Positions 1-64,000 of a DNA stretch of 64,000 bases are shown here, piece by piece. The DNA comes from Natranaeroarchaeum sulfidigenes (GTDB lineage: Archaea > Halobacteriota > Halobacteria > Halobacteriales > Natronoarchaeaceae), in contig NZ_CP064786.1 of NCBI RefSeq assembly GCF_017094485.1, positions 1,984,001 through 2,048,000 of the forward strand, in the 5' to 3' direction. Each line of letters begins with the position of its first letter. Positions within the stretch are counted from its first letter, which is position 1. The notes beneath the pieces are model-generated. The model was not told the DNA's origin, ran no database searches, and saw only the letters and a program-made list of their open reading frames with translations. Position numbers and translations under genes: made by a program.

Positions 1-1353
1 CTGACCAGCCGCGAGTACGACGAACTGATCGAGGGAGCTATGTTTCTCACGGAGGAACAGGGCGGCAGTGATGTTGGGGCGACCGAGACGACGGCCACAT
101 ACGACGACCGGGCTGACTGCTGGCGGCTCACCGGCGAGAAGTGGTTCTGTTCCAACATCGACGCCGAGGGGACGCTCGCGCTCGCTCGCACCGAGGACGC
201 ACCCGAGGGGACGGCGGGACTTTCGATGTTTCTCGTCCCGCACGGCGACCCCGACGAGGGCGTCCTGACCAAGGAGCGCCGCGCCGAGAGGTCGGACGCC
301 ACAGTCGACGACGGGCTGAACGACCAGCGCTACCGGCGATTGAAGGACAAGCTCGGTACGATCAGCGTACCGACGGGTGAGGTCGAGTTCGAGGACACGA
401 AGGCGTATCTCGTGGGCGAGGCTGAAAACGGGTTCAAGCAGATGGTACAGATGCTCAACCTCGAACGGCTCTCGAACGCCGCGGCGGCCTGCGGGATCAT
501 GGGCCGTGTCCTGTTAGAGAGCAAAGTGAAGGCGGCGAACCGCGAGGCCTTTGGCGAGACGATCGACCAGTACCCGCTGATGCGCGAGGATCTCGTCGAC
601 ATGGCTGTCGATCACGAGGCGGCGACCGCGTTTACGTTCGAGACGGCGCGGCTGTTCTCGGAACACGTCGCCGCGGAGCGGGCGGGTGAGTCGGCCGACG
701 ACGCCTACCGGCTCATGCGTCTGCTGACGCCGATCGCAAAGCTCCGAACCGGCCGGATGGCGGTCGACACAGCCTCCTACGGGATGGAAATCCAGGGCGG
801 CAACGGCTACGTCAACGAGTTCGTCACCCACCGACTGCTCCGGGACGCGCAGGTCCTGCCGATCTGGGAGGGGACCGAGAACATACTCTCGCTGGACGTC
901 CTGCGCGCGTTGGATCGGGAAGACGCGCTCGATCCCTTCGCCGTGGCCGTCCAGGAGCGCCTCGACAGCGTCACCCATCCGGCACTTGCCGAGGCCGTCG
1001 AGGCGGTGACCGACGAGTTCCACGACCTCACCGCGGCGGCAGCCACGCTCGCCACGGAGGACGCCGAGTACGCAGAGCTCTCGGCCAAACGATTCGCCCA
1101 CTATGTCTTCGATGTGTTCACCGCGAGTCTGCTCCTCGCGGAAGCCCAGAACGAGATCGAATCGGGTGATGGCCGTCTGGCGCTAGTCGCTCGACGGTTC
1201 GTCGACCGAAAGCTGACGCCACGGGAGGCCCGTGGGATTACGAACGGTGACCGGTTCGCAGTCGAGCAGTTCGAGCCGATTGTTCGTTTCGAGACTGTCG
1301 ATCCGACGGACATTGGACCGGGGACAGAGCCACAGACAGCGGCCGACGACTAA
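1..1353 (+). CDS. Acyl-CoA dehydrogenase, AidB-like (5' end outside the window)
   Basis: C-terminal part of a flavin-dependent acyl-CoA dehydrogenase. The reading frame is open from the first base, so the true start lies upstream. Near the beginning is the family motif TEEQGGSD of the FAD/substrate-binding middle domain. The C-terminal helical domain carries GNGY and then IWEGTEN, the motif that precedes the flavin contact. The middle domain's lid-like insertion and the roughly 450 residues present fit the AidB/adaptive-response branch better than a standard 380-residue beta-oxidation enzyme. Substrate unknown; a role in fatty-acid or branched-chain acyl-CoA oxidation is inferred from the family. 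The gene ends in TAA and a 108-bp AT-rich gap follows. Confidence 0.88.
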   Translation: MTSREYDELIEGAMFLTEEQGGSDVGATETTATYDDRADCWRLTGEKWFCSNIDAEGTLALARTEDAPEGTAGLSMFLVPHGDPDEGVLTKERRAERSDATVDDGLNDQRYRRLKDKLGTISVPTGEVEFEDTKAYLVGEAENGFKQMVQMLNLERLSNAAAACGIMGRVLLESKVKAANREAFGETIDQYPLMREDLVDMAVDHEAATAFTFETARLFSEHVAAERAGESADDAYRLMRLLTPIAKLRTGRMAVDTASYGMEIQGGNGYVNEFVTHRLLRDAQVLPIWEGTENILSLDVLRALDREDALDPFAVAVQERLDSVTHPALAEAVEAVTDEFHDLTAAAATLATEDAEYAELSAKRFAHYVFDVFTASLLLAEAQNEIESGDGRLALVARRFVDRKLTPREARGITNGDRFAVEQFEPIVRFETVDPTDIGPGTEPQTAADD

Positions 1354-1461
1354 TTTCAAATAGTATAGTATTTCACTACAGTATTCGAAGTATTGTGCCC
1401 TTCCGGTCAACTCCGAACGACTCCCGGCGCGTTTTTATTCTCGACGCCGTAACACGTCGGT

Positions 1462-2166
1462 ATGCACGTCGCGCTGGTCAACGTCGGCGATGAGATACTG
1501 ACAGGTGATACGACGAACACGAACGCCACCTGGATCTGCGCGCGTCTCAACGAGCGCGGCGTCGACGTCGAGCGGATAACCGTCGTCCCGGATCGGGTCG
1601 GCGAGATCGCTCGCGTGGTCAACGAGTACCGCGTCGAGTACGACGCAGTCATCGTCACTGGGGGGCTCGGACCGACTCACGACGACATGACGATGGAGGC
1701 CGTTGCCGCGGCCTACGGCCGGGACGTGGAGTCCAGCGAGGAAGCACTGGAATGGATCGTCGAGGAGGGGGGCTACGCCCGCGACGACCTCACCGAGGGG
1801 ACGAGCCATATCCCCGCAGGAGCGCGCCCGCTTCACAACGAAGTCGGTGTGGCACCGGGCTGTGTCGTCGACGACGAGGTGTACGTCCTGCCGGGCGTCC
1901 CCGCGGAGATGAAGGGGATGTTCGAGTCCATCGCCGCCGAGTTCGTCGGCGAGGACCGGTACGCCGAGACCGTCCCGATCGACGAACCCGAAAGCGCCCT
2001 GCTCGATCGGATCGAGGAGCTACGCGAGCGATTCGACGTCGGTGTCGGCGTCTACCCCGGCGAGTACGTCCGGATCAAGCTGACGGGCACCGACATCGCT
2101 GCAGTCGAGTCGGCGGCCGGGTGGCTCCGCGAGCGCGTCGACGTTCGAGTCGAAGAAACCGAGTAG
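1462..2166 (+). CDS. CinA-like molybdopterin-binding domain protein
   Basis: A 234-residue single-domain protein of the MoaB/MogA-like fold (MoCF_biosynth), as in the N-terminal half of CinA. The motifs GDEILTG near the N-terminus and TGGLGPTHDD in the middle are the usual signature. CinA proteins of bacteria add a C-terminal nicotinamide-nucleotide amidase domain, which is absent here, as is normal for archaeal versions. Family members have been linked to ADP-ribose or NMN hydrolysis; the substrate here is not evident. The AT-rich stretch about 25 bases before the ATG fits a leaderless archaeal promoter. Confidence 0.85.
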   Translation: MHVALVNVGDEILTGDTTNTNATWICARLNERGVDVERITVVPDRVGEIARVVNEYRVEYDAVIVTGGLGPTHDDMTMEAVAAAYGRDVESSEEALEWIVEEGGYARDDLTEGTSHIPAGARPLHNEVGVAPGCVVDDEVYVLPGVPAEMKGMFESIAAEFVGEDRYAETVPIDEPESALLDRIEELRERFDVGVGVYPGEYVRIKLTGTDIAAVESAAGWLRERVDVRVEETE

Positions 2167-2170
2167 CGAG

Positions 2171-2281
2171 CTACCGATACAGGAAGAACAGCCACGCGAG
2201 CGTGAGCAGGATACTTCCGCCGAGGACGACGAGACTGACTTCCCACATTGGCAGTGCGGTTTCGAGAGGCATCAGGTTCAT
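2171..2281 (-). CDS. 36-residue single-span membrane protein
   Basis: A short open frame below usual gene-finding limits. The product has a polar N-terminus, then one strongly hydrophobic stretch (about residues 15-34, rich in V, L, I, W and F) and ends FLYR. It fills most of the gap between the CinA-like gene and the YihY gene on the opposite strand, and its ATG faces the divergent yihY promoter. No homologous family is recognised. The membrane-helix composition and clean ATG-TAG boundaries make it credible, but expression is unproven. Confidence 0.5.
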   Translation of the reverse strand: MNLMPLETALPMWEVSLVVLGGSILLTLAWLFFLYR

Positions 2282-2368
2282 AGGCTCGTGTTTCCAGCGT
2301 GGTCTCTTAAACTTTGAGAAGCGTTCTGCGGCCTTTAGTTTACTATGCGATGAGCACGTACGGGACCT

Positions 2369-3184
2369 ATGAACGCGCAGGCGACCGCACGGACCGTGAT
2401 CGATCGTGTGAGCGAGGACAACGTCACGTTTCTGGCCGCCAGTATCGCCTATTACGCCTTCTTTTCGATCGTCCCGTTACTGCTGTTGACGCTCTCGATC
2501 GGTTCACTCGTCGGTGGCGAGGCCTTCGCCGAGCGGATCGTCGCGGTGGTCGAGCAGCATCTCTCCTCGTCTGGCGAAGAACTCGTCAGCGATGCCGTCG
2601 CGAACCCACAGGGTCGGGCAGGGGCGTCGATCGTCGGCCTGCTCGGGCTGACCTGGTCGGCGATCAAGGTGATCCGCGCGGTCGATATGGCGTTCGACCG
2701 GATCTACGAACCGGACGTGATGACCTCCCTGCCGCGCCAGATCCGGAACGGGATAACAGTCCTCCTGCTGGTCGGGCTGGGGGTCGTCATCATGGTCGGC
2801 GTGGGGACGCTCATCCGTCGGCCGACTGTCGTCGATCTTCCGTTCATCGACGTATTCGGCTGGCTCACCCTGATTCTCGGCCTGATAGTCGTCTTTCTGC
2901 CGCTGTACTACGTGATGCCGCCCACAGAGATGACCGTCCGGCGGGCACTGCCCGGCACTGTCGTGGCTGCCGTCGGCTGGATCGGCCTGCAGATCGGTTT
3001 CCAGATCTACACTGCCTATGCCGCGAACTTCGAGGCCTACGGGCTGCTCGGCGGCGTCTTGCTCTTCCTGACGTGGCTGTACTTCGGGGCGATCCTGATT
3101 CTGCTTGGTGCGATCGTGAACGCTGTCCTCGGCGAAAAGGCGATGCCAACGGTCGAGACTGAGTCCGCAGCAGTCGCCGAGTGA
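2369..3184 (+). CDS. YihY/BrkB-family inner membrane protein
   Basis: A 271-residue polytopic membrane protein with about six hydrophobic segments. It has the family-typical N-terminus: a charged amphipathic helix followed by ASIAYYAFFSIVPLLLL, and in the C-terminal half the YLFGxxxILLGA-like segment (here LTWLYFGAILILLGA). Bacterial relatives were once misnamed ribonuclease BN; the molecular function is not settled, with an envelope or transport role assumed. The length is close to the family norm. The ATG was chosen because it precedes the first conserved helix and sits 3' of an AT-rich element. Confidence 0.85.
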   Translation: MNAQATARTVIDRVSEDNVTFLAASIAYYAFFSIVPLLLLTLSIGSLVGGEAFAERIVAVVEQHLSSSGEELVSDAVANPQGRAGASIVGLLGLTWSAIKVIRAVDMAFDRIYEPDVMTSLPRQIRNGITVLLLVGLGVVIMVGVGTLIRRPTVVDLPFIDVFGWLTLILGLIVVFLPLYYVMPPTEMTVRRALPGTVVAAVGWIGLQIGFQIYTAYAANFEAYGLLGGVLLFLTWLYFGAILILLGAIVNAVLGEKAMPTVETESAAVAE

Positions 3185-3257
3185 CCGATAGCTGGTTGAT
3201 AGCTGTCCGGGACACCCGACAGCCGTCCTTTTATTGGTCGCCACGCTATGTCGGGAT

Positions 3258-4358
3258 ATGCGTCGTATCGGCGTCGTCGTGAATCCGGTTGCCGGGATGG
3301 GTGGTCGGGTCGGACTCAAGGGAACCGACGGAAAAGTCGAGGTAGCAATCGGACGCGGAGCCGAGCCGCGGGCGTTCGATCGGGCAGTCACGGCGCTCGA
3401 CGCGCTCGCACGTCACGACCCGGCAGTCGAACTGCTCGCCGCAGGCGGTGTGATGGGGGTCGACGCGGTAAGTGAGGTAGGGCTCGAACCGGTCGTTGTG
3501 ACCGATCCGGCGGGAAGCGCTCCCGGAGAGACGAGCGCCGAAGACACCCACGAAGCGGTTCGAGCGTTCGTCGACCGGGAGGTCGACCTCGTGCTGTTCG
3601 TCGGCGGCGACGGCACCGCAGTCGACGTGGCGAACGCCCTCGACGAGGCAGACGTCGAGACGCCCATGCTCGGCGTCCCCGCGGGCGTCAAGGTCTACTC
3701 GTCGGTGTTCGGCGTGACGCCGCGCGACGCGGGTCGAATAGCGGCGACGTTCGACCGCGTCGAGGAGCGAGAAATAAACGACATCGACGAGGACGCCTAC
3801 CGGGGCGGCGAGGTCGAAACCGAGTTACGCGCTGTGCGACCCGTGCCAGTCGCCGACGAACTGCAGGCGAGCAAACAGATCGGCGGGGGCAGCGTCGAAA
3901 CACTTGCAGCCGGGTTTGCGGACTCGGTCACGCCCGGGACTACCTACGTTCTCGGCCCCGGGAGTACGGTCGGCGCGATCAAGCGGGAGCTGGGTTTTGC
4001 GGGATCCCCACTTGGCGTCGACGTCTGGCGGGCAACGGCGACCGAGGACGGCCCTGCGGGGGAGTTGCTGGTTGCGGACGCAAGCGAAGCCGAGATCCTC
4101 GAGGCGCTGGGCGAACAAAACGTTGCTGTCGTCTCCCCGATCGGCGGTCAGGGGTTCGTGTTCGGCCGTGGCAACGATCAGATCTCGCCCGCCGTCCTCG
4201 AACGGTGTGACGTCGAAATCGTGGCCTCAAAGGCAAAACTGGACGAACTGGACGTCCTCCGTATCGATACGGGTGACGAGGAGACGGACGAGACCCTCAG
4301 CGGGTGGACGAAGGTCCGCGTGGGACGGTTCGAGCAGCGGATGATGCGGATTCGGTGA
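3258..4358 (+). CDS. ATP-NAD kinase-like (NAD/DAG-kinase fold) protein
   Basis: A 366-residue protein of the PpnK-like superfamily. The N-terminus has VVNPVAGMGG, and the nucleotide-binding GGDGT motif follows near residue 117. GVPAGVKVYSSVF then corresponds to the substrate-pocket loop. Haloarchaea usually carry a short true NAD kinase as well as this longer AcoX-related form, so the phosphoryl acceptor is uncertain. The start was set at ATG 3258 because the conserved beta strand begins three residues later; a TTG eight codons upstream gives an unconserved extension. Confidence 0.82.
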   Translation: MRRIGVVVNPVAGMGGRVGLKGTDGKVEVAIGRGAEPRAFDRAVTALDALARHDPAVELLAAGGVMGVDAVSEVGLEPVVVTDPAGSAPGETSAEDTHEAVRAFVDREVDLVLFVGGDGTAVDVANALDEADVETPMLGVPAGVKVYSSVFGVTPRDAGRIAATFDRVEEREINDIDEDAYRGGEVETELRAVRPVPVADELQASKQIGGGSVETLAAGFADSVTPGTTYVLGPGSTVGAIKRELGFAGSPLGVDVWRATATEDGPAGELLVADASEAEILEALGEQNVAVVSPIGGQGFVFGRGNDQISPAVLERCDVEIVASKAKLDELDVLRIDTGDEETDETLSGWTKVRVGRFEQRMMRIR

Positions 4359-4465
4359 GCATGGCACCCGGGACAATATAATGACTCGCGGTTGAATATT
4401 AGGGGTTGTTCTCAGGAGACCAGAATATGGATAAGACTAAGGTACTCACCACGTTACATGGGGGC

Positions 4466-5497
4466 ATGGAAACACGAAAAGTCCAGCGGCTCGGGCCGTC
4501 CACGCTCGCGATGACCCTGCCCGCCGAGTGGGCGTCCGCCCACGACGTCGAGAAGGGTGACGAGGTGTCCCTGCGGATGAGCGGGAAAGGAACGTTGACA
4601 GTGCTCTCGGAGTCGGCGAATACCGACGACTCGGAGGCGATCATCAGAGCCGACGATCTCGACGCCGACGCCGTCGAACGCGCGATCGTGGCCCAGTACG
4701 TACTCGGCCGACGCGTCATCCGGATCGATCAGACCGAGGGCGCGCTGTCGAGCGACCACATCAACGCCGTGTATCGTGCCGAAACGCAGCTGATGGGCCT
4801 TGGCGTGATCGAGGAAACGCCCGAGAGTATCGCGATCCGGTGTTCGGTCGATCCCGAGGACTTCACGCTCGATAACCTGCTGGAACGGCTCGAATCGACC
4901 GGCTCGACCATGCGCGGTGAGGCCGTGAAGGCGCTCGCTCATGGCAACCCGGACCTCGCCCAGCGTGCGCTGAACCGCGAGCGGCAGGCGAACAAGATCT
5001 TCGTCCTCCTCCTTCGCCTGATCTTCACCTCGTATCAGAACCCCAACCTTGCCAGGGCCGTTGGCCTCAGTGATGGCTTCCCGCTGATCGGCTACCGGTC
5101 GATCGCGAAGAACCTCGAACTGACCGCGGACAACGCCGAGGACATCGCGGAGATCGTCATGGAGACCGACGACCACTCGCTGCACGTTGACAGCGATACC
5201 GTCCGGCGGATCCGCGAGTTCACCGACGACGTCGACGAGCTAACCAAACTCGCCGTCGAAAGCGCGGTCGAACGCGATTACGACAAGACGATCGAGGCAC
5301 GCAAGCGCTTCCACGAGATCGGCGACCGCGAACAGGAGATCCTCTCCGACCTTCCCGAGATGGACAACGAGGACCTCCTGCAGGTCCGGGAAGTGCTCGT
5401 CAGTCTGAAACAGACCGCCGAACACGCGATGCGAAACGCCGAGATCGCAGCGAACCTCGCGCTCAACGAGGAGTCCGAGCACACGACGATCAAATAG
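4466..5497 (+). CDS. PhoU-like regulator with N-terminal AbrB/SpoVT DNA-binding domain
   Basis: The N-terminal 45 residues (METRKVQRLG..., with TLPAEWA) form a swapped-hairpin AbrB-type domain. Two PhoU helical domains follow, with repeated EHAMRN/ELTADNAEDIAEI-type helices. Haloarchaeal proteins of this type are predicted regulators of phosphate uptake and metabolism. No pst transporter genes adjoin it here, so its target is not visible. An in-frame ATG 13 codons upstream (4427) is equally possible; the later ATG was preferred because homologues start with METRKVQ. It ends in TAG immediately before the convergent LEA14-like gene. Confidence 0.8.
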   Translation: METRKVQRLGPSTLAMTLPAEWASAHDVEKGDEVSLRMSGKGTLTVLSESANTDDSEAIIRADDLDADAVERAIVAQYVLGRRVIRIDQTEGALSSDHINAVYRAETQLMGLGVIEETPESIAIRCSVDPEDFTLDNLLERLESTGSTMRGEAVKALAHGNPDLAQRALNRERQANKIFVLLLRLIFTSYQNPNLARAVGLSDGFPLIGYRSIAKNLELTADNAEDIAEIVMETDDHSLHVDSDTVRRIREFTDDVDELTKLAVESAVERDYDKTIEARKRFHEIGDREQEILSDLPEMDNEDLLQVREVLVSLKQTAEHAMRNAEIAANLALNEESEHTTIK

Positions 5498-6478
5498 CTA
5501 CTCCTCGCTGCCGAAAATATCCGTTTCGATGGTCTCCTCGTGATCGAGCGCTTCCACGGGCACCCGGAACGTCTCCCCGCCCACCTCGACGGTGAGCCAG
5601 AACTGCATCTCCAGCTCGGTCGTCTGTTCGTTCTCCAGATGTGTCACCCACCACTCGTCGAGGCTGTCGTTGTCGATCGCGGTGACTGTCTCGACGGTCT
5701 CCTCGGCGTCGGGTGCAATGACGTACTCGCGCTCTGTCGAGCCACCCCCGACCACCACGTCGTTCATCGTGATCTCATACTCTAGCTGTGTGACGGTCAG
5801 AGGTACGGGCTGGGGGTTGTACGCGACAAAATCGAGCTCCATCGGCGTCGCCTTCTCGGAGACGTCGCCCCACTCACCGCTCGTCTCGTTGATATAGAAC
5901 AGGGGATCGGAGACCTCCGTGAGCAGTCCCAGTTCCGCGTCGTCGTCCGGGCTCACCGGCTGGGGTTCCTCGGAGTCGAACTCGTCGATCAGATCAGTTT
6001 CGACTTCCCGATCGTACTGATACGACGCGGTGCGGCTGAACCGGTCGTGGGTGATATCGGTGTCGACGACCATCTCGCTTCGCTCGCCACGGTCGATGTG
6101 GCTCGCCCACCACGGCGGAATCGCCTGGTTGTCCATCTCCGTCGTCAGATCGACGGTCGTGTTCCCGGTTCCGACCTCGACGCCCTCGCGCTCGCCTTCT
6201 GCGAGTTCGACGTCGTTCATCGAGACGGTGTACGCGACCGTCGCGTCGCCGAAGCTGATTCCGACCGGGTTCGGGTTGTCGATTATCAGCTCCGTTTCGA
6301 TCTCCGTGGTCGAGTCGTCGACCGCGCCGAACTGGTTGTTTACCTCGGCGATTCCGGGGACACCGATGACTCCCAGTCCCGCTGCGAGACCGACTGTTCC
6401 GACGAAGCCCACCAGCACGACTCCCGCTATTTTCAGCTTGCTGCCGAGGAAGATTGCTTTGAGCGCGCCGAGTGACAT
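5498..6478 (-). CDS. LEA14-like (WHy-domain) membrane-anchored protein
   Basis: A 326-residue protein with one N-terminal transmembrane segment (about residues 15-42) followed by two copies of a beta-sandwich WHy/LEA14 module. The repeats are recognisable by paired elements such as IDNPNPVGISFGD and AYNPQPVPLTVTQ, each followed by a TVSMNDV/TMNDVVVGG strand. LEA14/WHy proteins are associated with desiccation and water-stress tolerance; the role in haloarchaea is inferred from the fold only. The domains are predicted to face outside the membrane. The gene ends next to the stop of the convergent PhoU-like gene. Confidence 0.78.
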   Translation of the reverse strand: MSLGALKAIFLGSKLKIAGVVLVGFVGTVGLAAGLGVIGVPGIAEVNNQFGAVDDSTTEIETELIIDNPNPVGISFGDATVAYTVSMNDVELAEGEREGVEVGTGNTTVDLTTEMDNQAIPPWWASHIDRGERSEMVVDTDITHDRFSRTASYQYDREVETDLIDEFDSEEPQPVSPDDDAELGLLTEVSDPLFYINETSGEWGDVSEKATPMELDFVAYNPQPVPLTVTQLEYEITMNDVVVGGGSTEREYVIAPDAEETVETVTAIDNDSLDEWWVTHLENEQTTELEMQFWLTVEVGGETFRVPVEALDHEETIETDIFGSEE

Positions 6479-6571
6479 CTATCTGCCAGCCTCGGCAGCG
6501 ACGCATAAAAATCCGTCGTGGTGCTGTGGCGTCTGGCAAGAGCTAAGTTTCCCCCGGAAAAACCTCGGTAT

Positions 6572-6769
6572 ATGACTACACAGTCGGCCCAGCCGACGGA
6601 CAAGGGAACCGGATATGCGGTACTGTTCGGCGTGCTCGCAACGATCAGCGCAGCAGTGATGTACGTCGGAGCGACCTCGCTCGCTCCCCAGATGGTCGGG
6701 GCTGTCGGGTTCGCCTCGGTACTCGTTTTCGGCGCGCTGGCGATCCTCGCGCTTCACGTCTACAGCTAG
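6572..6769 (+). CDS. Small two-helix membrane protein (DUF7525-like)
   Basis: A 65-residue protein with a 12-residue polar N-terminus (TTQSAQPTDKG) and two hydrophobic helices separated by a short loop around SLAPQM. The layout matches a small haloarchaeal membrane family that I recall as DUF7525; the name was not verified. The start is the ATG just 3' of an AT-rich element; an upstream in-frame start would add a basic extension overlapping the LEA14 promoter. Function unknown. Confidence 0.65.
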   Translation: MTTQSAQPTDKGTGYAVLFGVLATISAAVMYVGATSLAPQMVGAVGFASVLVFGALAILALHVYS

Positions 6770-6815
6770 TGCCTCGAAAACAGTTAAGCGCGTAGGCTCC
6801 CTACCGCGCGACAGG

Positions 6816-7040
6816 ATGACCGAATATACGGAGGAAGAGCGACGTATCGTCGCATACTTGCGGGAGAGCGCCTCCGGAGGAGAGGGGTATTTTCGAGCGA
6901 AAGAGGTCGCTGAATCGCTAGGACTGACGGCAAAACAGGTCGGTGCACGGCTTCCCACGCTGGCCGAAAAGGCAGATGAGGTAGACATCGAGAAGTGGGG
7001 ACGCTCGCGCTCGACGACGTGGAAAGTGACGCTCAGTTAA
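6816..7040 (+). CDS. Small winged-helix-like protein (DUF7123-like)
   Basis: A 74-residue protein. The sequence pattern EEERRIVAYLRES, then RAKEVAESLGLTAKQVGARLP, fits a helix-turn-helix in which the second helix of the motif starts at SLGLTAKQ. It ends with a beta wing, WGRSRSTTWKVTL. Such mini winged-helix proteins are widespread in haloarchaea and act as, or are assumed to be, DNA-binding regulators. It lies 46 bp after the small membrane protein gene and 44 bp before the CoxG-like gene. A TATA-like element precedes it. Target unknown. Confidence 0.7.
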   Translation: MTEYTEEERRIVAYLRESASGGEGYFRAKEVAESLGLTAKQVGARLPTLAEKADEVDIEKWGRSRSTTWKVTLS

Positions 7041-7084
7041 ACCGTTCCAGCGGATTTTTACCCGCGTAGTCGTCAGGGTAGTAC

Positions 7085-7519
7085 ATGACTGTCCGGGTGG
7101 AGCGAACGTTCGAGTTGCCCGTACCGCCGGAACGCGTCTGGGAGTTCATCGTCGACCCGGAGCAACGAGCCCGCTCGATAAGCGTCGTCTCGGATTTCGC
7201 GCTCGACGACGAAGACGGCCGGAAAGCGACGTGGAAAGTCGACCTGCCGATCCCGCTCGTGAACCGGACGGCGAGCGTCGATACCGAGGATGTCCACCGT
7301 GATCCGCCCGCGTACGTGAAGTTCGTCGGTCGCTCGAAACTCATGCGGGTCACGGGTGAACACGAAATAGAGGCGACCGAGACGGGAAGTCGGCTCACCA
7401 ATCGCTTCGTCGTCGACGGACGGCTACCCGGTGTCGAGCGCTACTTCGAGGCGAACCTCGACGACGAGCTCGCCAATCTGGAAGCGGCGATCCGTGCCGA
7501 CACGACAACCAGCCCATGA
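7085..7519 (+). CDS. CoxG-like SRPBCC (START-like) domain protein
   Basis: A 144-residue protein of the polyketide-cyclase/CoxG fold. Strand one is RVERTFELPVPPERVWEFIVDPE, the typical VPAPPERVWxxLxDPE motif, and the family-typical sheet and long C-terminal helix (EANLDDELANLEAAI) follow. CoxG proteins help mature CO dehydrogenase, but the fold is a general hydrophobic-ligand binder and no cox genes are nearby. Its stop codon overlaps the start of the nitrilase gene in an ATGA junction, so the two are almost certainly co-transcribed and translationally coupled. Confidence 0.8.
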   Translation: MTVRVERTFELPVPPERVWEFIVDPEQRARSISVVSDFALDDEDGRKATWKVDLPIPLVNRTASVDTEDVHRDPPAYVKFVGRSKLMRVTGEHEIEATETGSRLTNRFVVDGRLPGVERYFEANLDDELANLEAAIRADTTTSP

Positions 7520-8319
7520 AGCTCGCGCTGGCTCAGATCGAGATCGAAGCCGCGGCCATCGAGGGGAACCGCCGTCGTGCCGAAAGCGCCATCGAACGGG
7601 CGGCGAGCCAGGGTGCCGATCTCGTGGCGCTACCCGAGATTTTCAACGTGGGGTACTTCGCGTTCGACGTCTACGAACGGTACGCGGAGCCGCTCGGTGG
7701 GGAAACGCTGACACGGATCGCCGACATGGCGGTCGATCACGGGATTGCCGTGATCGCTGGAAGTATCGTCGAGGATCTGGCAGCGACCGAGACGGCATCG
7801 ACGCCAGCCGAGTCCGGGCTCGCCAACACGACCGTGTTCTTCGACCAGGAGGGCGAACGGCAGGGGATCTATCGCAAACGCCACCTCTTTGGCTACGACT
7901 CCGCGGAGGCCGATCTCCTGGTGCCCGGGGAGCGTGACACCGTTGTCGAGTTCAAGGGATTTAGCGTCGGGATGACGACCTGTTATGACCTGCGGTTTCC
8001 CGAACAGTTCCGGCGGCTCACCGAGGCGGGCGCGACGCTCGTGGTCGTGCCCAGCGCGTGGCCGTATCCGCGAGTGGAACACTGGGAGACGCTCTCGCGT
8101 GCCCGTGCGATCGAAAACCAGCAGTACATCGCCACGATCAACGGCGCGGGCTCCTTCGACGATGCGACGCTTCTCGGTCGCTCGACGGTGTACGATCCGT
8201 GGGGAACGACGCTTGCGTCCTCTGATGATGATCCCGCGCTGGTAATCGCCGAGCTCGACCCGAGTACCGTCGAGCGCGTGCGGGAGGAGTTCCCCGCCCT
8301 CCGGGATCGACGCCAGTGA
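7516..8319 (+). CDS. Carbon-nitrogen hydrolase (nitrilase superfamily)
   Basis: A 267-residue cytoplasmic amidase/nitrilase-fold enzyme. The catalytic Glu-Lys-Cys triad is visible: E41 in ALPEIFNVGY, K121 in YRKRHLFGY, and C156 in MTTCYDLRFPE. The DLRFPE context after the cysteine is typical of omega-amidase/Nit2 and deaminated-glutathione amidase clades, so an omega-amide or similar repair reaction is likely. The exact substrate cannot be read from sequence. It is coupled to the upstream CoxG-like gene through a 4-nt overlap. Confidence 0.88.
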   Translation: MKLALAQIEIEAAAIEGNRRRAESAIERAASQGADLVALPEIFNVGYFAFDVYERYAEPLGGETLTRIADMAVDHGIAVIAGSIVEDLAATETASTPAESGLANTTVFFDQEGERQGIYRKRHLFGYDSAEADLLVPGERDTVVEFKGFSVGMTTCYDLRFPEQFRRLTEAGATLVVVPSAWPYPRVEHWETLSRARAIENQQYIATINGAGSFDDATLLGRSTVYDPWGTTLASSDDDPALVIAELDPSTVERVREEFPALRDRRQ

Positions 8320-8358
8320 CGGAACCGTAGATTTATACGGCGTTGACCCAAAAGACTG

Positions 8359-8396
8359 TTGCTGGCAGCACGACGCTTTTCACGTCGCGCCAGCAA
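8359..8396. terminator. Stem-loop between convergent genes
   Basis: An inverted repeat TTGCTGGC...GCCAGCAA encloses a second stem, CGACG...CGTCG, with a T-rich loop. It lies in the 180-bp gap between the nitrilase and aldehyde dehydrogenase genes, which converge. A bidirectional transcription-ending or RNA-processing structure is plausible; nothing else is seen in the gap. Confidence 0.45.
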
Positions 8397-8501
8397 TCAA
8401 CGCTCGTCGCGCTCGACCCGTCCACGCCGGGGCCATCCTAGGTGGCTCCGGTACTACGGCCTCGACTCCACCCCTCTCACTTTCGAGACCGCCAGCCCCG
8501 G

Positions 8502-10010
8502 CTACTCCTCGCTCGTTTTGATGTCCGCCGAGAGCCCCTGTGCCATCTCGATCCCTTTGCTATTGTTCAGCGTCCATGCAGTCCGATCGGTCACCGACTC
8601 GATCACCTCGCGGGCGCTCGGTGATCCCGTGCCCGACTTCTTTACCCCGCCGAAGGGGAGCTGGACCTCCGCGCCGATACATGGAAGGTTGGCGTACGCA
8701 AGCCCGACTTCCGCTCGATCCCGGTAGTAGTTTAGCTCTCGGTAGTCCTCAGAGACGATCGCTCCGGCGAGTCCGTAGGGCACTTCGTTGTGGATCTCCA
8801 GTGCGCGCTCGATGTCGCCCTCGTACTCGATCAGGGCGACGTGCGGGCCGAACACTTCCTCGCGAAGACACCGGTGGTCCGGACTGTATCCGATCTCGTA
8901 GACGAACGGCCCGACCCAGTGGCCGTCCGTGTCGGGCACCGCATCGGCGTCCAGTTCGGCCCGGTCGACGAGGACTGTCGCGCCCTCCTCGCGGGCCAGC
9001 TCGTTATACCGGGCGAACTTCTCGACCTGCTCGTCGTCCACGAGTGGCCCCATGAAGGTCGATTCGTCGAGGGGATCCCCGACAGTGACATCCTCGGCGA
9101 GTTCCACGAATCTCGACCTGAACTCGTCGTAGACGTCGGTATGAACGATCAGGCGTTCGCTGGAGACACAGCGCTGCCCGGTCGTCTTGAAACTCGACAT
9201 GACAGCACTGTGGACCGCGATTTCGAGGTCTGCCTGATCGGTGATCACGATGGCGTTTTTCCCACCCATCTCGCAGGCCGCCGTCTTCCCCGGCTCGCCG
9301 CCGACCTGATCCGAAATCTCGTGGCCAACCTCCGCCGATCCGGTGAACAGCACGGTGTTCACGCGGTCGTCATCGACGATCGCCGCGCCAGCGTCACCGA
9401 AGCCCTGGACCATGTTGAATACGCCCTCGGGAATCCCGCTGTCCTCGACCATCTCCGCGATGATCTGTCCACACCACGGGGTCTGTTCGGCGGGCTTCCA
9501 GACGACGGTATTGCCCTCCACGAGCGTCACGGCCATGTGCCAGAAGGGGATCGCGACCGGGAAGTTCCACGGTGTGATACAGCCGACGACGCCCCGCGGC
9601 TTGCGCCGCATGTAGGCGTCCTTCGAGCCGATCTCGCTCGGTACTACGTCTCCGTGTGGATGTCGGGCGTTGCCCGCCGCCCACTCGACCATGTGTGCGG
9701 CCTCGACGACGTCTGCTCGCCCCTCGCTGATCTCTTTGCCACACTCCCGGGTGACGATTTCGCCGAGTTCGTCGGTGCGCTCGCGCAACTCGTGATAGAT
9801 CTCCCAGAGGTACTCGGCACGGTCGACGTAGGAGAGCGCGCGCCACTCCTCGAACGCGTCGTCGGCCGCGGCGACGGCCTCATCGACTTCTCGCCCGGTC
9901 CCGCGGTAGAACTCGGCGAGGGTGTCGCCGGTTGCGGGATCGGTACTCTCGAAGGTCTCTGATCCGTTCCCGTCGATCCATTCGCCGCCGATGTAGTGGC
10001 CATATGTCAT
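8502..10010 (-). CDS. NAD(P)-dependent aldehyde dehydrogenase
   Basis: A 502-residue member of the aldehyde dehydrogenase superfamily. Landmarks in order are the ITPWNFP cofactor motif, the FTGSAEVG Rossmann segment, the EMGGKN motif with the general-base glutamate, and the catalytic cysteine in TGQRCVSSER. EVFGPHVALIEY follows, the family EEVFGPV motif. The preference for one aldehyde is not evident; succinate-semialdehyde or related aldehydes are typical for this clade. It lies downstream of the RIO kinase gene on the same strand with an 87-bp gap. Closest alternatives are other ALDH subfamilies. Confidence 0.9.
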   Translation of the reverse strand: MTYGHYIGGEWIDGNGSETFESTDPATGDTLAEFYRGTGREVDEAVAAADDAFEEWRALSYVDRAEYLWEIYHELRERTDELGEIVTRECGKEISEGRADVVEAAHMVEWAAGNARHPHGDVVPSEIGSKDAYMRRKPRGVVGCITPWNFPVAIPFWHMAVTLVEGNTVVWKPAEQTPWCGQIIAEMVEDSGIPEGVFNMVQGFGDAGAAIVDDDRVNTVLFTGSAEVGHEISDQVGGEPGKTAACEMGGKNAIVITDQADLEIAVHSAVMSSFKTTGQRCVSSERLIVHTDVYDEFRSRFVELAEDVTVGDPLDESTFMGPLVDDEQVEKFARYNELAREEGATVLVDRAELDADAVPDTDGHWVGPFVYEIGYSPDHRCLREEVFGPHVALIEYEGDIERALEIHNEVPYGLAGAIVSEDYRELNYYRDRAEVGLAYANLPCIGAEVQLPFGGVKKSGTGSPSAREVIESVTDRTAWTLNNSKGIEMAQGLSADIKTSEE

Positions 10011-10097
10011 GGTCGAACCTGATTGAAGTTGATCGTCAACCGTGAAAAAACCATCTCTGCGGAGAGTAGTTAGACGTGTGTATGAGAATATGCGGCT

Positions 10098-10919
10098 TTA
10101 CTGCCCGGTCGTGGTTCTCGGTGCGTCAGCCGCTTTCTCGATCTCGCCTTTTACCTGCATGGCGTCGAAGTCGTGATCGGGGCGCAGTTTGACGAAATCG
10201 AGGAACTCCCGGGCGGCAAGCAGGTCCTCGACGGAGTTGTGCGAAAGCGCGTGCTCGACTGCGGCCTCGGCGTCGATAGCTGGCGCGAGGACTGCCAGCG
10301 CGCAGGCCAGATCGTAGGCACGTGCGCCGTCCATCCCGTCCTCGCGCACGCTGGTCGCGTCGATGAAGTAGAGTTCGCCGTCGACGACGAGCACGTTCTC
10401 GGCTCGTAGGTCGCCGTGTGCCAACCCGTGGTCGTGCATCCGGGCGAGGGCCTCGAACAGCTCGTCGGTGTAGGAAAGCTTCTCCATGGGCGAGAGATCA
10501 CCGAGCGTTCGGAAGTCATCGAGATACTCCAGCACGACAACGCCGAACTGCTCGTACTCGAAGACACCAACCGGCTCGGGCGTGTTGAGTCCGATCTCTC
10601 CCATCCGCTCGTTGGCGTCGAGTTCGTGACGACCCATCTCGACGGGGCCGTCAAATCGCTCGAAAAAGCCCGCCGTCCCGCTGGAGAACGCGCCGATGTT
10701 GCGCGCGCCGGTCAGCACGGCGTGGACGAACGCGTTCTGTGGCGTGATGATCTTCACGAACCACTGCTCGTCGACGATCAGCGGCGTCGACAGCCAGTTA
10801 TCCGCCTCCAGAAACTCGATACGCACCGACTCCTCGTCGGCGCGATCGGCGAGTTCACGGCCGACACCCTCCAGATCAGACCAGTCGACCGTTCCCCGGA
10901 CGAGACCACGCAGATCCAT
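10098..10919 (-). CDS. RIO-type serine/threonine protein kinase
   Basis: A 273-residue protein with a minimal kinase fold. WFVKIITPQ holds the likely ATP-binding lysine, VVLEYLDDFRTLGD the hinge, HGDLRAENVLV the catalytic loop and FIDATSV the metal-binding aspartate that replaces DFG. The absence of an activation segment fits RIO kinases, which act mainly as ATPases in ribosome maturation; this branch is distinct from Rio1/Rio2 orthologues and haloarchaeal substrates are unknown. A TTG start four codons upstream is possible; the ATG was preferred. Confidence 0.8.
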   Translation of the reverse strand: MDLRGLVRGTVDWSDLEGVGRELADRADEESVRIEFLEADNWLSTPLIVDEQWFVKIITPQNAFVHAVLTGARNIGAFSSGTAGFFERFDGPVEMGRHELDANERMGEIGLNTPEPVGVFEYEQFGVVVLEYLDDFRTLGDLSPMEKLSYTDELFEALARMHDHGLAHGDLRAENVLVVDGELYFIDATSVREDGMDGARAYDLACALAVLAPAIDAEAAVEHALSHNSVEDLLAAREFLDFVKLRPDHDFDAMQVKGEIEKAADAPRTTTGQ

Positions 10920-11019
10920 TATTGCTGGCAAGGTCGGCGATGCTTAAAATTCTCCCGGCGAACGGATTCGTACATGATCGTTCGTCGTATTTATGCCCCA
11001 TCCCGCTCTACCTCGTGGT

Positions 11020-12210
11020 ATGGACTTTCGGATCCCCGACGAACACCGGATGATGCGCGAGGCCGTCCGGGACGTTTGCGAGGCCGAGATCGAGCCGATC
11101 GCCCAGGAGATCGAGGACGAGCATCGGTTTCCCACGGAGGTCTTCGACGAACTGGCCGCGCTCGACGTCATGGGGGTCCCGGTGAGCGAGGAGTACGGCG
11201 GGCTCGGTGGGGATCAGCTCATGTACGCGCTGATCGTCGAGGAACTGGGTCGGGTGTCGGGTGCAGTGGGCCTCTCCTATGCGGCCCACGTCAGCCTCGC
11301 CTCGAAGCCTATCGAGGCGTTCGGAACGGACGAGCAGAAAGAACGGTGGCTCCGCCCGCTGGCTGAAGGCGAGCATATGGGTGGATGGGCGCTCACCGAA
11401 CCGTCGAGCGGAAGCGACGCGAGCGATATGGAGACGACCGCCGAGACGGACACCGCCGAGCAAGGCTCGGCGAGCTCTGCGCCGGAAGCGACGCAGAACG
11501 GCGACGAATGGGTGTTAAACGGCACCAAGCAGTTCATCACGAACGCCAACGTCGCCGGATCGATCCTGGTCAAAGCGGTCACCGAGCCAGACGCCGGCTA
11601 CGACGGCATCTCGACGTTCATCGTCGATCCCGAGAACGACGAAGGGTTCGAGGTAACGGCGGTCTGGGACAAGATGGGGCTGAACGCCTCGCCGACCTGC
11701 GAGATTCAGCTCGACGACGTGCGCCTGCCGGCTGATCGCTTGCTCGGCGAGCCGGGCGAGGGCTGGGAGCAAACGAAAGCCACGCTCGACGGTGGGCGCA
11801 TCTCCATCGCGGCGCTCTCGGTCGGGCTGGCACAGGGAGCGTACGAGGCCGCGAAATCGTACGCGAAAGAGCGCGAGCAGTTCGGCCAGCCCATCTCGAA
11901 GTTCGACGCGATCCGGAACAAGCTCGTTGCGATGGACCGGAATATCGAGCGGTCGCGACTCCTGACCCACAAAGCGGCCTGGATGTACGACCAGGGCGAA
12001 GACGTGACGAAGGCGAGTTCGCTGGCGAAACTCGACGCCAGCGAGACGGCCCGCGAGGTCGCCGAGGAGGCCGTCCAGACCCTCGGCGGCTACGGCTACA
12101 CCAGCGATTTCGCGCCCCAGCGGTTCTATCGCGACGCCAAACTGATGGAGATCGGCGAGGGGACGAGCGAGATACAGGAACTGGTGATCGGTCGGGAGCT
12201 TGGACTGTAG
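11020..12210 (+). CDS. Acyl-CoA dehydrogenase
   Basis: A 396-residue enzyme of normal length for medium/short-chain or isovaleryl-type acyl-CoA dehydrogenases. ALTEPSSGSDASDM is the FAD-binding signature and WVLNGTKQFITNA the substrate-binding strand. The C-terminal domain carries REQFGQPI, GGYGYTSDF and IGEGTSEIQ. A 20-residue acidic and Ser/Ala-rich insertion follows the SGSD motif, which looks like a halophilic surface loop. The start is ATG 11020; an upstream in-frame ATG gives nine extra unconserved residues. Acyl chain preference is not evident. Confidence 0.9.
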   Translation: MDFRIPDEHRMMREAVRDVCEAEIEPIAQEIEDEHRFPTEVFDELAALDVMGVPVSEEYGGLGGDQLMYALIVEELGRVSGAVGLSYAAHVSLASKPIEAFGTDEQKERWLRPLAEGEHMGGWALTEPSSGSDASDMETTAETDTAEQGSASSAPEATQNGDEWVLNGTKQFITNANVAGSILVKAVTEPDAGYDGISTFIVDPENDEGFEVTAVWDKMGLNASPTCEIQLDDVRLPADRLLGEPGEGWEQTKATLDGGRISIAALSVGLAQGAYEAAKSYAKEREQFGQPISKFDAIRNKLVAMDRNIERSRLLTHKAAWMYDQGEDVTKASSLAKLDASETAREVAEEAVQTLGGYGYTSDFAPQRFYRDAKLMEIGEGTSEIQELVIGRELGL

Positions 12211-12272
12211 TACCTCTTTGATTAGGTTTCTATCTTTAGGCCTGCGGGGATGTAGCGTCTTCAGAGAGCGGA

Positions 12273-12866
12273 GTGAACGCAGCCACCGACCAGCGCGGGC
12301 AGGTCGGCGTCGAGACCCTGATCGTCTTCATCGCGATGATCCTCGTCGCCGCCATCGCCGCCACGATGATGATCACGACGGTTAGCTCCCTGCAGAGCAC
12401 CGCCGAAACCAGCAGTCAGGACTCGCAGGATCAGGTGACCAACCAGCTACTGATACTGAGTGCAACCGGCAGGGTCGATACGAGCACGGCCGAGCCACGC
12501 ATCGACCGGGTCCAACTGAGCGTGATGCCCGCACCGGGGGCGAGTGAGATCGATCTATCGGGGGCCTCGGTCGAGTATATCGGGAGCAACGGCGTCCGGA
12601 ACTACAGCTACGAGGCCGCCTACGGCGACTCCTTCGAGGTGATCGCAACGGCGGATCCGGACGGAACTGCGCCGGTACTCACGTCCAGAGACGACCGGTA
12701 CACGATCGCGTTCGATCTGGATGCCGGTGACCGCGATACCACGCTGGCGACGGGCGAGAGCGCGACCCTGCGGATCGTGGGCGCGTCGGGTGCGGAGACG
12801 ACCTGGATCGTCACCGCGCCCCACTCGCTGGACCGGGCCGACGATGGGGACGTCGTCGAACTCTAG
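12273..12866 (+). CDS. Archaellin/type IV pilin-like structural protein
   Basis: A 197-residue protein with a class III signal peptide: a short basic leader ending RG at residues 8-9, the predicted prepilin-peptidase cut, followed by QVGVETLIVFIAMILVAAI, the near-invariant archaellin N-terminal helix. The C-terminal domain is an acidic beta-rich sheet, typical of archaellin heads. It starts with GTG and is a lone gene here; no arl assembly genes are in the window. It could be a minor archaellin, a pilin or an adhesive filament subunit. It shares a CTAG with the convergent peptidase gene. Confidence 0.78.
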   Translation: MNAATDQRGQVGVETLIVFIAMILVAAIAATMMITTVSSLQSTAETSSQDSQDQVTNQLLILSATGRVDTSTAEPRIDRVQLSVMPAPGASEIDLSGASVEYIGSNGVRNYSYEAAYGDSFEVIATADPDGTAPVLTSRDDRYTIAFDLDAGDRDTTLATGESATLRIVGASGAETTWIVTAPHSLDRADDGDVVEL

Positions 12867-14032
12867 AGTTCTAGCTCTTTGGGGTAGTCGGTAAGGTTCT
12901 CGTGGCCGTCCTCGGTGACGACGACGAGATCCTCGATGCGGATCCCGCCGACGTCGGGATCGTAGAGACCGGGTTCGATGGTGATGATCTGGCCAGCCTG
13001 TAGCTCGCCGCCCGTCGGGTTCAGCCGTGGGAGCTCGTGGACGTCCAGTCCGATCCCGTGGCCGGTCCCGTGGATGAAGCCCGTCTCCGTGGATGGATCG
13101 TCCCTGAGCGTCGCGTAGCCCGCGTCCTCGTAGACGTCACAGACCGCATCGTGGACATCCGCGCCAGTCGCCCCGGCTTCGACGGCGTCGAGCGCGGCCT
13201 GATGGGCTTCGTGCGTGATCTCGTAGCGTGCGCGGAGTTCGTCGCTTGCAGTCCCACGAACGAACGTGCGGGTCATGTCGGCGTGATAGCCGCTCTCCTT
13301 GTCTCGCGGGAAGATGTCGATCACGATCGCTTCGTCCGTTTCGAGCGGCCCGCTCCCGCGGTCGTGGGGATCTGCGCCGTCAGCGCCGCAGGCGACGATA
13401 GTCTCGTCGAGGGCACAGCCCTGCCGCAGTAGCTCGATCTCGATCGCCTCCTTGACGCGCTCGCCCGTCAGCACGTCACCGTCGTGGACCAGATCGCCGT
13501 CCTCTATCGTCGCGCCGCGGATCAGCTCCTCGGCGCGGGCCATCGCGGCCTCGTTGGAGCGCTGGGCCGCCCGGACGTGTTCGATCTCCTCGTCGGTCTT
13601 GACCGAGCGAATCTCGGTAATTACGCCCTCGGACTCGACGGAGACGTCGATGCCGTGGTCGCGCAGACCGTCGGCGGTCCCGGTCGGGAACCGCTCGGGG
13701 ACGAGCACCGACTCGACGTCGTGATCGGCGAGGAAGGCGGCAATCGTCGCCAGCCGGGCCGCTCGTGGGCCATCCTCGGCAGCGCGCTCCTGATAGTCGA
13801 AGTCGGCGAGGCGGGCAACCGACTCCGCGCGGCTCTCGGAGACGGCACGGCCGTACTCCAGCCCCGAGACGAGCAGGTGTGCACCGGCCCCATCGTACAG
13901 GGCAATGTAGGGATCCGGTGCGTCGAAGCCACAGACGTACGTCTGGTCGGAGTCATCGTGGCCATCGAAGAGGTAGCCGTCAGCGCCGCGGTCGTCGATG
14001 GTGTCTGCGAGTTCTGAGAGATCGGGTTCCAT
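12863..14032 (-). CDS. M24-family Xaa-Pro aminopeptidase-like metallopeptidase
   Basis: A 389-residue protein with the creatinase N-terminal domain and the pita-bread M24 catalytic domain. All five dimetal ligands can be seen: Asp in VIDIFPRD, Asp in YHADMTRTF, His in GTGHGIGLDVHE, Glu in TIEPGLYD, and Glu in GIRIEDLVVV. It probably removes N-terminal residues before proline from peptides in the cytoplasm. The length and domain order match the family. Neighbours do not refine the function. Confidence 0.9.
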   Translation of the reverse strand: MEPDLSELADTIDDRGADGYLFDGHDDSDQTYVCGFDAPDPYIALYDGAGAHLLVSGLEYGRAVSESRAESVARLADFDYQERAAEDGPRAARLATIAAFLADHDVESVLVPERFPTGTADGLRDHGIDVSVESEGVITEIRSVKTDEEIEHVRAAQRSNEAAMARAEELIRGATIEDGDLVHDGDVLTGERVKEAIEIELLRQGCALDETIVACGADGADPHDRGSGPLETDEAIVIDIFPRDKESGYHADMTRTFVRGTASDELRARYEITHEAHQAALDAVEAGATGADVHDAVCDVYEDAGYATLRDDPSTETGFIHGTGHGIGLDVHELPRLNPTGGELQAGQIITIEPGLYDPDVGGIRIEDLVVVTEDGHENLTDYPKELEL

Positions 14033-14098
14033 ACGGTACGGTCGGGACCCGGTGAGTATATAACTCGGGGACTCACCGGAGCCAGTCGGACCGTTTTT

Positions 14099-14305
14099 TT
14101 ACTCGTCTCTCTCCTCGGTACGCTCCGACAGCTCCCGGAGCTTTGCGGCGGCGTCGTCGCTCCCTTCCGTTCGCACCTCCGTGACGTTCTCCGGATCGAG
14201 ACCGCTCGGCTTCGAGGCCTTTCCGGCGTCCTCTGCCGTCTCCGATAGCTCGTCGGGGTCGGAGCCGCTACCGAACCACGATCGCAGTCGATCGAGTAGT
14301 CCCAT
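14099..14305 (-). CDS. Small acidic hypothetical protein with amphipathic N-terminus
   Basis: A 68-residue product that begins [12 protein letters not shown], a short amphipathic helix, and then becomes highly acidic and polar with a predicted helical tail ([17 protein letters not shown]). It lies divergently from aroA; a longer frame starting inside aroA was rejected in favour of this ATG. The N-terminus resembles that of the HhH protein at 58428 (MSLLDKLKSLLG), which may point to a shared membrane- or partner-binding helix. Function unknown. Confidence 0.55.
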
Positions 14306-14387
14306 ACTCACGTCTGTGGCTGCGATCAACTTCGATGTTCGGATGCCTTCCGGTACTGTGATACCGCTCCCGTTCGTGGGGGCGGGT

Positions 14388-15674
14388 ATGAACGTCGAAA
14401 TCACGCCCTCGACCGTCAGCGGGCGGGCGAAGGCACCACCGTCGAAGAGCTACACACACCGTGCAGTGCTGGCCGCCGGGTACGCCGACGGCGCGCTGGT
14501 CCACGACCCGCTCGATAGCGCCGATATCCGGGCGACCCGTCGTGCCGTCGAGGCGTTCGGTGGTGACGTGACCGAGACCGATGGAACACTCGACGTGGTG
14601 GGGTTCGACGGTCGGCCCGAGGTGCCCGACGACGTGATCGACTGCGGAAACAGCGGGACGACGACGCGGCTCGTCACCGCGACCGCGGCACTCGCGGATG
14701 GCATCACCGTGCTCACGGGCGACGCGTCCCTTAGATCTCGCCCCCACGGTCCGCTGCTCGACGCGATTGGTCAACTGGGAGGCAGCGCACGCAGCACCCG
14801 TGGGAACGGGCAGGCCCCGCTCGTCATCGAGGGGCCAGTTTCGGGCGGGACCGTCTCGATTCCGGGCGACGTCTCCTCGCAGTTCATCTCCGCGCTGCTG
14901 TTTGCCGGTGCGGTGACCGACGAGGGGATCGATATCGAGCTCGAAACCGAACTCAAATCCTCGCCCTACGTCGATATTACCACCGAGCTGATGGCGGCGT
15001 ACGGCGTCGACGCCGAGCGGACTGACACGGGATTCTCCGTCGCTGGGGGGCAGTCCTACGCCCCCGCGGGCGGCGAGTACTCGGTGCCCGGCGACTTCTC
15101 GTCGATGTCCTATCTCCTTGCGATGGGCGCAGTGGCTGGCGAGGACGCCGTCGAGGTACAGGGCGCACAGCCGAGCGCGCAGGGTGACAGCGCCATCGTC
15201 GGGATTCTTGAGGATATGGGCGCGGCGATCGACTGGGATCAGGACGGGGGCGTCATCACTGTCGAGCGAAGCGATCTTGCCGGGACCACGGTCGATGTCG
15301 GCGACACGCCCGATCTCCTGCCGACGATCGCGACCCTGGGTGCGATTGCGGATGGTGATACCCGAATCGAGAACTGCGAGCACGTCCGGTACAAGGAGAC
15401 CGATCGCGTGAGCGCAATGGCCGAGGAACTCGGAAAGATGGGCGCAGCGGTGACGGAAGAACACGACGTGCTGACGATCCACGGCGGCGAGACCGACCTC
15501 TCCGGCGCGACGGTCGACGGCTGTGACGACCACCGGATCATCATGTCGCTTGCCGTGGCAGGACTCGTGGCTGACGGCCAGACGACGGTTACTGGCGCAG
15601 AGCACGTCGACGTCTCGTTCCCCGACTTCTTCGACGTGCTGGCGGGGCTCGGTGGTGGCGTACAGCAAGTGTAG
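14388..15674 (+). CDS. aroA: 3-phosphoshikimate 1-carboxyvinyltransferase (EPSP synthase)
   Basis: A 428-residue enzyme of the shikimate pathway that joins phosphoenolpyruvate to shikimate-3-phosphate. The N-terminal PPSKSYTHR motif holds the substrate-binding lysine K20 and S21. The middle has [11 protein letters not shown], and the C-terminal half [11 protein letters not shown] and [10 protein letters not shown]. The two-domain length is standard. The ATG at 14388 immediately precedes the first beta strand. aroE lies far downstream in the same window (57573), so the pathway genes are dispersed. Confidence 0.96.
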
Positions 15675-15688
15675 GCGGGTTGGTAGGG

Positions 15689-15811
15689 ATGACCGAGTCA
15701 CCAATCACCGACGAAGACGAGGCTACCGGGCGTCCTGAGCGTGTCCGCCTGTTCGCTCGTCGGTTCCGTGCGGAGTACGACGAGTTGTACGAGAAGTTAG
15801 CAAACGAGTAA
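15689..15811 (+). CDS. 40-residue hypothetical protein
   Basis: A short frame that starts 15 bp after aroA and ends in TAA. The product is charged and predicted helical in its second half (RVRLFARRFRAEYDELYEKLANE). The proximity to aroA suggests co-transcription. No family is recognised. The absence of other coding options in the gap and the clear charge periodicity support it only moderately. Confidence 0.4.
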   Translation: MTESPITDEDEATGRPERVRLFARRFRAEYDELYEKLANE

Positions 15812-15869
15812 CGCGTCGACACGACCGATCTCCGATATACTTTTTGTCCAACATCTGTCACTGTGGCGT

Positions 15870-16319
15870 ATGGAAGATGCCGCAGTGCAGTTCGAGGACG
15901 ATTCGGAATCGGGCATCGAAATCAACGAGCGCATGTTCACACTGATCGGGGCGGCAGGGGCAGTGATGAACCTCGTCGCGTTCAGTGCGGTCGGCTATCT
16001 CGCGCTGGAGAGTGTCGCCTACGGCGTGATCGCCGGGGTCTTCGGTAGTGTCGGCTCGTATCTGTTCTTGCCGTGGTTCATGGGGATTTCGGCGGTACAG
16101 GAACAGGTCGAGGAGGAGATCGGATTTACGGAAGCGAGCCGTCACGTGCCCGCGAGCGCGCAGCTGGGCGTGCTCGGGGCGGGGCTCGAAGTCGGCTCGA
16201 TCGTCGCGATCGGGGTCGGTCTCTCGCTTGCCGAACCGGACCCGCTGATCGGCGCAGGGGCTGCCATCGCGGCGACGCTCGTGATCTACCTCGTCGGGTC
16301 GACGCTGCTGGACGTCTAG
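15870..16319 (+). CDS. Hypothetical four-span membrane protein
   Basis: A 149-residue protein with an acidic N-terminal tail of about 22 residues and four hydrophobic segments (approximately residues 23-47, 50-71, 100-120 and 128-148). A cytoplasmic-looking loop, VQEQVEEEIGFTEASRH, separates the two halves. The pattern is a duplicated two-helix hairpin. No known family is recognised. It is the last high-GC gene before the AT-rich defence island and is followed by a strong hairpin. Confidence 0.6.
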   Translation: MEDAAVQFEDDSESGIEINERMFTLIGAAGAVMNLVAFSAVGYLALESVAYGVIAGVFGSVGSYLFLPWFMGISAVQEQVEEEIGFTEASRHVPASAQLGVLGAGLEVGSIVAIGVGLSLAEPDPLIGAGAAIAATLVIYLVGSTLLDV

Positions 16320-16336
16320 ATCGCGGTCCCCCGCGT

Positions 16337-16355
16337 CCTCCCGTCCGCCGGGAGG
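16337..16355 (+). terminator. GC-rich hairpin after the membrane protein gene
   Basis: Perfect 7-bp stem CCTCCCG/CGGGAGG with a 5-nt loop, 18 bp past the stop codon. It is likely to end the upstream transcript and lies at the left edge of the AT-rich island. Confidence 0.45.
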
Positions 16356-16362
16356 GTGTGTA

Positions 16363-16378
16363 ACATTGTATACAATGT
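16363..16378. promoter_or_regulatory. Perfect 16-bp palindrome at the island's left border
   Basis: ACATTGTATACAATGT reads identically on both strands and is the kind of site bound by a dimeric helix-turn-helix regulator. It lies just 3' of the terminator-like hairpin and about 155 bp before the McrB-like start. Regulator unknown; it could also be a recombination mark. Confidence 0.35.
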
Positions 16379-16498
16379 AACATATCGTGGTATCGTGTGA
16401 CGAACGGGCGATGGGCAACTGTCAGGACCCCCACATTGATACTACCGGCGTCCAGTTGTGAGAGCAATGATCCGAACGTGCTTGCCGAGAATCTGTGA

Positions 16499-16506
16499 TT
16501 TAAGTA
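16499..16506 (+). promoter_or_regulatory. TATA box of the McrB-like gene
   Basis: TTTAAGTA lies 29-36 bases before ATG 16535, the usual spacing for a leaderless archaeal transcript starting at or near that ATG. It argues against the ATG at 16508, which would lie inside the promoter. Confidence 0.5.
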
Positions 16507-16534
16507 AATGCCCTCCAGTGAACATATAGCTTGT

Positions 16535-18787
16535 ATGTCTACCAGCAAACTATTTCTCGCACCTTGTGCGAGTTCTCGTCCTCAGGACCATTTCCAACGG
16601 ACAGTACGAGACGGTGTTCCAGACGAATTTTATCAGCAGTATACTCGGAGTGACTTTGGCGAATCCATCGGAATCTGGGGATTGGTTCCGAATCTAAAAA
16701 GCACCTGGGAGAAGCTCTCTGTTGGTGATTTCGTTGTATTTTATTGGGGGAACAAGCAATACAAATATGTGGCAGAGGTTGCGGGAACGGAGCACAACCC
16801 GCAACTGGCCAAGGAACTCTGGCCCGCATACGCCGATGGATCAGCAGGTGGGGACGATCAAGCTGATCCGTGGGAGTATATCGTGTATCTCACAGAACCT
16901 CGTGAAGTTGACATCGATAGCGAAGAACTGCAAGGTGAGCTGCTTGATGAGGACAAACAGTTTACGATGCGTTTTCGTCCTGCCAACGATCGAGGCCACC
17001 AGAGGATTCGTGAAGAGTTTGGAAGTATTGAGGAATATATTGAATCTCGAACGGTGACGACATTCGATACGTTTGGCAATAATGACTCCACCGGTAAATC
17101 AGATACCGATGACAAGGCATCTGGTGATTCACCACCGGATCATCCGATCTTTAACCATCTCTCCTCAGCAGTCGAACCAGCAATCTTCAGAGTGGCAGCA
17201 CCACCGGATCTCTGGCTGTCGGTGGTCGAATACCGAGGTTTCCCGATCGACGAGACGTATGCCCGACTTGGGGATGTCGAACGGGGAGATGTCCTCCTGT
17301 TCCACTCCTCGGGAACGCCGATGGATGGTCAGCTTTCCCCCTCGAAGGATGCACTTTTCGGAGTAGCCGTGGTCGGTGATCGCGGTACAAAAGAATCCCC
17401 GTGGACTTGGAAGGAGCAAGGTTCGGACTCTGCAACACATCCATCGTCTTTCTTGTCTTTTGATCGACTATTTCTGTCGGGAGACCCCTCTGCAATCGAT
17501 TGCACGACTCCTCTCAAAGAGCGGTCAGTAAATGCGAGGGAGCGCGAAATAACTGCACTACTCAAAGCGAGCCTTTCTAAAGAATCTATTAAAAAATCCC
17601 TCAATGAGAGTGATGGAAATCTGTTTGATCGCGGATATGTCGTTGAAATGGACGCAACAGATGAGTCCAGCAACGGGCAAAAATTACTCTCTCAGTTAGT
17701 GCCTGCCCTAACGGAGTACCCACCAATCGCATATTGTCGAGAGTTTGAGGAGCAAATACCTGCTTCCGTGTTTGATGGGCTGCATTTCCCCAGCCAGAGT
17801 TCTCAAGATACCAAATCTGCCTCCGGATTGGCGATGGATATCACTGCTGCACTGAAATCTGGAAAACATATCGTGTTCACTGGCCCCCCCGGAACAGGGA
17901 AAACCGAGGTTGCTAGTCGAGTGTCTACATATTTAAGCGAAAACCACCCTAATTTGTTCACTGGTGACGGGTTGACCACCGCTACAGCAGATTGGTCGAC
18001 ATTCGACACGATCGGAGGATATATGCCAGGAGCAGGGAACGGCGCATCGGACGATCTAGAGTTTTCACCGGGGATAATTCTCAACAGGTTCAAGAACCGA
18101 AAGAGCGGCCAACAGCAAAACGAGCCCATCATTATTGATGAGCTCAACCGGGCAGACATCGACAAGGCGTTTGGGCAGTTATTTACCTTGCTCTCTGGCC
18201 AGTCGGTGACACTCCCGTATACGAAAAATAGTCAGGAAATAGAATTAATTCCTGCGCGGGAAAGAATCGGCTCGACAGAGCTACATCAATACGTTGTCCC
18301 CCAGTCGTGGCGTATATTTGCGACAATGAATACATACGACAAAACATCGCTCTACGAGATGAGTTATGCATTTATGCGTCGGTTTACTTTTATTCGGATT
18401 CCAGCACCAGACTTACCGACAGGTACTTCTCGAGATGATGAAGAAAAGCTAGAACAGATCGTCTTCGATTATGCCAATACTTGGGACTTACATCCTGAGC
18501 GCAAAGAAGCGATAGGAGTCGGCCGGGTTTGGAGAGAGACAAACCATGCCGTAGAGAACCGAGCCATCGGCCCTGCAATAATTAAGGATATTTTGAGCTA
18601 TATATGTCACCATCCGCAAGAAAATATCGAATATCGTCTCACGCAATCAGTAATAAGCTACATTTTTCCTCAATTAGAAGGAGTACCGAAACGAAAGAAA
18701 ATTGTCCGAAATATTGCAAAGATATCCGAAATAGATGAGGAAGCTCTCGAAGAGGCTTCTGTAGATATGCTACAAATCTCACTATAG
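16535..18787 (+). CDS. Tandem EVE-like domains fused to McrB-type AAA+ ATPase
   Basis: A 750-residue protein. Residues 5-175 form an EVE (PUA-fold) domain with KLFLAPCASSRPQ and GDFVVFYWG, of the type that binds modified bases. Residues 215-330 look like a second EVE-like module (GDVLLFHSSG, LFGVAVVGDR). Residues 430-700 are a McrB-family AAA+ motor: Walker A GPPGTGKT at 450-457, Walker B IIIDELNR at 532-539, the MNTYDKTS sensor at 598-605 and MRRF arginines at 614-617. By analogy with McrBC it would recognise modified foreign DNA and, with its nuclease partner, cut it. The substrate modification is unknown. The stop is five bases before the next gene. Confidence 0.88.
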   Translation: MSTSKLFLAPCASSRPQDHFQRTVRDGVPDEFYQQYTRSDFGESIGIWGLVPNLKSTWEKLSVGDFVVFYWGNKQYKYVAEVAGTEHNPQLAKELWPAYADGSAGGDDQADPWEYIVYLTEPREVDIDSEELQGELLDEDKQFTMRFRPANDRGHQRIREEFGSIEEYIESRTVTTFDTFGNNDSTGKSDTDDKASGDSPPDHPIFNHLSSAVEPAIFRVAAPPDLWLSVVEYRGFPIDETYARLGDVERGDVLLFHSSGTPMDGQLSPSKDALFGVAVVGDRGTKESPWTWKEQGSDSATHPSSFLSFDRLFLSGDPSAIDCTTPLKERSVNAREREITALLKASLSKESIKKSLNESDGNLFDRGYVVEMDATDESSNGQKLLSQLVPALTEYPPIAYCREFEEQIPASVFDGLHFPSQSSQDTKSASGLAMDITAALKSGKHIVFTGPPGTGKTEVASRVSTYLSENHPNLFTGDGLTTATADWSTFDTIGGYMPGAGNGASDDLEFSPGIILNRFKNRKSGQQQNEPIIIDELNRADIDKAFGQLFTLLSGQSVTLPYTKNSQEIELIPARERIGSTELHQYVVPQSWRIFATMNTYDKTSLYEMSYAFMRRFTFIRIPAPDLPTGTSRDDEEKLEQIVFDYANTWDLHPERKEAIGVGRVWRETNHAVENRAIGPAIIKDILSYICHHPQENIEYRLTQSVISYIFPQLEGVPKRKKIVRNIAKISEIDEEALEEASVDMLQISL

Positions 18788-18791
18788 AAAG

Positions 18792-20150
18792 ATGGATAGA
18801 GACGAAATAGTAGATCAACTAACTGAAGACGTAGTAGCATACGTCATGAACGGGTCATTCCCGGAGCGTGAACTAGCTCAAACGATCAAGCCAAAGCAAC
18901 TTGATGATCGCTTCGAAGAATATGAGCTACTTCTAGACTTTCATTTTATTTTAAAACCGGAAGTCGTCTCCTTCGTGAAAAGGTTGCCTCAGCGAGTTAG
19001 GGGAATACGGACAGAGACAAAGAACATCTCTCGAACCTGTCGTGGAGAAGTTGATGGAAGAATAAACTGGGGAGATACATACAAAAAGCGATACGCTGAG
19101 TATCCCAAGGATCACTCAATATTTGTTTGTGAGAACCGATCAGAGGACTACGATATTGACGAAAACATCGTTCTCAAGAAGCTGATTTCAGTGATATATA
19201 CTACACTGATGGAGGCAGAAGAGTATCTGCGTGACGAATATAAATGGGTTCAAGAAACGTGGAAAGGCAATGAAGACCTTATAGAGGAATTACAGCAGCT
19301 TGTCGAACGAAACGTCCACGTTCGTCGCATTCGCCAACCGGACGCATACGAACCCACGGAACGGATGCTCACCAAAGCTACCTCTTCACGAAAGGAGCTC
19401 TATCGAGACGCCGCAGAACTACTTAAAACAAGGAATGAGCTATTGGATGGCAACCCAGACTCAATACGTGATTTAATTGATGAGACGGCAATCACTCCAG
19501 ACGACGAGAACGTTCTATTTGAGTTATACGTCCTATTCCGATTTGTGGCAGTGCTTGAGGAAATAAAAGACCAACCAGCAACGTTTAGCACGATCGCTAC
19601 TGGCCGACAAGAAGTCGCCCGTTTACAGGGTGATCGAGAAGTTGTCCTGTATCATGACAACTCCGGTCGGGATCGCAAGTTATCGTTTAGAGTTGTTCCA
19701 GAAGAAAATAAGGCCCTTTCCCGAACCGAGAAGGTTCCAATAACTGCACAGGAAATTGCGAGTGATTATTTCCAGCGTGACTTCCACAATCATACTAGTC
19801 GGCCTGATGTTATCGTCCTTGAAGTTTTTTCAGAAAAGAATAATGAGTACGATTATCTAGTTGTTGAGACAAAAAACAGCACGCGCACAGATACTATACG
19901 CCAAGGAATCAAAGAGACACTTGAATACCTGGCATTTCTTCGTGTCAACGACGACTTTGTCTTTGGTGGGCATGGTGATGAGGAGGAAAACTACTTTGGA
20001 AATGGACATAATGGGCTGCTTGTAGTTCAAGACTTAAACAAAAAGACTACATCTATTAAAGAACAGTCAGAAAATGAGGTGAATATCCTCCAGGTTTCCG
20101 AATTGAATTCAGAGCTGGAGAATATTCTTAAAGAGGTAGTGAATGAGTAG
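18792..20150 (+). CDS. McrC-position PD-(D/E)XK nuclease
   Basis: A 452-residue partner of the preceding ATPase, probably co-transcribed. The C-terminal third has a PD-(D/E)XK core: P338-D339 in SRPDVIVLEVF and E359-T-K361 in YLVVETKNS. Further upstream, VLFELYVLFRFVAVLEEI (about 242-259) resembles the helix in front of McrC/DUF2357-type nuclease domains. The N-terminal 200 residues are charged and helical with no recognised domain; in McrC that part contacts the ATPase ring. I infer it is the endonuclease subunit, but it is diverged from classical McrC. Confidence 0.75.
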   Translation: MDRDEIVDQLTEDVVAYVMNGSFPERELAQTIKPKQLDDRFEEYELLLDFHFILKPEVVSFVKRLPQRVRGIRTETKNISRTCRGEVDGRINWGDTYKKRYAEYPKDHSIFVCENRSEDYDIDENIVLKKLISVIYTTLMEAEEYLRDEYKWVQETWKGNEDLIEELQQLVERNVHVRRIRQPDAYEPTERMLTKATSSRKELYRDAAELLKTRNELLDGNPDSIRDLIDETAITPDDENVLFELYVLFRFVAVLEEIKDQPATFSTIATGRQEVARLQGDREVVLYHDNSGRDRKLSFRVVPEENKALSRTEKVPITAQEIASDYFQRDFHNHTSRPDVIVLEVFSEKNNEYDYLVVETKNSTRTDTIRQGIKETLEYLAFLRVNDDFVFGGHGDEEENYFGNGHNGLLVVQDLNKKTTSIKEQSENEVNILQVSELNSELENILKEVVNE

Positions 20151-20213
20151 TTCATAGGGAGGTATTATAGGATTGATTTATATTCCATTATATTTATAAT
20201 TCCATTTTGTTCC

Positions 20214-20708
20214 CAGCAGACGGCGTCGGAGCGCCCGAACCTGCGCGTCGGCGAGGCGAGCGTCAGGCGGGAGTCCGAGTCGACTGTCGAGATTCGGCTG
20301 ACGGCGCGGTACAAGCCCGATGACGAAGCGGACCACGAGACCGACCAGTGGGGCTACACCGAGACGCACCCGATGGCCGCGTTGCGGATCACCGACCTCA
20401 CGGCACTGGAAGCGGACCTGATCGAGCAGTTCGTGCCGATGGCCGTCGACGAGGCGGGCGGCTTCGCGGGCTTTCGGGAGACGGCGACCAAGACCAACTC
20501 GCTGGTGGATCGGCTGCGGAAGCTGACCCTGCCGCGGGTGGTGGACGTGGAGGCCGGGCTGGAGAGTTACATCGAGACGAAAGCGCGCGCCGAGGAGCTG
20601 GAAGAGAAGATCGAGCGGACCGACGAGCTGATCGACGAGATCGTCTACGAGCTGTACGGGCTCACCGAGGACGAGATCGAGATTGTAGAGGAGGCTGTTG
20701 GGGAGTAG
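20214..20708 (+). pseudogene. C-terminal remnant of an Eco57I-type DNA methyltransferase
   Basis: About 164 codons stay open in one high-GC frame from the island junction to a TAG, without a start at the junction. The encoded piece ends with a helical segment, DELIDEIVYELYGLTEDEI, which is the typical C-terminus of class I SAM-dependent Eco57I/TaqI-like restriction-modification enzymes. The catalytic NPPY and SAM motifs are missing, so it cannot methylate DNA. It is best read as the scar of a restriction-modification gene whose front was lost when the AT-rich island arrived. The internal ATG at 20373 could start a 111-residue product, but function is unlikely. Confidence 0.75.
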
Positions 20709-20750
20709 TCCGCGAACAGAGAGTGGGTAGCCGAGCGGGACACCGGCAAC

Positions 20751-20877
20751 CAGAAAGCCCCCGCGGCGCTCGGGTCGGGCTCAGTTGGTCACACTACAGC
20801 CAGAAAGCCCCCGCGGCGCTCGGGTCGGACTCAGTTGGTCACACTACAGCCAGAAAGCCCCCGCGGCGCTCGGGTCG
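20751..20877. repeat. 50-bp direct tandem repeat, about 2.5 copies
   Basis: CAGAAAGCCCCCGCGGCGCT recurs at 20751, 20801 and 20851, giving an exact 50-bp period; copies one and two differ at about one base. The third copy is cut after CGGGTCG. The rest of the 20709-21111 gap is GC-rich and low in coding character, with degenerate G/C-rich phrases and no credible gene. The repeats have no variable spacers and are not CRISPR. Confidence 0.8.
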
Positions 20878-21111
20878 TCTGCAGCCGTGCGCTCCTCACA
20901 TACGTTGCGGTGCTACTGGCTGCGGACTCCCCGACCGCCACGGCCCCTTTCGATCCCTCCCACCGCAGCCACACCCTCCCCAGCCGATTCCTCGCTCGCA
21001 GGGCTCGCTCGTCTTCCCTCGCACGGCGCTGGCTCGTCATAGACGACTCGCCAGCGCGCGCCGGGGGTTTCACCCATAACACTCATTACATTCCTCACAG
21101 TAGTTTCAGCC

Positions 21112-21477
21112 ATGTCAATCGATCGGGACACGTTCGAGCGGTCGAGCGAGGAGGAGCTGTCCGAGCTCTCGGCGACCGATCAGGTGCTGGGGTTCCTCGC
21201 GGCAAACGATGCGACTGCGTTCAGGGCAAGTGAAATCGCTCGACGGATCGATATCGATCAGGGGGCCGTGAGCACAGCACTGTCGAGGCTGAAGAACCGA
21301 TCGCTCGTCGAACACAAGGGTCCCTACTGGGCGATCACGGAGGACGACAGGCGACTGTCGAACTACGATGGCTACGCCCGCGCAACCGAGCTGTTTAATG
21401 ACCAACTGGGTACGGAGGACCCGGACGAGTGGAAAGACCACGCACCTGACCGGCCACATCCCAGTGAACAACAGTGA
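21112..21477 (+). CDS. Winged-helix antitoxin-like regulator
   Basis: A 121-residue protein with a MarR/ArsR-like winged helix: FLAANDATAFRASEIARR, then DQGAVSTALSRLKNRSLVEHKG, with the wing PYWAITEDDRR. The C-terminal tail is charged and flexible (TEDPDEWKDHAP), as expected for an antitoxin part that occupies a toxin pocket. The stop codon overlaps the GTG start of the PemK-like gene, so the two are translationally coupled. Winged-helix antitoxins paired with PemK/MazF toxins are common in haloarchaea. It probably also represses its own promoter. Confidence 0.75.
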   Translation: MSIDRDTFERSSEEELSELSATDQVLGFLAANDATAFRASEIARRIDIDQGAVSTALSRLKNRSLVEHKGPYWAITEDDRRLSNYDGYARATELFNDQLGTEDPDEWKDHAPDRPHPSEQQ

Positions 21478-21833
21478 GCGATACTGGGAAGCCGATCTAC
21501 GAACCCGGCGATATTGTTTTTGGAGCCGACCCGTTCAGGGGCGACGAATCAGCCCGCCCCTGGCTCGTGCTCTCGAATCATGACGGGCGGCCATTTCATG
21601 GCGACCAGTATATTGTCGTCACCTTGACCACCAGGACGTGGATGGACGGTCTCATCACGATCGATGACTCCGATTGGGTTCGTGGGGGAACACCCTCGAA
21701 GAGTCGGATCGTTCCATGGGGAGTACAGTCGATCAGTAGTGCGGAGATCGATTACTGACAAGGTACGATCGAGCGCTCTCTGGTCGCCGACGCGATAGAG
21801 GCGCTGGTCACGGAGTTACAGGCTGGCACGTGA
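21474..21833 (+). pseudogene. PemK/MazF-family toxin with in-frame stop
   Basis: The frame encodes a PemK/MazF-like RNase toxin with the family start YEPGDIVFGADPFRGDESARPWLVLSN and the strand QYIVVTLTTR. A TGA at 21756-21758 ends the product after 94 residues, yet the same frame continues for 24 more sense codons (QGTIERSLVADAIEALV...) to a second TGA at 21831. The residue before the continuation is Tyr, and a TGG (Trp) at the stop would restore one frame. A nonsense mutation that trims the C-terminal helix is the simplest reading; a functional short toxin is not excluded. Confidence 0.65.
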
Positions 21834-21944
21834 CCAGAACGGCACAGCCGATGCCGTCCACAAGAACAAAGACAGCGGGGTGAGACGGTGTATGTAGATG
21901 ACCATGAGACAGCAGACAGTTTGCCAGAGCTGGAGGACCGAACG

Positions 21945-23972
21945 ATGACGATCGGCGTCTGTTACTTCCCCGAACACTGGCCGAGCGAGGAGTGGGAGCG
22001 AGACGTCGAGGAGATGGCCGCGGCGGGGATCGACACCGTCCGGATGGGCGAGTTCGCGTGGTCCCGGATCGAGCCCGAGCGCGGCGAGATCGACCTCGAC
22101 TGGCTGGCCGAGGCGATCGACCTGCTCGGCGAGCACGACATCGACGTCGTGTTGTGTACCCCGACGGCGACCCCGCCGAAGTGGCTCGTCGACGAGGATC
22201 CCTCGATCCTGCAGGAAGAAGCCGACGGCACTACCCGCGAGTTCGGGAGCCGTCGCCACTACTGTTTCAACAGCGAGGCCTACCGCGAGGAGACCGAGCG
22301 GATCGTCCGGATCGTGGCCGAGCGGTTCCGCGACGACCCGCGCGTGGTCGGCTGGCAGACCGACAACGAGTTCGGCGTCCACGGAACGATCCGGTGTTAC
22401 TGCGAGGACTGTGCCGGGGCGTTCCGCGAGTGGCTCGAAGAGCGCTACGGCGACGTCGACGCGCTCAACGAGGCGTGGGGCACGACGTTCTGGAGCCAGC
22501 ATCACACCGAGTTCGCGGAAGTGGACCCGCCGCGTCATACCGCCGCCGAACACCACCCCTCGCGCCTGCTCGATTACTATCGGTTTTCGAGCGACAGCGC
22601 CGTCGCGTACAACGAGTTTCAGGCCGACCTGCTGCGCGAGGTGAACGACGACTGGTGGATCACCCACAACTTCATGGGCCAGTTCGGCTCGCTTGACGCC
22701 TACGACGCCAGCGACCAGCTGGATCTGGTCTCGTGGGACAACTATCCGAACGGCTTCGTGCAGGACCGACAGACCGGCGAGCCAGGTCTCGACGAGTTGC
22801 GCGCTGGCGATCCGGACCAGGTCGCACTGAATCACGATATCTACCGGAGTGCGCTGGATCGGCCGTTCTGGGTGATGGAACAGCAGCCGGGCGACGTCAA
22901 CTGGGCCGCACACGCCCCACAGCCGGGCGAGGGCGCGATGACGCTGTGGGCCCACCACGCGGTCGCCCACGGCGCGAGCAACGTCCTCTATTTCCGCTGG
23001 CGGCGCTGCCGCGAGGGGCAAGAGCAGTACCACGCCGGGCTGCGAAAGCAGGACGGCTCGCCCGACAGGGGCTATCACGAGGCAACACGCGCCGCGACGG
23101 AACTGGACGAGGTGCTCGACGGAACCGGGACGACTGCTGTCGCGGATGCCCCAAACCCGGTCGAGACACAGGCCGCGCTTCTCCACGATTACGAGAACCT
23201 CTGGGCGACCGGGATCCAGCCCCACGCCGCGGACTTCGACTACTGGGAGCACCTGCTCGCGTACTATCGTGCCCTGCGCGCCCGCGGTGTCGATGTCGAT
23301 ATCGTCCCGCCGAGCAACACGCTGTCGACGTACGATGCCGTCGTCGCGCCGACGCCGTATCTCGTCGACAACGACCTCGCCAGCCGACTCGACGAGTACG
23401 TCCGATCCGGTGGCGAGCTCCTGTTGACCATCCGGAGCGGCGTCAAGGACCGGCACAACAAACTACAGGAGCGCCAGCAGCCGGGACCGCTCGCCCCGCT
23501 GGCCGATGTCACGGTCGACCAGCACGAGACGCTCCCGTCCTCGGTCGACCTCGACATCGAGTACCGTGGCAATCGATACGCGTACCGGACGTGGGCAGAG
23601 TGGCTTACGGATGTCGGCGAGCACGGGTCGGGAACAACAGTGGTCCACGGACGGTTGCAGACCGATGGGACAACCGACCGGGCGGCGATCACCCACTCCA
23701 CGGTCGGCGATGGCGGCGTTACCTACTGTGGCGTCTGGCCGGAGACCGAGCTGGCGGAAGCCGTAGTGACGGATCTGCTGGATCGCGCCGATGTTGCCTA
23801 CACCGACCGACTGCCGGATGGCGTCCGGGTCGCCCGCCGCACCGAGGCGACGTGGCTGTTGAACTTCACCGGCGACGAGGTCGCGTTCGCCCTCGACGGG
23901 GAGACCCGGAGAGTAGATCCCTACAGTGCAACCCCCACGGTGTACGACGGGGCGGATATCACAGTCGAATAG
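21945..23972 (+). CDS. bgaH: Beta-galactosidase, glycoside hydrolase family 42
   Basis: A 675-residue cytoplasmic enzyme closely resembling the halophilic beta-galactosidase BgaH. The N-terminal TIM barrel has the acid/base E142 in QTDNEFGVHG and the nucleophile E312 in FWVMEQQPG. The GH42 trimerisation domain and a short C-terminal beta domain follow. Cysteines in RCYCEDC could bind a structural zinc, as in other GH42 enzymes. There is no signal peptide, so substrates must be imported, presumably by the ABC system downstream. The start is ATG 21945; an upstream GTG would add 19 unconserved residues. It ends one base before the convergent sulfatase stop. Confidence 0.93.
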   Translation: MTIGVCYFPEHWPSEEWERDVEEMAAAGIDTVRMGEFAWSRIEPERGEIDLDWLAEAIDLLGEHDIDVVLCTPTATPPKWLVDEDPSILQEEADGTTREFGSRRHYCFNSEAYREETERIVRIVAERFRDDPRVVGWQTDNEFGVHGTIRCYCEDCAGAFREWLEERYGDVDALNEAWGTTFWSQHHTEFAEVDPPRHTAAEHHPSRLLDYYRFSSDSAVAYNEFQADLLREVNDDWWITHNFMGQFGSLDAYDASDQLDLVSWDNYPNGFVQDRQTGEPGLDELRAGDPDQVALNHDIYRSALDRPFWVMEQQPGDVNWAAHAPQPGEGAMTLWAHHAVAHGASNVLYFRWRRCREGQEQYHAGLRKQDGSPDRGYHEATRAATELDEVLDGTGTTAVADAPNPVETQAALLHDYENLWATGIQPHAADFDYWEHLLAYYRALRARGVDVDIVPPSNTLSTYDAVVAPTPYLVDNDLASRLDEYVRSGGELLLTIRSGVKDRHNKLQERQQPGPLAPLADVTVDQHETLPSSVDLDIEYRGNRYAYRTWAEWLTDVGEHGSGTTVVHGRLQTDGTTDRAAITHSTVGDGGVTYCGVWPETELAEAVVTDLLDRADVAYTDRLPDGVRVARRTEATWLLNFTGDEVAFALDGETRRVDPYSATPTVYDGADITVE

Positions 23973-23973
23973 G

Positions 23974-25314
23974 CTAGAACGACTCGTACCCGTTTTCGTA
24001 CGGCTTGATATCGGGCGATTCGTTTTCTACGCGTTCGATCTCCGAGATGAGGCTGGCACGCAGCTCATCCGCAATCGTGCGGAAGTCGGGACGCCCGACG
24101 AGGTTGACCTGTTCGGCCGGGTCCCGCGCCAGGTCGTAGAGATACCGTTCGACGTACACGTCACTCGACTGTTCCGCGTTCCCGCCCCGCCAGCCAGTCG
24201 GAGAGGGGGCCGCCACGGCGTATTTCCATCGGTCGGTCCTGAGCGCCCGGCCGACCTGCGTCTCGCTGATCTGGACGAACGCCTGTCCGTCGTCGTTCGA
24301 TTCGTCGCCACGAACGATCGGCATCATACTGTCTCCGTGCATCCCGTCGGGCACCGCGAGCCCGGCGGCATCGAGCACGGTCGGTGGGAGATCGATCAGA
24401 CTCCTGACCCCATTCACGTCCCGCCCGTCATCGAACCCCGGTCCGGCGAATATCGCGGGGACGCGCACAGCAGACTCGTGGGGCGTCCGTTTATACTCGC
24501 CCGGTCGCGTCCGGAAGTGACAGCCGTGGTCGGACGTGTACCCGAGGATCGTTCGATCGAGCAGTCCCCGGTCCGCGAGATCGCCGACCAGTTCCCCGAT
24601 ACACTCGTCGAGCCGTTCGACGATCCCGTAGTAGTCCGGGAGCTCGTCGTACCAGTCGCCCGGTCGGTTCTCCAGATCCTCGGGGATGTACGGTGTCTCC
24701 CGATATCGTTCGGCGTAGCCGTCCGGTGCGACGAACGTCCACATGTCGTTCTGGTTGTGCGGTTCGAGATAGGAGACGACGAGAAAAAACGGTTCAGAGA
24801 GGCTCTCGATCGCTTCCATCGCAAACTCGGTAAATGCGTCTACCCGGTAGCCATCGTACTCCACCGGGTCGCCGTCCTCGTCGAACAGATGCCCCTCGTA
24901 CGGTTGCGAGGTAAACTCGGGGACATCGGCCGCAAGCCAGAAATCATCGTATCCGCCACGTCGCGCTTTCGGGACCGGCTTGTCGAACGACCCGCTCATG
25001 TGCCAGTTGCCGACGTAGCCGACATCGTAGCCCGCGTCCATGAAACGGTGTGCGAGGGTTCGCTCCTCCGACGGGAGGGACTTCGGGTTTCTCCACGCAT
25101 CGACTGTCGATGGATACTTGCCCGTCTGCAACGCCGCCCGTGCTGGCCCACACAGCGGCTGAGGCGTGATCGCTTGCTCGACGATCGTCCCACGTCGGGC
25201 AAGCCGGTCGATGTTCGGCGTGAGATCGAGGGGACAGCCGTACGCCCCAAGCGTGTCCCACCGCTGCTGGTCCGTCACCACGGCGAGCACGTTCGGTCGT
25301 TCGCTGTTCGTCAT
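23974..25314 (-). CDS. Type I sulfatase (formylglycine-dependent)
   Basis: A 446-residue arylsulfatase/alkaline phosphatase-superfamily hydrolase. The formylglycine motif C-x-P-x-R is present as C55-GPAR in PLCGPARAALQTG, with calcium ligands starting at D15 in TDQQ and a DHGCHF motif later on. It would remove sulfate esters from sugars or small molecules. No signal peptide is seen, so it acts in the cytoplasm. The setting beside beta-galactosidase and a sugar importer suggests sulfated galactosides. A formylglycine-generating enzyme or anaerobic maturase is not in the window. The start is ATG 25314; an upstream start would add eight residues. Confidence 0.88.
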   Translation of the reverse strand: MTNSERPNVLAVVTDQQRWDTLGAYGCPLDLTPNIDRLARRGTIVEQAITPQPLCGPARAALQTGKYPSTVDAWRNPKSLPSEERTLAHRFMDAGYDVGYVGNWHMSGSFDKPVPKARRGGYDDFWLAADVPEFTSQPYEGHLFDEDGDPVEYDGYRVDAFTEFAMEAIESLSEPFFLVVSYLEPHNQNDMWTFVAPDGYAERYRETPYIPEDLENRPGDWYDELPDYYGIVERLDECIGELVGDLADRGLLDRTILGYTSDHGCHFRTRPGEYKRTPHESAVRVPAIFAGPGFDDGRDVNGVRSLIDLPPTVLDAAGLAVPDGMHGDSMMPIVRGDESNDDGQAFVQISETQVGRALRTDRWKYAVAAPSPTGWRGGNAEQSSDVYVERYLYDLARDPAEQVNLVGRPDFRTIADELRASLISEIERVENESPDIKPYENGYESF

Positions 25315-25601
25315 TATTACCGCCTCACTGTTCGACACGACTTATAACTATCTCCAGAGTGGCCAAACCCCTCCCGAGTGGGTGCGAGACTCTCATCCAG
25401 CTGTGACACTTCCCAAAACGACGACAGCTGTGATCGAATTTGTTGTATTATTGGATACTCAGTGATTTGTTACAATATACCCGAATAACACGTATTCTGG
25501 TTGCTCAAAGATAAATACTAAGTATTACAAATGACATATATTATATATTTCTGGATTAGTTATTAGTATTGTCAGTTCTGGGGCACGGAGTAGACAGATG
25601 T

Positions 25602-25618
25602 ATTCACAATATATGAAC
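25602..25618. promoter_or_regulatory. Candidate IclR operator, site 1
   Basis: ATTCACAATATATGAAC, an imperfect inverted repeat with 7-bp spacer, matches the two sites near 26.5-26.6 kb. It sits in the 393-bp AT-rich gap (25315-25707) between the sulfatase start and the IclR stop, about 290 bp upstream of the sulfatase. Nothing else is seen in that gap. Confidence 0.5.
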
Positions 25619-25707
25619 GACTGTGCTGTCGACAATCGGTCGCCGTTCGGTAGTCGCTGGTTCGCTTCTGCCAGGTCATTTACAGCCGTACAATTGTAAA
25701 CACTTGC

Positions 25708-26496
25708 TCAATAGTCGGCGTAGAACCGATTTTGGAGTGAGTTGACTGTACTACCCACGAGGCTCGCAAGATCAGTCGCCGAGTCCTTCTGTTCCATTCG
25801 TTCGGCCGGGCCCGAAACGGTGACTGCCGCGATGGCACGGTTCTCCTCGTTCGTAATCGGTTGAGCGATACAGTGCCAGTTCTCGCGGTACTCCGCACGG
25901 TCGTACGACGTTCGGCGGTCCCGGACCAACCGCAATTCATCGATCAGAGCGTCTCTGTCGGTGATGGTGTTTTCAGTGAGCCGGGGCAACCCCCGAACAT
26001 CGAGAATCCGCTCTCGCTCGTCCGCTGGCGTGTACGACAGGATCGCTTTTCCACCCGCGGTAGCGTGTAGTGGCAGGCGCTCGCCCTCGTTGACGTTGAC
26101 ATCTGGATGATCGCCCTCGTAGGTCCGCAGTACGTAGATCCCATATCCGTGCTCGGGGATCATGAGGCTCGCCACTTCGCCGGTGGCTGCCGTGAGCTTT
26201 TCTAGCGGTTGCCGGGCCTCCTGATACACGGGCAATCGTGAACGGACGGCTGTCCCGAGCCCAAGAAAACTCAGGCTAAGCCGATACTCGTGGTCTTCTT
26301 TGATAACGTAATCGAGCTCACGGAGTGTATTGAGATGCTTGTGGACCGTCCCTTTGGCGAGATCCAGTTCCTCGGCCAGTTCGGTGACCCCGGCGTACTC
26401 CCTGCTTTTCAGTGCCTCGATGATCCGAAAACTCGTGACAGTCGTCTCTGCCCTGTTGTTGTCCGCCGTTCCGGCTGGGATATCGGTTGCGACCAT
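25708..26496 (-). CDS. IclR-family transcriptional regulator
   Basis: A 262-residue regulator. Residues 15-85 form the IclR winged helix (FRIIEALKSREYAGVTELAE, AKGTVHKHLNTLRELDYV). The C-terminal effector domain (about 90-255) has the family pattern HATAGGKAILSY and IAQPITNEENRAIAAVTVSGPAERM. It lies between the sulfatase and the importer ATPase genes. Near-identical inverted repeats upstream of its own gene and of the ATPase gene make it the probable local regulator, sensing a galactoside or an intermediate. Repressor or activator cannot be decided from sequence. Confidence 0.85.
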   Translation of the reverse strand: MVATDIPAGTADNNRAETTVTSFRIIEALKSREYAGVTELAEELDLAKGTVHKHLNTLRELDYVIKEDHEYRLSLSFLGLGTAVRSRLPVYQEARQPLEKLTAATGEVASLMIPEHGYGIYVLRTYEGDHPDVNVNEGERLPLHATAGGKAILSYTPADERERILDVRGLPRLTENTITDRDALIDELRLVRDRRTSYDRAEYRENWHCIAQPITNEENRAIAAVTVSGPAERMEQKDSATDLASLVGSTVNSLQNRFYADY

Positions 26497-26528
26497 ACGA
26501 CGAGTTCGGGGCGTTCACGGATATAATT

Positions 26529-26545
26529 GTTCATGATATACGAAC
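26529..26545. promoter_or_regulatory. Candidate IclR operator, site 2 (autoregulatory)
   Basis: GTTCATGATATACGAAC lies 33 bp before the iclR start. It matches the other two copies at the GTTCA half-site, the ATATA core and the GAAC end, which suggests feedback control. Confidence 0.55.
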
Positions 26546-26631
26546 GTCTTTCGTCCGGTACGCCCGGATCGGCGAGAAATAAAATGATTCATCATTATAT
26601 ACCGCGCTGGGCGGGAGAGTAGTTTATTATT

Positions 26632-26648
26632 GTTCACCATATATGAAC
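26632..26648. promoter_or_regulatory. Candidate IclR operator, site 3
   Basis: GTTCACCATATATGAAC is the most symmetric copy: GTTCA and TGAAC half-sites around a 7-bp spacer. It directly follows an AT-rich TTTATTATT box and lies about 97 bp before the importer ATPase gene, in a position to block or recruit the basal factors. Confidence 0.6.
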
Positions 26649-26744
26649 GATGTGCAGGAAGCGATTCCCCCGATCCTCGGGCCCAGCTCGCCGTCGACCG
26701 GTATGACCAAACGTTTAACAACCAGGAACGCGACCTGACCAGAT

Positions 26745-27878
26745 ATGGGTCGCATTGACGTTCGGAATCTGAGAAAGGTGTTCAGCACGGGTGACGGCGA
26801 TCTCGTCGCCGTCGACGATCTCGACTTTACCATCGAGGACGGAGAGTTCCTCGTTCTCGTCGGACCATCCGGCTGTGGGAAGTCGACGACACTCCGGTGT
26901 ATCGCAGGGCTCGAACGACCGACCAGCGGGGAGATCATCCTCGACGGTGAGGACGTGACCCATGCGAAGCCGAAAGATCGGAACATGGCGATGGTGTTCC
27001 AGAGCTACGCCCTCTATCCACACATGACCGCCCGAGAGAACATGAGTTTCGGGCTGAAAATGACGACGGACATGCCCGACGAGGAGATCGACGAGCGGGT
27101 TCGGGAGGTCGCCGAAATGACCGGAATCGAAGCGAATCTCGATCAGAAACCCGGCGAGCTGTCTGGCGGGCAACAACAGCGTGTCGCGCTTGGGCGGGCG
27201 ATCGTCCGGGACCCGGAAGTATTCCTCATGGACGAGCCACTCTCCAATCTGGACGCCAAACTCCGCTCGGAGATGCGGACCGAGCTCCAGAACCTGCAAC
27301 ACGACTTCGGCGTCACGACGATCTACGTCACACACGACCAGACTGAAGCGATGACGATGGGCGATCGGATCGCGATTCTGAACGACGGTGAACTCCAGCA
27401 GATCGGAACCCCACTCGAATGTTATCACACCCCGGCAAACGAGTTTGTCGCCGGGTTCATCGGCTCACCGAGCATGAATTTCCTGGACGTACGGTACCAG
27501 GATGGACAGCTCGTCCACGACGAGTTCAGCTACGATCTCTCACCGGAGGTCGCGGAGACGCTGAACGCAACTGGCTCCGGATACGTCCTTGGTATCCGTC
27601 CCGAGGATATTCATATCGCCACTGGAGACGAGCAAAACACGATTGCAACGACAGTGAATGTCGTCGAACCGCTCGGCGACGTCGCTCACGTCAACATCAG
27701 TATCGGCGACAAGACCTACACGGCATCCATTGACGGAACACCGAACTACGATCCGGGCACCGAGATACAGATCACGTTCCCCGAACGGGAGATCCATCTC
27801 TTCGAGGCTGATTCGGGTGACGCCGTCAAGAACGCGGCAATCGACACTGACGGACGGACGGCCGACGCTCAGGCGTAA
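26745..27878 (+). CDS. Sugar ABC transporter ATP-binding protein (MalK/UgpC type)
   Basis: A 377-residue ATPase of the CUT1 carbohydrate importer class. Walker A GPSGCGKST at 40-48, Q-loop Q86, signature LSGGQQQR at 139-146, Walker B FLMDEP and switch H197 are all intact. The C-terminal third is the TOBE/regulatory domain. It powers uptake with the permeases and binding protein encoded at 29.5-32.6 kb, though it is separated from them by the divergent GH4 gene. One of the predicted IclR operators lies in its promoter. Confidence 0.92.
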   Translation: MGRIDVRNLRKVFSTGDGDLVAVDDLDFTIEDGEFLVLVGPSGCGKSTTLRCIAGLERPTSGEIILDGEDVTHAKPKDRNMAMVFQSYALYPHMTARENMSFGLKMTTDMPDEEIDERVREVAEMTGIEANLDQKPGELSGGQQQRVALGRAIVRDPEVFLMDEPLSNLDAKLRSEMRTELQNLQHDFGVTTIYVTHDQTEAMTMGDRIAILNDGELQQIGTPLECYHTPANEFVAGFIGSPSMNFLDVRYQDGQLVHDEFSYDLSPEVAETLNATGSGYVLGIRPEDIHIATGDEQNTIATTVNVVEPLGDVAHVNISIGDKTYTASIDGTPNYDPGTEIQITFPEREIHLFEADSGDAVKNAAIDTDGRTADAQA

Positions 27879-27925
27879 GCGGAACGGGACCGAGCGTCGT
27901 TTCTGAAATAAAAAGCGCTGGCGGT

Positions 27926-29233
27926 TCAGTTCAGGTCGGGAATATACGCCTCATTCGCTTCGATCAGCTCCTCGGTCATTTCGTGAATCTCGTCGAGGGT
28001 CAGCTCGGCCGCGGTAAGCGGATCTAGCTTGATCGCCTGATGAATCCTCTCTCTGTCGCCCGCGAGTGCGCCCTCGACAGCGAGCCGCTGAACGTTGACG
28101 TGTGTCCGGTTGAGCGCCGCCAGCTGCGGTGGGAGTTCGCCGACCGAACATGGTCGGACACCAGTGCCGTCGATCAGACAGGGAACCTCGACGCAGGCGT
28201 CGTTTTCGAGGTTGGCGATTGCGCCGTTCTCGTTACTGACGTTCAGATTGAGGCGGCGCGGCGTGTCGGTTTCCATTGAGTGGATCAATCGGGAAGCGTA
28301 CTCCTCGGAACGTTCGATTCGGATCTCTTCGTCGTCGAACTCCGCGAGAGCGTTATCACGTTCGTTCGATCGTTCTTTCCAGCCTTCGAGGTACGTCGCC
28401 GTCTCCATTCGCTCGGCGTAGTTCGTCCCCCCGAGCTCCGCGATCAGCTCCTCATCGGTGCGGAAGTACGGGTGGTACTCGGAGTTGTGATGACTGGACT
28501 CGGTGACGAACGCACCGAAGTGTTTCAGTAACTCGAACCGGACAGTGTCTTTCTCGTACGTTTCGGGGTCCGTCATCGCCTCACGAAGCAGTGGATACAC
28601 ATCCTCGCCCCGCCACTCGCACTCGAGGAACCATGCCATGTGGTTGATCCCCGCAACCCAGTAGTCGAGTTCGTCCTGTGGGATGTCGGTGTACTCCGCG
28701 ATCGCCTCGGCAGTGTGTGGTACGCTGTGACAGAGCCCAACGGTTTCGATATCGGTCGATTCGTACAGCGCCCAGCAGATGATCGCCATCGGGTTCGTGT
28801 AGTTGAGCAACAACGCGTCCGGACACAGCTCCTCCATGTCCTCGGCGAGATCGAGCATCGTGGGAATCGTCCGAAGACCGCGGAAGATTCCTCCGGGCCC
28901 GAGCGTGTCACCGATCGCCTGTTTGACACCGTACTTCTCGGGAATCCGGATCTCGTTCTCGAAGGGCTCTGTCCCGCCCACGTTGATCATGTTCAGTACG
29001 TAGTCGGCATCCCCGAGAGCCTCCCTCCGATCCGTCGTCGATTCGATCGTCGCGTCAACGTTGCCGTTCGCAACCATCGCTTCTGCGACCTCGGTGGTCT
29101 GTTCGAGTCGGTGTTCGTCGATGTCCATCAGCGTAATCCGGCTGTCCGAAAGCTCCTCGAACGAAAGTATATCTCCGACGAGGTTTTTGGCGAACACCAT
29201 ACTACCGGCTCCGATGAAGGCAATCTTCGGCAT
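27926..29233 (-). CDS. melA: GH4 alpha-galactosidase (MelA-like)
   Basis: A 435-residue member of glycoside hydrolase family 4, which uses NAD+ and a divalent metal for a redox-assisted elimination. The N-terminal Rossmann motif is FIGAGSMVF. Metal and catalytic landmarks are N147 in NYTNPMA, C168 in GLCHSVPH and H198 in GINHMAWF. The CHS/GINH combination matches the MelA alpha-galactosidase branch; alpha-glucosidase or galacturonidase activity in the same family is an alternative. It is cytoplasmic, and divergent from the binding protein gene, so both can share the 220-bp promoter region. Confidence 0.86.
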   Translation of the reverse strand: MPKIAFIGAGSMVFAKNLVGDILSFEELSDSRITLMDIDEHRLEQTTEVAEAMVANGNVDATIESTTDRREALGDADYVLNMINVGGTEPFENEIRIPEKYGVKQAIGDTLGPGGIFRGLRTIPTMLDLAEDMEELCPDALLLNYTNPMAIICWALYESTDIETVGLCHSVPHTAEAIAEYTDIPQDELDYWVAGINHMAWFLECEWRGEDVYPLLREAMTDPETYEKDTVRFELLKHFGAFVTESSHHNSEYHPYFRTDEELIAELGGTNYAERMETATYLEGWKERSNERDNALAEFDDEEIRIERSEEYASRLIHSMETDTPRRLNLNVSNENGAIANLENDACVEVPCLIDGTGVRPCSVGELPPQLAALNRTHVNVQRLAVEGALAGDRERIHQAIKLDPLTAAELTLDEIHEMTEELIEANEAYIPDLN

Positions 29234-29454
29234 GTATGGACCTTTTCGTCGACGGTTATAAAATTATCGTAGCCCCGTGGGGCCCCAGACGGTGCGCCCG
29301 CCTGTCCGCTTGAGAGGCAACCGGCGCAATCCAGCGGACCGACTCGCGCCATCGAATTGCAACGAGATCCATCCCAGGACCACTCAATATTGTATGTCTA
29401 TGATTATAGATCCAAATATTTATTAAGGTAGTTGCTCATCTGCACAGTAGAGCG

Positions 29455-30759
29455 ATGACAAACCTCAGTAAGCGAGACTTCCTCAAAGCCAGTGGAGCAG
29501 CTACCGCAGCCTCGCTCGCCGGATGCCTCGGCGGCGACGACGACCAACTAACGTTCTGGTGGATCGAAGGTGAAAGCGAGCAGTTCGCCGATCTGAACCA
29601 GTGGCTCGAAGAGTCGGTCGAAGAAGAAACCGACCGTAACCTCGAACTGACGGGGTACGCCTACAGTGACCTGCGTCAGAACGTCCTCACCGGCGGTCGA
29701 CAGGGAACACCGGACGTCATTGAAGGCGTCATCGAGCATCCCGGGGACTACGTTGCCGCAGAGCTTCTCGAACCTCTGACCGATCACACCGACGAGGTTC
29801 CTCACTTCGATGGGTTCCTCGACAGCGCGCTCGACGCGTTCCGGTTCCAGGACGAACTCTGGGCGCTCCCCTACACGGGGAATGGCCGCGCACTCATTTA
29901 CAATCAGGAGGTGCTAGGAGAGTACGGCTACGAAGAGGGACCACCCGAAGACATCGACGAGTTCATGGAACTGGCCGGCACGATCAATGCCGACTACGAC
30001 GATATGAACGGCTTCCACCTGACGACCGAGCGCGGCGAGGTGCGGGTTACTCAGGAGTTTGCTTCCCACGTCTACCAGCATACGGACGGGCCGCTGTACG
30101 AGTGGGACGGGAGCGAGTGGGAGCTTCAGGCGGACGCCGACATGTTCGAGGCGGTCCTTGACGACATATACTACCGGATGTTCCACGGCGACCAGCCGAC
30201 AGTCGACATGGACTATCGCGGTTCCGGGTGGGAGACAAACGACGTCGGCTACACCGAGGAGGAACACGCAATGATCCACTGTGGACCGTGGATCGACGGC
30301 TTCCGAGATACCGACCAGCAAGAGGAAGTCCTCGACGAAAAGACGGCTGTTTCACTCCTGCCGAAACACGACGGCACCAGCGACGCGACCTACATGGAAG
30401 TGAAGCCGCTCATGATCAACGCACACTCGGACAGTATTGACGACGGGCTTGTCGTCGCATCACTGTTCTCTAGCCCGGAGTCTCTCGAACTGATGGCCGA
30501 AGCAGATCCCGGGGCTGTCGCGACTCCTGTGCACGAAGACGTCGAATCGACACTCGAAGACGAAGAGTGGATGGCGTTCAACGACGCCTTCGAGAACGGC
30601 GTTGCACCTGCTCCGGTCGCCTGGGGTCGCATCCGTGATCCGATCTATGATGCGATCGAGGAAGTAATCTATGAGGATCAGTCACCAGGCGACGCCGCAC
30701 AAGAACTGGAAACAGCACTGATCGAAGAAGACGTCACCCTCGATCCCGAGGCGGAGTAA
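29455..30759 (+). CDS. ABC sugar-binding lipoprotein
   Basis: A 434-residue extracellular solute-binding protein (family 1). The N-terminus has SKRDFLK, a Tat-like motif with Lys-Arg in place of Arg-Arg, then a hydrophobic h-region and the lipobox LAGC with C24 as the lipidated residue. The mature part is acidic and Trp/Tyr-rich in the sugar cleft, as expected in halophiles. It captures a sugar or oligosaccharide, most likely a galactoside, for the two permeases that follow. Spacing to the first permease is 71 bp. Confidence 0.88.
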   Translation: MTNLSKRDFLKASGAATAASLAGCLGGDDDQLTFWWIEGESEQFADLNQWLEESVEEETDRNLELTGYAYSDLRQNVLTGGRQGTPDVIEGVIEHPGDYVAAELLEPLTDHTDEVPHFDGFLDSALDAFRFQDELWALPYTGNGRALIYNQEVLGEYGYEEGPPEDIDEFMELAGTINADYDDMNGFHLTTERGEVRVTQEFASHVYQHTDGPLYEWDGSEWELQADADMFEAVLDDIYYRMFHGDQPTVDMDYRGSGWETNDVGYTEEEHAMIHCGPWIDGFRDTDQQEEVLDEKTAVSLLPKHDGTSDATYMEVKPLMINAHSDSIDDGLVVASLFSSPESLELMAEADPGAVATPVHEDVESTLEDEEWMAFNDAFENGVAPAPVAWGRIRDPIYDAIEEVIYEDQSPGDAAQELETALIEEDVTLDPEAE

Positions 30760-30830
30760 GCAGGATGCGACCTCTCGATTCGAGTGGTAGCGAACGACAT
30801 GCTGAAGTACGGACCGTCTGAACGCGATAT

Positions 30831-31742
30831 ATGAACATACCAATGGAACGATTATCGAAGTATCGTCGGGAGTTTACGTCACTCTCGACCGAGACGTGGC
30901 TCGGGTGGGGGCTGCTACTCCCCGCAGCCTTGCTTATGTTCGTCGTTATCTTCTACCCGATACTCGATGGTATCGTGATGAGCTTTCAGGAGCGGTCGTT
31001 CCTGCGTCCGGATATTAGGACGTTCACTGGACTCGGGAACTATACAGCACTGGTCAGGGACTCAGTGTTCTGGACCGCACTGTGGAACTCCGCGGTACTG
31101 ACTGGTGTATCAGTCGCGCTGCAGTTCCTGCTGGGGCTTGGACTGGCGCTGCTACTCAAACAGAAGGTACCTGGGATATCGATTTTCCGGAGCATCACGA
31201 TGATCTCGTGGGTACTCCCGGTGATCGTGATCGTCATCATCTTCAACTGGCTGGTCCAGCCCGGCTACGGGTTCGTGAACCTGATACTCGACCGGTTCGG
31301 GCTGCCGACGAACTACTGGTTTTCCAGTACCACGTGGGCGATGCCGCTGATAATCCTGATGCACGTCTGGAAGAACGCACCGTTCTTCGCGATCGCGCTG
31401 TTCGCCTCAATGCAGTCGATCCCCGATGAACTCTACGAAGCCGCTGAGATGGATGGTGCCTCGGCAGTCCAGCAGTTCCGGTACATCACGCTGCCGAACA
31501 TCTCCTACGTCGCGATGATCATGATCGTGCTTCACGTCCTGTATACGTTCAACAACTTCGACTTCGTCTGGCTCTCGACCGGCGGCGGACCGCTCCGGAC
31601 GACCGAAGTGTTGCCGACACTCGTGTACAGGGAAGCGTTCCAGCAGTATGCGCTCGGGTACGCGGCCAGTATCGGCGTCGTAATGCTGGTGATTATGATG
31701 GCGTTTACCGTCATTTACGTCAAACTGGAGGACTTCGACTGA
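30831..31742 (+). CDS. Sugar ABC transporter permease (MalF type)
   Basis: A 303-residue polytopic membrane protein with six predicted spans and the cytoplasmic EAA loop (EAAEMDGAS...FRYITLP) that docks onto the ATPase. The N-terminal 25 residues are basic and hydrophilic. Its TGA stop overlaps the ATG of the next permease by one base, so the two subunits are made in step. It forms half of the channel for the galactoside importer. Confidence 0.92.
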   Translation: MNIPMERLSKYRREFTSLSTETWLGWGLLLPAALLMFVVIFYPILDGIVMSFQERSFLRPDIRTFTGLGNYTALVRDSVFWTALWNSAVLTGVSVALQFLLGLGLALLLKQKVPGISIFRSITMISWVLPVIVIVIIFNWLVQPGYGFVNLILDRFGLPTNYWFSSTTWAMPLIILMHVWKNAPFFAIALFASMQSIPDELYEAAEMDGASAVQQFRYITLPNISYVAMIMIVLHVLYTFNNFDFVWLSTGGGPLRTTEVLPTLVYREAFQQYALGYAASIGVVMLVIMMAFTVIYVKLEDFD

Positions 31743-32620
31743 TGTTGACGACACTTGTAAACAAGTTCGACGCACGCCTCGACGACGAGATGACCGTCCG
31801 TCGAGCGACGTTCGTCTACGCGATGTTGGCCCTGTACTACTCGTTCTTGCTGATCCCGATCATCTGGCTGGTCCGGTCTTCGATCGTGACCGACGAGATG
31901 CTTCGTGCACGGGAGCTTCACCTGCTTCCGGTGAACCATCTCACCATCGAGAACTACATGACTGTGATCGGTAGTGAGACCTTCCGGCTGTACTTCATCA
32001 ACTCGACCGTCATCGCGGTCGCAGTGACACTGCTGACGCTGGGCGTCGGGATCCCAGCGGCGTACTCGGTCAGCCGGTTCGACTACCCGGGACGGGACTA
32101 CGTCGTTCTGGGGCTCATCTCGAGCCAGATGCTTCCGCTCGTGCTGGTGTTGATCCCCTTCTTCACCGTAATGTTCAGGTTGGGGCTGGTCGACACTCGC
32201 ATCGGACTCGTCTTTGCCCACTCTGTAGGTGTATTGCCGTTCGTCGTCTGGCTGCTCAAAGGCTACTTCGATGCGATCCCCGAAGCGCTGGACGAGGCCG
32301 CCAAAATGGACGGCTGTGGCTATCTCCAGATCATGTACCGGATCATCGTTCCGCTCTCGTTGCCCGGGATCGCCGTCGCAGGGTTCTATGCCTTCGTCGG
32401 CTCGTGGAACGACTACCTGTTCGTCTCAGTTCTCTCACAGTCGACCGGTACGCGGACGCTACCGCTTGGACTGCAGCTGTTCCAGACCGCACAACAGGTC
32501 GACTGGGGGGCGGTGACCGCCGCCGCCGTCGTCACCGCGGTGCCGGTTGTACTCCTGTTCGCTGCAGTTCACAGCTGGCTCGTCGAAGGGCTGTCGAACA
32601 CCGGTGGAAAGGGGATGTAA
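31742..32620 (+). CDS. Sugar ABC transporter permease (MalG type)
   Basis: A 292-residue partner permease with six spans and the EAA-loop DEAAKMDGCGYLQIM. It ends a run of binding protein, MalF-type and MalG-type genes. The one-base overlap with the preceding gene indicates a common transcript. The partner ATPase would be the MalK-type protein encoded at 26745. Substrate is inferred from the neighbouring galactosidases and galactonate dehydratase. Confidence 0.92.
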   Translation: MLTTLVNKFDARLDDEMTVRRATFVYAMLALYYSFLLIPIIWLVRSSIVTDEMLRARELHLLPVNHLTIENYMTVIGSETFRLYFINSTVIAVAVTLLTLGVGIPAAYSVSRFDYPGRDYVVLGLISSQMLPLVLVLIPFFTVMFRLGLVDTRIGLVFAHSVGVLPFVVWLLKGYFDAIPEALDEAAKMDGCGYLQIMYRIIVPLSLPGIAVAGFYAFVGSWNDYLFVSVLSQSTGTRTLPLGLQLFQTAQQVDWGAVTAAAVVTAVPVVLLFAAVHSWLVEGLSNTGGKGM

Positions 32621-32677
32621 CCCTGATTCCACGGCCGAACTCGTACCACCGTTTTATTATCACCGACACAAAATCGA

Positions 32678-33859
32678 ATGACGATGAGTGAAATTGAAGG
32701 CGAACCGATCGAGATAGTCGATTACGAACTGTTCGAGGTGCCCCCACGCTGGCTCTTCCTCAAGATCAGGACGAGCGACGGCACTGTGGGGTGGGGCGAA
32801 CCTGTCGTCGAAGGACGCGCAAAGACCGTCCGCGGCGCGGTCGAGGAACTGATGGACAACTATCTGCTTGGGGAAAACCCGAACCGGATCGAACACCACT
32901 GGCAACGACTCTATCGCGGCGGCTTCTATCGCGGCGGACCGATCCTGATGAGCGCAATCGCAGGGATCGATCAGGCCCTCTGGGATATCAAGGGCAAACG
33001 CTTCGACGCGCCCGTCCACGAACTGCTCGGCGGGGCGACGGCCGACCGAATCCGCGTCTACCAGTGGATCGGCGGAGACAGACCCGCTGACGTAGGGGAA
33101 GCGGCTGCCGAGAAGGTCGACGCAGGGTTCACCGCGCTCAAGATGAACGCCACTCCAGAAATACGTCACATCGATACGCCCGCGGCGATCGACTCCGCAC
33201 GCGACAGGATCGCGGAAGTGCGCGATGCGGTCGGCGACGATATCGACATCGGCGTCGACTTCCACGGTCGTGTCTCGAAGTCGATGGCCAAACGCCTCGT
33301 CGAGGCGCTCGAACCCTACGAGCCGATGTTCGTCGAGGAGCCCGTCCTTCCCGAGCACAACGATGCACTCCCCCAGATCGCCCAGCATACGACGACACCG
33401 ATTGCGACGGGCGAACGGATGTACTCGCGCTGGGATTACAAGGAGCTGTTCGAACAGGGCGTCGTCGATCTTATTCAGCCCGATCTCTCCCACGCGGGCG
33501 GAATCACGGAAGTCAAAAAGATCGCCAGCATGGCCGAGGCCTACGACGTGGCGATCGCACCGCACTGCCCACTCGGCCCCATCGCGCTTGCCTCGTGTCT
33601 CCAGGTCGATGCCTGCACGCCGAACACGCTCATTCAGGAACAGAGCCTCGATATCCACTACAATGAGACAAGCGACGTGCTCGACTATCTCGAAGATCCC
33701 GCCGTCTTCGAGTACCACGATGGCTACGTCGACCTGCCGACGGCTCCTGGTCTCGGTATCGAGATCGACGAGGAAACGGTTCGCAAGCGCGCCGAACAGG
33801 ACGTCAACTGGCACAACCCCATCTGGAAACACGACGACGGCAGCGTCGCCGAGTGGTGA
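32678..33859 (+). CDS. dgoD: D-galactonate dehydratase
   Basis: A 393-residue enolase-superfamily enzyme converting D-galactonate to 2-dehydro-3-deoxy-D-galactonate. Similarity to E. coli DgoD runs over the full length. The metal ligands correspond to D194 in DFHGRV, E220 in VEEPVLPE and E246 in GERMYSR, and the acid/base pair to H196 and H296 (APHCPLGP), all offset by 11 from E. coli. It carries out the second step of the non-phosphorylated De Ley-Doudoroff route. The SDR gene starts three bases after it. Start could also be ATG 32684. Confidence 0.94.
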   Translation: MTMSEIEGEPIEIVDYELFEVPPRWLFLKIRTSDGTVGWGEPVVEGRAKTVRGAVEELMDNYLLGENPNRIEHHWQRLYRGGFYRGGPILMSAIAGIDQALWDIKGKRFDAPVHELLGGATADRIRVYQWIGGDRPADVGEAAAEKVDAGFTALKMNATPEIRHIDTPAAIDSARDRIAEVRDAVGDDIDIGVDFHGRVSKSMAKRLVEALEPYEPMFVEEPVLPEHNDALPQIAQHTTTPIATGERMYSRWDYKELFEQGVVDLIQPDLSHAGGITEVKKIASMAEAYDVAIAPHCPLGPIALASCLQVDACTPNTLIQEQSLDIHYNETSDVLDYLEDPAVFEYHDGYVDLPTAPGLGIEIDEETVRKRAEQDVNWHNPIWKHDDGSVAEW

Positions 33860-33861
33860 CA

Positions 33862-34656
33862 ATGCCGGGTGAACAACCAGTATCCGGTCGGTTCGACGAT
33901 TCGGTCGTCGTCGTAACAGGGTCGACGCGCGGGATCGGTCGCGGCGTCGCAGAGCGGTTCGCCGCCGAAGATGCGTCGGTCGTCGTTACTGGGCGCTCCG
34001 CGGAGATTGGTAAGGACGTCGCCGCATCCATTCGCGAGGACGGCGGCGAGGCCGTGTTCGTCGAGGCCGACATGCGCGAACCGGACGATATCGCGGCGCT
34101 GATGCAAGCCACTGCGGAGGAGTACGGCGGCATCGATGTGCTCGTGAACAACGCCGGTGTCCAGACCGAAACCAGCGTGACCGAAGCGACGATGGAGGAC
34201 TGGGAGTTCGTCCTCGAAACGGATTTCCGGGCCTACTGGCTGTGTGCGAAGGAGGCCGTCGAGTACATGGACGAGGGCGTTATCCTGAACATGTCCTCGA
34301 ACCACGCCCTGCTGACGATGCCGAGACACTTCCCCTACAACGCCGTCAAGGCGGGCATCAACGGAATGACCCGCACGATGGCGCTCGATCTCGGCCCGGA
34401 GATCCGCGCTAACACGATCAGCCCCGGCTGGATCGAGGTCGAACGAACCCGCGAGGAGCTCCCGGAGGGACGCATCGAGGAGGTCGAGTCGATCCATCCA
34501 GCAGGTCGGATCGGAACGCCCGAGGACGTCGCTGGCGTCGCCACGTTCCTCGCCAGCGATGATGCCGCCTTCATCACGGGCGCGAACCTGCTCGTCGACG
34601 GCGGCCGTACGGCATCGATGCAGGACGATACGCTTCCGGACTACCGGAACAGGTGA
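33862..34656 (+). CDS. SDR-family oxidoreductase, candidate galactose dehydrogenase
   Basis: A 264-residue classical short-chain dehydrogenase. The nucleotide motif TGSTRGIG lies at 19-26, VNNAG near 95-99, and the catalytic triad is S146, Y159 and K163 (YNAVK). No Asp stands at the end of strand two (VVVTGRS has Arg), which favours NADP+. It starts two bases after dgoD, so the two are one transcript. Oxidation of galactose to galactonolactone would supply dgoD; this is inference from position, and other sugar or 3-oxoacyl reductase roles are possible. Confidence 0.8.
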   Translation: MPGEQPVSGRFDDSVVVVTGSTRGIGRGVAERFAAEDASVVVTGRSAEIGKDVAASIREDGGEAVFVEADMREPDDIAALMQATAEEYGGIDVLVNNAGVQTETSVTEATMEDWEFVLETDFRAYWLCAKEAVEYMDEGVILNMSSNHALLTMPRHFPYNAVKAGINGMTRTMALDLGPEIRANTISPGWIEVERTREELPEGRIEEVESIHPAGRIGTPEDVAGVATFLASDDAAFITGANLLVDGGRTASMQDDTLPDYRNR

Positions 34657-35215
34657 GAATGTTGTTGACTTTTCGCGTGTCGATTGTACAGGCGCCGTAG
34701 CTGCTAAAACATTAGAATGTGCACACAGTCTACACATTGTACACTCGTCATCGGGCAGAAACAGCATCGGTGCCCGATCCGATCGGCCACTCGACGTTCC
34801 CCGAGTACGTACGATCTGCCCCGTGCACATTCGACTGGCAGTTTGTGCGGATGGATTCGGATCACGAATAGTATATAGAATGAGAATACTATAGACTCAT
34901 AGGAAATATTATAGATTTCTGCGTCGCAGGGTATGTGACGCAAAAAGTACAGGTAATTGGATTTAGCAGCCATATAACGTCGTTTTTGCCATATACACCG
35001 GTCTCGACAGGGATAGACCAGTTGGTACAGTTGGTAGACCATAAATAGCAACAGTGCGCATTGTTAGAGACACTATCTTCTAATCGCCATCAACCTCTAA
35101 TATAAATATGATAAATATCCCATCATATATTATACTTCAATAGTTCCGGGATCAGCTGTCGTCCAGATCGCCCGAACCGGAACGTTATACCGGACGGACA
35201 TACTGTCGGGAAACG
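34657..35215. other. 559-bp AT-rich gap without a gene
   Basis: Both strands lack a credible frame, and codon use is not haloarchaeal. A small hairpin TGCGTC/GACGCA followed by AAAAAG at 34920-34945 could end the galactonate operon transcript. AT-rich runs at 34865-34915 and 35095-35140 could hold promoters; none is decisive. It separates the sugar locus from the Rieske gene. Confidence 0.5.
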
Positions 35216-35635
35216 ATGAGTACGGAAACACAGATCACGACAGTCGAGGACGTCCCGGCCGATACGACCGTACTTGTGACTGTCCGTGACATCGACTCGG
35301 GTGAGAAACGCGAGGCGATTCTGACAGAACTGGACGACGGCATCGCTGGATGGTTGAACTACTGTCAGCACTTCACCCACATCGCCCTGGACAAGGGCTC
35401 GGGCGCACCGATGCGGAACGGCGAAATCATCTGTGCGAACCACGGCGCATACTTCGAATCCGAGAGCGGTCTGTGTACCCACGGCCCCTGTGAGGGCGCA
35501 TATCTGGAAGCGCTCGACGTGACGACGGAAAACGGCGCGGTCTATCTATCTGACGACGACTACGAATTCGTTTCAGAAGGTGGTATCGAGGGCGATGATA
35601 CCGATCGCACGTCGACGTCGAACGTCGAATTCTAG
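35216..35635 (+). CDS. Rieske [2Fe-2S] domain protein
   Basis: A 139-residue soluble Rieske ferredoxin-like protein. The cluster ligands are C50-x-H52 in NYCQHFTH and C73-x2-H76 in ICANHGAYF. A second cysteine pair, C87 and C92 in GLCTHGPCEG, could make the disulfide that shields the cluster. There is no membrane anchor or signal, so it is likely cytoplasmic and serves a dioxygenase-like or reductase partner that is not in the window. The C-terminal 25 residues are acidic and disordered. It shares a CTAG stop with the convergent regulator gene. Confidence 0.88.
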   Translation: MSTETQITTVEDVPADTTVLVTVRDIDSGEKREAILTELDDGIAGWLNYCQHFTHIALDKGSGAPMRNGEIICANHGAYFESESGLCTHGPCEGAYLEALDVTTENGAVYLSDDDYEFVSEGGIEGDDTDRTSTSNVEF

Positions 35636-35922
35636 TCGATCCGGAAGGCTGGCTCCTCGATTCCTTCGTGTTTACACTCGGGACACCGCGAGGGGACGTT
35701 CGTCAGGTCGTCGAACTCGTCGAAACCACACTCCCGACAGGTCGGTGGTGCGACGAGGAGCTGTTCGTCGCTACCGTCCAGCGATCGTGCGAGATGCTGA
35801 ACGTGGGTTAGCGCGCTCCCGACCGAGACGTCGAACTCGGCTGCCAGTCCGCTCGGCGTCTCGGTGCGATCCCGGAGCGTTTGGGCGATCCGTTCGCGAG
35901 TCGTTTCCTCTGCTTCGCGCAT
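35632..35922 (-). CDS. Winged-helix regulator with C-terminal zinc ribbon
   Basis: A 96-residue protein. The N-terminal half is a winged helix (REAEETTRERIAQTLRDR, PSGLAAEFDVSVGSALTHVQ). The C-terminal half is a zinc ribbon, C-x2-C (CRECGF) and C-x2-C (CPECKHEG). The pattern matches a small haloarchaeal and euryarchaeal family of predicted transcription regulators. The ATG at 35922 was chosen because homologues begin MREAEETT; a longer frame would extend 18 codons into the next promoter. Target unknown. Confidence 0.75.
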   Translation of the reverse strand: MREAEETTRERIAQTLRDRTETPSGLAAEFDVSVGSALTHVQHLARSLDGSDEQLLVAPPTCRECGFDEFDDLTNVPSRCPECKHEGIEEPAFRID

Positions 35923-35972
35923 GTGTGTCTGGTTTTCGTATCGTCGCAAAACGCTATCGGTCGTCGTGTCGA

Positions 35973-36359
35973 TCACCGGCCACTCGTCGAACCACCGTCG
36001 GGGGTATCCGTCCGTGCGGACGGTTGACCGAACATCCCGAGCAACTTCCGGGCGTGGTCACGCTTTGCGAGAAACACCTCGCTGAGCGTCGGCGGATTCT
36101 CGATTCCTGCCCCGTCGATGATCGACTCCGGGACCGCGATCGTATCCGGCGGAATCCCCGAATCGCCGTGAACCGAGAAGTGCTGTCGGTCGAGTTTCAT
36201 CACCAGCGGTGCGTCGAGACGCTCTACCCCATCACCGGTCGCGTACAGCTCCTCGTTCACCTGTTCGTGTTGCTCTCGCTGCATGACCGCCCGATCACCG
36301 TCGAACGGTTCGACGTACAATCGACCGAAGTAGTAGCCGCTGGAGAACTCTTCGAACAT
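35973..36359 (-). CDS. Haloarchaeal conserved protein (DUF5802-like)
   Basis: A 128-residue soluble acidic protein starting MFEEFSSGYYFGRLYVEP. The N-terminal part is beta-rich (VMKLDRQHFSVHGD), and the C-terminal part is helical (LSEVFLAKRDHARKLLGMFG). I recognise the pattern as a haloarchaea-only family, recalled as DUF5802 and not verified. The start at ATG 36359 fits that family; an upstream in-frame start adds a Cys-rich unconserved segment. It lies upstream of, and on the same strand as, the zinc-ribbon regulator. Function unknown. Confidence 0.68.
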   Translation of the reverse strand: MFEEFSSGYYFGRLYVEPFDGDRAVMQREQHEQVNEELYATGDGVERLDAPLVMKLDRQHFSVHGDSGIPPDTIAVPESIIDGAGIENPPTLSEVFLAKRDHARKLLGMFGQPSARTDTPDGGSTSGR

Positions 36360-36589
36360 GCTATACGGTAACAAGAATCTCGACTGGGTATAAGCCTTCC
36401 GGCAAAAGCACTGCTTGCGCGGCACCCGGTGTTCTGGCAGCTGGGCGCACTTTGCTCATATACTCCCAGTATTACGCAATCTCTGCCCGTTTTAAACTCT
36501 CATATGCTGTATCAGGCCGTTTCTTGGGGTCAGTGAACGGAACGAACAAAAGTACGCTTTTTTAGGAGTACTGATGGTACGAGTGATCA

Positions 36590-37264
36590 ATGAGACCTCG
36601 TCGTGCGCTCGTACTAGCCGCGGTTACCGCCCTCGGTATCGTCGCTGTTGTCTCTCTCACAGGAGCGACAGCAGTGGCACTCGACGAGGGGGCTGAAGCC
36701 GAAAGTGCCGAGAACGCGAGCCTCGGTATGCAGACCGGGTCGTTCATGCAATCGAGCAGTGCTGGCGCGGAAAGCGCGGTGAGCGAGGGGATGTTCGATG
36801 TCGAGTACGACCGGGCCGATGATCGGGAAGCAGCCCTTGCTGAGCGTGCGGCGGGACTCGACGCCAGGCTGACAGCACTCGAACAACAGAAAGAATCGCT
36901 CGAAGAGCGTGACGAGGATGATGTCAGCACGGAGATCAGAATGAGCCGCGTTGCGAGCCAGATTCACTCGATCGACCGCGAAGTGAACAACTCCGCCGAG
37001 CGCGCAACGCAAGCGGGCCATTCCGGCACGGCTTTCGATGACCTCTCAGGGGACATCGCCGACCTGCGAGGACCTGACGTGGCTGCGGCAGCAGACGCAA
37101 CTCCCGGTGGTCCCGCCCCCGAAGACGTTGGTCCACCAGACGACGCACCGCCACGAAACGATACTCCGGCGGAGGATGACGAGCAGGGCTCCGACGATCA
37201 ACAGAACGATGAGTCGACAGAGACCGGGCAATCCGACCGTGAGGCCCCGCCCGCCGACCCGTGA
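36590..37264 (+). CDS. Secreted acidic hypothetical protein
   Basis: A 224-residue protein with a Sec-type signal peptide: basic RPRR, then a hydrophobic stretch to about residue 30 (ATAVA). The mature region has a predicted coiled-coil stretch (about 75-140, REAALAERAAGLDARLTALEQQ) and a disordered Pro/Asp/Glu/Asn-rich C-terminal tail. No domain is recognised. It lies 67 bp before a winged-helix regulator on the same strand. The strong promoter-like TTTTTT run before the ATG suggests independent transcription. Confidence 0.62.
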   Translation: MRPRRALVLAAVTALGIVAVVSLTGATAVALDEGAEAESAENASLGMQTGSFMQSSSAGAESAVSEGMFDVEYDRADDREAALAERAAGLDARLTALEQQKESLEERDEDDVSTEIRMSRVASQIHSIDREVNNSAERATQAGHSGTAFDDLSGDIADLRGPDVAAAADATPGGPAPEDVGPPDDAPPRNDTPAEDDEQGSDDQQNDESTETGQSDREAPPADP

Positions 37265-37331
37265 GGCCCCGGCAGCGAGACCCGTCCCCAAGCAGACACG
37301 CTTTTGATCACAGACAGCCAACTTACGGTAG

Positions 37332-37988
37332 ATGGACTCTGCAGCCCTGCTCGATCTCCTCGGTAACGAAAACCGCCGACGGATCCTCCGGCTTCTCGCA
37401 CACAAGCCCTGCTATGTCACCGAGATCAGCGAGTATCTCGATGTCAGTCCGAAAGCGGTGATCGATCATCTGCGAAAGCTCGAGGAGGCAGGGATCATCG
37501 AGAGCCGAACGGACAGCCAGCGCCGCAAATACTTTCATATCTCCCGCAATCTCCGTCTCGAAGTCAACGTCTCTCCCTACGAGTTCGGGACGAAAAGCGC
37601 CTATCCACGCAATCGGGCGCTGGACGTGACGACGTGGCGCTATCTCTCGCTCGATATCCACGCCAGCGAGGAGGGAGAGGACAGCCAGTCGCTCGCCGCC
37701 GAACTCCGCGAACTCGAACGCCTCGAAAACGAGCTGTCGATGGCCCAGCGCTGGGTACAGGGACGGCTCACCGACGTGCTCGACCGGCTCACGGACGAAC
37801 TCGACGCGACCGAGAACAGCCGACTGTACGCCGATGTGTTGCTCGAACTGGCCGACGAGCCGAAGGGGACGGACTCGATCAGCGAGGCCGTCGATGCGCC
37901 GCCCGGCATGATCGAGCAGGTGCTCGCGGAGATGGCGGACGAAGGGCTCGTCAGCCGCGTCACGGATGGCTGGACGCTCGTCGAATGA
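37332..37988 (+). CDS. ArsR-like winged-helix regulator
   Basis: A 218-residue transcriptional regulator. Residues 4-75 are an ArsR-type winged helix (LLGNENRRRILRLLAHKPCYV, SPKAVIDHLRKLEEAGIIESR, wing RRKYFHIS). A helical middle (105-160) probably dimerises, and the last 45 residues look like a second, short winged helix (SISEAVDAPPGMIEQVLAEM). Haloarchaea carry many regulators of this kind; some respond to metals, others act as general regulators. No ligand cysteines are clustered. It ends at the stop of a convergent membrane protein gene. Confidence 0.78.
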   Translation: MDSAALLDLLGNENRRRILRLLAHKPCYVTEISEYLDVSPKAVIDHLRKLEEAGIIESRTDSQRRKYFHISRNLRLEVNVSPYEFGTKSAYPRNRALDVTTWRYLSLDIHASEEGEDSQSLAAELRELERLENELSMAQRWVQGRLTDVLDRLTDELDATENSRLYADVLLELADEPKGTDSISEAVDAPPGMIEQVLAEMADEGLVSRVTDGWTLVE

Positions 37989-38474
37989 TCAGAGGTCCTG
38001 TGTCAGGCCGACACGCAGGTCGCGCCCGAAGTAGACGCCGAGTACAGCAAGGATAACACCCGCCGCTGCACCGATTCCAGTCAGCGTCAGCATCGAACCA
38101 GTTACGGTGGCCAGCGTGAGGTTCCCGACGAGGACGCCGAGTGCGCCGACCAGTCCACCGGCGACGGCGGATTCGCCGTAGCGTCGCCGACCGCTCACGA
38201 GGCCGACCGTAAACGCGCCGACGAACACGCCGAGTGGCCCGCCGACGAGGGGGACGAACGTGCTGCCGAGCTGGCCCAGGACGGCGAGGACGGCAAAGAC
38301 GACCAGAAACAGCTTCGGAGCGAAATACTCCGCGATCCGTGACTCCGCGGTAGAATCAGCGGTCGGCTCTGTCTCGCGCCGCTCCGTCGAATCGTCGAGG
38401 AGGCCCTCGTCGAAGCTCCCGGCGTCGACCTCCGAATCACGGGATCTGGAGAGCTGGTCGGTGCGCTCGCTCAT
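37989..38474 (-). CDS. Hypothetical membrane protein, DUF456-like
   Basis: A 161-residue protein: an N-terminal acidic, Ser/Thr-rich cytoplasmic tail of about 55 residues, then three or four hydrophobic spans with Gly-rich turns (VPLVGGPLGVFVGAF, GGLVGALGVLVG, GIGAAAGVILAVLGVYFG). The Gly-rich spans recall the DUF456 membrane family, but the match is not firm. It is convergent with the ArsR-like gene. Function unknown. Confidence 0.6.
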   Translation of the reverse strand: MSERTDQLSRSRDSEVDAGSFDEGLLDDSTERRETEPTADSTAESRIAEYFAPKLFLVVFAVLAVLGQLGSTFVPLVGGPLGVFVGAFTVGLVSGRRRYGESAVAGGLVGALGVLVGNLTLATVTGSMLTLTGIGAAAGVILAVLGVYFGRDLRVGLTQDL

Positions 38475-38587
38475 ACTTGCACCTGGGACGCGACGCTCAT
38501 GGGCTTTTGGGTTGGCCCTGCGATCGACTCGGAGCCACGAACGGACGAAAGGGTGGGTTCAAGTCCCGCCGGTCTGAACGGTGGCGT

Positions 38588-39829
38588 ATGAACGCAGGCG
38601 ATCACGTGCGGATCAACCGCGATGGACAGTACTACGAGGGCGTCCTCCTCCCCTCGACGACCGCCGAGCATCTGGTGGTCAAGCTGGAAGGAGGCTACAA
38701 CGTCGGCATCGACCGCGAGGGAGCCAGTGTCGAAGTCATCGAAGCGGATGTCCACGAGATCGAAGAGACCGGAGACGACGGCGGCTCGACCGTCGAGTTC
38801 GACGAGGAACTGCCGACGATCTCGCTGATCTCGACCGGCGGTACGATCGCCTCAACCGTCGACTATCGAACCGGCGCGGTGACCGCCCAGTTCGACGCCG
38901 AGGACGTCCTTCGCGCCGTGCCGGATCTGGCTGGCCGCGCGAACTACCGCGGGCGCGTCGTGGCGAACATCCTCAGCGAGAACATGACGCCAGACGTCTG
39001 GATCGATCTCGCCGAGGCCGTCCACGAGGAGATCGAGGCCGGAGCCGACGGCGTCGTCGTGATGCACGGTACCGACACGATGCAGTTCTCCGCGAGCGCG
39101 CTCTCATTCATGCTCGATACGCCGGTACCGATCGTCTTTACCGGCAGCCAGCGCTCGGCCGATCGCCCCTCGTCGGATAACGTTATGAACGCCGTCTCGG
39201 CGGTCGAAGCCGCGAAAAGCGACTGTGCGGAAGTACTCGTCTGTATGCACGCCGACGAATCGGACGATCGGTGCGCGCTCCATCGGGGCACCCGGGTTCG
39301 AAAAAACCACACGTCCCGCCGTGACGCCTTCGAGACGGTCGGCGCGGAGCCCCTCGGCGAGATCGACTACGACGACCTGGAGATCGAGTGGCGGCGCGAC
39401 TACGCCGAGCGCGGCGAGACGGATCTCGAAATCGCGGCCGACCTCAACGCCGAGGTCGCGCTGGTGAAGTTCACGCCCGGCTTCGATCCCGCCGTTCTGG
39501 ACCTCGCCACAGAAAGGGATGGGATCATCATCGAGGGGACCGGACTGGGACACGTCCACTCCGATCTGATCGAGCGGATCGGCGAGATCGTCGACGCGGG
39601 AACGCCGGTCGTGATGACCAGCCAGTGTCTCGATGGGCGCGTCTGTGATCGCGTCTACGACACGGGCCGTGACCTGCTCGACGCTGGCGTGATCGAGGGC
39701 GAGGATATGCTGCCGGGGACGGCGAAGGTCAAACTGATGTGGACCCTGGCGAACAGCGACGATCCCGAGACGGCGATGCAGCGGCCGTTCGCGGGCGAGA
39801 TTACCGAGCGATCGGTGCCCTGGGAGTAA
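38588..39829 (+). CDS. gatD: Glu-tRNA(Gln) amidotransferase subunit D
   Basis: A 413-residue asparaginase-like subunit of the archaeal GatDE complex, which converts Glu-tRNA(Gln) to Gln-tRNA(Gln) using ammonia from glutamine or asparagine. The N-terminal 55 residues form the small beta-barrel domain specific to GatD. The asparaginase domain then has STGGTIAS (T83, T86) and HGTDTMQFSA (T162, D163). Length and domain order match known GatD. The partner gatE is not in this window. The start is ATG 38588. Confidence 0.95.
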   Translation: MNAGDHVRINRDGQYYEGVLLPSTTAEHLVVKLEGGYNVGIDREGASVEVIEADVHEIEETGDDGGSTVEFDEELPTISLISTGGTIASTVDYRTGAVTAQFDAEDVLRAVPDLAGRANYRGRVVANILSENMTPDVWIDLAEAVHEEIEAGADGVVVMHGTDTMQFSASALSFMLDTPVPIVFTGSQRSADRPSSDNVMNAVSAVEAAKSDCAEVLVCMHADESDDRCALHRGTRVRKNHTSRRDAFETVGAEPLGEIDYDDLEIEWRRDYAERGETDLEIAADLNAEVALVKFTPGFDPAVLDLATERDGIIIEGTGLGHVHSDLIERIGEIVDAGTPVVMTSQCLDGRVCDRVYDTGRDLLDAGVIEGEDMLPGTAKVKLMWTLANSDDPETAMQRPFAGEITERSVPWE

Positions 39830-39833
39830 ACCA

Positions 39834-40745
39834 ATGCCCGAGTTCAGCGTCCGTCAGGCACGGCTCTCGGACTACGAGGCAGTTGTTGGCTTCACCGGAG
39901 ACACCTGGCCTAATCAGGAAACCGGCGATTACATCCCGCGGGTCTTCGAGCAATGGGTCAAGAGCGACGGCCCTGACCAGCGGACGTTCGTCCTCGAAGC
40001 CGACGGTGAGGTCGCCGGACTGCTGCAGGGCGTCATGCTCTCTGCGTACGAGGCGTGGGCACAGGGGATGCGCGTCGCGCCCGCCGCCCGCGGTCACGGC
40101 GCGAGCCGACGGATGAACGACCGACTGTTCGACTGGGCCGCCGAGCAGGGTGCGATGGTCTGTCGGAACATGGTCTTTTCATGGAACATGGCTGGGCTCG
40201 GTACCAGCCGGGCGGTCGGCTACGATCCTGGCACCGAGTTCCGGTGGGCGCTCCCGACGCCGGACGCCGACGCAACCGCTGAGACTGACTACCGGCTCGT
40301 CGACTCGCCCGACGCGGCGTGGACGTACTGGACCCGTAGCGACGCCCACACCGCGCTCTCGGGGCTCGCCCTCGACATCGACGAACCGTGGGCGCTGGCC
40401 ACACTGACCCGGGAACGACTCGGGACAGATGCCGAGCGGGTAATCGCCGTTCAGGACGACGGAACTGAGGCGTTTACCTTCCGGCTCCGGAGCTACGACC
40501 GGGAGAACGAGGACGGTGAAGAACTGACCTGGGCCGAGTACGGGGTCGCCGCGTGGGCCGACGTCCCCGCTGCCCGCGCGCTCTTTGCGGCGATCCGACG
40601 TGATAGCGCGAGTGTCGGTGCCGATCGGACCCGCGTCTTGCTCCCCGAGACGCCTCGACACGTCACCGATGCCGTCCACGTCGGGAGTGAGGTGAGCGAG
40701 GACCCGGATTTCGTGCTGGAAGCCGACCTCTCTGCGCGGCGCTGA
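39834..40745 (+). CDS. GNAT-family N-acetyltransferase
   Basis: A 303-residue protein. The N-terminal half is a GNAT domain: VRQARLSDYEAVVGFTGDTW, then GMRVAPAARGHGASRRMNDRL, where VAPAARGHG is the acetyl-CoA pyrophosphate loop. The C-terminal half has a second, weaker alpha/beta module of the GNAT type. Substrate unknown. It begins four bases after gatD, so the two are probably co-transcribed, but no functional link is known. Confidence 0.82.
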   Translation: MPEFSVRQARLSDYEAVVGFTGDTWPNQETGDYIPRVFEQWVKSDGPDQRTFVLEADGEVAGLLQGVMLSAYEAWAQGMRVAPAARGHGASRRMNDRLFDWAAEQGAMVCRNMVFSWNMAGLGTSRAVGYDPGTEFRWALPTPDADATAETDYRLVDSPDAAWTYWTRSDAHTALSGLALDIDEPWALATLTRERLGTDAERVIAVQDDGTEAFTFRLRSYDRENEDGEELTWAEYGVAAWADVPAARALFAAIRRDSASVGADRTRVLLPETPRHVTDAVHVGSEVSEDPDFVLEADLSARR

Positions 40746-40814
40746 CGGGAACATAATGTTCGATGGTCGCCGGGAGCCGTACTTTCTTGAGGGTCTACCC
40801 TGTCGGTTCGACGC

Positions 40815-41576
40815 ATGGAGATCAGTGACGACGACGGAGTTCGAACCATAACGTTCGACCGCCCCGGCGTGATGAACGCCCTGACGATGGAGACGGCGAC
40901 GGAACTCGCCGAAACGATCGAGGACGTCGGACCGGACACACACGACGCGGTAGTCCTAACCGGCGAGGGAGACGCGTTCTGTGCAGGCGGTGATATCGAA
41001 GCGATGGTCGATACCGAGCCGAACGCAGTCGAGACGTTCGACGGGATCGCCGAGACGTTCGGGCGCGTGGTCGAGGCCGCACTCACCTCTCGCGTCCCGG
41101 TCGTCGCTAAAATAAACGGCGACGCGGTGGGGGCAGGCCTCGCACTCGCCGCAGTCAGTGATTTCGCATACGCCGCCGAATCCGCACAGCTCAGCTGTGC
41201 CTTTGTCCGTGTCGGCCTGATCCCCGATACTGGCGGGACCTTCCTGTTGCCACAGCTGGTCGGACTCCGAACTGCGAAGCGACTAACAATGACCGGCGAG
41301 TTTATTTCGGCGGCCGAAGCGGCCGACCTCGATCTGCTCAACGACGCCGTCCCCGACGACCAACTCGACGGGCGAGTCGAGGAGCTACTGGAGACGCTCC
41401 GGAACCGCCCGACCGAGACCGTCGGGCTGACCAAACGCGCGCTCCACGAGAACGCGAGCAAGCACTGGCGAGAGGCGCTCGATCACGAAAACGCGATGCA
41501 GACGATGGCCCGAGATACGCCGGAACACGAGGAAGGCGTCGCGGCGTTCCTCGAAGGACGCGATCCCGAGTTCTAG
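40815..41576 (+). CDS. Enoyl-CoA hydratase/isomerase family protein
   Basis: A 253-residue crotonase-fold enzyme. The oxyanion-hole segments are visible: GEGDAFCAGGDIEAM and INGDAVGAGLALAAVSD. The position following LIPDTGGTFLLPQLVG carries the usual active-site region, but Asp/Thr replaces one of the two catalytic glutamates of classic hydratases, so an isomerase or other crotonase reaction is possible. It probably acts in beta-oxidation with the acyl-CoA dehydrogenases encoded elsewhere in the window. The TAG stop is adjacent to the samp1 stop on the other strand. Confidence 0.85.
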   Translation: MEISDDDGVRTITFDRPGVMNALTMETATELAETIEDVGPDTHDAVVLTGEGDAFCAGGDIEAMVDTEPNAVETFDGIAETFGRVVEAALTSRVPVVAKINGDAVGAGLALAAVSDFAYAAESAQLSCAFVRVGLIPDTGGTFLLPQLVGLRTAKRLTMTGEFISAAEAADLDLLNDAVPDDQLDGRVEELLETLRNRPTETVGLTKRALHENASKHWREALDHENAMQTMARDTPEHEEGVAAFLEGRDPEF

Positions 41577-41855
41577 CTAGCCGCCGCTGACCGGTGGAAA
41601 CAGCGCCAGTTCGTCGCCGTCGTCGAGCGTCGCATCGAGCCCGTCCCCGTTTGTACCTACGTTCGAGCCGTTCCGCAGGATGTTGATATGCTCTCTGAGC
41701 TCTCCTTCGTCGGTCAGTACCCGCGACTCCAGCGCCTCGTGCTCGGCGAGGAGGGCATCCAGTGCGTCGCCGACGGTGTCTCCCGGCCCGATGTCTACCT
41801 CGACGTGCTTGCCGCCCGCGTGTTCGGCGAGGTCCGCGAACAGTTTCCACTCCAT
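41577..41855 (-). CDS. samp1: Ubiquitin-like small archaeal modifier protein 1
   Basis: A 92-residue beta-grasp protein related to MoaD. It begins MEWKLFADLAE and ends ALFPPVSGG, with the C-terminal Gly-Gly that E1-like enzymes (UbaA) activate for attachment to target lysines or for sulfur transfer. The sequence closely follows the Haloferax SAMP1 pattern, including HINILRNG in the middle. It likely serves both protein conjugation and molybdopterin synthase sulfur supply. Length and both termini are complete. Confidence 0.93.
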   Translation of the reverse strand: MEWKLFADLAEHAGGKHVEVDIGPGDTVGDALDALLAEHEALESRVLTDEGELREHINILRNGSNVGTNGDGLDATLDDGDELALFPPVSGG

Positions 41856-41941
41856 ACGAGGCGGTCACCGCCCCGAGAGCAAGTAGCTTGCGCCTCACCT
41901 TCCGACGCCGGTTTATACGACAACCGCGTTACTGATCGAGT

Positions 41942-43114
41942 ATGGCCTGGAGTCGGAAACTGCTCGCCGCCCGCGCGGCAGTGGGACTGACGACGCTCGT
42001 CGCAGTGCTGTCTGTGCTGACCGGTATCCTGCATATCGGGAACGTCACGTTCGAGGCGATCATCCCGCTGGAACCGTATATCCCGGACGCGATCCAGCGA
42101 ACCGCGGGCTTTACCGGAACACTTACCGGCTTCCTCATGCTCGGCGCGGCGTACGGCCTCAAGCGGGGGCTTCGGGTCGCCTGGTACGCCGTCATCGTCC
42201 TGCTGCCGTTCACTGCCCTGCAGGGGGTGGTCCAGTCGAGCCCGGTTTCGCTGCCGCTGGTCGCGCTCTCGCTTCTGTCCATGCCGACGGTGGCCCTGCA
42301 CCGCCAGCAGTTCGACCGCGAGCTTGCGCTATCGACCACGCAACTCGCCGCGGCTATCGCGCTGATCGGGACGCAGGCGTACGGAACGGTCGGAACCTAT
42401 ATTCTCCGTGATGACTTTCAGGATGTTACCACGATCCTCGACGCCTTTTATTACACCATCGTCACGGCAACCACGGTCGGGTACGGTGACGCCCACCCCG
42501 TCGGTCCCGAAGGACGGCTCTTCGCGATGTCGGTCGTGGTGTTCGGTACGGCGAGTTTTGCGGTCGCACTCGGGTCACTTTTGGGGCCTGCCATCGAAGC
42601 CAGACTCAGCAAGGCACTTGGAAAGATGAGCGATTCACAGCTAGAACTCCTTGAGGACCACGTCCTCATCCTCGGCGATGGCGAGCTCACAGCGCCTGTC
42701 GTGAGCGGCCTGCAGGACAGTGAGACTGATTTCGTCGTGATCACGGCCAACAGAGAGCGCGTTTCGTCGCTCTCGGAGCGAGGGGTCAACTCGTTTACTG
42801 GCAACCCAAGCGACGAGGAGCCGATGCGTCGCGCAAAAATCGGAAATGCTCGGGCGCTAGTGGTTGCGACCAACGACGACGCACAGGACGCACTGGCGAT
42901 CTTGACGGCGCGACAGCTCCAGCCAGACATCCGGATCGTCGCCGCAGCAACGGATCGCGAAAACGTCTCGAAGCTTCGCCACGCTGGTGCTGACACCGTA
43001 ATCAGTCCAGCGACCATCGGCGGGCAGATGCTCGTCGACTCGGCGCTCGGGGGAAGCGACACGACGGTCCCTGGACTCTCGAACATGCTCGGAGATGACA
43101 GCAGTGAGACGTGA
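41942..43114 (+). CDS. Potassium channel with RCK/TrkA-N domain
   Basis: A 390-residue membrane protein. Four N-terminal spans (about 14-140) precede the pore module, whose selectivity filter TTVGYGD lies at 177-183 between the two pore helices. From about 235 a RCK/TrkA-N Rossmann domain starts with DHVLILGDGE and continues to 370. Such channels open on ligand binding to the RCK ring, and in halophiles help keep the high cytoplasmic potassium in balance. The presence of six spans suggests a Kv-like layout, but no charged S4 is visible. Confidence 0.86.
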   Translation: MAWSRKLLAARAAVGLTTLVAVLSVLTGILHIGNVTFEAIIPLEPYIPDAIQRTAGFTGTLTGFLMLGAAYGLKRGLRVAWYAVIVLLPFTALQGVVQSSPVSLPLVALSLLSMPTVALHRQQFDRELALSTTQLAAAIALIGTQAYGTVGTYILRDDFQDVTTILDAFYYTIVTATTVGYGDAHPVGPEGRLFAMSVVVFGTASFAVALGSLLGPAIEARLSKALGKMSDSQLELLEDHVLILGDGELTAPVVSGLQDSETDFVVITANRERVSSLSERGVNSFTGNPSDEEPMRRAKIGNARALVVATNDDAQDALAILTARQLQPDIRIVAAATDRENVSKLRHAGADTVISPATIGGQMLVDSALGGSDTTVPGLSNMLGDDSSET

Positions 43115-43294
43115 CCGGTTCCGGATGTGAACCTCGACCACGGATCGTACGGACGGTGTGGGAGAAGGGGTAAATCGGATTGTACAACCCGGTTGCAACA
43201 GTGCCACAGTTTGGCCATCTTTTTATTATCGGATCGTGGAACTCGAATTACAGTCGATCCGCCACACGGGGGTGTGCGGGGCTAAGGGATTCCA

Positions 43295-43597
43295 ATGATG
43301 GCCGACCAACAGTACGAACAGAAACTACGCATCGAACGAAACGAACACTCGTTTGTCGTCGACCACGACAGGCCAGAGCGGACGGCAACTGTACTGATCG
43401 ACGTTGTCGCGTCGCTACGTGATGTCGACCAGACGACACTCGAACCGCTATACAATACGGTTGATCCGGAAGCACTCGGCTCACTCTGTACCAGCACCGA
43501 TTGCTCGCTTCGGATATCGTTCCAGTACGAAGGGTACGCCGTAACGATCTCGGGTGACGGCCGGATCAAGCTCGTCGAAACGTCCGAAGACAAGTAG
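43295..43597 (+). CDS. HalOD1 output domain protein
   Basis: A 100-residue protein made almost wholly of a HalOD1 module, the haloarchaeal output domain 1: LRDVDQTTLEPLYNTVDPEALGSL, then ISFQYEGYAVTISGDGRIKLV. In larger proteins this domain follows sensor or receiver modules; stand-alone copies are common and their output is unknown. Two consecutive ATGs give a one-residue uncertainty in the start. A TATA-like TTTATTAT box is about 65 bases upstream. Confidence 0.78.
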   Translation: MMADQQYEQKLRIERNEHSFVVDHDRPERTATVLIDVVASLRDVDQTTLEPLYNTVDPEALGSLCTSTDCSLRISFQYEGYAVTISGDGRIKLVETSEDK

Positions 43598-43691
43598 ACC
43601 GGTCCGCGGCACTGACCCGACTGCCCAACGTAGTCACGACACGGTTGCAGACACAACGATTATAGTTCCTGCCCGCATGATAGGAAATGGC

Positions 43692-44618
43692 ATGGCTTCT
43701 CCACAGACGGCAAATGCGGGCCACTACCGGATCGGGGAGCCACAGTTACAGCAGGGCTGTTCAGGCATCGAGTGTACCGTCGGCGAGGTTCTTTCTTCGG
43801 ACCTAGTTCTGGTTGCGATCGCAGCGGTTGCGACAATCACCCTTGTCGCGTTCACCTATCTTGCGAGCGCTCGCAGGGAGTGTTCAGAAGAAACCGAGCG
43901 TGTTCGGGCCGAAAAGCAAGCGTTCGGACGCTTCGTGAACGGGATTCACGAACTGCAGCCGTCGACGATGCAACCACAGATGGTGAGCAACGGCGGTGCA
44001 ACGATGAGCCGGACCAACACCGGGCCAGCGTCAACGCAGCTACAGGACGTCTACGAACTGTACGAAACTACCGTAATGGACGTCCCTCACTACGATGCGG
44101 ATTACGGCGAACCCCTGCGGGAAAACATGGCGATCGAACTCGGCGAGGAGGTAACTACAGCGCTCGATACGACATCCGAGTTCACCCCCCAGATCAAACA
44201 GGCCCTCGTACAGAAAGGTACCGAGACAAAAACACGTCGAGAACGCTTTTTGGAAACCCTTGAGGCGGAATCCGATTCCATCCAGCGGACACACGACGCG
44301 CTGGCAAACATCGACCGCCGAGTCGGGGATATCGATGACGGTAGACGCCTCGGGCAGTCCTACGAGGAACTCGAACACCACTGGCGAGAACTGGACGCGC
44401 TGGAAGACGAATGTGAGTCCGTACTAGAACGGCGACAGGGACAGGTCCGTTCCGGAGTTAGCGCGTCACACTGGCGTGGCGACGGTCACAGCCTCTGTGC
44501 ATACCTCTACGATTCGTTACCAGTCGAGTACCCCGCGCTTGCGGAAGGGATACTGCTCTTCGATCGGATCAGGACGACCAAGCGCAAGTTCACGGAATCA
44601 CTGACCCGGCGCGTGTAG
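43692..44618 (+). CDS. Membrane-anchored coiled-coil protein (DUF7260-like)
   Basis: A 308-residue protein with an N-terminal segment, one transmembrane helix (about 38-58, LVLVAIAAVATITLVAFTY), then a long charged helical region with predicted coiled coil (about 60-85 and 180-250). The pattern resembles a haloarchaeal family recalled as DUF7260. Short basic tail. The start is placed at ATG 43692, about 30 bases after a TATA-like ATTATAG box; ATG 43677 is the alternative. Function unknown. Confidence 0.65.
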   Translation: MASPQTANAGHYRIGEPQLQQGCSGIECTVGEVLSSDLVLVAIAAVATITLVAFTYLASARRECSEETERVRAEKQAFGRFVNGIHELQPSTMQPQMVSNGGATMSRTNTGPASTQLQDVYELYETTVMDVPHYDADYGEPLRENMAIELGEEVTTALDTTSEFTPQIKQALVQKGTETKTRRERFLETLEAESDSIQRTHDALANIDRRVGDIDDGRRLGQSYEELEHHWRELDALEDECESVLERRQGQVRSGVSASHWRGDGHSLCAYLYDSLPVEYPALAEGILLFDRIRTTKRKFTESLTRRV

Positions 44619-44846
44619 CTGTCGCGGCCCCTCCGTTTTTGCGGCGAATACACGGAATTTATTGCCGGATGCTGCGACACCTCACGGTTCACAGGTGAGC
44701 AGAGTGATCCCGTTTACGTCTGCTGATTACTCACCGACATCGGTAATAAAGATCGGTCATACGGTGGGGTAGACACTCGTCTGTAGTAGCTCGAATTCGT
44801 GCGCCTTTCCCGGAGCTGAGGAAGGGTTTCCCGTTACAGTAGCTGC

Positions 44847-44853
44847 ATTATAC
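44847..44853 (+). promoter_or_regulatory. TATA box upstream of the sulfite-reductase-like operon
   Basis: ATTATAC lies about 28 bases before ATG 44881, the spacing expected for a transcript starting just ahead of the short leader frame. The rest of the 330-bp gap (44619-44880) shows no gene. Confidence 0.45.
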
Positions 44854-44880
44854 GGAGGGGAACCAAACGGATGACAAGCC

Positions 44881-44952
44881 ATGAACGAGCTACGGTCTGG
44901 CGTACGGACACGATGGTCGATACTGATCGCTCGTGAGGAGGGACAGCAATGA
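44881..44952 (+). CDS. Possible 23-codon leader ORF, coupled to the reductase
   Basis: A 23-residue frame (MNELRSGVRTRWSILIAREE and three more) begins about 28 bases after the TATA box, which fits leaderless translation. Its TGA overlaps the ATG of the following gene as ATGA. A strong GGAGG Shine-Dalgarno motif lies within its end, 7 bases before that ATG, unusual for a haloarchaeon. It could couple or attenuate expression of the reductase. The peptide itself resembles no known leader. Confidence 0.35.
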   Translation: MNELRSGVRTRWSILIAREEGQQ

Positions 44953-47360
44953 CGCTTGATAGCCCGGTGTTCGTCGATCCGTCGTGGGTCGAGAAACACA
45001 GTGACGTGACGCTCGTCGACGTCCGAGAACGGCGGGAGTATCGGGATGTCGGACACATAACGGACGCAGTGAGCGTCCCGTTCGACAGCTTTCGTGACCC
45101 ATCAAGCGTGGCAACCGGGATGTTGCCGGGTCGGGACGCGTTCGAGGAGCTACTGGGAGACGCGGGGATCTCGAACGGCGAGACGCTCGTCGCCTACGAC
45201 GACGGGGCGGGCGTCTATGCCGCACGATTCCTGCTGACCGCTGCCGTTTACGGACATGATGGGAACCTCTATCTGGTCGATGGTGGTTTCGAGGCGCTCC
45301 GGGAACGATTCGGTGTCACGAACGACCCGATCGAGCCCGAACCGGCGGTGTACGATGCCAGCGAACCCGACGGTCAGCTCGTCGCGGACCGCGAGGACGT
45401 CGAGGCGGCAGTCGAAGACGAGGAAACGCTCGTCGTCGACACCCGAACCGCAGCGGAGTACGACCACTCCCATGTGCCGACCGCCGTCCAGCTGAGCTGG
45501 GAGACGTTCGTCGACGAGGATGGACGGCTCCGTCCGGTCGACGAGATCGAACCGATTCTCGACGAGCGGGGACTTTCCCCCGAGACGCCGGTCGTCCTCT
45601 ACTGTAACACTGCCAGACGGCTCAGCCATACGTTCACCGTACTGACAGAGCTCGGCTACGAGGACGTCAGCTTCTACGAGGGCAGCCTCACTGACTGGGT
45701 TCGAGCCGAGTCAGATGACTGGGATCCAGAACGGCTCTACGAGCGCGTTCGCGAGGTAGCACCACAGGGGTTCGAGGCGCTTCCCCGCGAACTCGGAGAG
45801 GACGTCTTCGGTCGCCTGCACCTGATCGGTCTGTACACGCAGAAACAGGACGGCTACTTCATGCTGCGGACGAAGGTTCCAAACGGTGTTCTAACTGCTG
45901 CGCAGGCCCGCACCTATGGCGAGATCGTCGACGAGTTCGCCCGCGCACCCGCCGAGTACGGCGGCACCGAACAGAACGCCGAGTTCGGCGACGGTTTTCT
46001 CGACGTGACGACCAGACAGGGTCTGCAGGCCCACTGGGTCCGCGTCGAGGACATGCCCGAGATCTGGGACCGCTACGACGAGGTCGGCCTGACGACGATC
46101 CAGGCCAGTGGGAACACGCTCCGGAACGTCGTCGCCTGTCCCGCGTCAGGGCTGGGGGAGGAGGTCACGGATGTCAGAGCGCTCGGCGAGGGCATCGCCG
46201 ACGCCTTCGAGGGGAACCAGCGCTATGCGAACCTTCCGCGCAAACTCAAGGTGAGTTTGAGCGGCTGTCACGAGAACTGCGGCCGCAGCGAGATTCAGGA
46301 TCTCGGGTTTGTCCCCGCCGTCAAGGACGGTCGTGACGGGTTCCACGTCAAGGTCGGCGGCGGCCTTTCGGATGGTCCACGAGCCGCGACAGACCTCGGC
46401 GTCTTCCTCGAACCCGAGCAGGTAGAGCCGTTGACCCTCGCAGCTGCCGACCTGTTCATCGAACAGGGCAGCTACATCGACACGGCAGTGAATCGCCTGA
46501 AGTTCATCGTCGAGGAGTACGGTATCGACGGGTTCCGCGAGGAGCTACAGCGGTACGTCGACTTCGACTTCGAGGAGGCCGGGGAGGACCTCACCACGAG
46601 CTACCGGGGCGACCACGTCGGCGTCCACCAGACGGAGGACGGCTACTACGTCGGCCTCAACCTGCCGACCGGGCGCATGCGTGGCGAGGAGCTGGTCGAA
46701 CTGGCAGACCTCGCAGAACGGTACGGGAGCGGCGAGCTCAGGCTGACCGCGAACCAGAACGTGCTCGTCGCGGGCGTCCGCGAGGAGACGCTCGACGACC
46801 TGCTGGCCGAGCCGCTGCTGGAGCGCTACAGTCCCGATCCGGGGCCGTTCACCCGCGGGATCGTCACCTGCACCGGCGCGGAGTTCTGCAAGTACGGCGT
46901 CGTCGAAACTAAATCCCGCGGGATCGAGTGGGCCCGTACGCTCGATTCGTGGCTCGCGGAGACCGACCGCCTCGACGAGTCCGATCTTCCCGACGCCGTC
47001 CGAGTCCACATGTCCGGCTGTTCAGCCTCGTGTGCTCAGCCCCAGATCGGTGATATCGCCATGCGCGGCGAGGCAAAACGCACCCCGGAAGGGACGAAAG
47101 ATGCCGCGGATGTCGGCCTCGGCGGGGACCTCGGCCGGGGGGCGTTTGCCGACTGGATCGCCGGGTCGGTCGTCCTCGATGAGGTCCCCGAGGGGATAAA
47201 ACGCCTCGTGACGGCGTATGCAACCGACGCTGGCGACGAGGCGTTCTCGGAGTGGACCGAGCGCGTTCCGGATTCGGACCTGCGGTCGCTGATCGAGGGC
47301 GAGGCCGGACCGGAGACGATCGTACAGGGCGGCGACCACGTTACGACGGAGGTGAACTGA
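44949..47360 (+). CDS. Double-rhodanese/siroheme sulfite (or nitrite) reductase fusion
   Basis: An 803-residue fusion. Residues 1-255 are two rhodanese domains: the first has Asp (D84, AYDDGAG) where the sulfur-carrying Cys would be, the second has C219 in LYCNTARRL. Residues 280-800 are a complete siroheme/4Fe-4S reductase with duplicated ferredoxin-like halves; the cluster cysteines are C641, C647, C691 and C695 (CTGAEFC and SGCSASC). A related C440/C444 pair stands in the first half. The fusion suggests a sulfur-linked role: sulfite reduction fed or followed by sulfur transfer. Nitrite reduction is the alternative. The FrhB gene begins two bases later. Confidence 0.85.
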   Translation: MTLDSPVFVDPSWVEKHSDVTLVDVRERREYRDVGHITDAVSVPFDSFRDPSSVATGMLPGRDAFEELLGDAGISNGETLVAYDDGAGVYAARFLLTAAVYGHDGNLYLVDGGFEALRERFGVTNDPIEPEPAVYDASEPDGQLVADREDVEAAVEDEETLVVDTRTAAEYDHSHVPTAVQLSWETFVDEDGRLRPVDEIEPILDERGLSPETPVVLYCNTARRLSHTFTVLTELGYEDVSFYEGSLTDWVRAESDDWDPERLYERVREVAPQGFEALPRELGEDVFGRLHLIGLYTQKQDGYFMLRTKVPNGVLTAAQARTYGEIVDEFARAPAEYGGTEQNAEFGDGFLDVTTRQGLQAHWVRVEDMPEIWDRYDEVGLTTIQASGNTLRNVVACPASGLGEEVTDVRALGEGIADAFEGNQRYANLPRKLKVSLSGCHENCGRSEIQDLGFVPAVKDGRDGFHVKVGGGLSDGPRAATDLGVFLEPEQVEPLTLAAADLFIEQGSYIDTAVNRLKFIVEEYGIDGFREELQRYVDFDFEEAGEDLTTSYRGDHVGVHQTEDGYYVGLNLPTGRMRGEELVELADLAERYGSGELRLTANQNVLVAGVREETLDDLLAEPLLERYSPDPGPFTRGIVTCTGAEFCKYGVVETKSRGIEWARTLDSWLAETDRLDESDLPDAVRVHMSGCSASCAQPQIGDIAMRGEAKRTPEGTKDAADVGLGGDLGRGAFADWIAGSVVLDEVPEGIKRLVTAYATDAGDEAFSEWTERVPDSDLRSLIEGEAGPETIVQGGDHVTTEVN

Positions 47361-47361
47361 G

Positions 47362-48615
47362 ATGTCGAAACCCAACCCCGGCGTTCCGAGCAGTACAGCG
47401 AGCAATCGATCCGTTCCGAGCAAGGGCGGGGATCCCCGCGAGCAGGCCGCCGAATCCGCCGCACCACCCGGCAAGACGTGGTTCCGCGATCTCGACGAGG
47501 CGGTCATCGAATCCGATCGCTGTACGCAGTGTGGGACCTGTGTCGCCGCCTGTCCCGCCGATTCCATCGGGATCGATAGCGAGATGGAGCGGCCGACCCT
47601 CGTGAAGATGTGTACTGGCTGCTCGCGCTGCTGGGATTACTGCCCGCGCAGCGGTCTGCGCTATGAGCGCCTGATCAGGGAGGTACAGGAGGCCGTCCCC
47701 GAAGACGTCGGGGCGACCTACAGCGCCCGCGCCGTCGACGAGGCGGCAGCAGACGCCGGGCAGGACGGCGGCGTCGTTACGGCGCTGCTCGCCGAACTGC
47801 TCGATGCAGGCGAGATCGACGGGGCAATCGTCGCTACGGACAGCGACGAACCGCTCCACGGTGAGACTTACCTGGCGACGACCCGCGAGGAACTCGTCGA
47901 AACTGCCGGGAGCTTCTACAACCAGACGATGCAGGCAGGTCGGATCGCGGAACTGATCGAGGGGGCCGATATCGAGGACTCCGAAATCGCAGTCGTCGGG
48001 ACGCCCTGCGTGATCGAGGGCATAACGGCGCTCTCCGAATACGGCTACGAGGGCGAACTCGACGAGGTCGTCCTGACGATCTCGCTGATGTGTACCCGCG
48101 CGTTCGAGTCGCGGCGGCTCCGTGATGCCATCTCGGAGCTGGGCGTCGATCCCGAGACGGTGGCCAAACTCGATGTCGACGGCGGGACCCTCTTTGCCTA
48201 CGACGCCGACGGCGAGGTCCTGTTCGACCGGGACGTCGATGCGTTCGGCCACGCGGGGCTGAAGGGCTGTGACGAATGTGCGGACTTCGTCGGCGGCACG
48301 GCCGACATCTCCGCGGGCAGCGTCGGAAGCGGGGACGGCAGGACGACGCTGATCGCCCGGACCGATCGCGGCGAGGGTGCTGTCAAACAGGCCGGTGACG
48401 CGCTGGAGACCAATGATCTGGAGCAGGAGCCGGTTCTCGACAAGGTGCGTTCGTGGAACGAGAAGCGCGCTCGCTCGATCATCCCACGCGAGTACGACCC
48501 GGAAGGAGACCTCGATATCCCGCACGTTGACCATCACGAGGCCTACGACGGCACCGATCGGGAGGCGCAGCCGCTCAATCCGGCACGCGTCCACCAGTAC
48601 GAGGAGTGGTGTTAA
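47362..48615 (+). CDS. FrhB-type F420 oxidoreductase with two 4Fe-4S clusters
   Basis: A 417-residue protein of the F420 hydrogenase/dehydrogenase beta subunit family. Two ferredoxin motifs lie in the N-terminal part, C54-x2-C57-x2-C60-x3-C64 and C84-x2-C87-x2-C90-x3-C94. The FrhB domain follows, with QDGGVVTALLAELL, GTPCVIEGI, and CDECADFVGGTADISAGSVG near the C-terminus. It should accept electrons from reduced F420 through FAD and pass them to an iron-sulfur partner. With the reductase gene one base upstream, the partner is obvious. The first 35 residues are Ser/Pro-rich and disordered. Confidence 0.88.
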   Translation: MSKPNPGVPSSTASNRSVPSKGGDPREQAAESAAPPGKTWFRDLDEAVIESDRCTQCGTCVAACPADSIGIDSEMERPTLVKMCTGCSRCWDYCPRSGLRYERLIREVQEAVPEDVGATYSARAVDEAAADAGQDGGVVTALLAELLDAGEIDGAIVATDSDEPLHGETYLATTREELVETAGSFYNQTMQAGRIAELIEGADIEDSEIAVVGTPCVIEGITALSEYGYEGELDEVVLTISLMCTRAFESRRLRDAISELGVDPETVAKLDVDGGTLFAYDADGEVLFDRDVDAFGHAGLKGCDECADFVGGTADISAGSVGSGDGRTTLIARTDRGEGAVKQAGDALETNDLEQEPVLDKVRSWNEKRARSIIPREYDPEGDLDIPHVDHHEAYDGTDREAQPLNPARVHQYEEWC

Positions 48616-48720
48616 TCGCGGCACAGGTGACGCTCCCGCATCGGCCGGATAGCGCTTCAAATAAAGACGGACGGAACAGACCGAAACCCATTCGACGGCC
48701 GGCCGCGAGACTGGCTAGCT

Positions 48721-49893
48721 ATGGACTCGCGTCGTGTCTGGGTCGTTGCGATCTTTCTGTTCGTGATGGGCGATGCTGTCGCGACGCAGATACGGGGCGC
48801 ACTTCTGGAGAGCTTTCAGTCGTCCTTCGGTGTCTCGGAAGCCCTTCTCGGACTGGTTGCGCCTGCCGGGACGGTTGGGTTCGTCGTTTCGGTCCTCGCG
48901 ATCGGGTTCGTCTCGGGACGGATCGATCTCAAGCGGACACTGCTAATCGGTGTCGCAGCCACGGTCGTCTCGTTGCTCGTGATGAGCGTCGCTCCAGTCT
49001 ACTGGCTGTTTCTTGCTGTGATGGTCGGACAGGGCGCGGCAGCCGGGGCCTTCCGCGGCGTCGACCGCCCGATCCTCTCGCATCTCTATCCGAGTCGCCG
49101 GGGGCGTATCTTCGCGCTGTACTCGCTGGCGTGGGCACTCGGTGCGGTGACGGGTCCGGTGCTGGTAAACGCCGTTCTCTCGGTAACTGACTGGCGCGTC
49201 ACTTACGCGATACTCGGCCTGTTTTTCGTCCCGATCGGGCTGCTCATCTGGCAAACCGAGCTCCCGGCCAGCACTGATAACGAACAGTCGCTCTCGCTGG
49301 ACGCGCTACGGACGCTGGTGCGGCGTCCGGCGGTGCTCGGGTCTATCGGCTGTATGGCACTTCTCGGCGGGATCGAGGGTATCTTCTTCACGTGGCTGCC
49401 ATACTACGCGAGCACGATCATTCCGCGGGACCTCGCTAACCTGCTGCTATCGACGTTCCTGCTGGCGTACATCCCCGGTCGCATACTGAACACGTGGATC
49501 ATCGAGCGGGTGAACTATCTCTACCTGACCTTCGGATTGACGCTGGCATCGATCCCCGTACTGCTGGTCACGTTCAGCGGCATCGGCGGATGGGCCCTTT
49601 TCATGTTGGTTTTCCTCGCCGGGTTTCTGATCTCGGGGTTGTTTCCGACCATCCTGTCGTTTGCAGTCGAAGCCAGCCCCGAGTACAGCGGTCCGATCAG
49701 CGCGATGACGACCGGCGGGACGTACACGGGAATTGCGCTTGCCCCGCTCGGTGTCGGCGTCGTCGCTGAACTCGTGGATATTCAGACCGCGATGTATCTG
49801 ACCCTCGGTCTCGCTATTGCATTGCTGATCGGGACGGTCGTGACGTGGGCCGCGACACGTGGCTCCGGCAGGGCCGGTATCCCCTCGGAGTGA
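48721..49893 (+). CDS. MFS transporter
   Basis: A 390-residue major facilitator with 12 predicted spans. The N-terminal half has GFVSGRIDLKRTLLIG, the loop 2-3 conserved motif of MFS proteins, and AAGAFRGVDRPILSHLYPSRRGR; the second half follows after a central loop (TDNEQSLSLDALRTLVRR). The substrate is unknown. It lies 105 bp after the FrhB gene in the same direction, so a link with sulfite, sulfonate or nitrite handling is conceivable but unproven. Confidence 0.83.
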   Translation: MDSRRVWVVAIFLFVMGDAVATQIRGALLESFQSSFGVSEALLGLVAPAGTVGFVVSVLAIGFVSGRIDLKRTLLIGVAATVVSLLVMSVAPVYWLFLAVMVGQGAAAGAFRGVDRPILSHLYPSRRGRIFALYSLAWALGAVTGPVLVNAVLSVTDWRVTYAILGLFFVPIGLLIWQTELPASTDNEQSLSLDALRTLVRRPAVLGSIGCMALLGGIEGIFFTWLPYYASTIIPRDLANLLLSTFLLAYIPGRILNTWIIERVNYLYLTFGLTLASIPVLLVTFSGIGGWALFMLVFLAGFLISGLFPTILSFAVEASPEYSGPISAMTTGGTYTGIALAPLGVGVVAELVDIQTAMYLTLGLAIALLIGTVVTWAATRGSGRAGIPSE

Positions 49894-49937
49894 ACCGGGC
49901 AACAGGATCAAGATAGCTCGGAAACGTGTTTGCGTAT

Positions 49938-50450
49938 ATGTTCCGACGTGCCCGCGAAAACGGACCAGCACTGCTCGTGCCGCTCGCCTGGACGTTCGTC
50001 ACTGCAGTCCATCTGGATCTGGCGAGCGAACACGCACTGCTGATCGCTCACCTCGTGATGGCGACGATTATCGCCGGGTTCACGCTCCTCTCGTGGGGCG
50101 AGATGACGGAGGGCGTACTGTTGCTCTGGCGACGCGTCCTGCTGGTCGGGTTCCTCATCACGCTGGCGGGGATCGTCGGGTTTGCTGTCGACAGCCTCGC
50201 TGCCCTGTTGTTTACCGCGAGCCTCATCGGCTGGATGATCGTCCCCGGTGTCGCGCTGGTGGCGACGGGCAGACAGGTTCAGCTAGCCCCTCGGCCCTAC
50301 GTGATCGGTGGGGTGCTGAGTCTGGCCGGGGCAGCCGTGTACGCCGCCGGACCGCTGATTGGTGGGGGCGTCTGGCTGTCCGTATTCTGCCTGACACTGG
50401 TCAATATCGGCCAGACTGCAGGGATCGTCAACGCGGTTCACCGGTACTGA
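49938..50450 (+). CDS. Hypothetical five- or six-span membrane protein
   Basis: A 170-residue protein with a short basic N-terminus (FRRARENGP) and five or six hydrophobic helices with few polar residues. A GG-rich turn (GLIGGGVWL) lies before the last helix. No family is recognised. The start at ATG 49938 avoids a GTG that would add four residues. Promoter-like AT stretch about 30 bases upstream. Function unknown. Confidence 0.6.
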   Translation: MFRRARENGPALLVPLAWTFVTAVHLDLASEHALLIAHLVMATIIAGFTLLSWGEMTEGVLLLWRRVLLVGFLITLAGIVGFAVDSLAALLFTASLIGWMIVPGVALVATGRQVQLAPRPYVIGGVLSLAGAAVYAAGPLIGGGVWLSVFCLTLVNIGQTAGIVNAVHRY

Positions 50451-50501
50451 GAGAACTGCACGAAGGGTTGGCTTTATAGGTCGACTGACTGATGTATACG
50501 T

Positions 50502-50747
50502 ATGAAAGAACGACTCAACCTGATCTTCAATCGAGCGAAGTACGCGGCGATCGGTGCGGCGGTCGGCGCAGCAGTCGGTGGGATCATCAGCAAGAACGGC
50601 GCGAGTACCGGCGGCGCGATCGGCGGCCTCGCTGGCGCGGTTGTCGGCGAGACGCGTGTCAGTGCCGAGACGGCGTACGAGCAGTTCAAAGATGCTCTGT
50701 CCGACTACGAACTCGGCTCCGGAAGCGAAACTCCCGAGGCAGAGTAA
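50502..50747 (+). CDS. Small glycine-zipper protein
   Basis: An 81-residue protein. After a basic start (KERLNLIFNRAKY) come two Gly/Ala-rich stretches, GAAVGAAVGGIISK and GGAIGGLAGAVVGE, the GxxxG pattern of glycine-zipper membrane segments. The C-terminal third is acidic and soluble. Related small proteins are common in haloarchaea; function unknown. A TATA-like TTTATAGG lies about 26 bases upstream. Confidence 0.65.
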   Translation: MKERLNLIFNRAKYAAIGAAVGAAVGGIISKNGASTGGAIGGLAGAVVGETRVSAETAYEQFKDALSDYELGSGSETPEAE

Positions 50748-50774
50748 CCACGACGTTTTCTCGGAATTGCCGGG

Positions 50775-51407
50775 TTACCGGTCCCCGATCTCGGCGACGC
50801 GATCGGCGATATCCGTCCCGCTGCTTTCGCCGGGCAGAATGTCACCCAGCGACGCCCCCAGCGCTGCGGCTGCCCAGATAACGGTGATCCGTGCCAGCAT
50901 CTCGAAATTCGACGGTCCCTCGGCAGTGAGCCGCCCCCACATGAGCATCGTCCCGGCGGCGACGAAGAGGGAAATCAATAGTACGGCAGCCAGTCGTTTT
51001 GGCAGGAAGCCAAACAGCAAGCGGACCTGTACGTTGCGGATGTCGGTGAAATAGAGCAGCCCGCTCACCAGTCCGACGATGAACAGGACGTTGATGACAA
51101 AGAAGACTGGAATGGACGCCACGGTGAACTCGACGAACCACTCGGCGATCTCGAAGACGCCGTCCTCGACGAGGAGCGGGAGCGAAAAGATAATTCCGCC
51201 GACAAACCCCTCTGCGATATCCCTCGACGTGTATTTTCTGATCCGGTCACTACCCGGCACTGATTCGAGCATCCGCCGCGTTCGACGGACTTCCTGGCGC
51301 TCTTTCGAAGAATCTACTGTTCCCTCCAGTTCGTCCAGTTGCCGCAGGACATCGCCGATATCGTAATCGGCCGGTGATTGTCCGGAATCTCTCCCCTCGG
51401 AACTCAT
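50775..51407 (-). CDS. DUF2391-like membrane protein
   Basis: A 210-residue protein. The N-terminal 75 residues are soluble and charged (DVLRQLDELEGTVDSSKER). Four or so spans follow, starting with GFVGGIIFSLPLLVEDGVFE and including the family-like LPKRLAAVLLISLFVA and a Gly/Ala-rich last span. The layout corresponds to archaeal DUF2391 proteins. Function unknown. It is convergent with the glycine-zipper gene, with a 27-bp gap. Confidence 0.68.
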   Translation of the reverse strand: MSSEGRDSGQSPADYDIGDVLRQLDELEGTVDSSKERQEVRRTRRMLESVPGSDRIRKYTSRDIAEGFVGGIIFSLPLLVEDGVFEIAEWFVEFTVASIPVFFVINVLFIVGLVSGLLYFTDIRNVQVRLLFGFLPKRLAAVLLISLFVAAGTMLMWGRLTAEGPSNFEMLARITVIWAAAALGASLGDILPGESSGTDIADRVAEIGDR

Positions 51408-51546
51408 ATCCGCTACCAGTTATCGGTGCTATAAAAAAGGATAGAACTCGACGGGATCCCACCGATACTCAGGGTGTGATCCGCATTCGGCTGCTGGGCC
51501 ACAGGCACGAATGATTAAGTGTGTCGACCGGAAACAGATCAGTAAC

Positions 51547-51957
51547 ATGGGGAACAAAAACAAGACGATCTCGTTCCGGGTGAACGAGGACGCCTTCGAG
51601 ACGCTCCGGGAGATCGCCGAGGAGCGGGATATTTCGCTTTCGGCCGTCTTCCGGGATTACGTCGACCAGCTCGTTGCCCACAACGGGCAGGTCCAGGTCG
51701 TCCCCGAGGACGAACTGGGCCCGACCGTCGAGGACGGCGAGTTCCCACCGACCGTCACCGTCCCGAAGAGTTTCATTCGGGAACACGAGCGGCTGGAGCT
51801 CGAAGCCGAGCACCTCCGCGAACAGCTGGACGAGTACAAAGGCTACGTCGCACATCTCCGCGAGCAGGTCGATGACGAAGAAGCCGAGGACGTGATCTAT
51901 CTCGAAGACCTCGATGACGAGAGCGGCGAGTCCGACGAGACTGTCCGACTCGGCTAG
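51547..51957 (+). CDS. Ribbon-helix-helix regulator with coiled-coil tail
   Basis: A 136-residue protein. The N-terminal 45 residues form a ribbon-helix-helix (KTISFRVNEDAFETLREIAEE, then DISLSAVFRDYVDQLV), the DNA-binding domain of CopG/MetJ type. A proline-containing linker leads to a coiled-coil helix (FIREHERLELEAEHLREQL) and an acidic tail. Haloarchaeal proteins of this kind are likely transcription factors; the target is unknown. The ATG at 51547 precedes the ribbon; the longer frame adds 12 codons. It shares a CTAG stop with the convergent gene. Confidence 0.76.
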   Translation: MGNKNKTISFRVNEDAFETLREIAEERDISLSAVFRDYVDQLVAHNGQVQVVPEDELGPTVEDGEFPPTVTVPKSFIREHERLELEAEHLREQLDEYKGYVAHLREQVDDEEAEDVIYLEDLDDESGESDETVRLG

Positions 51958-52409
51958 CGCGACAGCTCCCGTTTTGCCGTCCGGGCGGCCTCCTCGGCCT
52001 CCCTGTTTCCGTCGACCTTTGCCAGCTCCTCGGTCGCTTCGAGCGTTCGGACGCTCTGGTCGAGAAAGGACAGGACGTCGCCCGGATAGGCGTACAGCAT
52101 GTACTCGTCACTCATCACGTCGACGATGGCGTCCGGCCCGAGCCCATCGGCCCGGAGTTCGAGCAGATAGCGAATGAACTTCCGTTCGGGACAGCCACAG
52201 TAGGGGTTGTTGTCGCAATCACAGTCCAGAAAGTCTTCAGCGAATTCGAGCACTCGATCCCGGGTCGCCTCGTCAAGTTGTTCGAGGCCACCGCCCTGGA
52301 AGAGGATATCGAGTGTCGCCCCTTTGAACGCCCCCTTCGGAATGCTGGTGTCGAGCTGGGAGCTGAGCTGGCGGTGGTTCTTGACGTAGATCTTGTCCGT
52401 GATCGCCAC
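51954..52409 (-). CDS. Conserved Cys-rich haloarchaeal protein (DUF5814-like)
   Basis: A 151-residue soluble protein. A cluster of cysteines, DCDCDNNPYCGCPE, sits near residue 65 and could bind zinc or an iron-sulfur cluster. The rest is helical and acidic (YLLELRADGLGPDAIVDVMSD). I recall similar sequences as DUF5814, sometimes found as a C-terminal piece of helicase-like proteins, but did not verify this. Function unknown. The N-terminus KIYVKNHRQL is basic, suggesting nucleic-acid contact. Confidence 0.62.
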   Translation of the reverse strand: MAITDKIYVKNHRQLSSQLDTSIPKGAFKGATLDILFQGGGLEQLDEATRDRVLEFAEDFLDCDCDNNPYCGCPERKFIRYLLELRADGLGPDAIVDVMSDEYMLYAYPGDVLSFLDQSVRTLEATEELAKVDGNREAEEAARTAKRELSR

Positions 52410-52501
52410 AGTTAGGTTCCTCTACGCCGGTGTGGGGCAAAAGACTCCCGATGTTTCAGAGCTCCGTGTGAATACCTCGCGTAGCGCTCCCGAGGCGTAA
52501 C

Positions 52502-52511
52502 CTATTTTAAC
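52502..52511 (+). promoter_or_regulatory. TATA box of tRNA-His
   Basis: CTATTTTAAC ends 27 bases before the tRNA 5' end, at the normal distance for an archaeal promoter. Confidence 0.5.
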
Positions 52512-52537
52512 GGAGCGTGGACTATTTCGAGGTACGT

Positions 52538-52611
52538 GTCCGGGTTGGGGTAGTGGACTATCCTTCAGCCTTGTGGAGGCTGAGACGCGGGTTCAATTCT
52601 CGCACCTGGAC
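52538..52611 (+). tRNA. tRNA-His(GTG)
   Basis: A complete cloverleaf without intron. The anticodon loop TTGTGGA gives anticodon GTG between the CAGCC/GGCTG stem. The T-arm GCGGG-TTCAATT-CTCGC is intact. The acceptor stem TCCGGGT pairs with ACCTGGA, and the histidine identity element G-1 is encoded at 52538 opposite discriminator C73 at 52611. CCA is not encoded. The last 24 bases (GGGTTCAATT...CTGGACC) recur three times downstream. Confidence 0.95.
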
Positions 52612-52651
52612 CTTCCTGCGACGAACGGACGTGAGGAGCGGACGGTGTGAC

Positions 52652-52721
52652 GTGCGAGATTGAATCATGCCAGTCGCGCGCAGCGAAGCGAGCACGTCTG
52701 GCTCGGGTTCAATTCTCGCAC
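52652..52721. repeat. Hairpin 1 with tRNA-His 3'-end arm
   Basis: Left arm GTGCGAGATTGAA and right arm TTCAATTCTCGCAC pair over 13 bp with one bulge, with an inner stem GCCAG/CTGGC. The right arm continues into a full 24-base copy of the tRNA-His 3' end (52705-52728). Confidence 0.75.
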
Positions 52722-52760
52722 CTGGACCTTTTCGCTGGGAACGGACGTGACCAGCGTAAA

Positions 52761-52832
52761 GTCCAGCCAAGAGAATTGAAGCAGGGAGTGGAGCGCAGCG
52801 GAACGACCGGGGTTCAATTCTCGCACCTGGAC
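52761..52832. repeat. Hairpin 2 with tRNA-His 3'-end arm
   Basis: Left arm GTCCAG-N4-GAGAATTGAA mirrors the right arm TTCAATTCTC-N4-CTGGAC, so the inverted copy reaches into the acceptor end of the tRNA sequence. The loop holds GAGCGCAGCGGAACGAC. The right arm belongs to a second full copy of the tRNA 3' end (52810-52833). Confidence 0.75.
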
Positions 52833-52917
52833 CTTCTCTCGAACGATCCCCAGTGAGCGTGTGCTCGGTCAGGAGCACCGCGAACACACTACCAGTGAGA
52901 GAGAAGACCATCCGGGA

Positions 52918-52973
52918 GAGAATTGAACCTCGCGAGTCGAACGGAGTGAGTCTCGCAGTCGGGTTCAATTCTC
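52918..52973. repeat. Hairpin 3 with partial tRNA-His 3'-end arm
   Basis: Perfect 11-bp stem GAGAATTGAAC/GTTCAATTCTC around an inner GCGAG/CTCGC stem and the core CGAACGGAGTGAGT. The tRNA-like copy (52961-52978) is cut short after CTCGCACC and diverges before the acceptor end. The remaining part of 52979-53062 shows no gene. Confidence 0.75.
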
Positions 52974-53062
52974 GCACCCAATACACCCAGTCCCAGTACT
53001 GTGGTTAGAAAAGCACCGCCAGCGCCGCAACGATTATACTGGCGGCCCGACGACACGGGATA

Positions 53063-54205
53063 ATGGCTACTGGATCCCCTTCCTCTATCGAAGTTCTCAT
53101 CGTCGATGACAATCCCCGGTTCGGCGAGCTGGCGGAGATGTTTCTCGAAGACGAGTTCGACGATTTCGCGGTCACGACTGCGACGAGCGCTGACGAGGGC
53201 GAGCGGCTGTTAGCCGAAAGCGATATCGACTGTATCGTCAGTGATTATCAGATGCCCGAACGCGATGGAATCGAGTTTTTACAGGCCGTTCGAGAGCACT
53301 CACCGGAGCTCCCATTCATCTTGATGACCGGGAAAGGTGACGAGACGGTCGCCAGCCGAGCGATTACGGCGGGCGTCACCGACTACATCAGGAAGGAAGC
53401 CGGGAGCGAACACTACGATCTGCTGGCTCATCGAATCCGGAACGTCGTCGAGCAGCGACGGGCCGAAGCGGCAAAGCAAGCGCGCAATCGTCGGATTCGG
53501 CGTGTCTACGAGCGGATCGATGACGGGTTCGTCGCACTGGATACGGAGTGGCGGCTAACGTACATGAACAGCCACGCGAGCGAGTTGCTCGACAGGGACC
53601 GCGAGGAGCTACTCGGTCAGTCCATTGCGGACGTGTTCCCGGGAATCGAAGAGACCGAGTTCTACGATGCGGCGAGGGATGTCCTCGCCGAAAAGGAGGC
53701 ATTCACGGTCGAAGAGCACTACGACCAACTCGACGCGTGGATAGAAGCGAGGATCTACCCGGATATCGACGGGCTTTCCGTCTACTTCCGCGATATCACG
53801 GAGCGAAAGGAACGCGAGAAGTCGCTGGAACGATCTCGAAAACGGTATCATGCGCTCGTTGATACAGCCCCGACCGCGATTCTGGTAACTGATGCGGAGA
53901 CGGGTGAGATCGTGGAGGCGAATCAGGCCGCAGAGAGCCTGATCGGCCACTCTTCCGAAGAGTTGTCCGGAGAACACCACAGCAAGATCCATCCAGAAGA
54001 GGACAGGGGGCTGTACGAGTCTCTCTTCCGTGAGCGTCTGAATAGCGGGTCGGGACTGGTCAACCGTCACGTCGACGGCTCACAGATATACGTCGAGCGG
54101 GCGGACGGCGAGCGGATCCCCGTCGAGATCTCCGCACAGGTCATCGAACTGGCGGACGAGCGACTTGTCCAGAGCGTCATCAGGGACGTGGTCAAACGGT
54201 CCTGA
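53063..54205 (+). CDS. REC-PAS-PAS signalling protein
   Basis: A 380-residue protein. The receiver domain (about 8-125) has acidic residues D15-D16, the phosphorylation site D61 in VSDYQMP, and K near KEAGS. Two PAS domains follow (about 145-255 and 265-378), joined by a coiled helix ending DITERKEREKSLERSRKRYHA. The protein stops after the second PAS domain (VIRDVVKRS), so no histidine kinase, GAF/bacterio-opsin activator or HTH output is present. It probably passes signals to a separate kinase. Starts at ATG 53063. Confidence 0.87.
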   Translation: MATGSPSSIEVLIVDDNPRFGELAEMFLEDEFDDFAVTTATSADEGERLLAESDIDCIVSDYQMPERDGIEFLQAVREHSPELPFILMTGKGDETVASRAITAGVTDYIRKEAGSEHYDLLAHRIRNVVEQRRAEAAKQARNRRIRRVYERIDDGFVALDTEWRLTYMNSHASELLDRDREELLGQSIADVFPGIEETEFYDAARDVLAEKEAFTVEEHYDQLDAWIEARIYPDIDGLSVYFRDITERKEREKSLERSRKRYHALVDTAPTAILVTDAETGEIVEANQAAESLIGHSSEELSGEHHSKIHPEEDRGLYESLFRERLNSGSGLVNRHVDGSQIYVERADGERIPVEISAQVIELADERLVQSVIRDVVKRS

Positions 54206-54211
54206 TCGGGT

Positions 54212-55402
54212 TCATCGGATCGGCTCAGTCTGGTCCCCAAGTGATTCCGATCCGGACGACCGAATGACATCCAGCGCAGTCATCAGGTCGGTACGTGAGA
54301 CCAGCCCGACAACGGTACCGAACCCGTCGACAACGAGGAGTCGGCCGATATCGTCCTGCTGGAGGGTCGTGATCGCCTCCATGGCGTCGGCATCGGGCGA
54401 AATCGTTCGGAGGTCTCTCGTCATGATATCATCGACGGTGTATGCGTCCCGTTCGACGGGCTGGACCTCTCTGGCGTCATCAAGTGTGACGATACCGACC
54501 GGTCGCCCATTCGACATTACGGGGTACCCGGTATGACGTTGTGTGAACATCTTCTGGAGCAGTTCGGATATCGTCATTTCCGGTGGGACGGTGTGAAGTC
54601 GTTCTGCGGGCGTCATCACGTCCGCGACGGTTACACCTTCGAGTGCGGCCTTCATCATCACCTGTTTCGCCTCCGTCGACGCCGCGATGTAGACAAAGAA
54701 GGCGACGCCGATCATGATGATGTTGAACGAAAACAGGCCGAACAGCCCCAGGAGCACGGCGAAGAACTTTCCGACCTCGGCGGCCATCTCGGTGGCACGC
54801 GCGTACGGCCGGTTTCTGGCGAGGAATGCCCGGAGGATCCGGCCCCCGTCCATTGGGAACGCCGGTATCATGTTGAATACGGCGAGGACGATATTCAGGA
54901 CGGCGAGATAGCCCAGTACGAACAGTGTTCCGAAGGTCACGATGGGGACCGATTCGAACGGCTCGACGAGCAGGACGCCGACGAACAGTCCATAACAGAC
55001 GAGGCCGACGAGGACGCTGACGATGGGGCCCGCGATAGCGATATTGAACTCCTGTCGCCAGTCTTCGGGCATCTCCGAGAGTGCGGCGATACCGCCGAAT
55101 ATCCAGAGCGTGATCGAGTCGATCGGGTAGCCGTATCGCATCGCGACGAACGAGTGGCCGAGCTCGTGCAGCAGAATACCGACGAACAGCCCTATCGCTG
55201 CGACAAGTCCGAGGGCCCAAGGTGTCAGCCCGGTGGTGATCGCATCCACTTCAATGCCCGCGGCGATCGCGTCGTTGAGCAACTCCGCGGTCGCCGTGAT
55301 CTGAGAGCCGATCAGATACGCGAACAGCGGTAGTACTAACAGAAAGGTGAGATCGAGCTTGATCGGGATACCGAATGCGGTACCGATCCGGAAACTTCGC
55401 AT
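54212..55402 (-). CDS. Site-2 protease-type zinc metalloprotease with CBS domains
   Basis: A 396-residue M50 intramembrane protease. The zinc site HELGH (H79, E80, H83) lies in the second hydrophobic region, and NMIPAFPMDGGR supplies the third ligand Asp. Six or so spans cover residues 18-235. Two CBS modules follow (VADVMTPAERLHTVPPE and VDDIMTRDLRTISPDA), which usually bind adenosyl ligands and control activity. It would cut regulatory proteins within the membrane. It is convergent with the preceding signalling gene, with only six bases between them. Confidence 0.92.
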   Translation of the reverse strand: MRSFRIGTAFGIPIKLDLTFLLVLPLFAYLIGSQITATAELLNDAIAAGIEVDAITTGLTPWALGLVAAIGLFVGILLHELGHSFVAMRYGYPIDSITLWIFGGIAALSEMPEDWRQEFNIAIAGPIVSVLVGLVCYGLFVGVLLVEPFESVPIVTFGTLFVLGYLAVLNIVLAVFNMIPAFPMDGGRILRAFLARNRPYARATEMAAEVGKFFAVLLGLFGLFSFNIIMIGVAFFVYIAASTEAKQVMMKAALEGVTVADVMTPAERLHTVPPEMTISELLQKMFTQRHTGYPVMSNGRPVGIVTLDDAREVQPVERDAYTVDDIMTRDLRTISPDADAMEAITTLQQDDIGRLLVVDGFGTVVGLVSRTDLMTALDVIRSSGSESLGDQTEPIR

Positions 55403-55456
55403 ACCCTCTCTTGGGGTGGCGCGACCTTGAATCTCCGGCCATCGCCATGACCGGTA

Positions 55457-55876
55457 CTACACCTCGACATCGAGACCGTCGTCCTGTGTTTCGTCGGATC
55501 TATCCACTTTCGGGACGTGGATCTCCAGTGTGCCGTTTCCTGTGATCGTTGCGGTTGCTGCGTTCGGGTCTACCTCGACATCGGCCGGGAGCTCTACTTC
55601 GCCCGTGAGTGCGAGTCCACGCCCGGGAAACACCGTCTCGAACCCGTCGTGCTCTTCGCGGAACCGGTCGATACGGATATGGAGACTCCCCTCGCTGAAC
55701 CGTACCTGAACATCATCCCGAGATGTCCCCGGTGCGTCGAACACAGCCAAGACTGCGTCGTCGCTTTCGAGCAAGTCGACCGGAATCGACTTGCTCTCCT
55801 GTACGTTACTGGAAACCCGGCCAACGCCACGGAGGAGCGTATTACTGACCGATCGACCGATCTCGCGGAGCGTCAT
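55457..55876 (-). CDS. Hsp20/alpha-crystallin family chaperone
   Basis: A 139-residue small heat-shock protein. The alpha-crystallin domain spans about 40-125, with the strand VLAVFDAPGTSRDDVQVRF, the loop RIDRFREEHDGFE, and GNGTLEIHVPKVD near the end. The C-terminal I-x-I motif is replaced by acidic residues (LDVEV). The start codon overlaps the stop of the upstream zinc-ribbon gene (ATGA), so they form an operon. Holds unfolded proteins under stress; targets unknown. Confidence 0.88.
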   Translation of the reverse strand: MTLREIGRSVSNTLLRGVGRVSSNVQESKSIPVDLLESDDAVLAVFDAPGTSRDDVQVRFSEGSLHIRIDRFREEHDGFETVFPGRGLALTGEVELPADVEVDPNAATATITGNGTLEIHVPKVDRSDETQDDGLDVEV

Positions 55877-56031
55877 ACGACGATCTCCTCGAGTACGGAC
55901 GAACGCTGACAGTACGGACAGACGAAGTCGTCGACTCCTACGTCGTCTGGCATATCGTAGGTGTAATGCAGTTCAAGCATATCGATCTCGCATTCATCGC
56001 TCGTACATTCGACTTCCAGAGTTGGTGGCAT
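55873..56031 (-). CDS. 52-residue zinc-ribbon protein (DUF7559-like)
   Basis: A short frame just before hsp20. The product has CTSDECEIDML and later CPYCQRSS, so two cysteine pairs (C-x4-C and C-x2-C) can bind one zinc. The middle ELHYTYDMPDDV is highly typical of a haloarchaeal mini zinc-ribbon family recalled as DUF7559. Its TGA overlaps the hsp20 ATG as ATGA. The coupling suggests a partner or regulator in protein quality control, but this is inference. Confidence 0.72.
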   Translation of the reverse strand: MPPTLEVECTSDECEIDMLELHYTYDMPDDVGVDDFVCPYCQRSSVLEEIVV

Positions 56032-56079
56032 ATCACCTCCTTGGGGCGTCAGGGAAAAACCGTTTTCGGCGACGGTGGT

Positions 56080-57465
56080 TCAAACAGGGAACGTCACTGT
56101 CCGCGTCGACTCGACATCGTCAGGGTGTATCGTCCGCCCGTCGACCGAGACGGGTTCGCCGTTCGAGAGTTTTCCGAACGCTGGACCGTCGGGGACGCCA
56201 GCCTCGCGGGCGAGTGAGGGATCGAATGCCATTGTTTGTGCGACGACTTGCCCGTTCTCACGGCGAACTGTCTCGTACTCCCCGTCGAGCACATCGACGA
56301 GCGCGTCGATGAGCGCATCGTAGTCAGACGTCTTCGAGACGGCCGCCCGTCCGCGTACCCGGTTGCCGTTCTCGACAGTCTCGAAAGCCAGTGTCGCCCG
56401 CTCGACTGCACTCCGTACCGTCGCGGACGCGATCCCCTGAGCCTCGTCGAGCAGGTCAGTCGGGAGCTCCTGGATAGTGTAGTCGTCCCAGCCCTCAGGC
56501 ACCGTCCCGAATCGGAGCCCGTCATCGATCGGGGAGAGCGCCGATTCGAGATCGTCTGCAAGCGCGAGTGGAACGTCGTCGACTTCACGGAGCCACGTCT
56601 CGCTCACGATCCGGTAGCCCGATTCCGAGAGCACCCGCCTGACATCGTCGAGATCGCGGTCCGTATCCGCGACGAGCGCGAACTCGGCCTCGCTTTGCTG
56701 GAACGCTTCGTCAAGGACGTCCCGGTGTCGCTCCGGAGGTCCGAGTTCATCGAGCGTCCAGTCGGCAGCGACGTGGCCGACGTGCCAGTCGGTCTCGCGG
56801 ACGATTCGCTCGAATCGCGGCGCGTAATGACCGCCCCCGATCCCGACGAGCTGTCGCCGCGGGGGTTCGCCGTTCTGTGTCTCGGTATCACCATCCAGGC
56901 GCTTCGCATGTGGCTTCACGTCCCGGAGGTCGAGGATCGAACGCGCGACGGCGGCTGCGGCCGTGGAATCTGCCCACTCCGCTTCGCCGCTTCCCAGTTC
57001 GACGAACATGGACGGGACGTCGACCTCGGTCGGGCCGTGATGGGTACACTCGATCCCGGTGTCGTAGTCGGCTGGAGCGTGTTCGTCAAACGCCGAGAGG
57101 ATTTCCGAGAGGGCGCTCGGACAGGTGGCGGCAAGCGAGCGATCCTCACCCCCGAACTCTGCTGGACCGAAGTTCCCGGTGAAGTGAGCCGTCAGCAGGG
57201 GTCCAGTATCCCCAGAATGCCGGGACGCAAAGACGAGGAGGTCTGGATCGTCAAACGGTTCGGCGGCATCGTCCAGTTCGAGATGCCAGTCGTCGAAGGT
57301 TCGAAGCTCGAAGCCATCGATCCGGAAGACATCGCCGCCACCCATGCCGTCCTCGCGGTGCTCGTCGACGCGTCTGTCCCAGTCCCGCGCTGCCAGTAGC
57401 TGCTCGAAGATGTGCTCGGACGCAGAGTCCGCCCTGCTGACGACGATCGCAATCACGATACGCAC
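56080..57465 (-). CDS. dtdA: D-aminoacyl-tRNA deacylase (archaeal type)
   Basis: A 461-residue DtdA/GEK1-type enzyme, which removes D-amino acids wrongly loaded onto tRNA. The N-terminal part has VVSRADSASEHI and FASRHSGDTGPLLTAHFTGN, with HHGPTEVDVPSMFVELGS and GIGGGHYAPRF further on; these His-rich motifs are the metal-binding signature of the family. The C-terminal 130 residues are a halophile extension of lower conservation. GTG start. It is divergent from aroE. Confidence 0.9.
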   Translation of the reverse strand: MRIVIAIVVSRADSASEHIFEQLLAARDWDRRVDEHREDGMGGGDVFRIDGFELRTFDDWHLELDDAAEPFDDPDLLVFASRHSGDTGPLLTAHFTGNFGPAEFGGEDRSLAATCPSALSEILSAFDEHAPADYDTGIECTHHGPTEVDVPSMFVELGSGEAEWADSTAAAAVARSILDLRDVKPHAKRLDGDTETQNGEPPRRQLVGIGGGHYAPRFERIVRETDWHVGHVAADWTLDELGPPERHRDVLDEAFQQSEAEFALVADTDRDLDDVRRVLSESGYRIVSETWLREVDDVPLALADDLESALSPIDDGLRFGTVPEGWDDYTIQELPTDLLDEAQGIASATVRSAVERATLAFETVENGNRVRGRAAVSKTSDYDALIDALVDVLDGEYETVRRENGQVVAQTMAFDPSLAREAGVPDGPAFGKLSNGEPVSVDGRTIHPDDVESTRTVTFPV

Positions 57466-57572
57466 TCAATGGACGAGGGGAGTAAAGCGCGTCGTTACTG
57501 CTGTGGCCGCACTCCGGCTGAATCCGAGCCCGCTCCGAACTGCTTATGCACCAGGACCGGGTTCTCACGGCC

Positions 57573-58373
57573 ATGGACGTGTACGGACTCCTCGGCAACC
57601 CGGTCGGTCACTCGCTGTCCCCGCCCATGCACGAGGCGGGCTACGAAGCGCTCGGTATCGACGCCCGATACGTCACGTTCGAACCCGAGCCCGCAGAACT
57701 CGGTCGGGCGATCGATGGCGCGGAGGCACTCGGTATCTCCGGACTGAACGTCACGATTCCGTTCAAACAGGACGTACTGGATCACGTCGACGTCGACGAG
57801 ATGGCGTCCCGGATCGGCGCGGTCAATACGATCGATTTTACCGGCGAGATGGTGACCGGACACAACACGGACGCGGCGGGCGCGCGACGGGCCTTCGAGC
57901 GTCACGACGTCGCTCTCGACGGGGAGAACGCAGTGGTCGTCGGTGCAGGCGGGGCTGGCCGTGCCATCTCGTTCATGCTCGCGGACGCCGGAGCGTCGGT
58001 CGCTATCGCCAACCGAACGGAATCGAGTGCGCACGAACTCGCTTCAGTAGTGCCGGGGGCAACGGGCCACGGCCTCGATTCACTGGAGGCACTGCTGGCG
58101 GACGCCTCGGTGCTGGTCAACGCAACCTGCGTCGGCATGGAAGAGGATGCAACCCCGGTTCCGGCCGAGGCCCTCCACGGTGATCTGGCAGTTCTCGACG
58201 CGGTCTACCGCCCCCTCGAAACCCGGCTCCTGCGCGACGCGGCGGCACAGGGAGCGACGACGATCGACGGCGCGTGGATGCTGCTGTATCAGGGCGTCGA
58301 GGCGTTCGAGCGCTGGACCGGCCGGGACGCGCCGGTCGATGCGATGAACGAGGCGCTCCGCACAGCGCTGTGA
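57573..58373 (+). CDS. aroE: Shikimate 5-dehydrogenase
   Basis: A 266-residue NADP-dependent enzyme reducing 3-dehydroshikimate. The shikimate site includes S14 and S16 (GHSLSPPMH), K65 in TIPFKQDV and D100 in HNTDAAGA. The Rossmann part has [11 protein letters not shown] and NRTESSA, Arg-Thr marking NADP preference. Standard length. The ATG at 57573 is about 30 bases after a TATA-like CTTATGC, and starts right at the first strand; a longer frame would add nine residues. Confidence 0.94.
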
Positions 58374-58427
58374 AAATCGAGCCGGTGTCGGACGGGTTTA
58401 AGTAGAACGACTATCAACTATCTTGCA

Positions 58428-59036
58428 ATGTCACTGTTGGACAAGCTGAAGTCGCTTCTCGGGCTCGACAGCACCGACGAGAGGCAGCGTCAGGACGTTG
58501 GGGTGACGGTCGAACGAGATGTCGGTGGAGACGACCCAGACGCAAACGCCGTCGATACGGGCGGCGCTGCCGACGTGGAAGCGGACGAAGACACCGCCGA
58601 AGAAGACACCGACGAGGAACCCGATGATGCAACGGGGGAACCGGAAGAGGAGATCAACGCGGAGGACGAATCGGTCGATGAAGACGAACTGATCGACGAG
58701 GCAGAACCTGACGACGAAGAAGATGTCGCCGAGGACACCGAGTCGGAAGACGTAGTCCAGGAAGGTCACGATCCGGAAGACGATGCAGACGTTGCTGCGG
58801 ATGACGGCGAAGACGCAAACGAGGACGACGACGAAACAACGGAGGACCCGACAACCGAGAAGGGCGAGCTCGAAGACATCAAGGGAATCGGGCCCGCGTA
58901 CGCGGAGCGACTCGCGGATGTAGGAGTCGAGTCGATCGCCGACCTTGCCGCCGCCGACCCATCTGCGATCGCGGCCGAATCCGACCTTGCAGAATCCCGC
59001 GTCGAAAACTGGGTCGAGCAGGCGAAAGTCCGGTAA
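58428..59036 (+). CDS. Acidic protein with C-terminal helix-hairpin-helix domain
   Basis: A 202-residue protein in three parts. Residues 1-14 (MSLLDKLKSLLG) form an amphipathic helix. Residues 25-140 are an extremely Asp/Glu-rich disordered linker. Residues 145-202 hold a helix-hairpin-helix pair (IKGIGPAYAERLADVGVESI, then DPSAIAAESDLAESRVENWV), as in DNA-binding proteins and RNA polymerase alpha tails. DNA contact by the tail, with the amphipathic helix binding membrane or partner, is a reasonable guess. Function unproven. Confidence 0.75.
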   Translation: MSLLDKLKSLLGLDSTDERQRQDVGVTVERDVGGDDPDANAVDTGGAADVEADEDTAEEDTDEEPDDATGEPEEEINAEDESVDEDELIDEAEPDDEEDVAEDTESEDVVQEGHDPEDDADVAADDGEDANEDDDETTEDPTTEKGELEDIKGIGPAYAERLADVGVESIADLAAADPSAIAAESDLAESRVENWVEQAKVR

Positions 59037-59087
59037 GCGACTGCTCGAACCGGAAGATCATTATTCCGCGCGTTCCTTCCGGCAGAC

Positions 59088-60623
59088 ATGGACACACCGT
59101 CGGTCGTAACTACCAGCGAAGAGTTTCGAGCGACGGCCATGGACGTCACGTCGGGCACACGAATCCCGGTCGAGGTCCGCGTCGATGTCGAGGACCCGTT
59201 CGAGGCGTATCGGCGGGCGCGGAGAGGATCAGGGGGTGTCATCCTCGAAACCACCGGCGGTCAGCCCGGATGGGGGTACTTCGCTGTTGATCCGGTTGAA
59301 ATGATGACCACCCGCCCTGATGCAACACCCTGCGACGAGTCGAACCGGTCAAAAGGAACCGCCGTCTCTGGACACGAATCACCGTCGCTTACCGCTCTGC
59401 AAGGCCTGCTCGACGGCGAGACACTCGAGAGAGGGGACTGTTCGGTTCCGTACCCCTGCGGTGCCTTCGGCTGGCTTTCCTACGATCTGATCCGGGAGAT
59501 CGAGGACCTTCCCGAAAGGGCGGTCGACGATCGATCCCTCCCGCAGCTACAGATTGGCGTCTACGACCGGGTTGCCGCATGGACGGAACCACGGGCGGGT
59601 GAGACGACCCTTCGTATCACTGCCTGCCCGCGAGTGGACCCCGACGATCCCGGGACCGCCTACGAAACGGGCCGGGAACGAGCACTCGGGCTTGCGACCG
59701 CCGCTACAGAGGGCGATCCGACGGTGGGTGCACCGCCAGTCACAGGCGACACCGCCGAGTTTTCGAGCGATTGTGGACAGGAAGCGTTCGCCGACCGTGT
59801 CCGGACGATCAAAGAGTACATCCGCGACGGCGATACCTTTCAGACGAACGTTTCACAACGTCTGACCGCTCCGGCGGCAGTCCACCCGGTCGACACGTAC
59901 GCAGCCCTCCGGTCGGTCAACCCTGCACCGTACTCCGCACTGCTGGAGTTTCCGTCCGTAGATCTGGTCAGCGCCAGCCCTGAGCTCCTGCTGGAGCGCG
60001 AGGGTAACCGGATCGAGACCGAACCGATCGCCGGGACGCGACCACGCGGTGCGACCGAGGCGGAGGACGAGGCACTCGAAGCCGAACTGACGGGCGACGA
60101 GAAAGAGCGGGCAGAACACGCGATGCTGGTCGACCTGGAACGCAACGATCTCGGGAAGGTTGCCCGATACGGCAGCGTCGACGTCTCCGAATACCGGCGT
60201 GTCGACCGGTACTCCGAAGTAATGCATCTCGTCTCCCGCGTCGGGGCCGAACTGCGGGAAGATGCCACGCTCGCGGACGCCATCGCTGCGGTCTTCCCCG
60301 GCGGGACGATCACCGGAGCACCGAAACCCCGAACGATGGAGCTTATCGACGAGGTCGAAGCGACCCGCCGGGGGCCCTACACGGGGTCGATCGGCGTTCT
60401 CGGCTTCGACAGTCGGGCGACGCTGAATATCGTCATTCGAACGCTCGTCCGTCACGCCGACGAGTACCACCTCCGTGTCGGGGCAGGGATCGTCCACGAC
60501 TCAGAGCCCGAGCGGGAGTACGCCGAAACGCTGGACAAGGCACGTGCACTCGTCAGGGCCGTAGACGAGGCGCTTGGCGATCAGACGGCGATGGAACTCG
60601 ACACGGGAGGTGGTGAGTCGTGA
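59088..60623 (+). CDS. pabB: Aminodeoxychorismate/anthranilate synthase component I
   Basis: A 511-residue chorismate-binding enzyme: N-terminal domain to about 175, then the chorismate-binding domain. Motifs are [27 protein letters not shown] and [11 protein letters not shown]. The following genes, amidotransferase and class IV aminotransferase, are those of p-aminobenzoate synthesis, so PabB is the best call. However PIAGT has Ala where E. coli-type PabB has the catalytic Lys (PIKGT), a feature also seen in TrpE, so anthranilate synthase cannot be excluded. The stop shares one base with the next start. Confidence 0.8.
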
Positions 60624-61288
60624 TGCTCGTCATCGACAATTACGACTCGTTTGCGTACAACCTCGTCCAGTTCGTCGCGGAGGCCGAGGCGAAAGAGCGT
60701 GATGCCGGGGCGACCGACGAAAAGAGCGTTATCGTCCGACGGAACGATGAGATCGACGTAGCGGGGATCCGGGCGCTCGATCCCGATGGTATCGTCATCT
60801 CGCCGGGCCCCGGCACGCCGGCGGACGCGGGCGTTTCGATCCCGATATTCGCAGAGACAACGTATCCGACGCTCGGTGTCTGCCTCGGGCATCAGGCGCT
60901 GTGTGCGGCCCACGGTGCGCCAGTGGTCCATGCGCCCGATGTCGTCCACGGGAAGCCCTCAACGATCGATCACGATGGGCGTGGAATCTTCGACAACATG
61001 CCCGAACAGTTCCGGGTCGGACGCTATCACTCACTGGCAGTCGAACGTGAGGATCTCCCGGACCCGCTCATGGAGACTGCTCGAACTGCGGACGAGCGAT
61101 CGATACTGATGGCCGTCCGCCACCGGGAGCGCCCCCACATCGGCGTCCAGTTCCATCCCGAGAGCATCCTGACCGGGACGGTCACACGAGACGACGATCG
61201 GGACGGCCTCGATCTGTCGGTCGGTAAACGCCTGATCGAGAACTTCTGTTCGTTCGCGAGATGCGTCGACGGGGGAGCCAAATCATGA
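60623..61288 (+). CDS. pabA: Glutamine amidotransferase (component II)
   Basis: A 221-residue class I amidotransferase supplying ammonia to the chorismate enzyme. The catalytic Cys is C87 in GVCLGHQAL, and the His-Glu pair lies in VQFHPESILTG. The N-terminal IDNYDSFAYNLVQ and oxyanion motif PGPGTP are typical of TrpG/PabA. It overlaps pabB by one base and pabC by four (ATGA), a tight operon. The same subunit may serve both anthranilate and aminodeoxychorismate synthesis. An extra GTG codon directly before the ATG is possible. Confidence 0.88.
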   Translation: MLVIDNYDSFAYNLVQFVAEAEAKERDAGATDEKSVIVRRNDEIDVAGIRALDPDGIVISPGPGTPADAGVSIPIFAETTYPTLGVCLGHQALCAAHGAPVVHAPDVVHGKPSTIDHDGRGIFDNMPEQFRVGRYHSLAVEREDLPDPLMETARTADERSILMAVRHRERPHIGVQFHPESILTGTVTRDDDRDGLDLSVGKRLIENFCSFARCVDGGAKS

Positions 61289-62145
61289 AGTACCACGTTG
61301 ATGGCGAGCTCGTCCCGGAGTCGGAGGCGACGGTGAACGTCCGCGATCGGGGCTTCATGTACGGTGATGCTGCGTTCGAGACCGTGCGCGCGTACGGCGG
61401 CACCGTCTTCGAGTGGGAGGCTCACGCGGACAGGCTGGCGAACACCTGTGAGACACTCGGGATCGACCACGGGATCGACGACGAGGAACTTCACGAGCGC
61501 GTACTCGAAACGCTCCGGGCCAACGACCTGACCGATGCGTACGTCAAACTCTCCATCTCGCGTGGCGTCCAGCCCGGTAAGCTGACCCCCGGGCCGACAA
61601 CCGATCCGACCGTTGTCGTCATCGTCGCAGAACTCCCACGCGGGGGAACGGAGGGAGAACCCGTCTGGGACGGTCCCGCGACCGTCCAGACGACGATGAC
61701 TCGGCGGGTTCCGGACGCCGCGATCCCGGCCGACGCGAAGACACACAACTACCTCAACGGGATCCTCGCACGAACCGAGTTGATCGAGGACGCCGACGAA
61801 GCGCTGTTGCGTGATACTGACGACTACGTCGCGGAGGGAGCGACGAGCAACGTATTTTTCGTTGGGGAGGACGGGCTTCACACACCGAGCCTCGATGGGC
61901 CGGTATTGCCGGGGATCACGAGATCGGTCGTCATCGAACTCGCTGATGAAGCCGACATTCCGGTCTATACGGGCCAGTACACACCCGACGACGTTCGCTC
62001 GGCAAAGGAAGCGTTCCTGACGAACTCGACGTGGGAGCTCCGGCCGATCGAGACGCTCGACGGCATCGAGATTGGCAGTGGGCCGGTGACCACGCTGCTC
62101 TCACGGCGGTTTGACGCGCGTGTCGAACGGGATCACTACGAGTGA
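61285..62145 (+). CDS. pabC: Class IV aminotransferase, likely aminodeoxychorismate lyase
   Basis: A 286-residue PLP enzyme of fold type IV. The Schiff-base lysine is K152 in ADAKTHNYLN, and DRGFMYGDAAFETVR and EGATSNVFFV are the family motifs. In this operon the lyase reaction that releases pyruvate and p-aminobenzoate is the natural role; branched-chain or D-amino acid aminotransferase activity is the sequence-level alternative. The start overlaps the pabA stop. It completes a three-gene pab unit. Confidence 0.83.
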   Translation: MKYHVDGELVPESEATVNVRDRGFMYGDAAFETVRAYGGTVFEWEAHADRLANTCETLGIDHGIDDEELHERVLETLRANDLTDAYVKLSISRGVQPGKLTPGPTTDPTVVVIVAELPRGGTEGEPVWDGPATVQTTMTRRVPDAAIPADAKTHNYLNGILARTELIEDADEALLRDTDDYVAEGATSNVFFVGEDGLHTPSLDGPVLPGITRSVVIELADEADIPVYTGQYTPDDVRSAKEAFLTNSTWELRPIETLDGIEIGSGPVTTLLSRRFDARVERDHYE

Positions 62146-62209
62146 TGGGTGGAATCCAAGCGGCCGGCCGCGTAACGTTTAATCCCCTCGGCCGAGCACT
62201 CGGAGATAG

Positions 62210-62566
62210 ATGCAGGACGACCGGATAGCGCTCGGCCTCGACCTCTTGCGCTCGCTGGAACACGATGAGCTAAGCGTCGCCGATGCCGTCGACAGGCTGG
62301 AGACCGTCTCCACGCATCCCGCAGTCACCAGAGAGATCCTCGACACTGCAGAGAAACGCGGGATTATCGAACGCAAGGACGGGATCATCCGCCCGAAACA
62401 CAGCGAGTTTGTCAGCTACGAGAGTCAGGTCGTCCAGAAAGACGGCGAGTTCGAGTGTCAGCGCTGTGGGGCGGGGCTCTCGACTGGGCACTTCATCAAG
62501 TACGATGCGGGCGAACTGGGTCCCTTTGGCTCCTCTTGTATCCGGAAGGTCACCGGCCGCGACTGA
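62210..62566 (+). CDS. Haloarchaeal conserved protein with treble-clef cysteines (DUF5830-like)
   Basis: A 118-residue protein. The N-terminal 60 residues are helical and winged-helix-like (LGLDLLRSLEHDELSVADAVD, TREILDTAEKRGIIER). The C-terminal half has C-x2-C in FECQRCGAGLSTGHF and one more Cys in GSSCIRKVTGRD, a probable zinc site. The closing FGSSCIRKVTGR segment is typical of the haloarchaeal family recalled as DUF5830. Its 3' end overlaps the convergent gene by 17 bases. Function unknown. Confidence 0.7.
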   Translation: MQDDRIALGLDLLRSLEHDELSVADAVDRLETVSTHPAVTREILDTAEKRGIIERKDGIIRPKHSEFVSYESQVVQKDGEFECQRCGAGLSTGHFIKYDAGELGPFGSSCIRKVTGRD

Positions 62567-63674
62567 GCTCTTCGATTAGTCGCTCGATCGCCTCGCGCTG
62601 TTTGTCGAGCCGTTCGTTCTGATGCTCGACGACCGCCCGCAGTTCGGCGAGTTCTTCGGCGATCGCCTTGCTGTCAGGATCGCTCTCTGCCGGTTCGAAG
62701 CCGACATCCTCAAAATCGAACCCGTCGTCATCGGCTGTGTTCCGTGACGATTCGTCGTCAGTCGTTTGTCCCCGCTCGTTAACCGACTGTGAGCGGTCTG
62801 TGCTACCCTCGGAGTCAAACTCGGTCGCGTCAGTATCAGGCGCTCCGCTCTCCTCAGGATCGTTCGATGGCTCCGCTGTCTCTACTGCCTCCGTTCCACC
62901 CGAGTCCTCGATCACCTGTTCAGCAGAGAGCTCCTCGTCACCCTCGGTCGACGGTGGGTTGGCTTCAAGCGGATCAACACCTTCGCCGAAAGCCACGCCA
63001 CCAGCACCCGGCTGCTCGGCTGGCTCCTCGTCTTCCGACTCGTTCGCGGTTCGTAGCTCCTCGATCGAGTCGACGCCGTGGTACGCGGTCAGCGCGTCGG
63101 ACAGTTTGCTCTCGACGTCCCGTGCCTGATCGTTCGGTGCTTTGATCCGCTGCTGGCGGCCGTCCACGTCGAGGACTACCTGTGTTGCGACGCTACCCTT
63201 CTCGAAGGTTAGATCAGTTACGTCGTCGTAGTGGAACTCCTCGTAATCGGTGTCCCAGACGGCTGCGCCGATGTGTTTGACTAGCCGCTCGCTCGTGACG
63301 ATCAGCGTCAGCTCGCTGAATCGATAGGTCGACAGGACTGTCTCTCCTGGTTCGGTGATCCCTGCGGCATTTATGATCCCAGCGACGACAGGATGGATCA
63401 CGTCGTCAGCACACTTCGATGGAATCGTGAACTCGCGGGTTCCATCAACCGGATAATCGAGACTGAACCGCGTTTTGCGTCGGCCCTCCGAGATAGTTAG
63501 CCGCTCCGCATCGTGTGGGTACTCTTCGACCGACTCGTCGCTCAACAGGCCCTCGGCCCGGTAGATCAGCGTTCGGGTCGGCGTGATATACAGCTGGTCC
63601 TCTCCGCCTAACGGCACCGACGCGGCGACCGTCTCTCCGTCAAGAGCGGATTCTACGACACCGGGTTCGCTCAT
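62550..63674 (-). CDS. PH-like domain protein with acidic linker (DUF7115-like)
   Basis: A 374-residue protein. Residues 1-205 are beta-rich and appear to hold two PH-like (bPH) modules: LYITPTRTLIYRAEGLL and ELTLIVTSERLVKHIG, with VATQVVLDVDGRQQRIKAPN. The region about 210-325 is a long acidic, Ser/Thr-rich disordered linker. The last 40 residues are a coiled coil (AIAEELAELRAVVEHQNERL). I recall it as DUF7115. The ATG at 63674 was preferred over one seven codons upstream. Function unknown; membrane or protein tethering is possible. Confidence 0.68.
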   Translation of the reverse strand: MSEPGVVESALDGETVAASVPLGGEDQLYITPTRTLIYRAEGLLSDESVEEYPHDAERLTISEGRRKTRFSLDYPVDGTREFTIPSKCADDVIHPVVAGIINAAGITEPGETVLSTYRFSELTLIVTSERLVKHIGAAVWDTDYEEFHYDDVTDLTFEKGSVATQVVLDVDGRQQRIKAPNDQARDVESKLSDALTAYHGVDSIEELRTANESEDEEPAEQPGAGGVAFGEGVDPLEANPPSTEGDEELSAEQVIEDSGGTEAVETAEPSNDPEESGAPDTDATEFDSEGSTDRSQSVNERGQTTDDESSRNTADDDGFDFEDVGFEPAESDPDSKAIAEELAELRAVVEHQNERLDKQREAIERLIEELSRGR

Positions 63675-63762
63675 GCACGTGTGTTCTTCCCCCATGGCTT
63701 AAAACTGCAGGCTCCGATCGTAGTGTGAACGAATAACACACGAACTCGGCGTAGATGAGAAG

Positions 63763-63770
63763 CTTAAAGA
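63763..63770 (+). promoter_or_regulatory. TATA box of tRNA-Met
   Basis: CTTAAAGA is centred about 31 bases before the tRNA 5' end, a normal archaeal spacing. Confidence 0.5.
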
Positions 63771-63797
63771 TAATCAGCGGACAACTCGCAGATGAGC

Positions 63798-63945
63798 CCG
63801 GGTGGCTTAGCTGGACATAGCGCCGCACTCATAGGGTTCAGAGATTCGGTGCGGTACCTTGGAAGCCTCTCATGTCCACACGAGGACTGCCGAGCCTCGA
63901 ACCTGGGACATGCGGAGATCGAGGGTTCGGAGCCCTCCCCGGGCA
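63798..63945 (+). tRNA. Elongator tRNA-Met(CAT) with intron
   Basis: The acceptor stem GCCCGGG pairs with CCCGGGC, followed by discriminator A. D-arm GCTTAGCTGGACATAGC. The anticodon stem CCGCA pairs with TGCGG, with anticodon CAT at 63832-63834. An intron of about 74 nt (about 63836-63909) interrupts the loop after position 37, the standard archaeal place, and would be cut at a bulge-helix-bulge. Elongator tRNA-Met introns of about 75 nt are known in haloarchaea. T-arm GAGGG-TTCGGAG-CCCTC. CCA is not encoded. Confidence 0.93.
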
Positions 63946-64000
63946 CTGGCTTTCTACGCGACGTCACGAACGTAGTGAGTGACGAGTTCCGAAAGCCAGT
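63945..64000. repeat. Inverted repeat starting at the tRNA-Met 3' end
   Basis: ACTGGCTTTC and GAAAGCCAGT pair perfectly over 10 bp; the first base is the tRNA discriminator. An inner stem CGTCAC/GTGACG encloses GAACGTAGTGA, close to the core of hairpin 3 after tRNA-His. The element runs to the window edge and may continue. Confidence 0.75.

Follow-up and report, generated by a model that had tools for sequence, protein, structure and literature searches.

The window, i.e., the whole 64,000-nucleotide stretch of Natranaeroarchaeum sulfidigenes DNA that was analysed, contains two adjacent genes, one for a siroheme reductase preceded by rhodanese domains and the other for an FrhB-family protein (Table 1). 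Reading of the sequence places the reductase stop codon TGA at 47358–47360, a single g at 47361 and the FrhB start codon ATG at 47362, and the span 44949–48615 with a one-base gap, as given in the first-pass annotation, is correct. Pfam assigned two PF00581 rhodanese stretches (1e-30), NIR_SIR (9e-46) and NIR_SIR_ferr (5e-38) to the first gene, the latter two in double and Fer4 being absent from this gene, and FrhB_FdhB_N/C (1e-21, 4e-31) plus a Fer4 dicluster to the second. These domains, the cysteines described below and the FrhB adjacency at every distinct locus confirm the gene pair, in domains and layout, as it had been annotated.

Table 1. Features of the gene pair, in positions of the window; clades A and B are the fused and the rhodanese-free, FrhB-coupled reductases.
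Feature	Positions	Strand	Evidence
Rhodanese-rhodanese-siroheme sulfite/nitrite reductase (aFsr-alpha with fused sulfurtransferase), 803 aa	44949..47360	+	ORF, Pfam, family, structure matches
N-terminal rhodanese-like domain without active-site Cys	44949..45308	+	Pfam; tandem thiosulfate sulfurtransferases among structure matches
Second rhodanese domain with active loop C219-N-T-A-R-R-L-S	45393..45704	+	Pfam; loop invariant 26/26
Catalytic Cys219 codon	45603..45605	+	sole Cys of rhodanese part; conserved 26/26
NirA/aSir-type siroheme reductase part, residues 260-785	45726..47303	+	Pfam, family, structure, tree
Predicted anion-binding R356, R392, K432, K434 (codon starts 46014, 46122, 46242, 46248)	46014..46250	+	invariant in clades A and B
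Extra cysteine triad C397/C440/C444, N-terminal half	46137..46280	+	nearly all-or-none across family
Siroheme [4Fe-4S] ligands C641, C647, C691, C695	46869..47033	+	invariant in all aligned rows
FrhB-family F420H2:FAD/[4Fe-4S] electron-input subunit (aFsr-beta, predicted role), 417 aa	47362..48615	+	Pfam, family, structure
Ferredoxin domain, two [4Fe-4S] motifs (C54, C57, C60, C64; C84, C87, C90, C94)	47503..47652	+	Pfam, alignment
FrhB core with FAD site and cluster 1 (C216, C244, C303, C306)	47716..48426	+	Pfam, structure, alignment
C-terminal tail ...LNPARVHQYEEWC, ending in invariant Cys417 (codon 48610-48612)	48547..48612	+	conservation across homologues

According to Pfam, family and structure, the reductase part belongs to the double-length aSir/NirA type, and the four siroheme/4Fe-4S cysteines (C641, C647, C691, C695) that the first-pass annotation had picked out are kept in every aligned homologue. 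The fold of this part resembles those of ferredoxin-dependent NirA and of assimilatory nitrite and sulfite reductases (1zj8, 2akj, 3b0g; haloarchaeal NasD-type), with TM 0.82–0.84 by target, and the cluster and siroheme ligands are also alike, whereas the present enzyme differs by an FrhB subunit dedicated to electron input and by rhodaneses at the N-terminus. By name the best family match is ferredoxin-nitrite reductase, which counts against reading the enzyme as a sulfite reductase; the scores of the two profiles concerned, NF007125 and NF007126, are below the curated cut-offs (361.6 vs 594 and 244.8 vs 523 bits). In MjFsr, the equivalents of R356, R392, K432 and K434 bind sulfite (PMC10229431). 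Asn occupies the K434 position in plant NiR and in three rows of clade C, which comprises the nas-type nitrite reductases; Lys versus Asn as a clean sulfite/nitrite marker was nevertheless dropped, because Lys is found in most clade C rows too.

The N-terminal double rhodanese proposed earlier is borne out, with a first domain lacking cysteine and an active second domain. This arrangement, with the catalytic Cys in a six-residue loop of the second domain only, and the two-domain fold are shared with tandem thiosulfate sulfurtransferases (M. tuberculosis SseA/CysA2, bovine rhodanese, RhdA), from which the present protein differs in its fusion to a reductase. The loops are alike as well (CNTARRLSHT against CRIGERSSHT); in the alignment, yCNTARRLSHTFTVL stands opposite yCRIGERSSHTWFVL of M. 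tuberculosis SseA/CysA. Basing on this resemblance of the loop CNTARRLS to those of thiosulfate sulfurtransferases, thiosulfate is predicted as the sulfur donor. Rhodanese domains may also use 3-mercaptopyruvate or protein persulfides, and this counts against the reading that we prefer below.

The FrhB protein has the two 4Fe-4S motifs noted previously, and a third motif (C216, C244, C303, C306) can be added to them, giving 12 cluster cysteines in all, which are invariant in 47/47 homologues. Its nearest sequence matches are Fsr-N and the F420-reducing CODH component (1e-41 to 1e-38), and in fold it matches F420-using proteins at 24–32% identity. Ferredoxin-dependent HCAR also has the FrhB fold, and a ferredoxin essential for nitrate assimilation is known from haloarchaea according to work cited in PMC8305020, so that the subunit might be fed by ferredoxin in place of F420H2, the pair then being a ferredoxin-dependent sulfite reductase in which FrhB serves as adaptor. 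We consider this quite unlikely: HCAR is a distant fold match (17–18%) and was not found among the sequence matches of the subunit, plain sulfite reductases of the same fold accept ferredoxin electrons without FrhB, and the host genome carries F420 genes (CofD, CofE, CofG) together with NpdG, the NADPH:F420 reductase.

The rhodanese-reductase fusion was found in 25 of 292 genomes of the class, and an FrhB gene lies directly downstream of every fusion, both in this class survey (25/25) and among all distinct fusion loci (31/31), indicating that the pairing is not due to chance. Two separate ORFs are present at every locus read, never a single FrhB-SiR polypeptide. Comparison of neighbours among the loci revealed no conserved third gene past genus-level synteny; the MFS gene at 48721, for example, is common only to the same-genus locus. 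In the phylogeny, which the first-pass annotation had suggested as a check and which we have now constructed, the fused reductases form one clade (A), a rhodanese-free type that is also coupled to FrhB (B) adjoins it, and the nas-type nitrite reductases (C) fall outside A and B, with no FrhB in the clade C loci read. In the class survey, the clade B enzyme is widespread beside the patchy fusion. This patchiness suggests an accessory job, and methanogen Fsr protects against sulfite; the pair could thus serve mainly for sulfite removal, either by reduction or by rhodanese-catalysed formation of thiosulfate from persulfide and sulfite. Such detoxification appears very unlikely here, because haloarchaea have no sulfite-sensitive Mcr, the operon has no stress regulator, and the window's own genome has no FrhB-coupled reductase besides the fusion pair.

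Gene neighbourhoods and the host genome bear on the choice between sulfite and nitrite. In the vent archaeon Ca. Pyrohabitans, a gene for a CysH-type PAPS/APS reductase comes next after a homologous SiR-FrhB pair, a gene order that points to sulfite, and bacterial and f18-archaeal relatives are located in cys operons; bacterial aFsr-beta homologues have been named for Rubrobacter and Thermobaculum (PMC3448663). At clade A loci, FrhB is the sole conserved neighbour and no linkage to nitrate assimilation genes was seen, while nasA adjoins a clade C gene. For nitrate assimilation, the host genome also possesses NasA together with a distinct clade C reductase, and nitrite is on this account unlikely to be the main substrate of the fusion pair. 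We therefore regard as unlikely an F420H2-dependent nitrite reductase, forming ammonia from nitrite, in which the rhodanese would be a passenger or a shield of the siroheme against sulfur species. The family name, the position of one clade A operon upstream of and adjoining nosZ, and the precedent of ANME FsrII as an F420H2-dependent nitrite reductase (PMC9295563) speak for it; besides the separate NasA system and the vent-archaeal operon, the Lys at K434, where plant NiR and the nasA-linked branch of clade C have Asn, speaks against it, and nitrite reduction offers no evident place for a rhodanese. Targeted searches of the host genome did not find ATP sulfurylase or a full CysH, and a supply of sulfite from thiosulfate would make sense on this account. 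Two PF01507 matches were rejected as PAPS reductases, since one is NcsA and the other is CysD-like, well under the cut-offs.

The terminal cysteine of the FrhB subunit, Cys417, occurs in the clade A homologues without exception (31/31) and in both of those from vent archaea (2/2), and in none of clade B (0/14). The top-residue frequency of the tail is 0.98 against 0.74 in the rest of the protein, the alignment has no second conserved tail Cys, and the remaining conserved cysteines of the subunit are all cluster ligands. The first-pass annotation had missed this cysteine as well as the rhodanese-free sister system. By analogy only, the tail can be compared with that of DsrC, which likewise carries a conserved Cys at or next to its C-terminus, and Cys417 may be a sulfur-carrying arm. 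An F420H2-dependent sulfite reductase might accordingly be imagined in which Cys417, as a swinging arm like DsrC for DsrAB, reaches into the siroheme site, picks up sulfur at the S0 level and exchanges it with Cys219, the rhodanese working on the product side with no free sulfide formed and the sulfur being used for tRNA thiolation, Fe-S clusters or cysteine. S0 has been reported as a direct product of assimilatory SiRs in PMC13188885, which also states, however, that no evidence points to DsrC in assimilatory reduction. In the structure model, the ferredoxin part and the tail have low confidence, and the tail (pLDDT below 50) cannot be placed relative to the siroheme. A strict tie between the terminal Cys and the rhodanese was dropped, because the vent archaea carry the tail without a fused rhodanese, which also weighs against the internal relay. 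We judge the relay possible but rather improbable; if it is true, F420H2 would be spent to convert thiosulfate or sulfite to sulfane sulfur bound to protein.

The genes with their domains, the strictness of the pairing, the conservation of cofactor and anion ligands, the presence of F420 genes and the phylogeny were observed; from these we infer that the two proteins form one complex, which would be a soluble sulfite reductase dependent on F420H2 and equipped with its own thiosulfate sulfurtransferase. We give this reading a probability of about one half. F420H2 regenerated from NADPH by the NADPH:F420 reductase of the host would reduce the FAD of the FrhB subunit by hydride transfer, and the three [4Fe-4S] clusters of this subunit would conduct electrons to the siroheme-[4Fe-4S] centre. 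The active rhodanese domain would cleave thiosulfate, Cys219 holding the sulfane sulfur as a persulfide; the sulfite freed would be reduced to sulfide by the adjacent siroheme, and the sulfane sulfur would leave via thiols, possibly including Cys417. The F420H2-driven sulfite reduction proposed in the first-pass annotation is thus the best-supported reading, considering the anion residues, FrhB matches, F420 genes and cysH neighbour. Redox tuning is not readable from sequence, since ANME FsrII possesses the F420 module and yet reduces only nitrite with F420H2 (PMC9295563).

In that proposal, the view of the pair as the parts of methanogen Fsr in split form did not hold, and the novelty of the layout was overstated. 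Methanogen Fsr likewise combines an FrhB-type F420H2 oxidase having N-terminal 2x[4Fe-4S] with a siroheme-[4Fe-4S] reductase, and has the same four anion-binding residues, but it is one chain whose single-length, Dsr-like reductase contains an inserted ferredoxin domain. Here we find two chains at each locus, a double-length NirA-type reductase without Fer4, added rhodaneses and a C-terminal Cys; a split Fsr was rejected because the reductase is of the double-length aSir type. The best reading is a predicted variant of aFsr, the two-subunit F420H2-dependent assimilatory-type sulfite reductase that Susanti & Mukhopadhyay (2012; PMC3448663) predicted in haloarchaea: the aSir-type reductase subunit, the separate, adjacently encoded Fsr-N-like FrhB subunit with two additional N-terminal [4Fe-4S] centres and the host group are alike, and the term rhodanese is absent from their text. 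A rhodanese-NirA fusion was counted in 2024 in 19 of 529 halobacterial NirA (PMC11237513); its cluster 195.2 is apparently the same fusion, and the passages located in that paper do not mention the FrhB partner, the F420 link or the C-terminal Cys. A route from thiosulfate via sulfite to sulfide by separate enzymes has been proposed for haloarchaea, in which the usual route from sulfate via APS and PAPS to sulfite is reported missing (PMC3402447). The separate pieces were therefore predicted before; what is new is their joining in one locus with an invariant C-terminal Cys in the clade A FrhB subunit, together with the A/B division.

Only one F420-dependent reaction has been reported in haloarchaea (PMC8305020). 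The fusion with its strictly paired, predicted F420H2 oxidase joins the questions of how haloarchaea use F420 and how they make sulfide in a single two-gene operon, which is amenable to knockout or expression in tractable haloarchaea, and the C-terminal Cys allows a sharp test of the idea that reductases of the assimilatory type can pass sulfur to a carrier.

The first-pass annotation placed the two open reading frames correctly, and a single base separates the stop codon of the first from the start codon of the second (see the table). Domain search assigned to gene 1 two rhodanese domains, as annotated, the first of which has no cysteine, followed by a complete NIR_SIR_ferr/NIR_SIR double repeat; for gene 2 it confirmed an FrhB protein with two 4Fe-4S motifs (2x[4Fe-4S] ferredoxin part plus FrhB_FdhB_N/C). 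In NCBIfam the top match of gene 1, at 361.6 of 594 bits far under the cut-off, was ferredoxin-nitrite reductase; gene 2 matched FrhB, FpoF and F420-reducing hydrogenase beta subunit best, all under cut-off. PDB matches were NirA/NiR (2e-76) and thiosulfate sulfurtransferases for gene 1, and Fsr, the methanogen single-chain enzyme (3e-41), the F420-reducing CODH component and FrhB for gene 2. With the AlphaFold model of gene 1 (pLDDT 85), Foldseek retrieved plant NiR, M. tuberculosis NirA, SiRs and tandem rhodaneses.

Positions of the gene pair and of features discussed with it
Feature	Sequence	Positions	Strand
HalOD1 output-domain protein	window	43295-43597	
DUF7260 protein	window	43554-44618	
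Gene 1, rhodanese-rhodanese-siroheme reductase, 803 aa	window	44949-47360	+
C397, C440, C444 (N-terminal half of NirA fold)	window	46137-46280	
Gene 2, FrhB-family subunit, 417 aa	window	47362-48615	+
MFS transporter (weak TsgA-like)	window	48721-49893	
Rhodanese-SiR/FrhB pair, nosZ, nosD	L073, Natronococcus occultus plasmid 2	6001-11817	
SiR, FrhB, CysH-type reductase	L119, Ca. Pyrohabitans MAG	2643-6049	

As to the electron donor, CofD, CofE, CofG and NADPH:F420 reductase are all encoded in the genome, each above cut-off, and without exception 47 homologues keep the 12 cluster cysteines of the FrhB subunit, the cluster-1 set being non-canonical (PC...C...CxxC), as in Fsr. The gene 2 model, weaker than that of gene 1 (pLDDT 62; ferredoxin part and tail low), resembles FrhB and Fsr, and ferredoxin-dependent HCAR lies further off at 17% identity; ferredoxin may be used as in HCAR, but F420 is the likelier donor.

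The window comes from a complete genome of 3.04 Mb. The full fusion occurs in 25 of 292 genomes of the class, in four of the sampled families, always with an FrhB ORF directly 3' (25/25), and the pairing holds in all 31 distinct fusion loci from all sources. Among the carriers in other collections are Natronococcus occultus plasmid 2, Halomontanus rarus, Natrinema, Natronoglomus, Natrarchaeobius, Natronobiforma, Halorhabdus, Halovenus and Natronomonas species. No conserved third gene was found beside the pair across loci, past genus-level synteny. In the window, the overlapping HalOD1 and DUF7260 genes lie 5' of the pair, and the transporter gene, 105 bases past it, is common only to the same-genus locus; on the N. 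occultus plasmid the pair lies directly 5' of nosZ and nosD.

The reductase phylogeny proposed as a check was run, and it placed the nas-type nitrite reductases (clade C) outside the other two clades, in trees that held no characterised plant or mycobacterial rows. In the tree from the careful search, the fusions form a single clade A (support 100/100), adjoined (99/97) by clade B, which is rhodanese-free yet has a coupled FrhB, longer than that of A. No FrhB was found beside clade C genes in any locus read, and one C gene adjoins nasA. A quick tree with more rows kept A, B and C each intact and attached a long-branched vent-archaeon sequence to the A side. The FrhB pairing thus probably predates the separation of A from B, and rhodanese was probably fused in one event at the base of A. 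Clade B lies in several genomes near a putative ftsY gene together with genes for prefoldin, eIF6 and L31e, which is a core location, and the A and B regions were both read in nine genomes; in the window's genome, A is the sole FrhB-coupled reductase, and a gene of clade C as well as NasA are encoded at other sites. The clade B FrhB subunits (L062, L074, L100-L117 and others) carry a long N-terminal extension, lacking in A and often with cysteine motifs (CSPDTCTCGE, GCGCG).

The FrhB subunit ends in Cys in 31/31 members of clade A (...NPAR..QYE[ER]WC; Cys417 here) versus His in 14/14 of clade B, and the mean top-residue frequency is 0.98 over the last 12 positions versus 0.74 over residues 41-417. 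Because vent-archaeon homologues without fused rhodanese likewise end in Cys (...NPARVYQYAEVC), the tail probably predates the fusion. A lone free conserved cysteine at the extreme end of a subunit for electron input suggests, by analogy with DsrC, an arm that carries sulfur; for assimilatory SiRs, a 2026 paper gave S0 as the direct product and stated that no part played by DsrC is known (PMC13188885). In the reductase, C397/C440/C444 correspond in position to the [4Fe-4S] ligands of the C-terminal half and are retained or lost jointly: nearly all rows have CCC or none (NSS, NAS, SDS, NNA, STE, SSW), with one CSC. This triad may bind a second cluster or some other cofactor.

Concerning the substrate, R356, R392, K432 and K434 are invariant across clades A and B, and their equivalents in MjFsr bind sulfite (PMC10229431). 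At position 434, plant NiR and the clade C branch that is linked to nasA (L076, L178, L185) carry Asn; K434 is supportive of sulfite, not decisive, because Lys is found in the majority of clade C as well. ANME FsrII counts against sulfite, being an F420-linked siroheme reductase that with F420H2 reduces only nitrite (PMC9295563). On the sulfite side, relatives without FrhB are located in cys operons of bacteria and of one archaeal family from the window's phylum. In Ca. Pyrohabitans a SiR-FrhB pair, the FrhB ending in Cys, is followed by a CysH-type reductase gene, making the row a candidate operon for F420-dependent assimilatory reduction of sulfate in a vent archaeon; the SiR frame is interrupted in this assembly (L119). 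This locus and L118, with near-identical FrhB, come from metagenome bins, and the 'Thermococcus' label among them is doubtful.

The layout had been considered without a characterised haloarchaeal counterpart. Its parts were already described: the two-subunit enzyme was predicted in 2012 as aFsr, an F420H2-dependent assimilatory-type sulfite reductase (PMC3448663), and a 2024 source counts the rhodanese-NirA fusion and suggests a role in sulfur metabolism (PMC11237513). The literature searched yielded no mention of the fusion combined with FrhB in strict pairing, nor of the A/B/C tree, the SiR-FrhB-CysH operon or the C-terminal cysteine, and we therefore class the pair, on its sequence, as a new variant of the predicted aFsr.

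C219-NTARRLS, with the sole cysteine of the rhodanese part, is invariant (26/26), and in alignment its loop pairs with the SseA/CysA loop of M. tuberculosis. Stand-alone haloarchaeal tandem rhodaneses share LYCNTARRL at 42-49% identity and probably supplied the fused module; several of them (L144-L154) have a second tandem rhodanese of a different kind as head-to-head neighbor. No PF01747 ATP sulfurylase was found in the genome, and its PAPS-reductase family members are CysD-like and NcsA proteins only. The sulfate route is reported missing in haloarchaea, for which it was proposed that a sulfurtransferase turns thiosulfate to sulfite and a sulfite reductase then forms sulfide (PMC3402447). 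The fused protein is predicted to unite these sulfurtransferase and sulfite-reductase steps of the proposed thiosulfate route.
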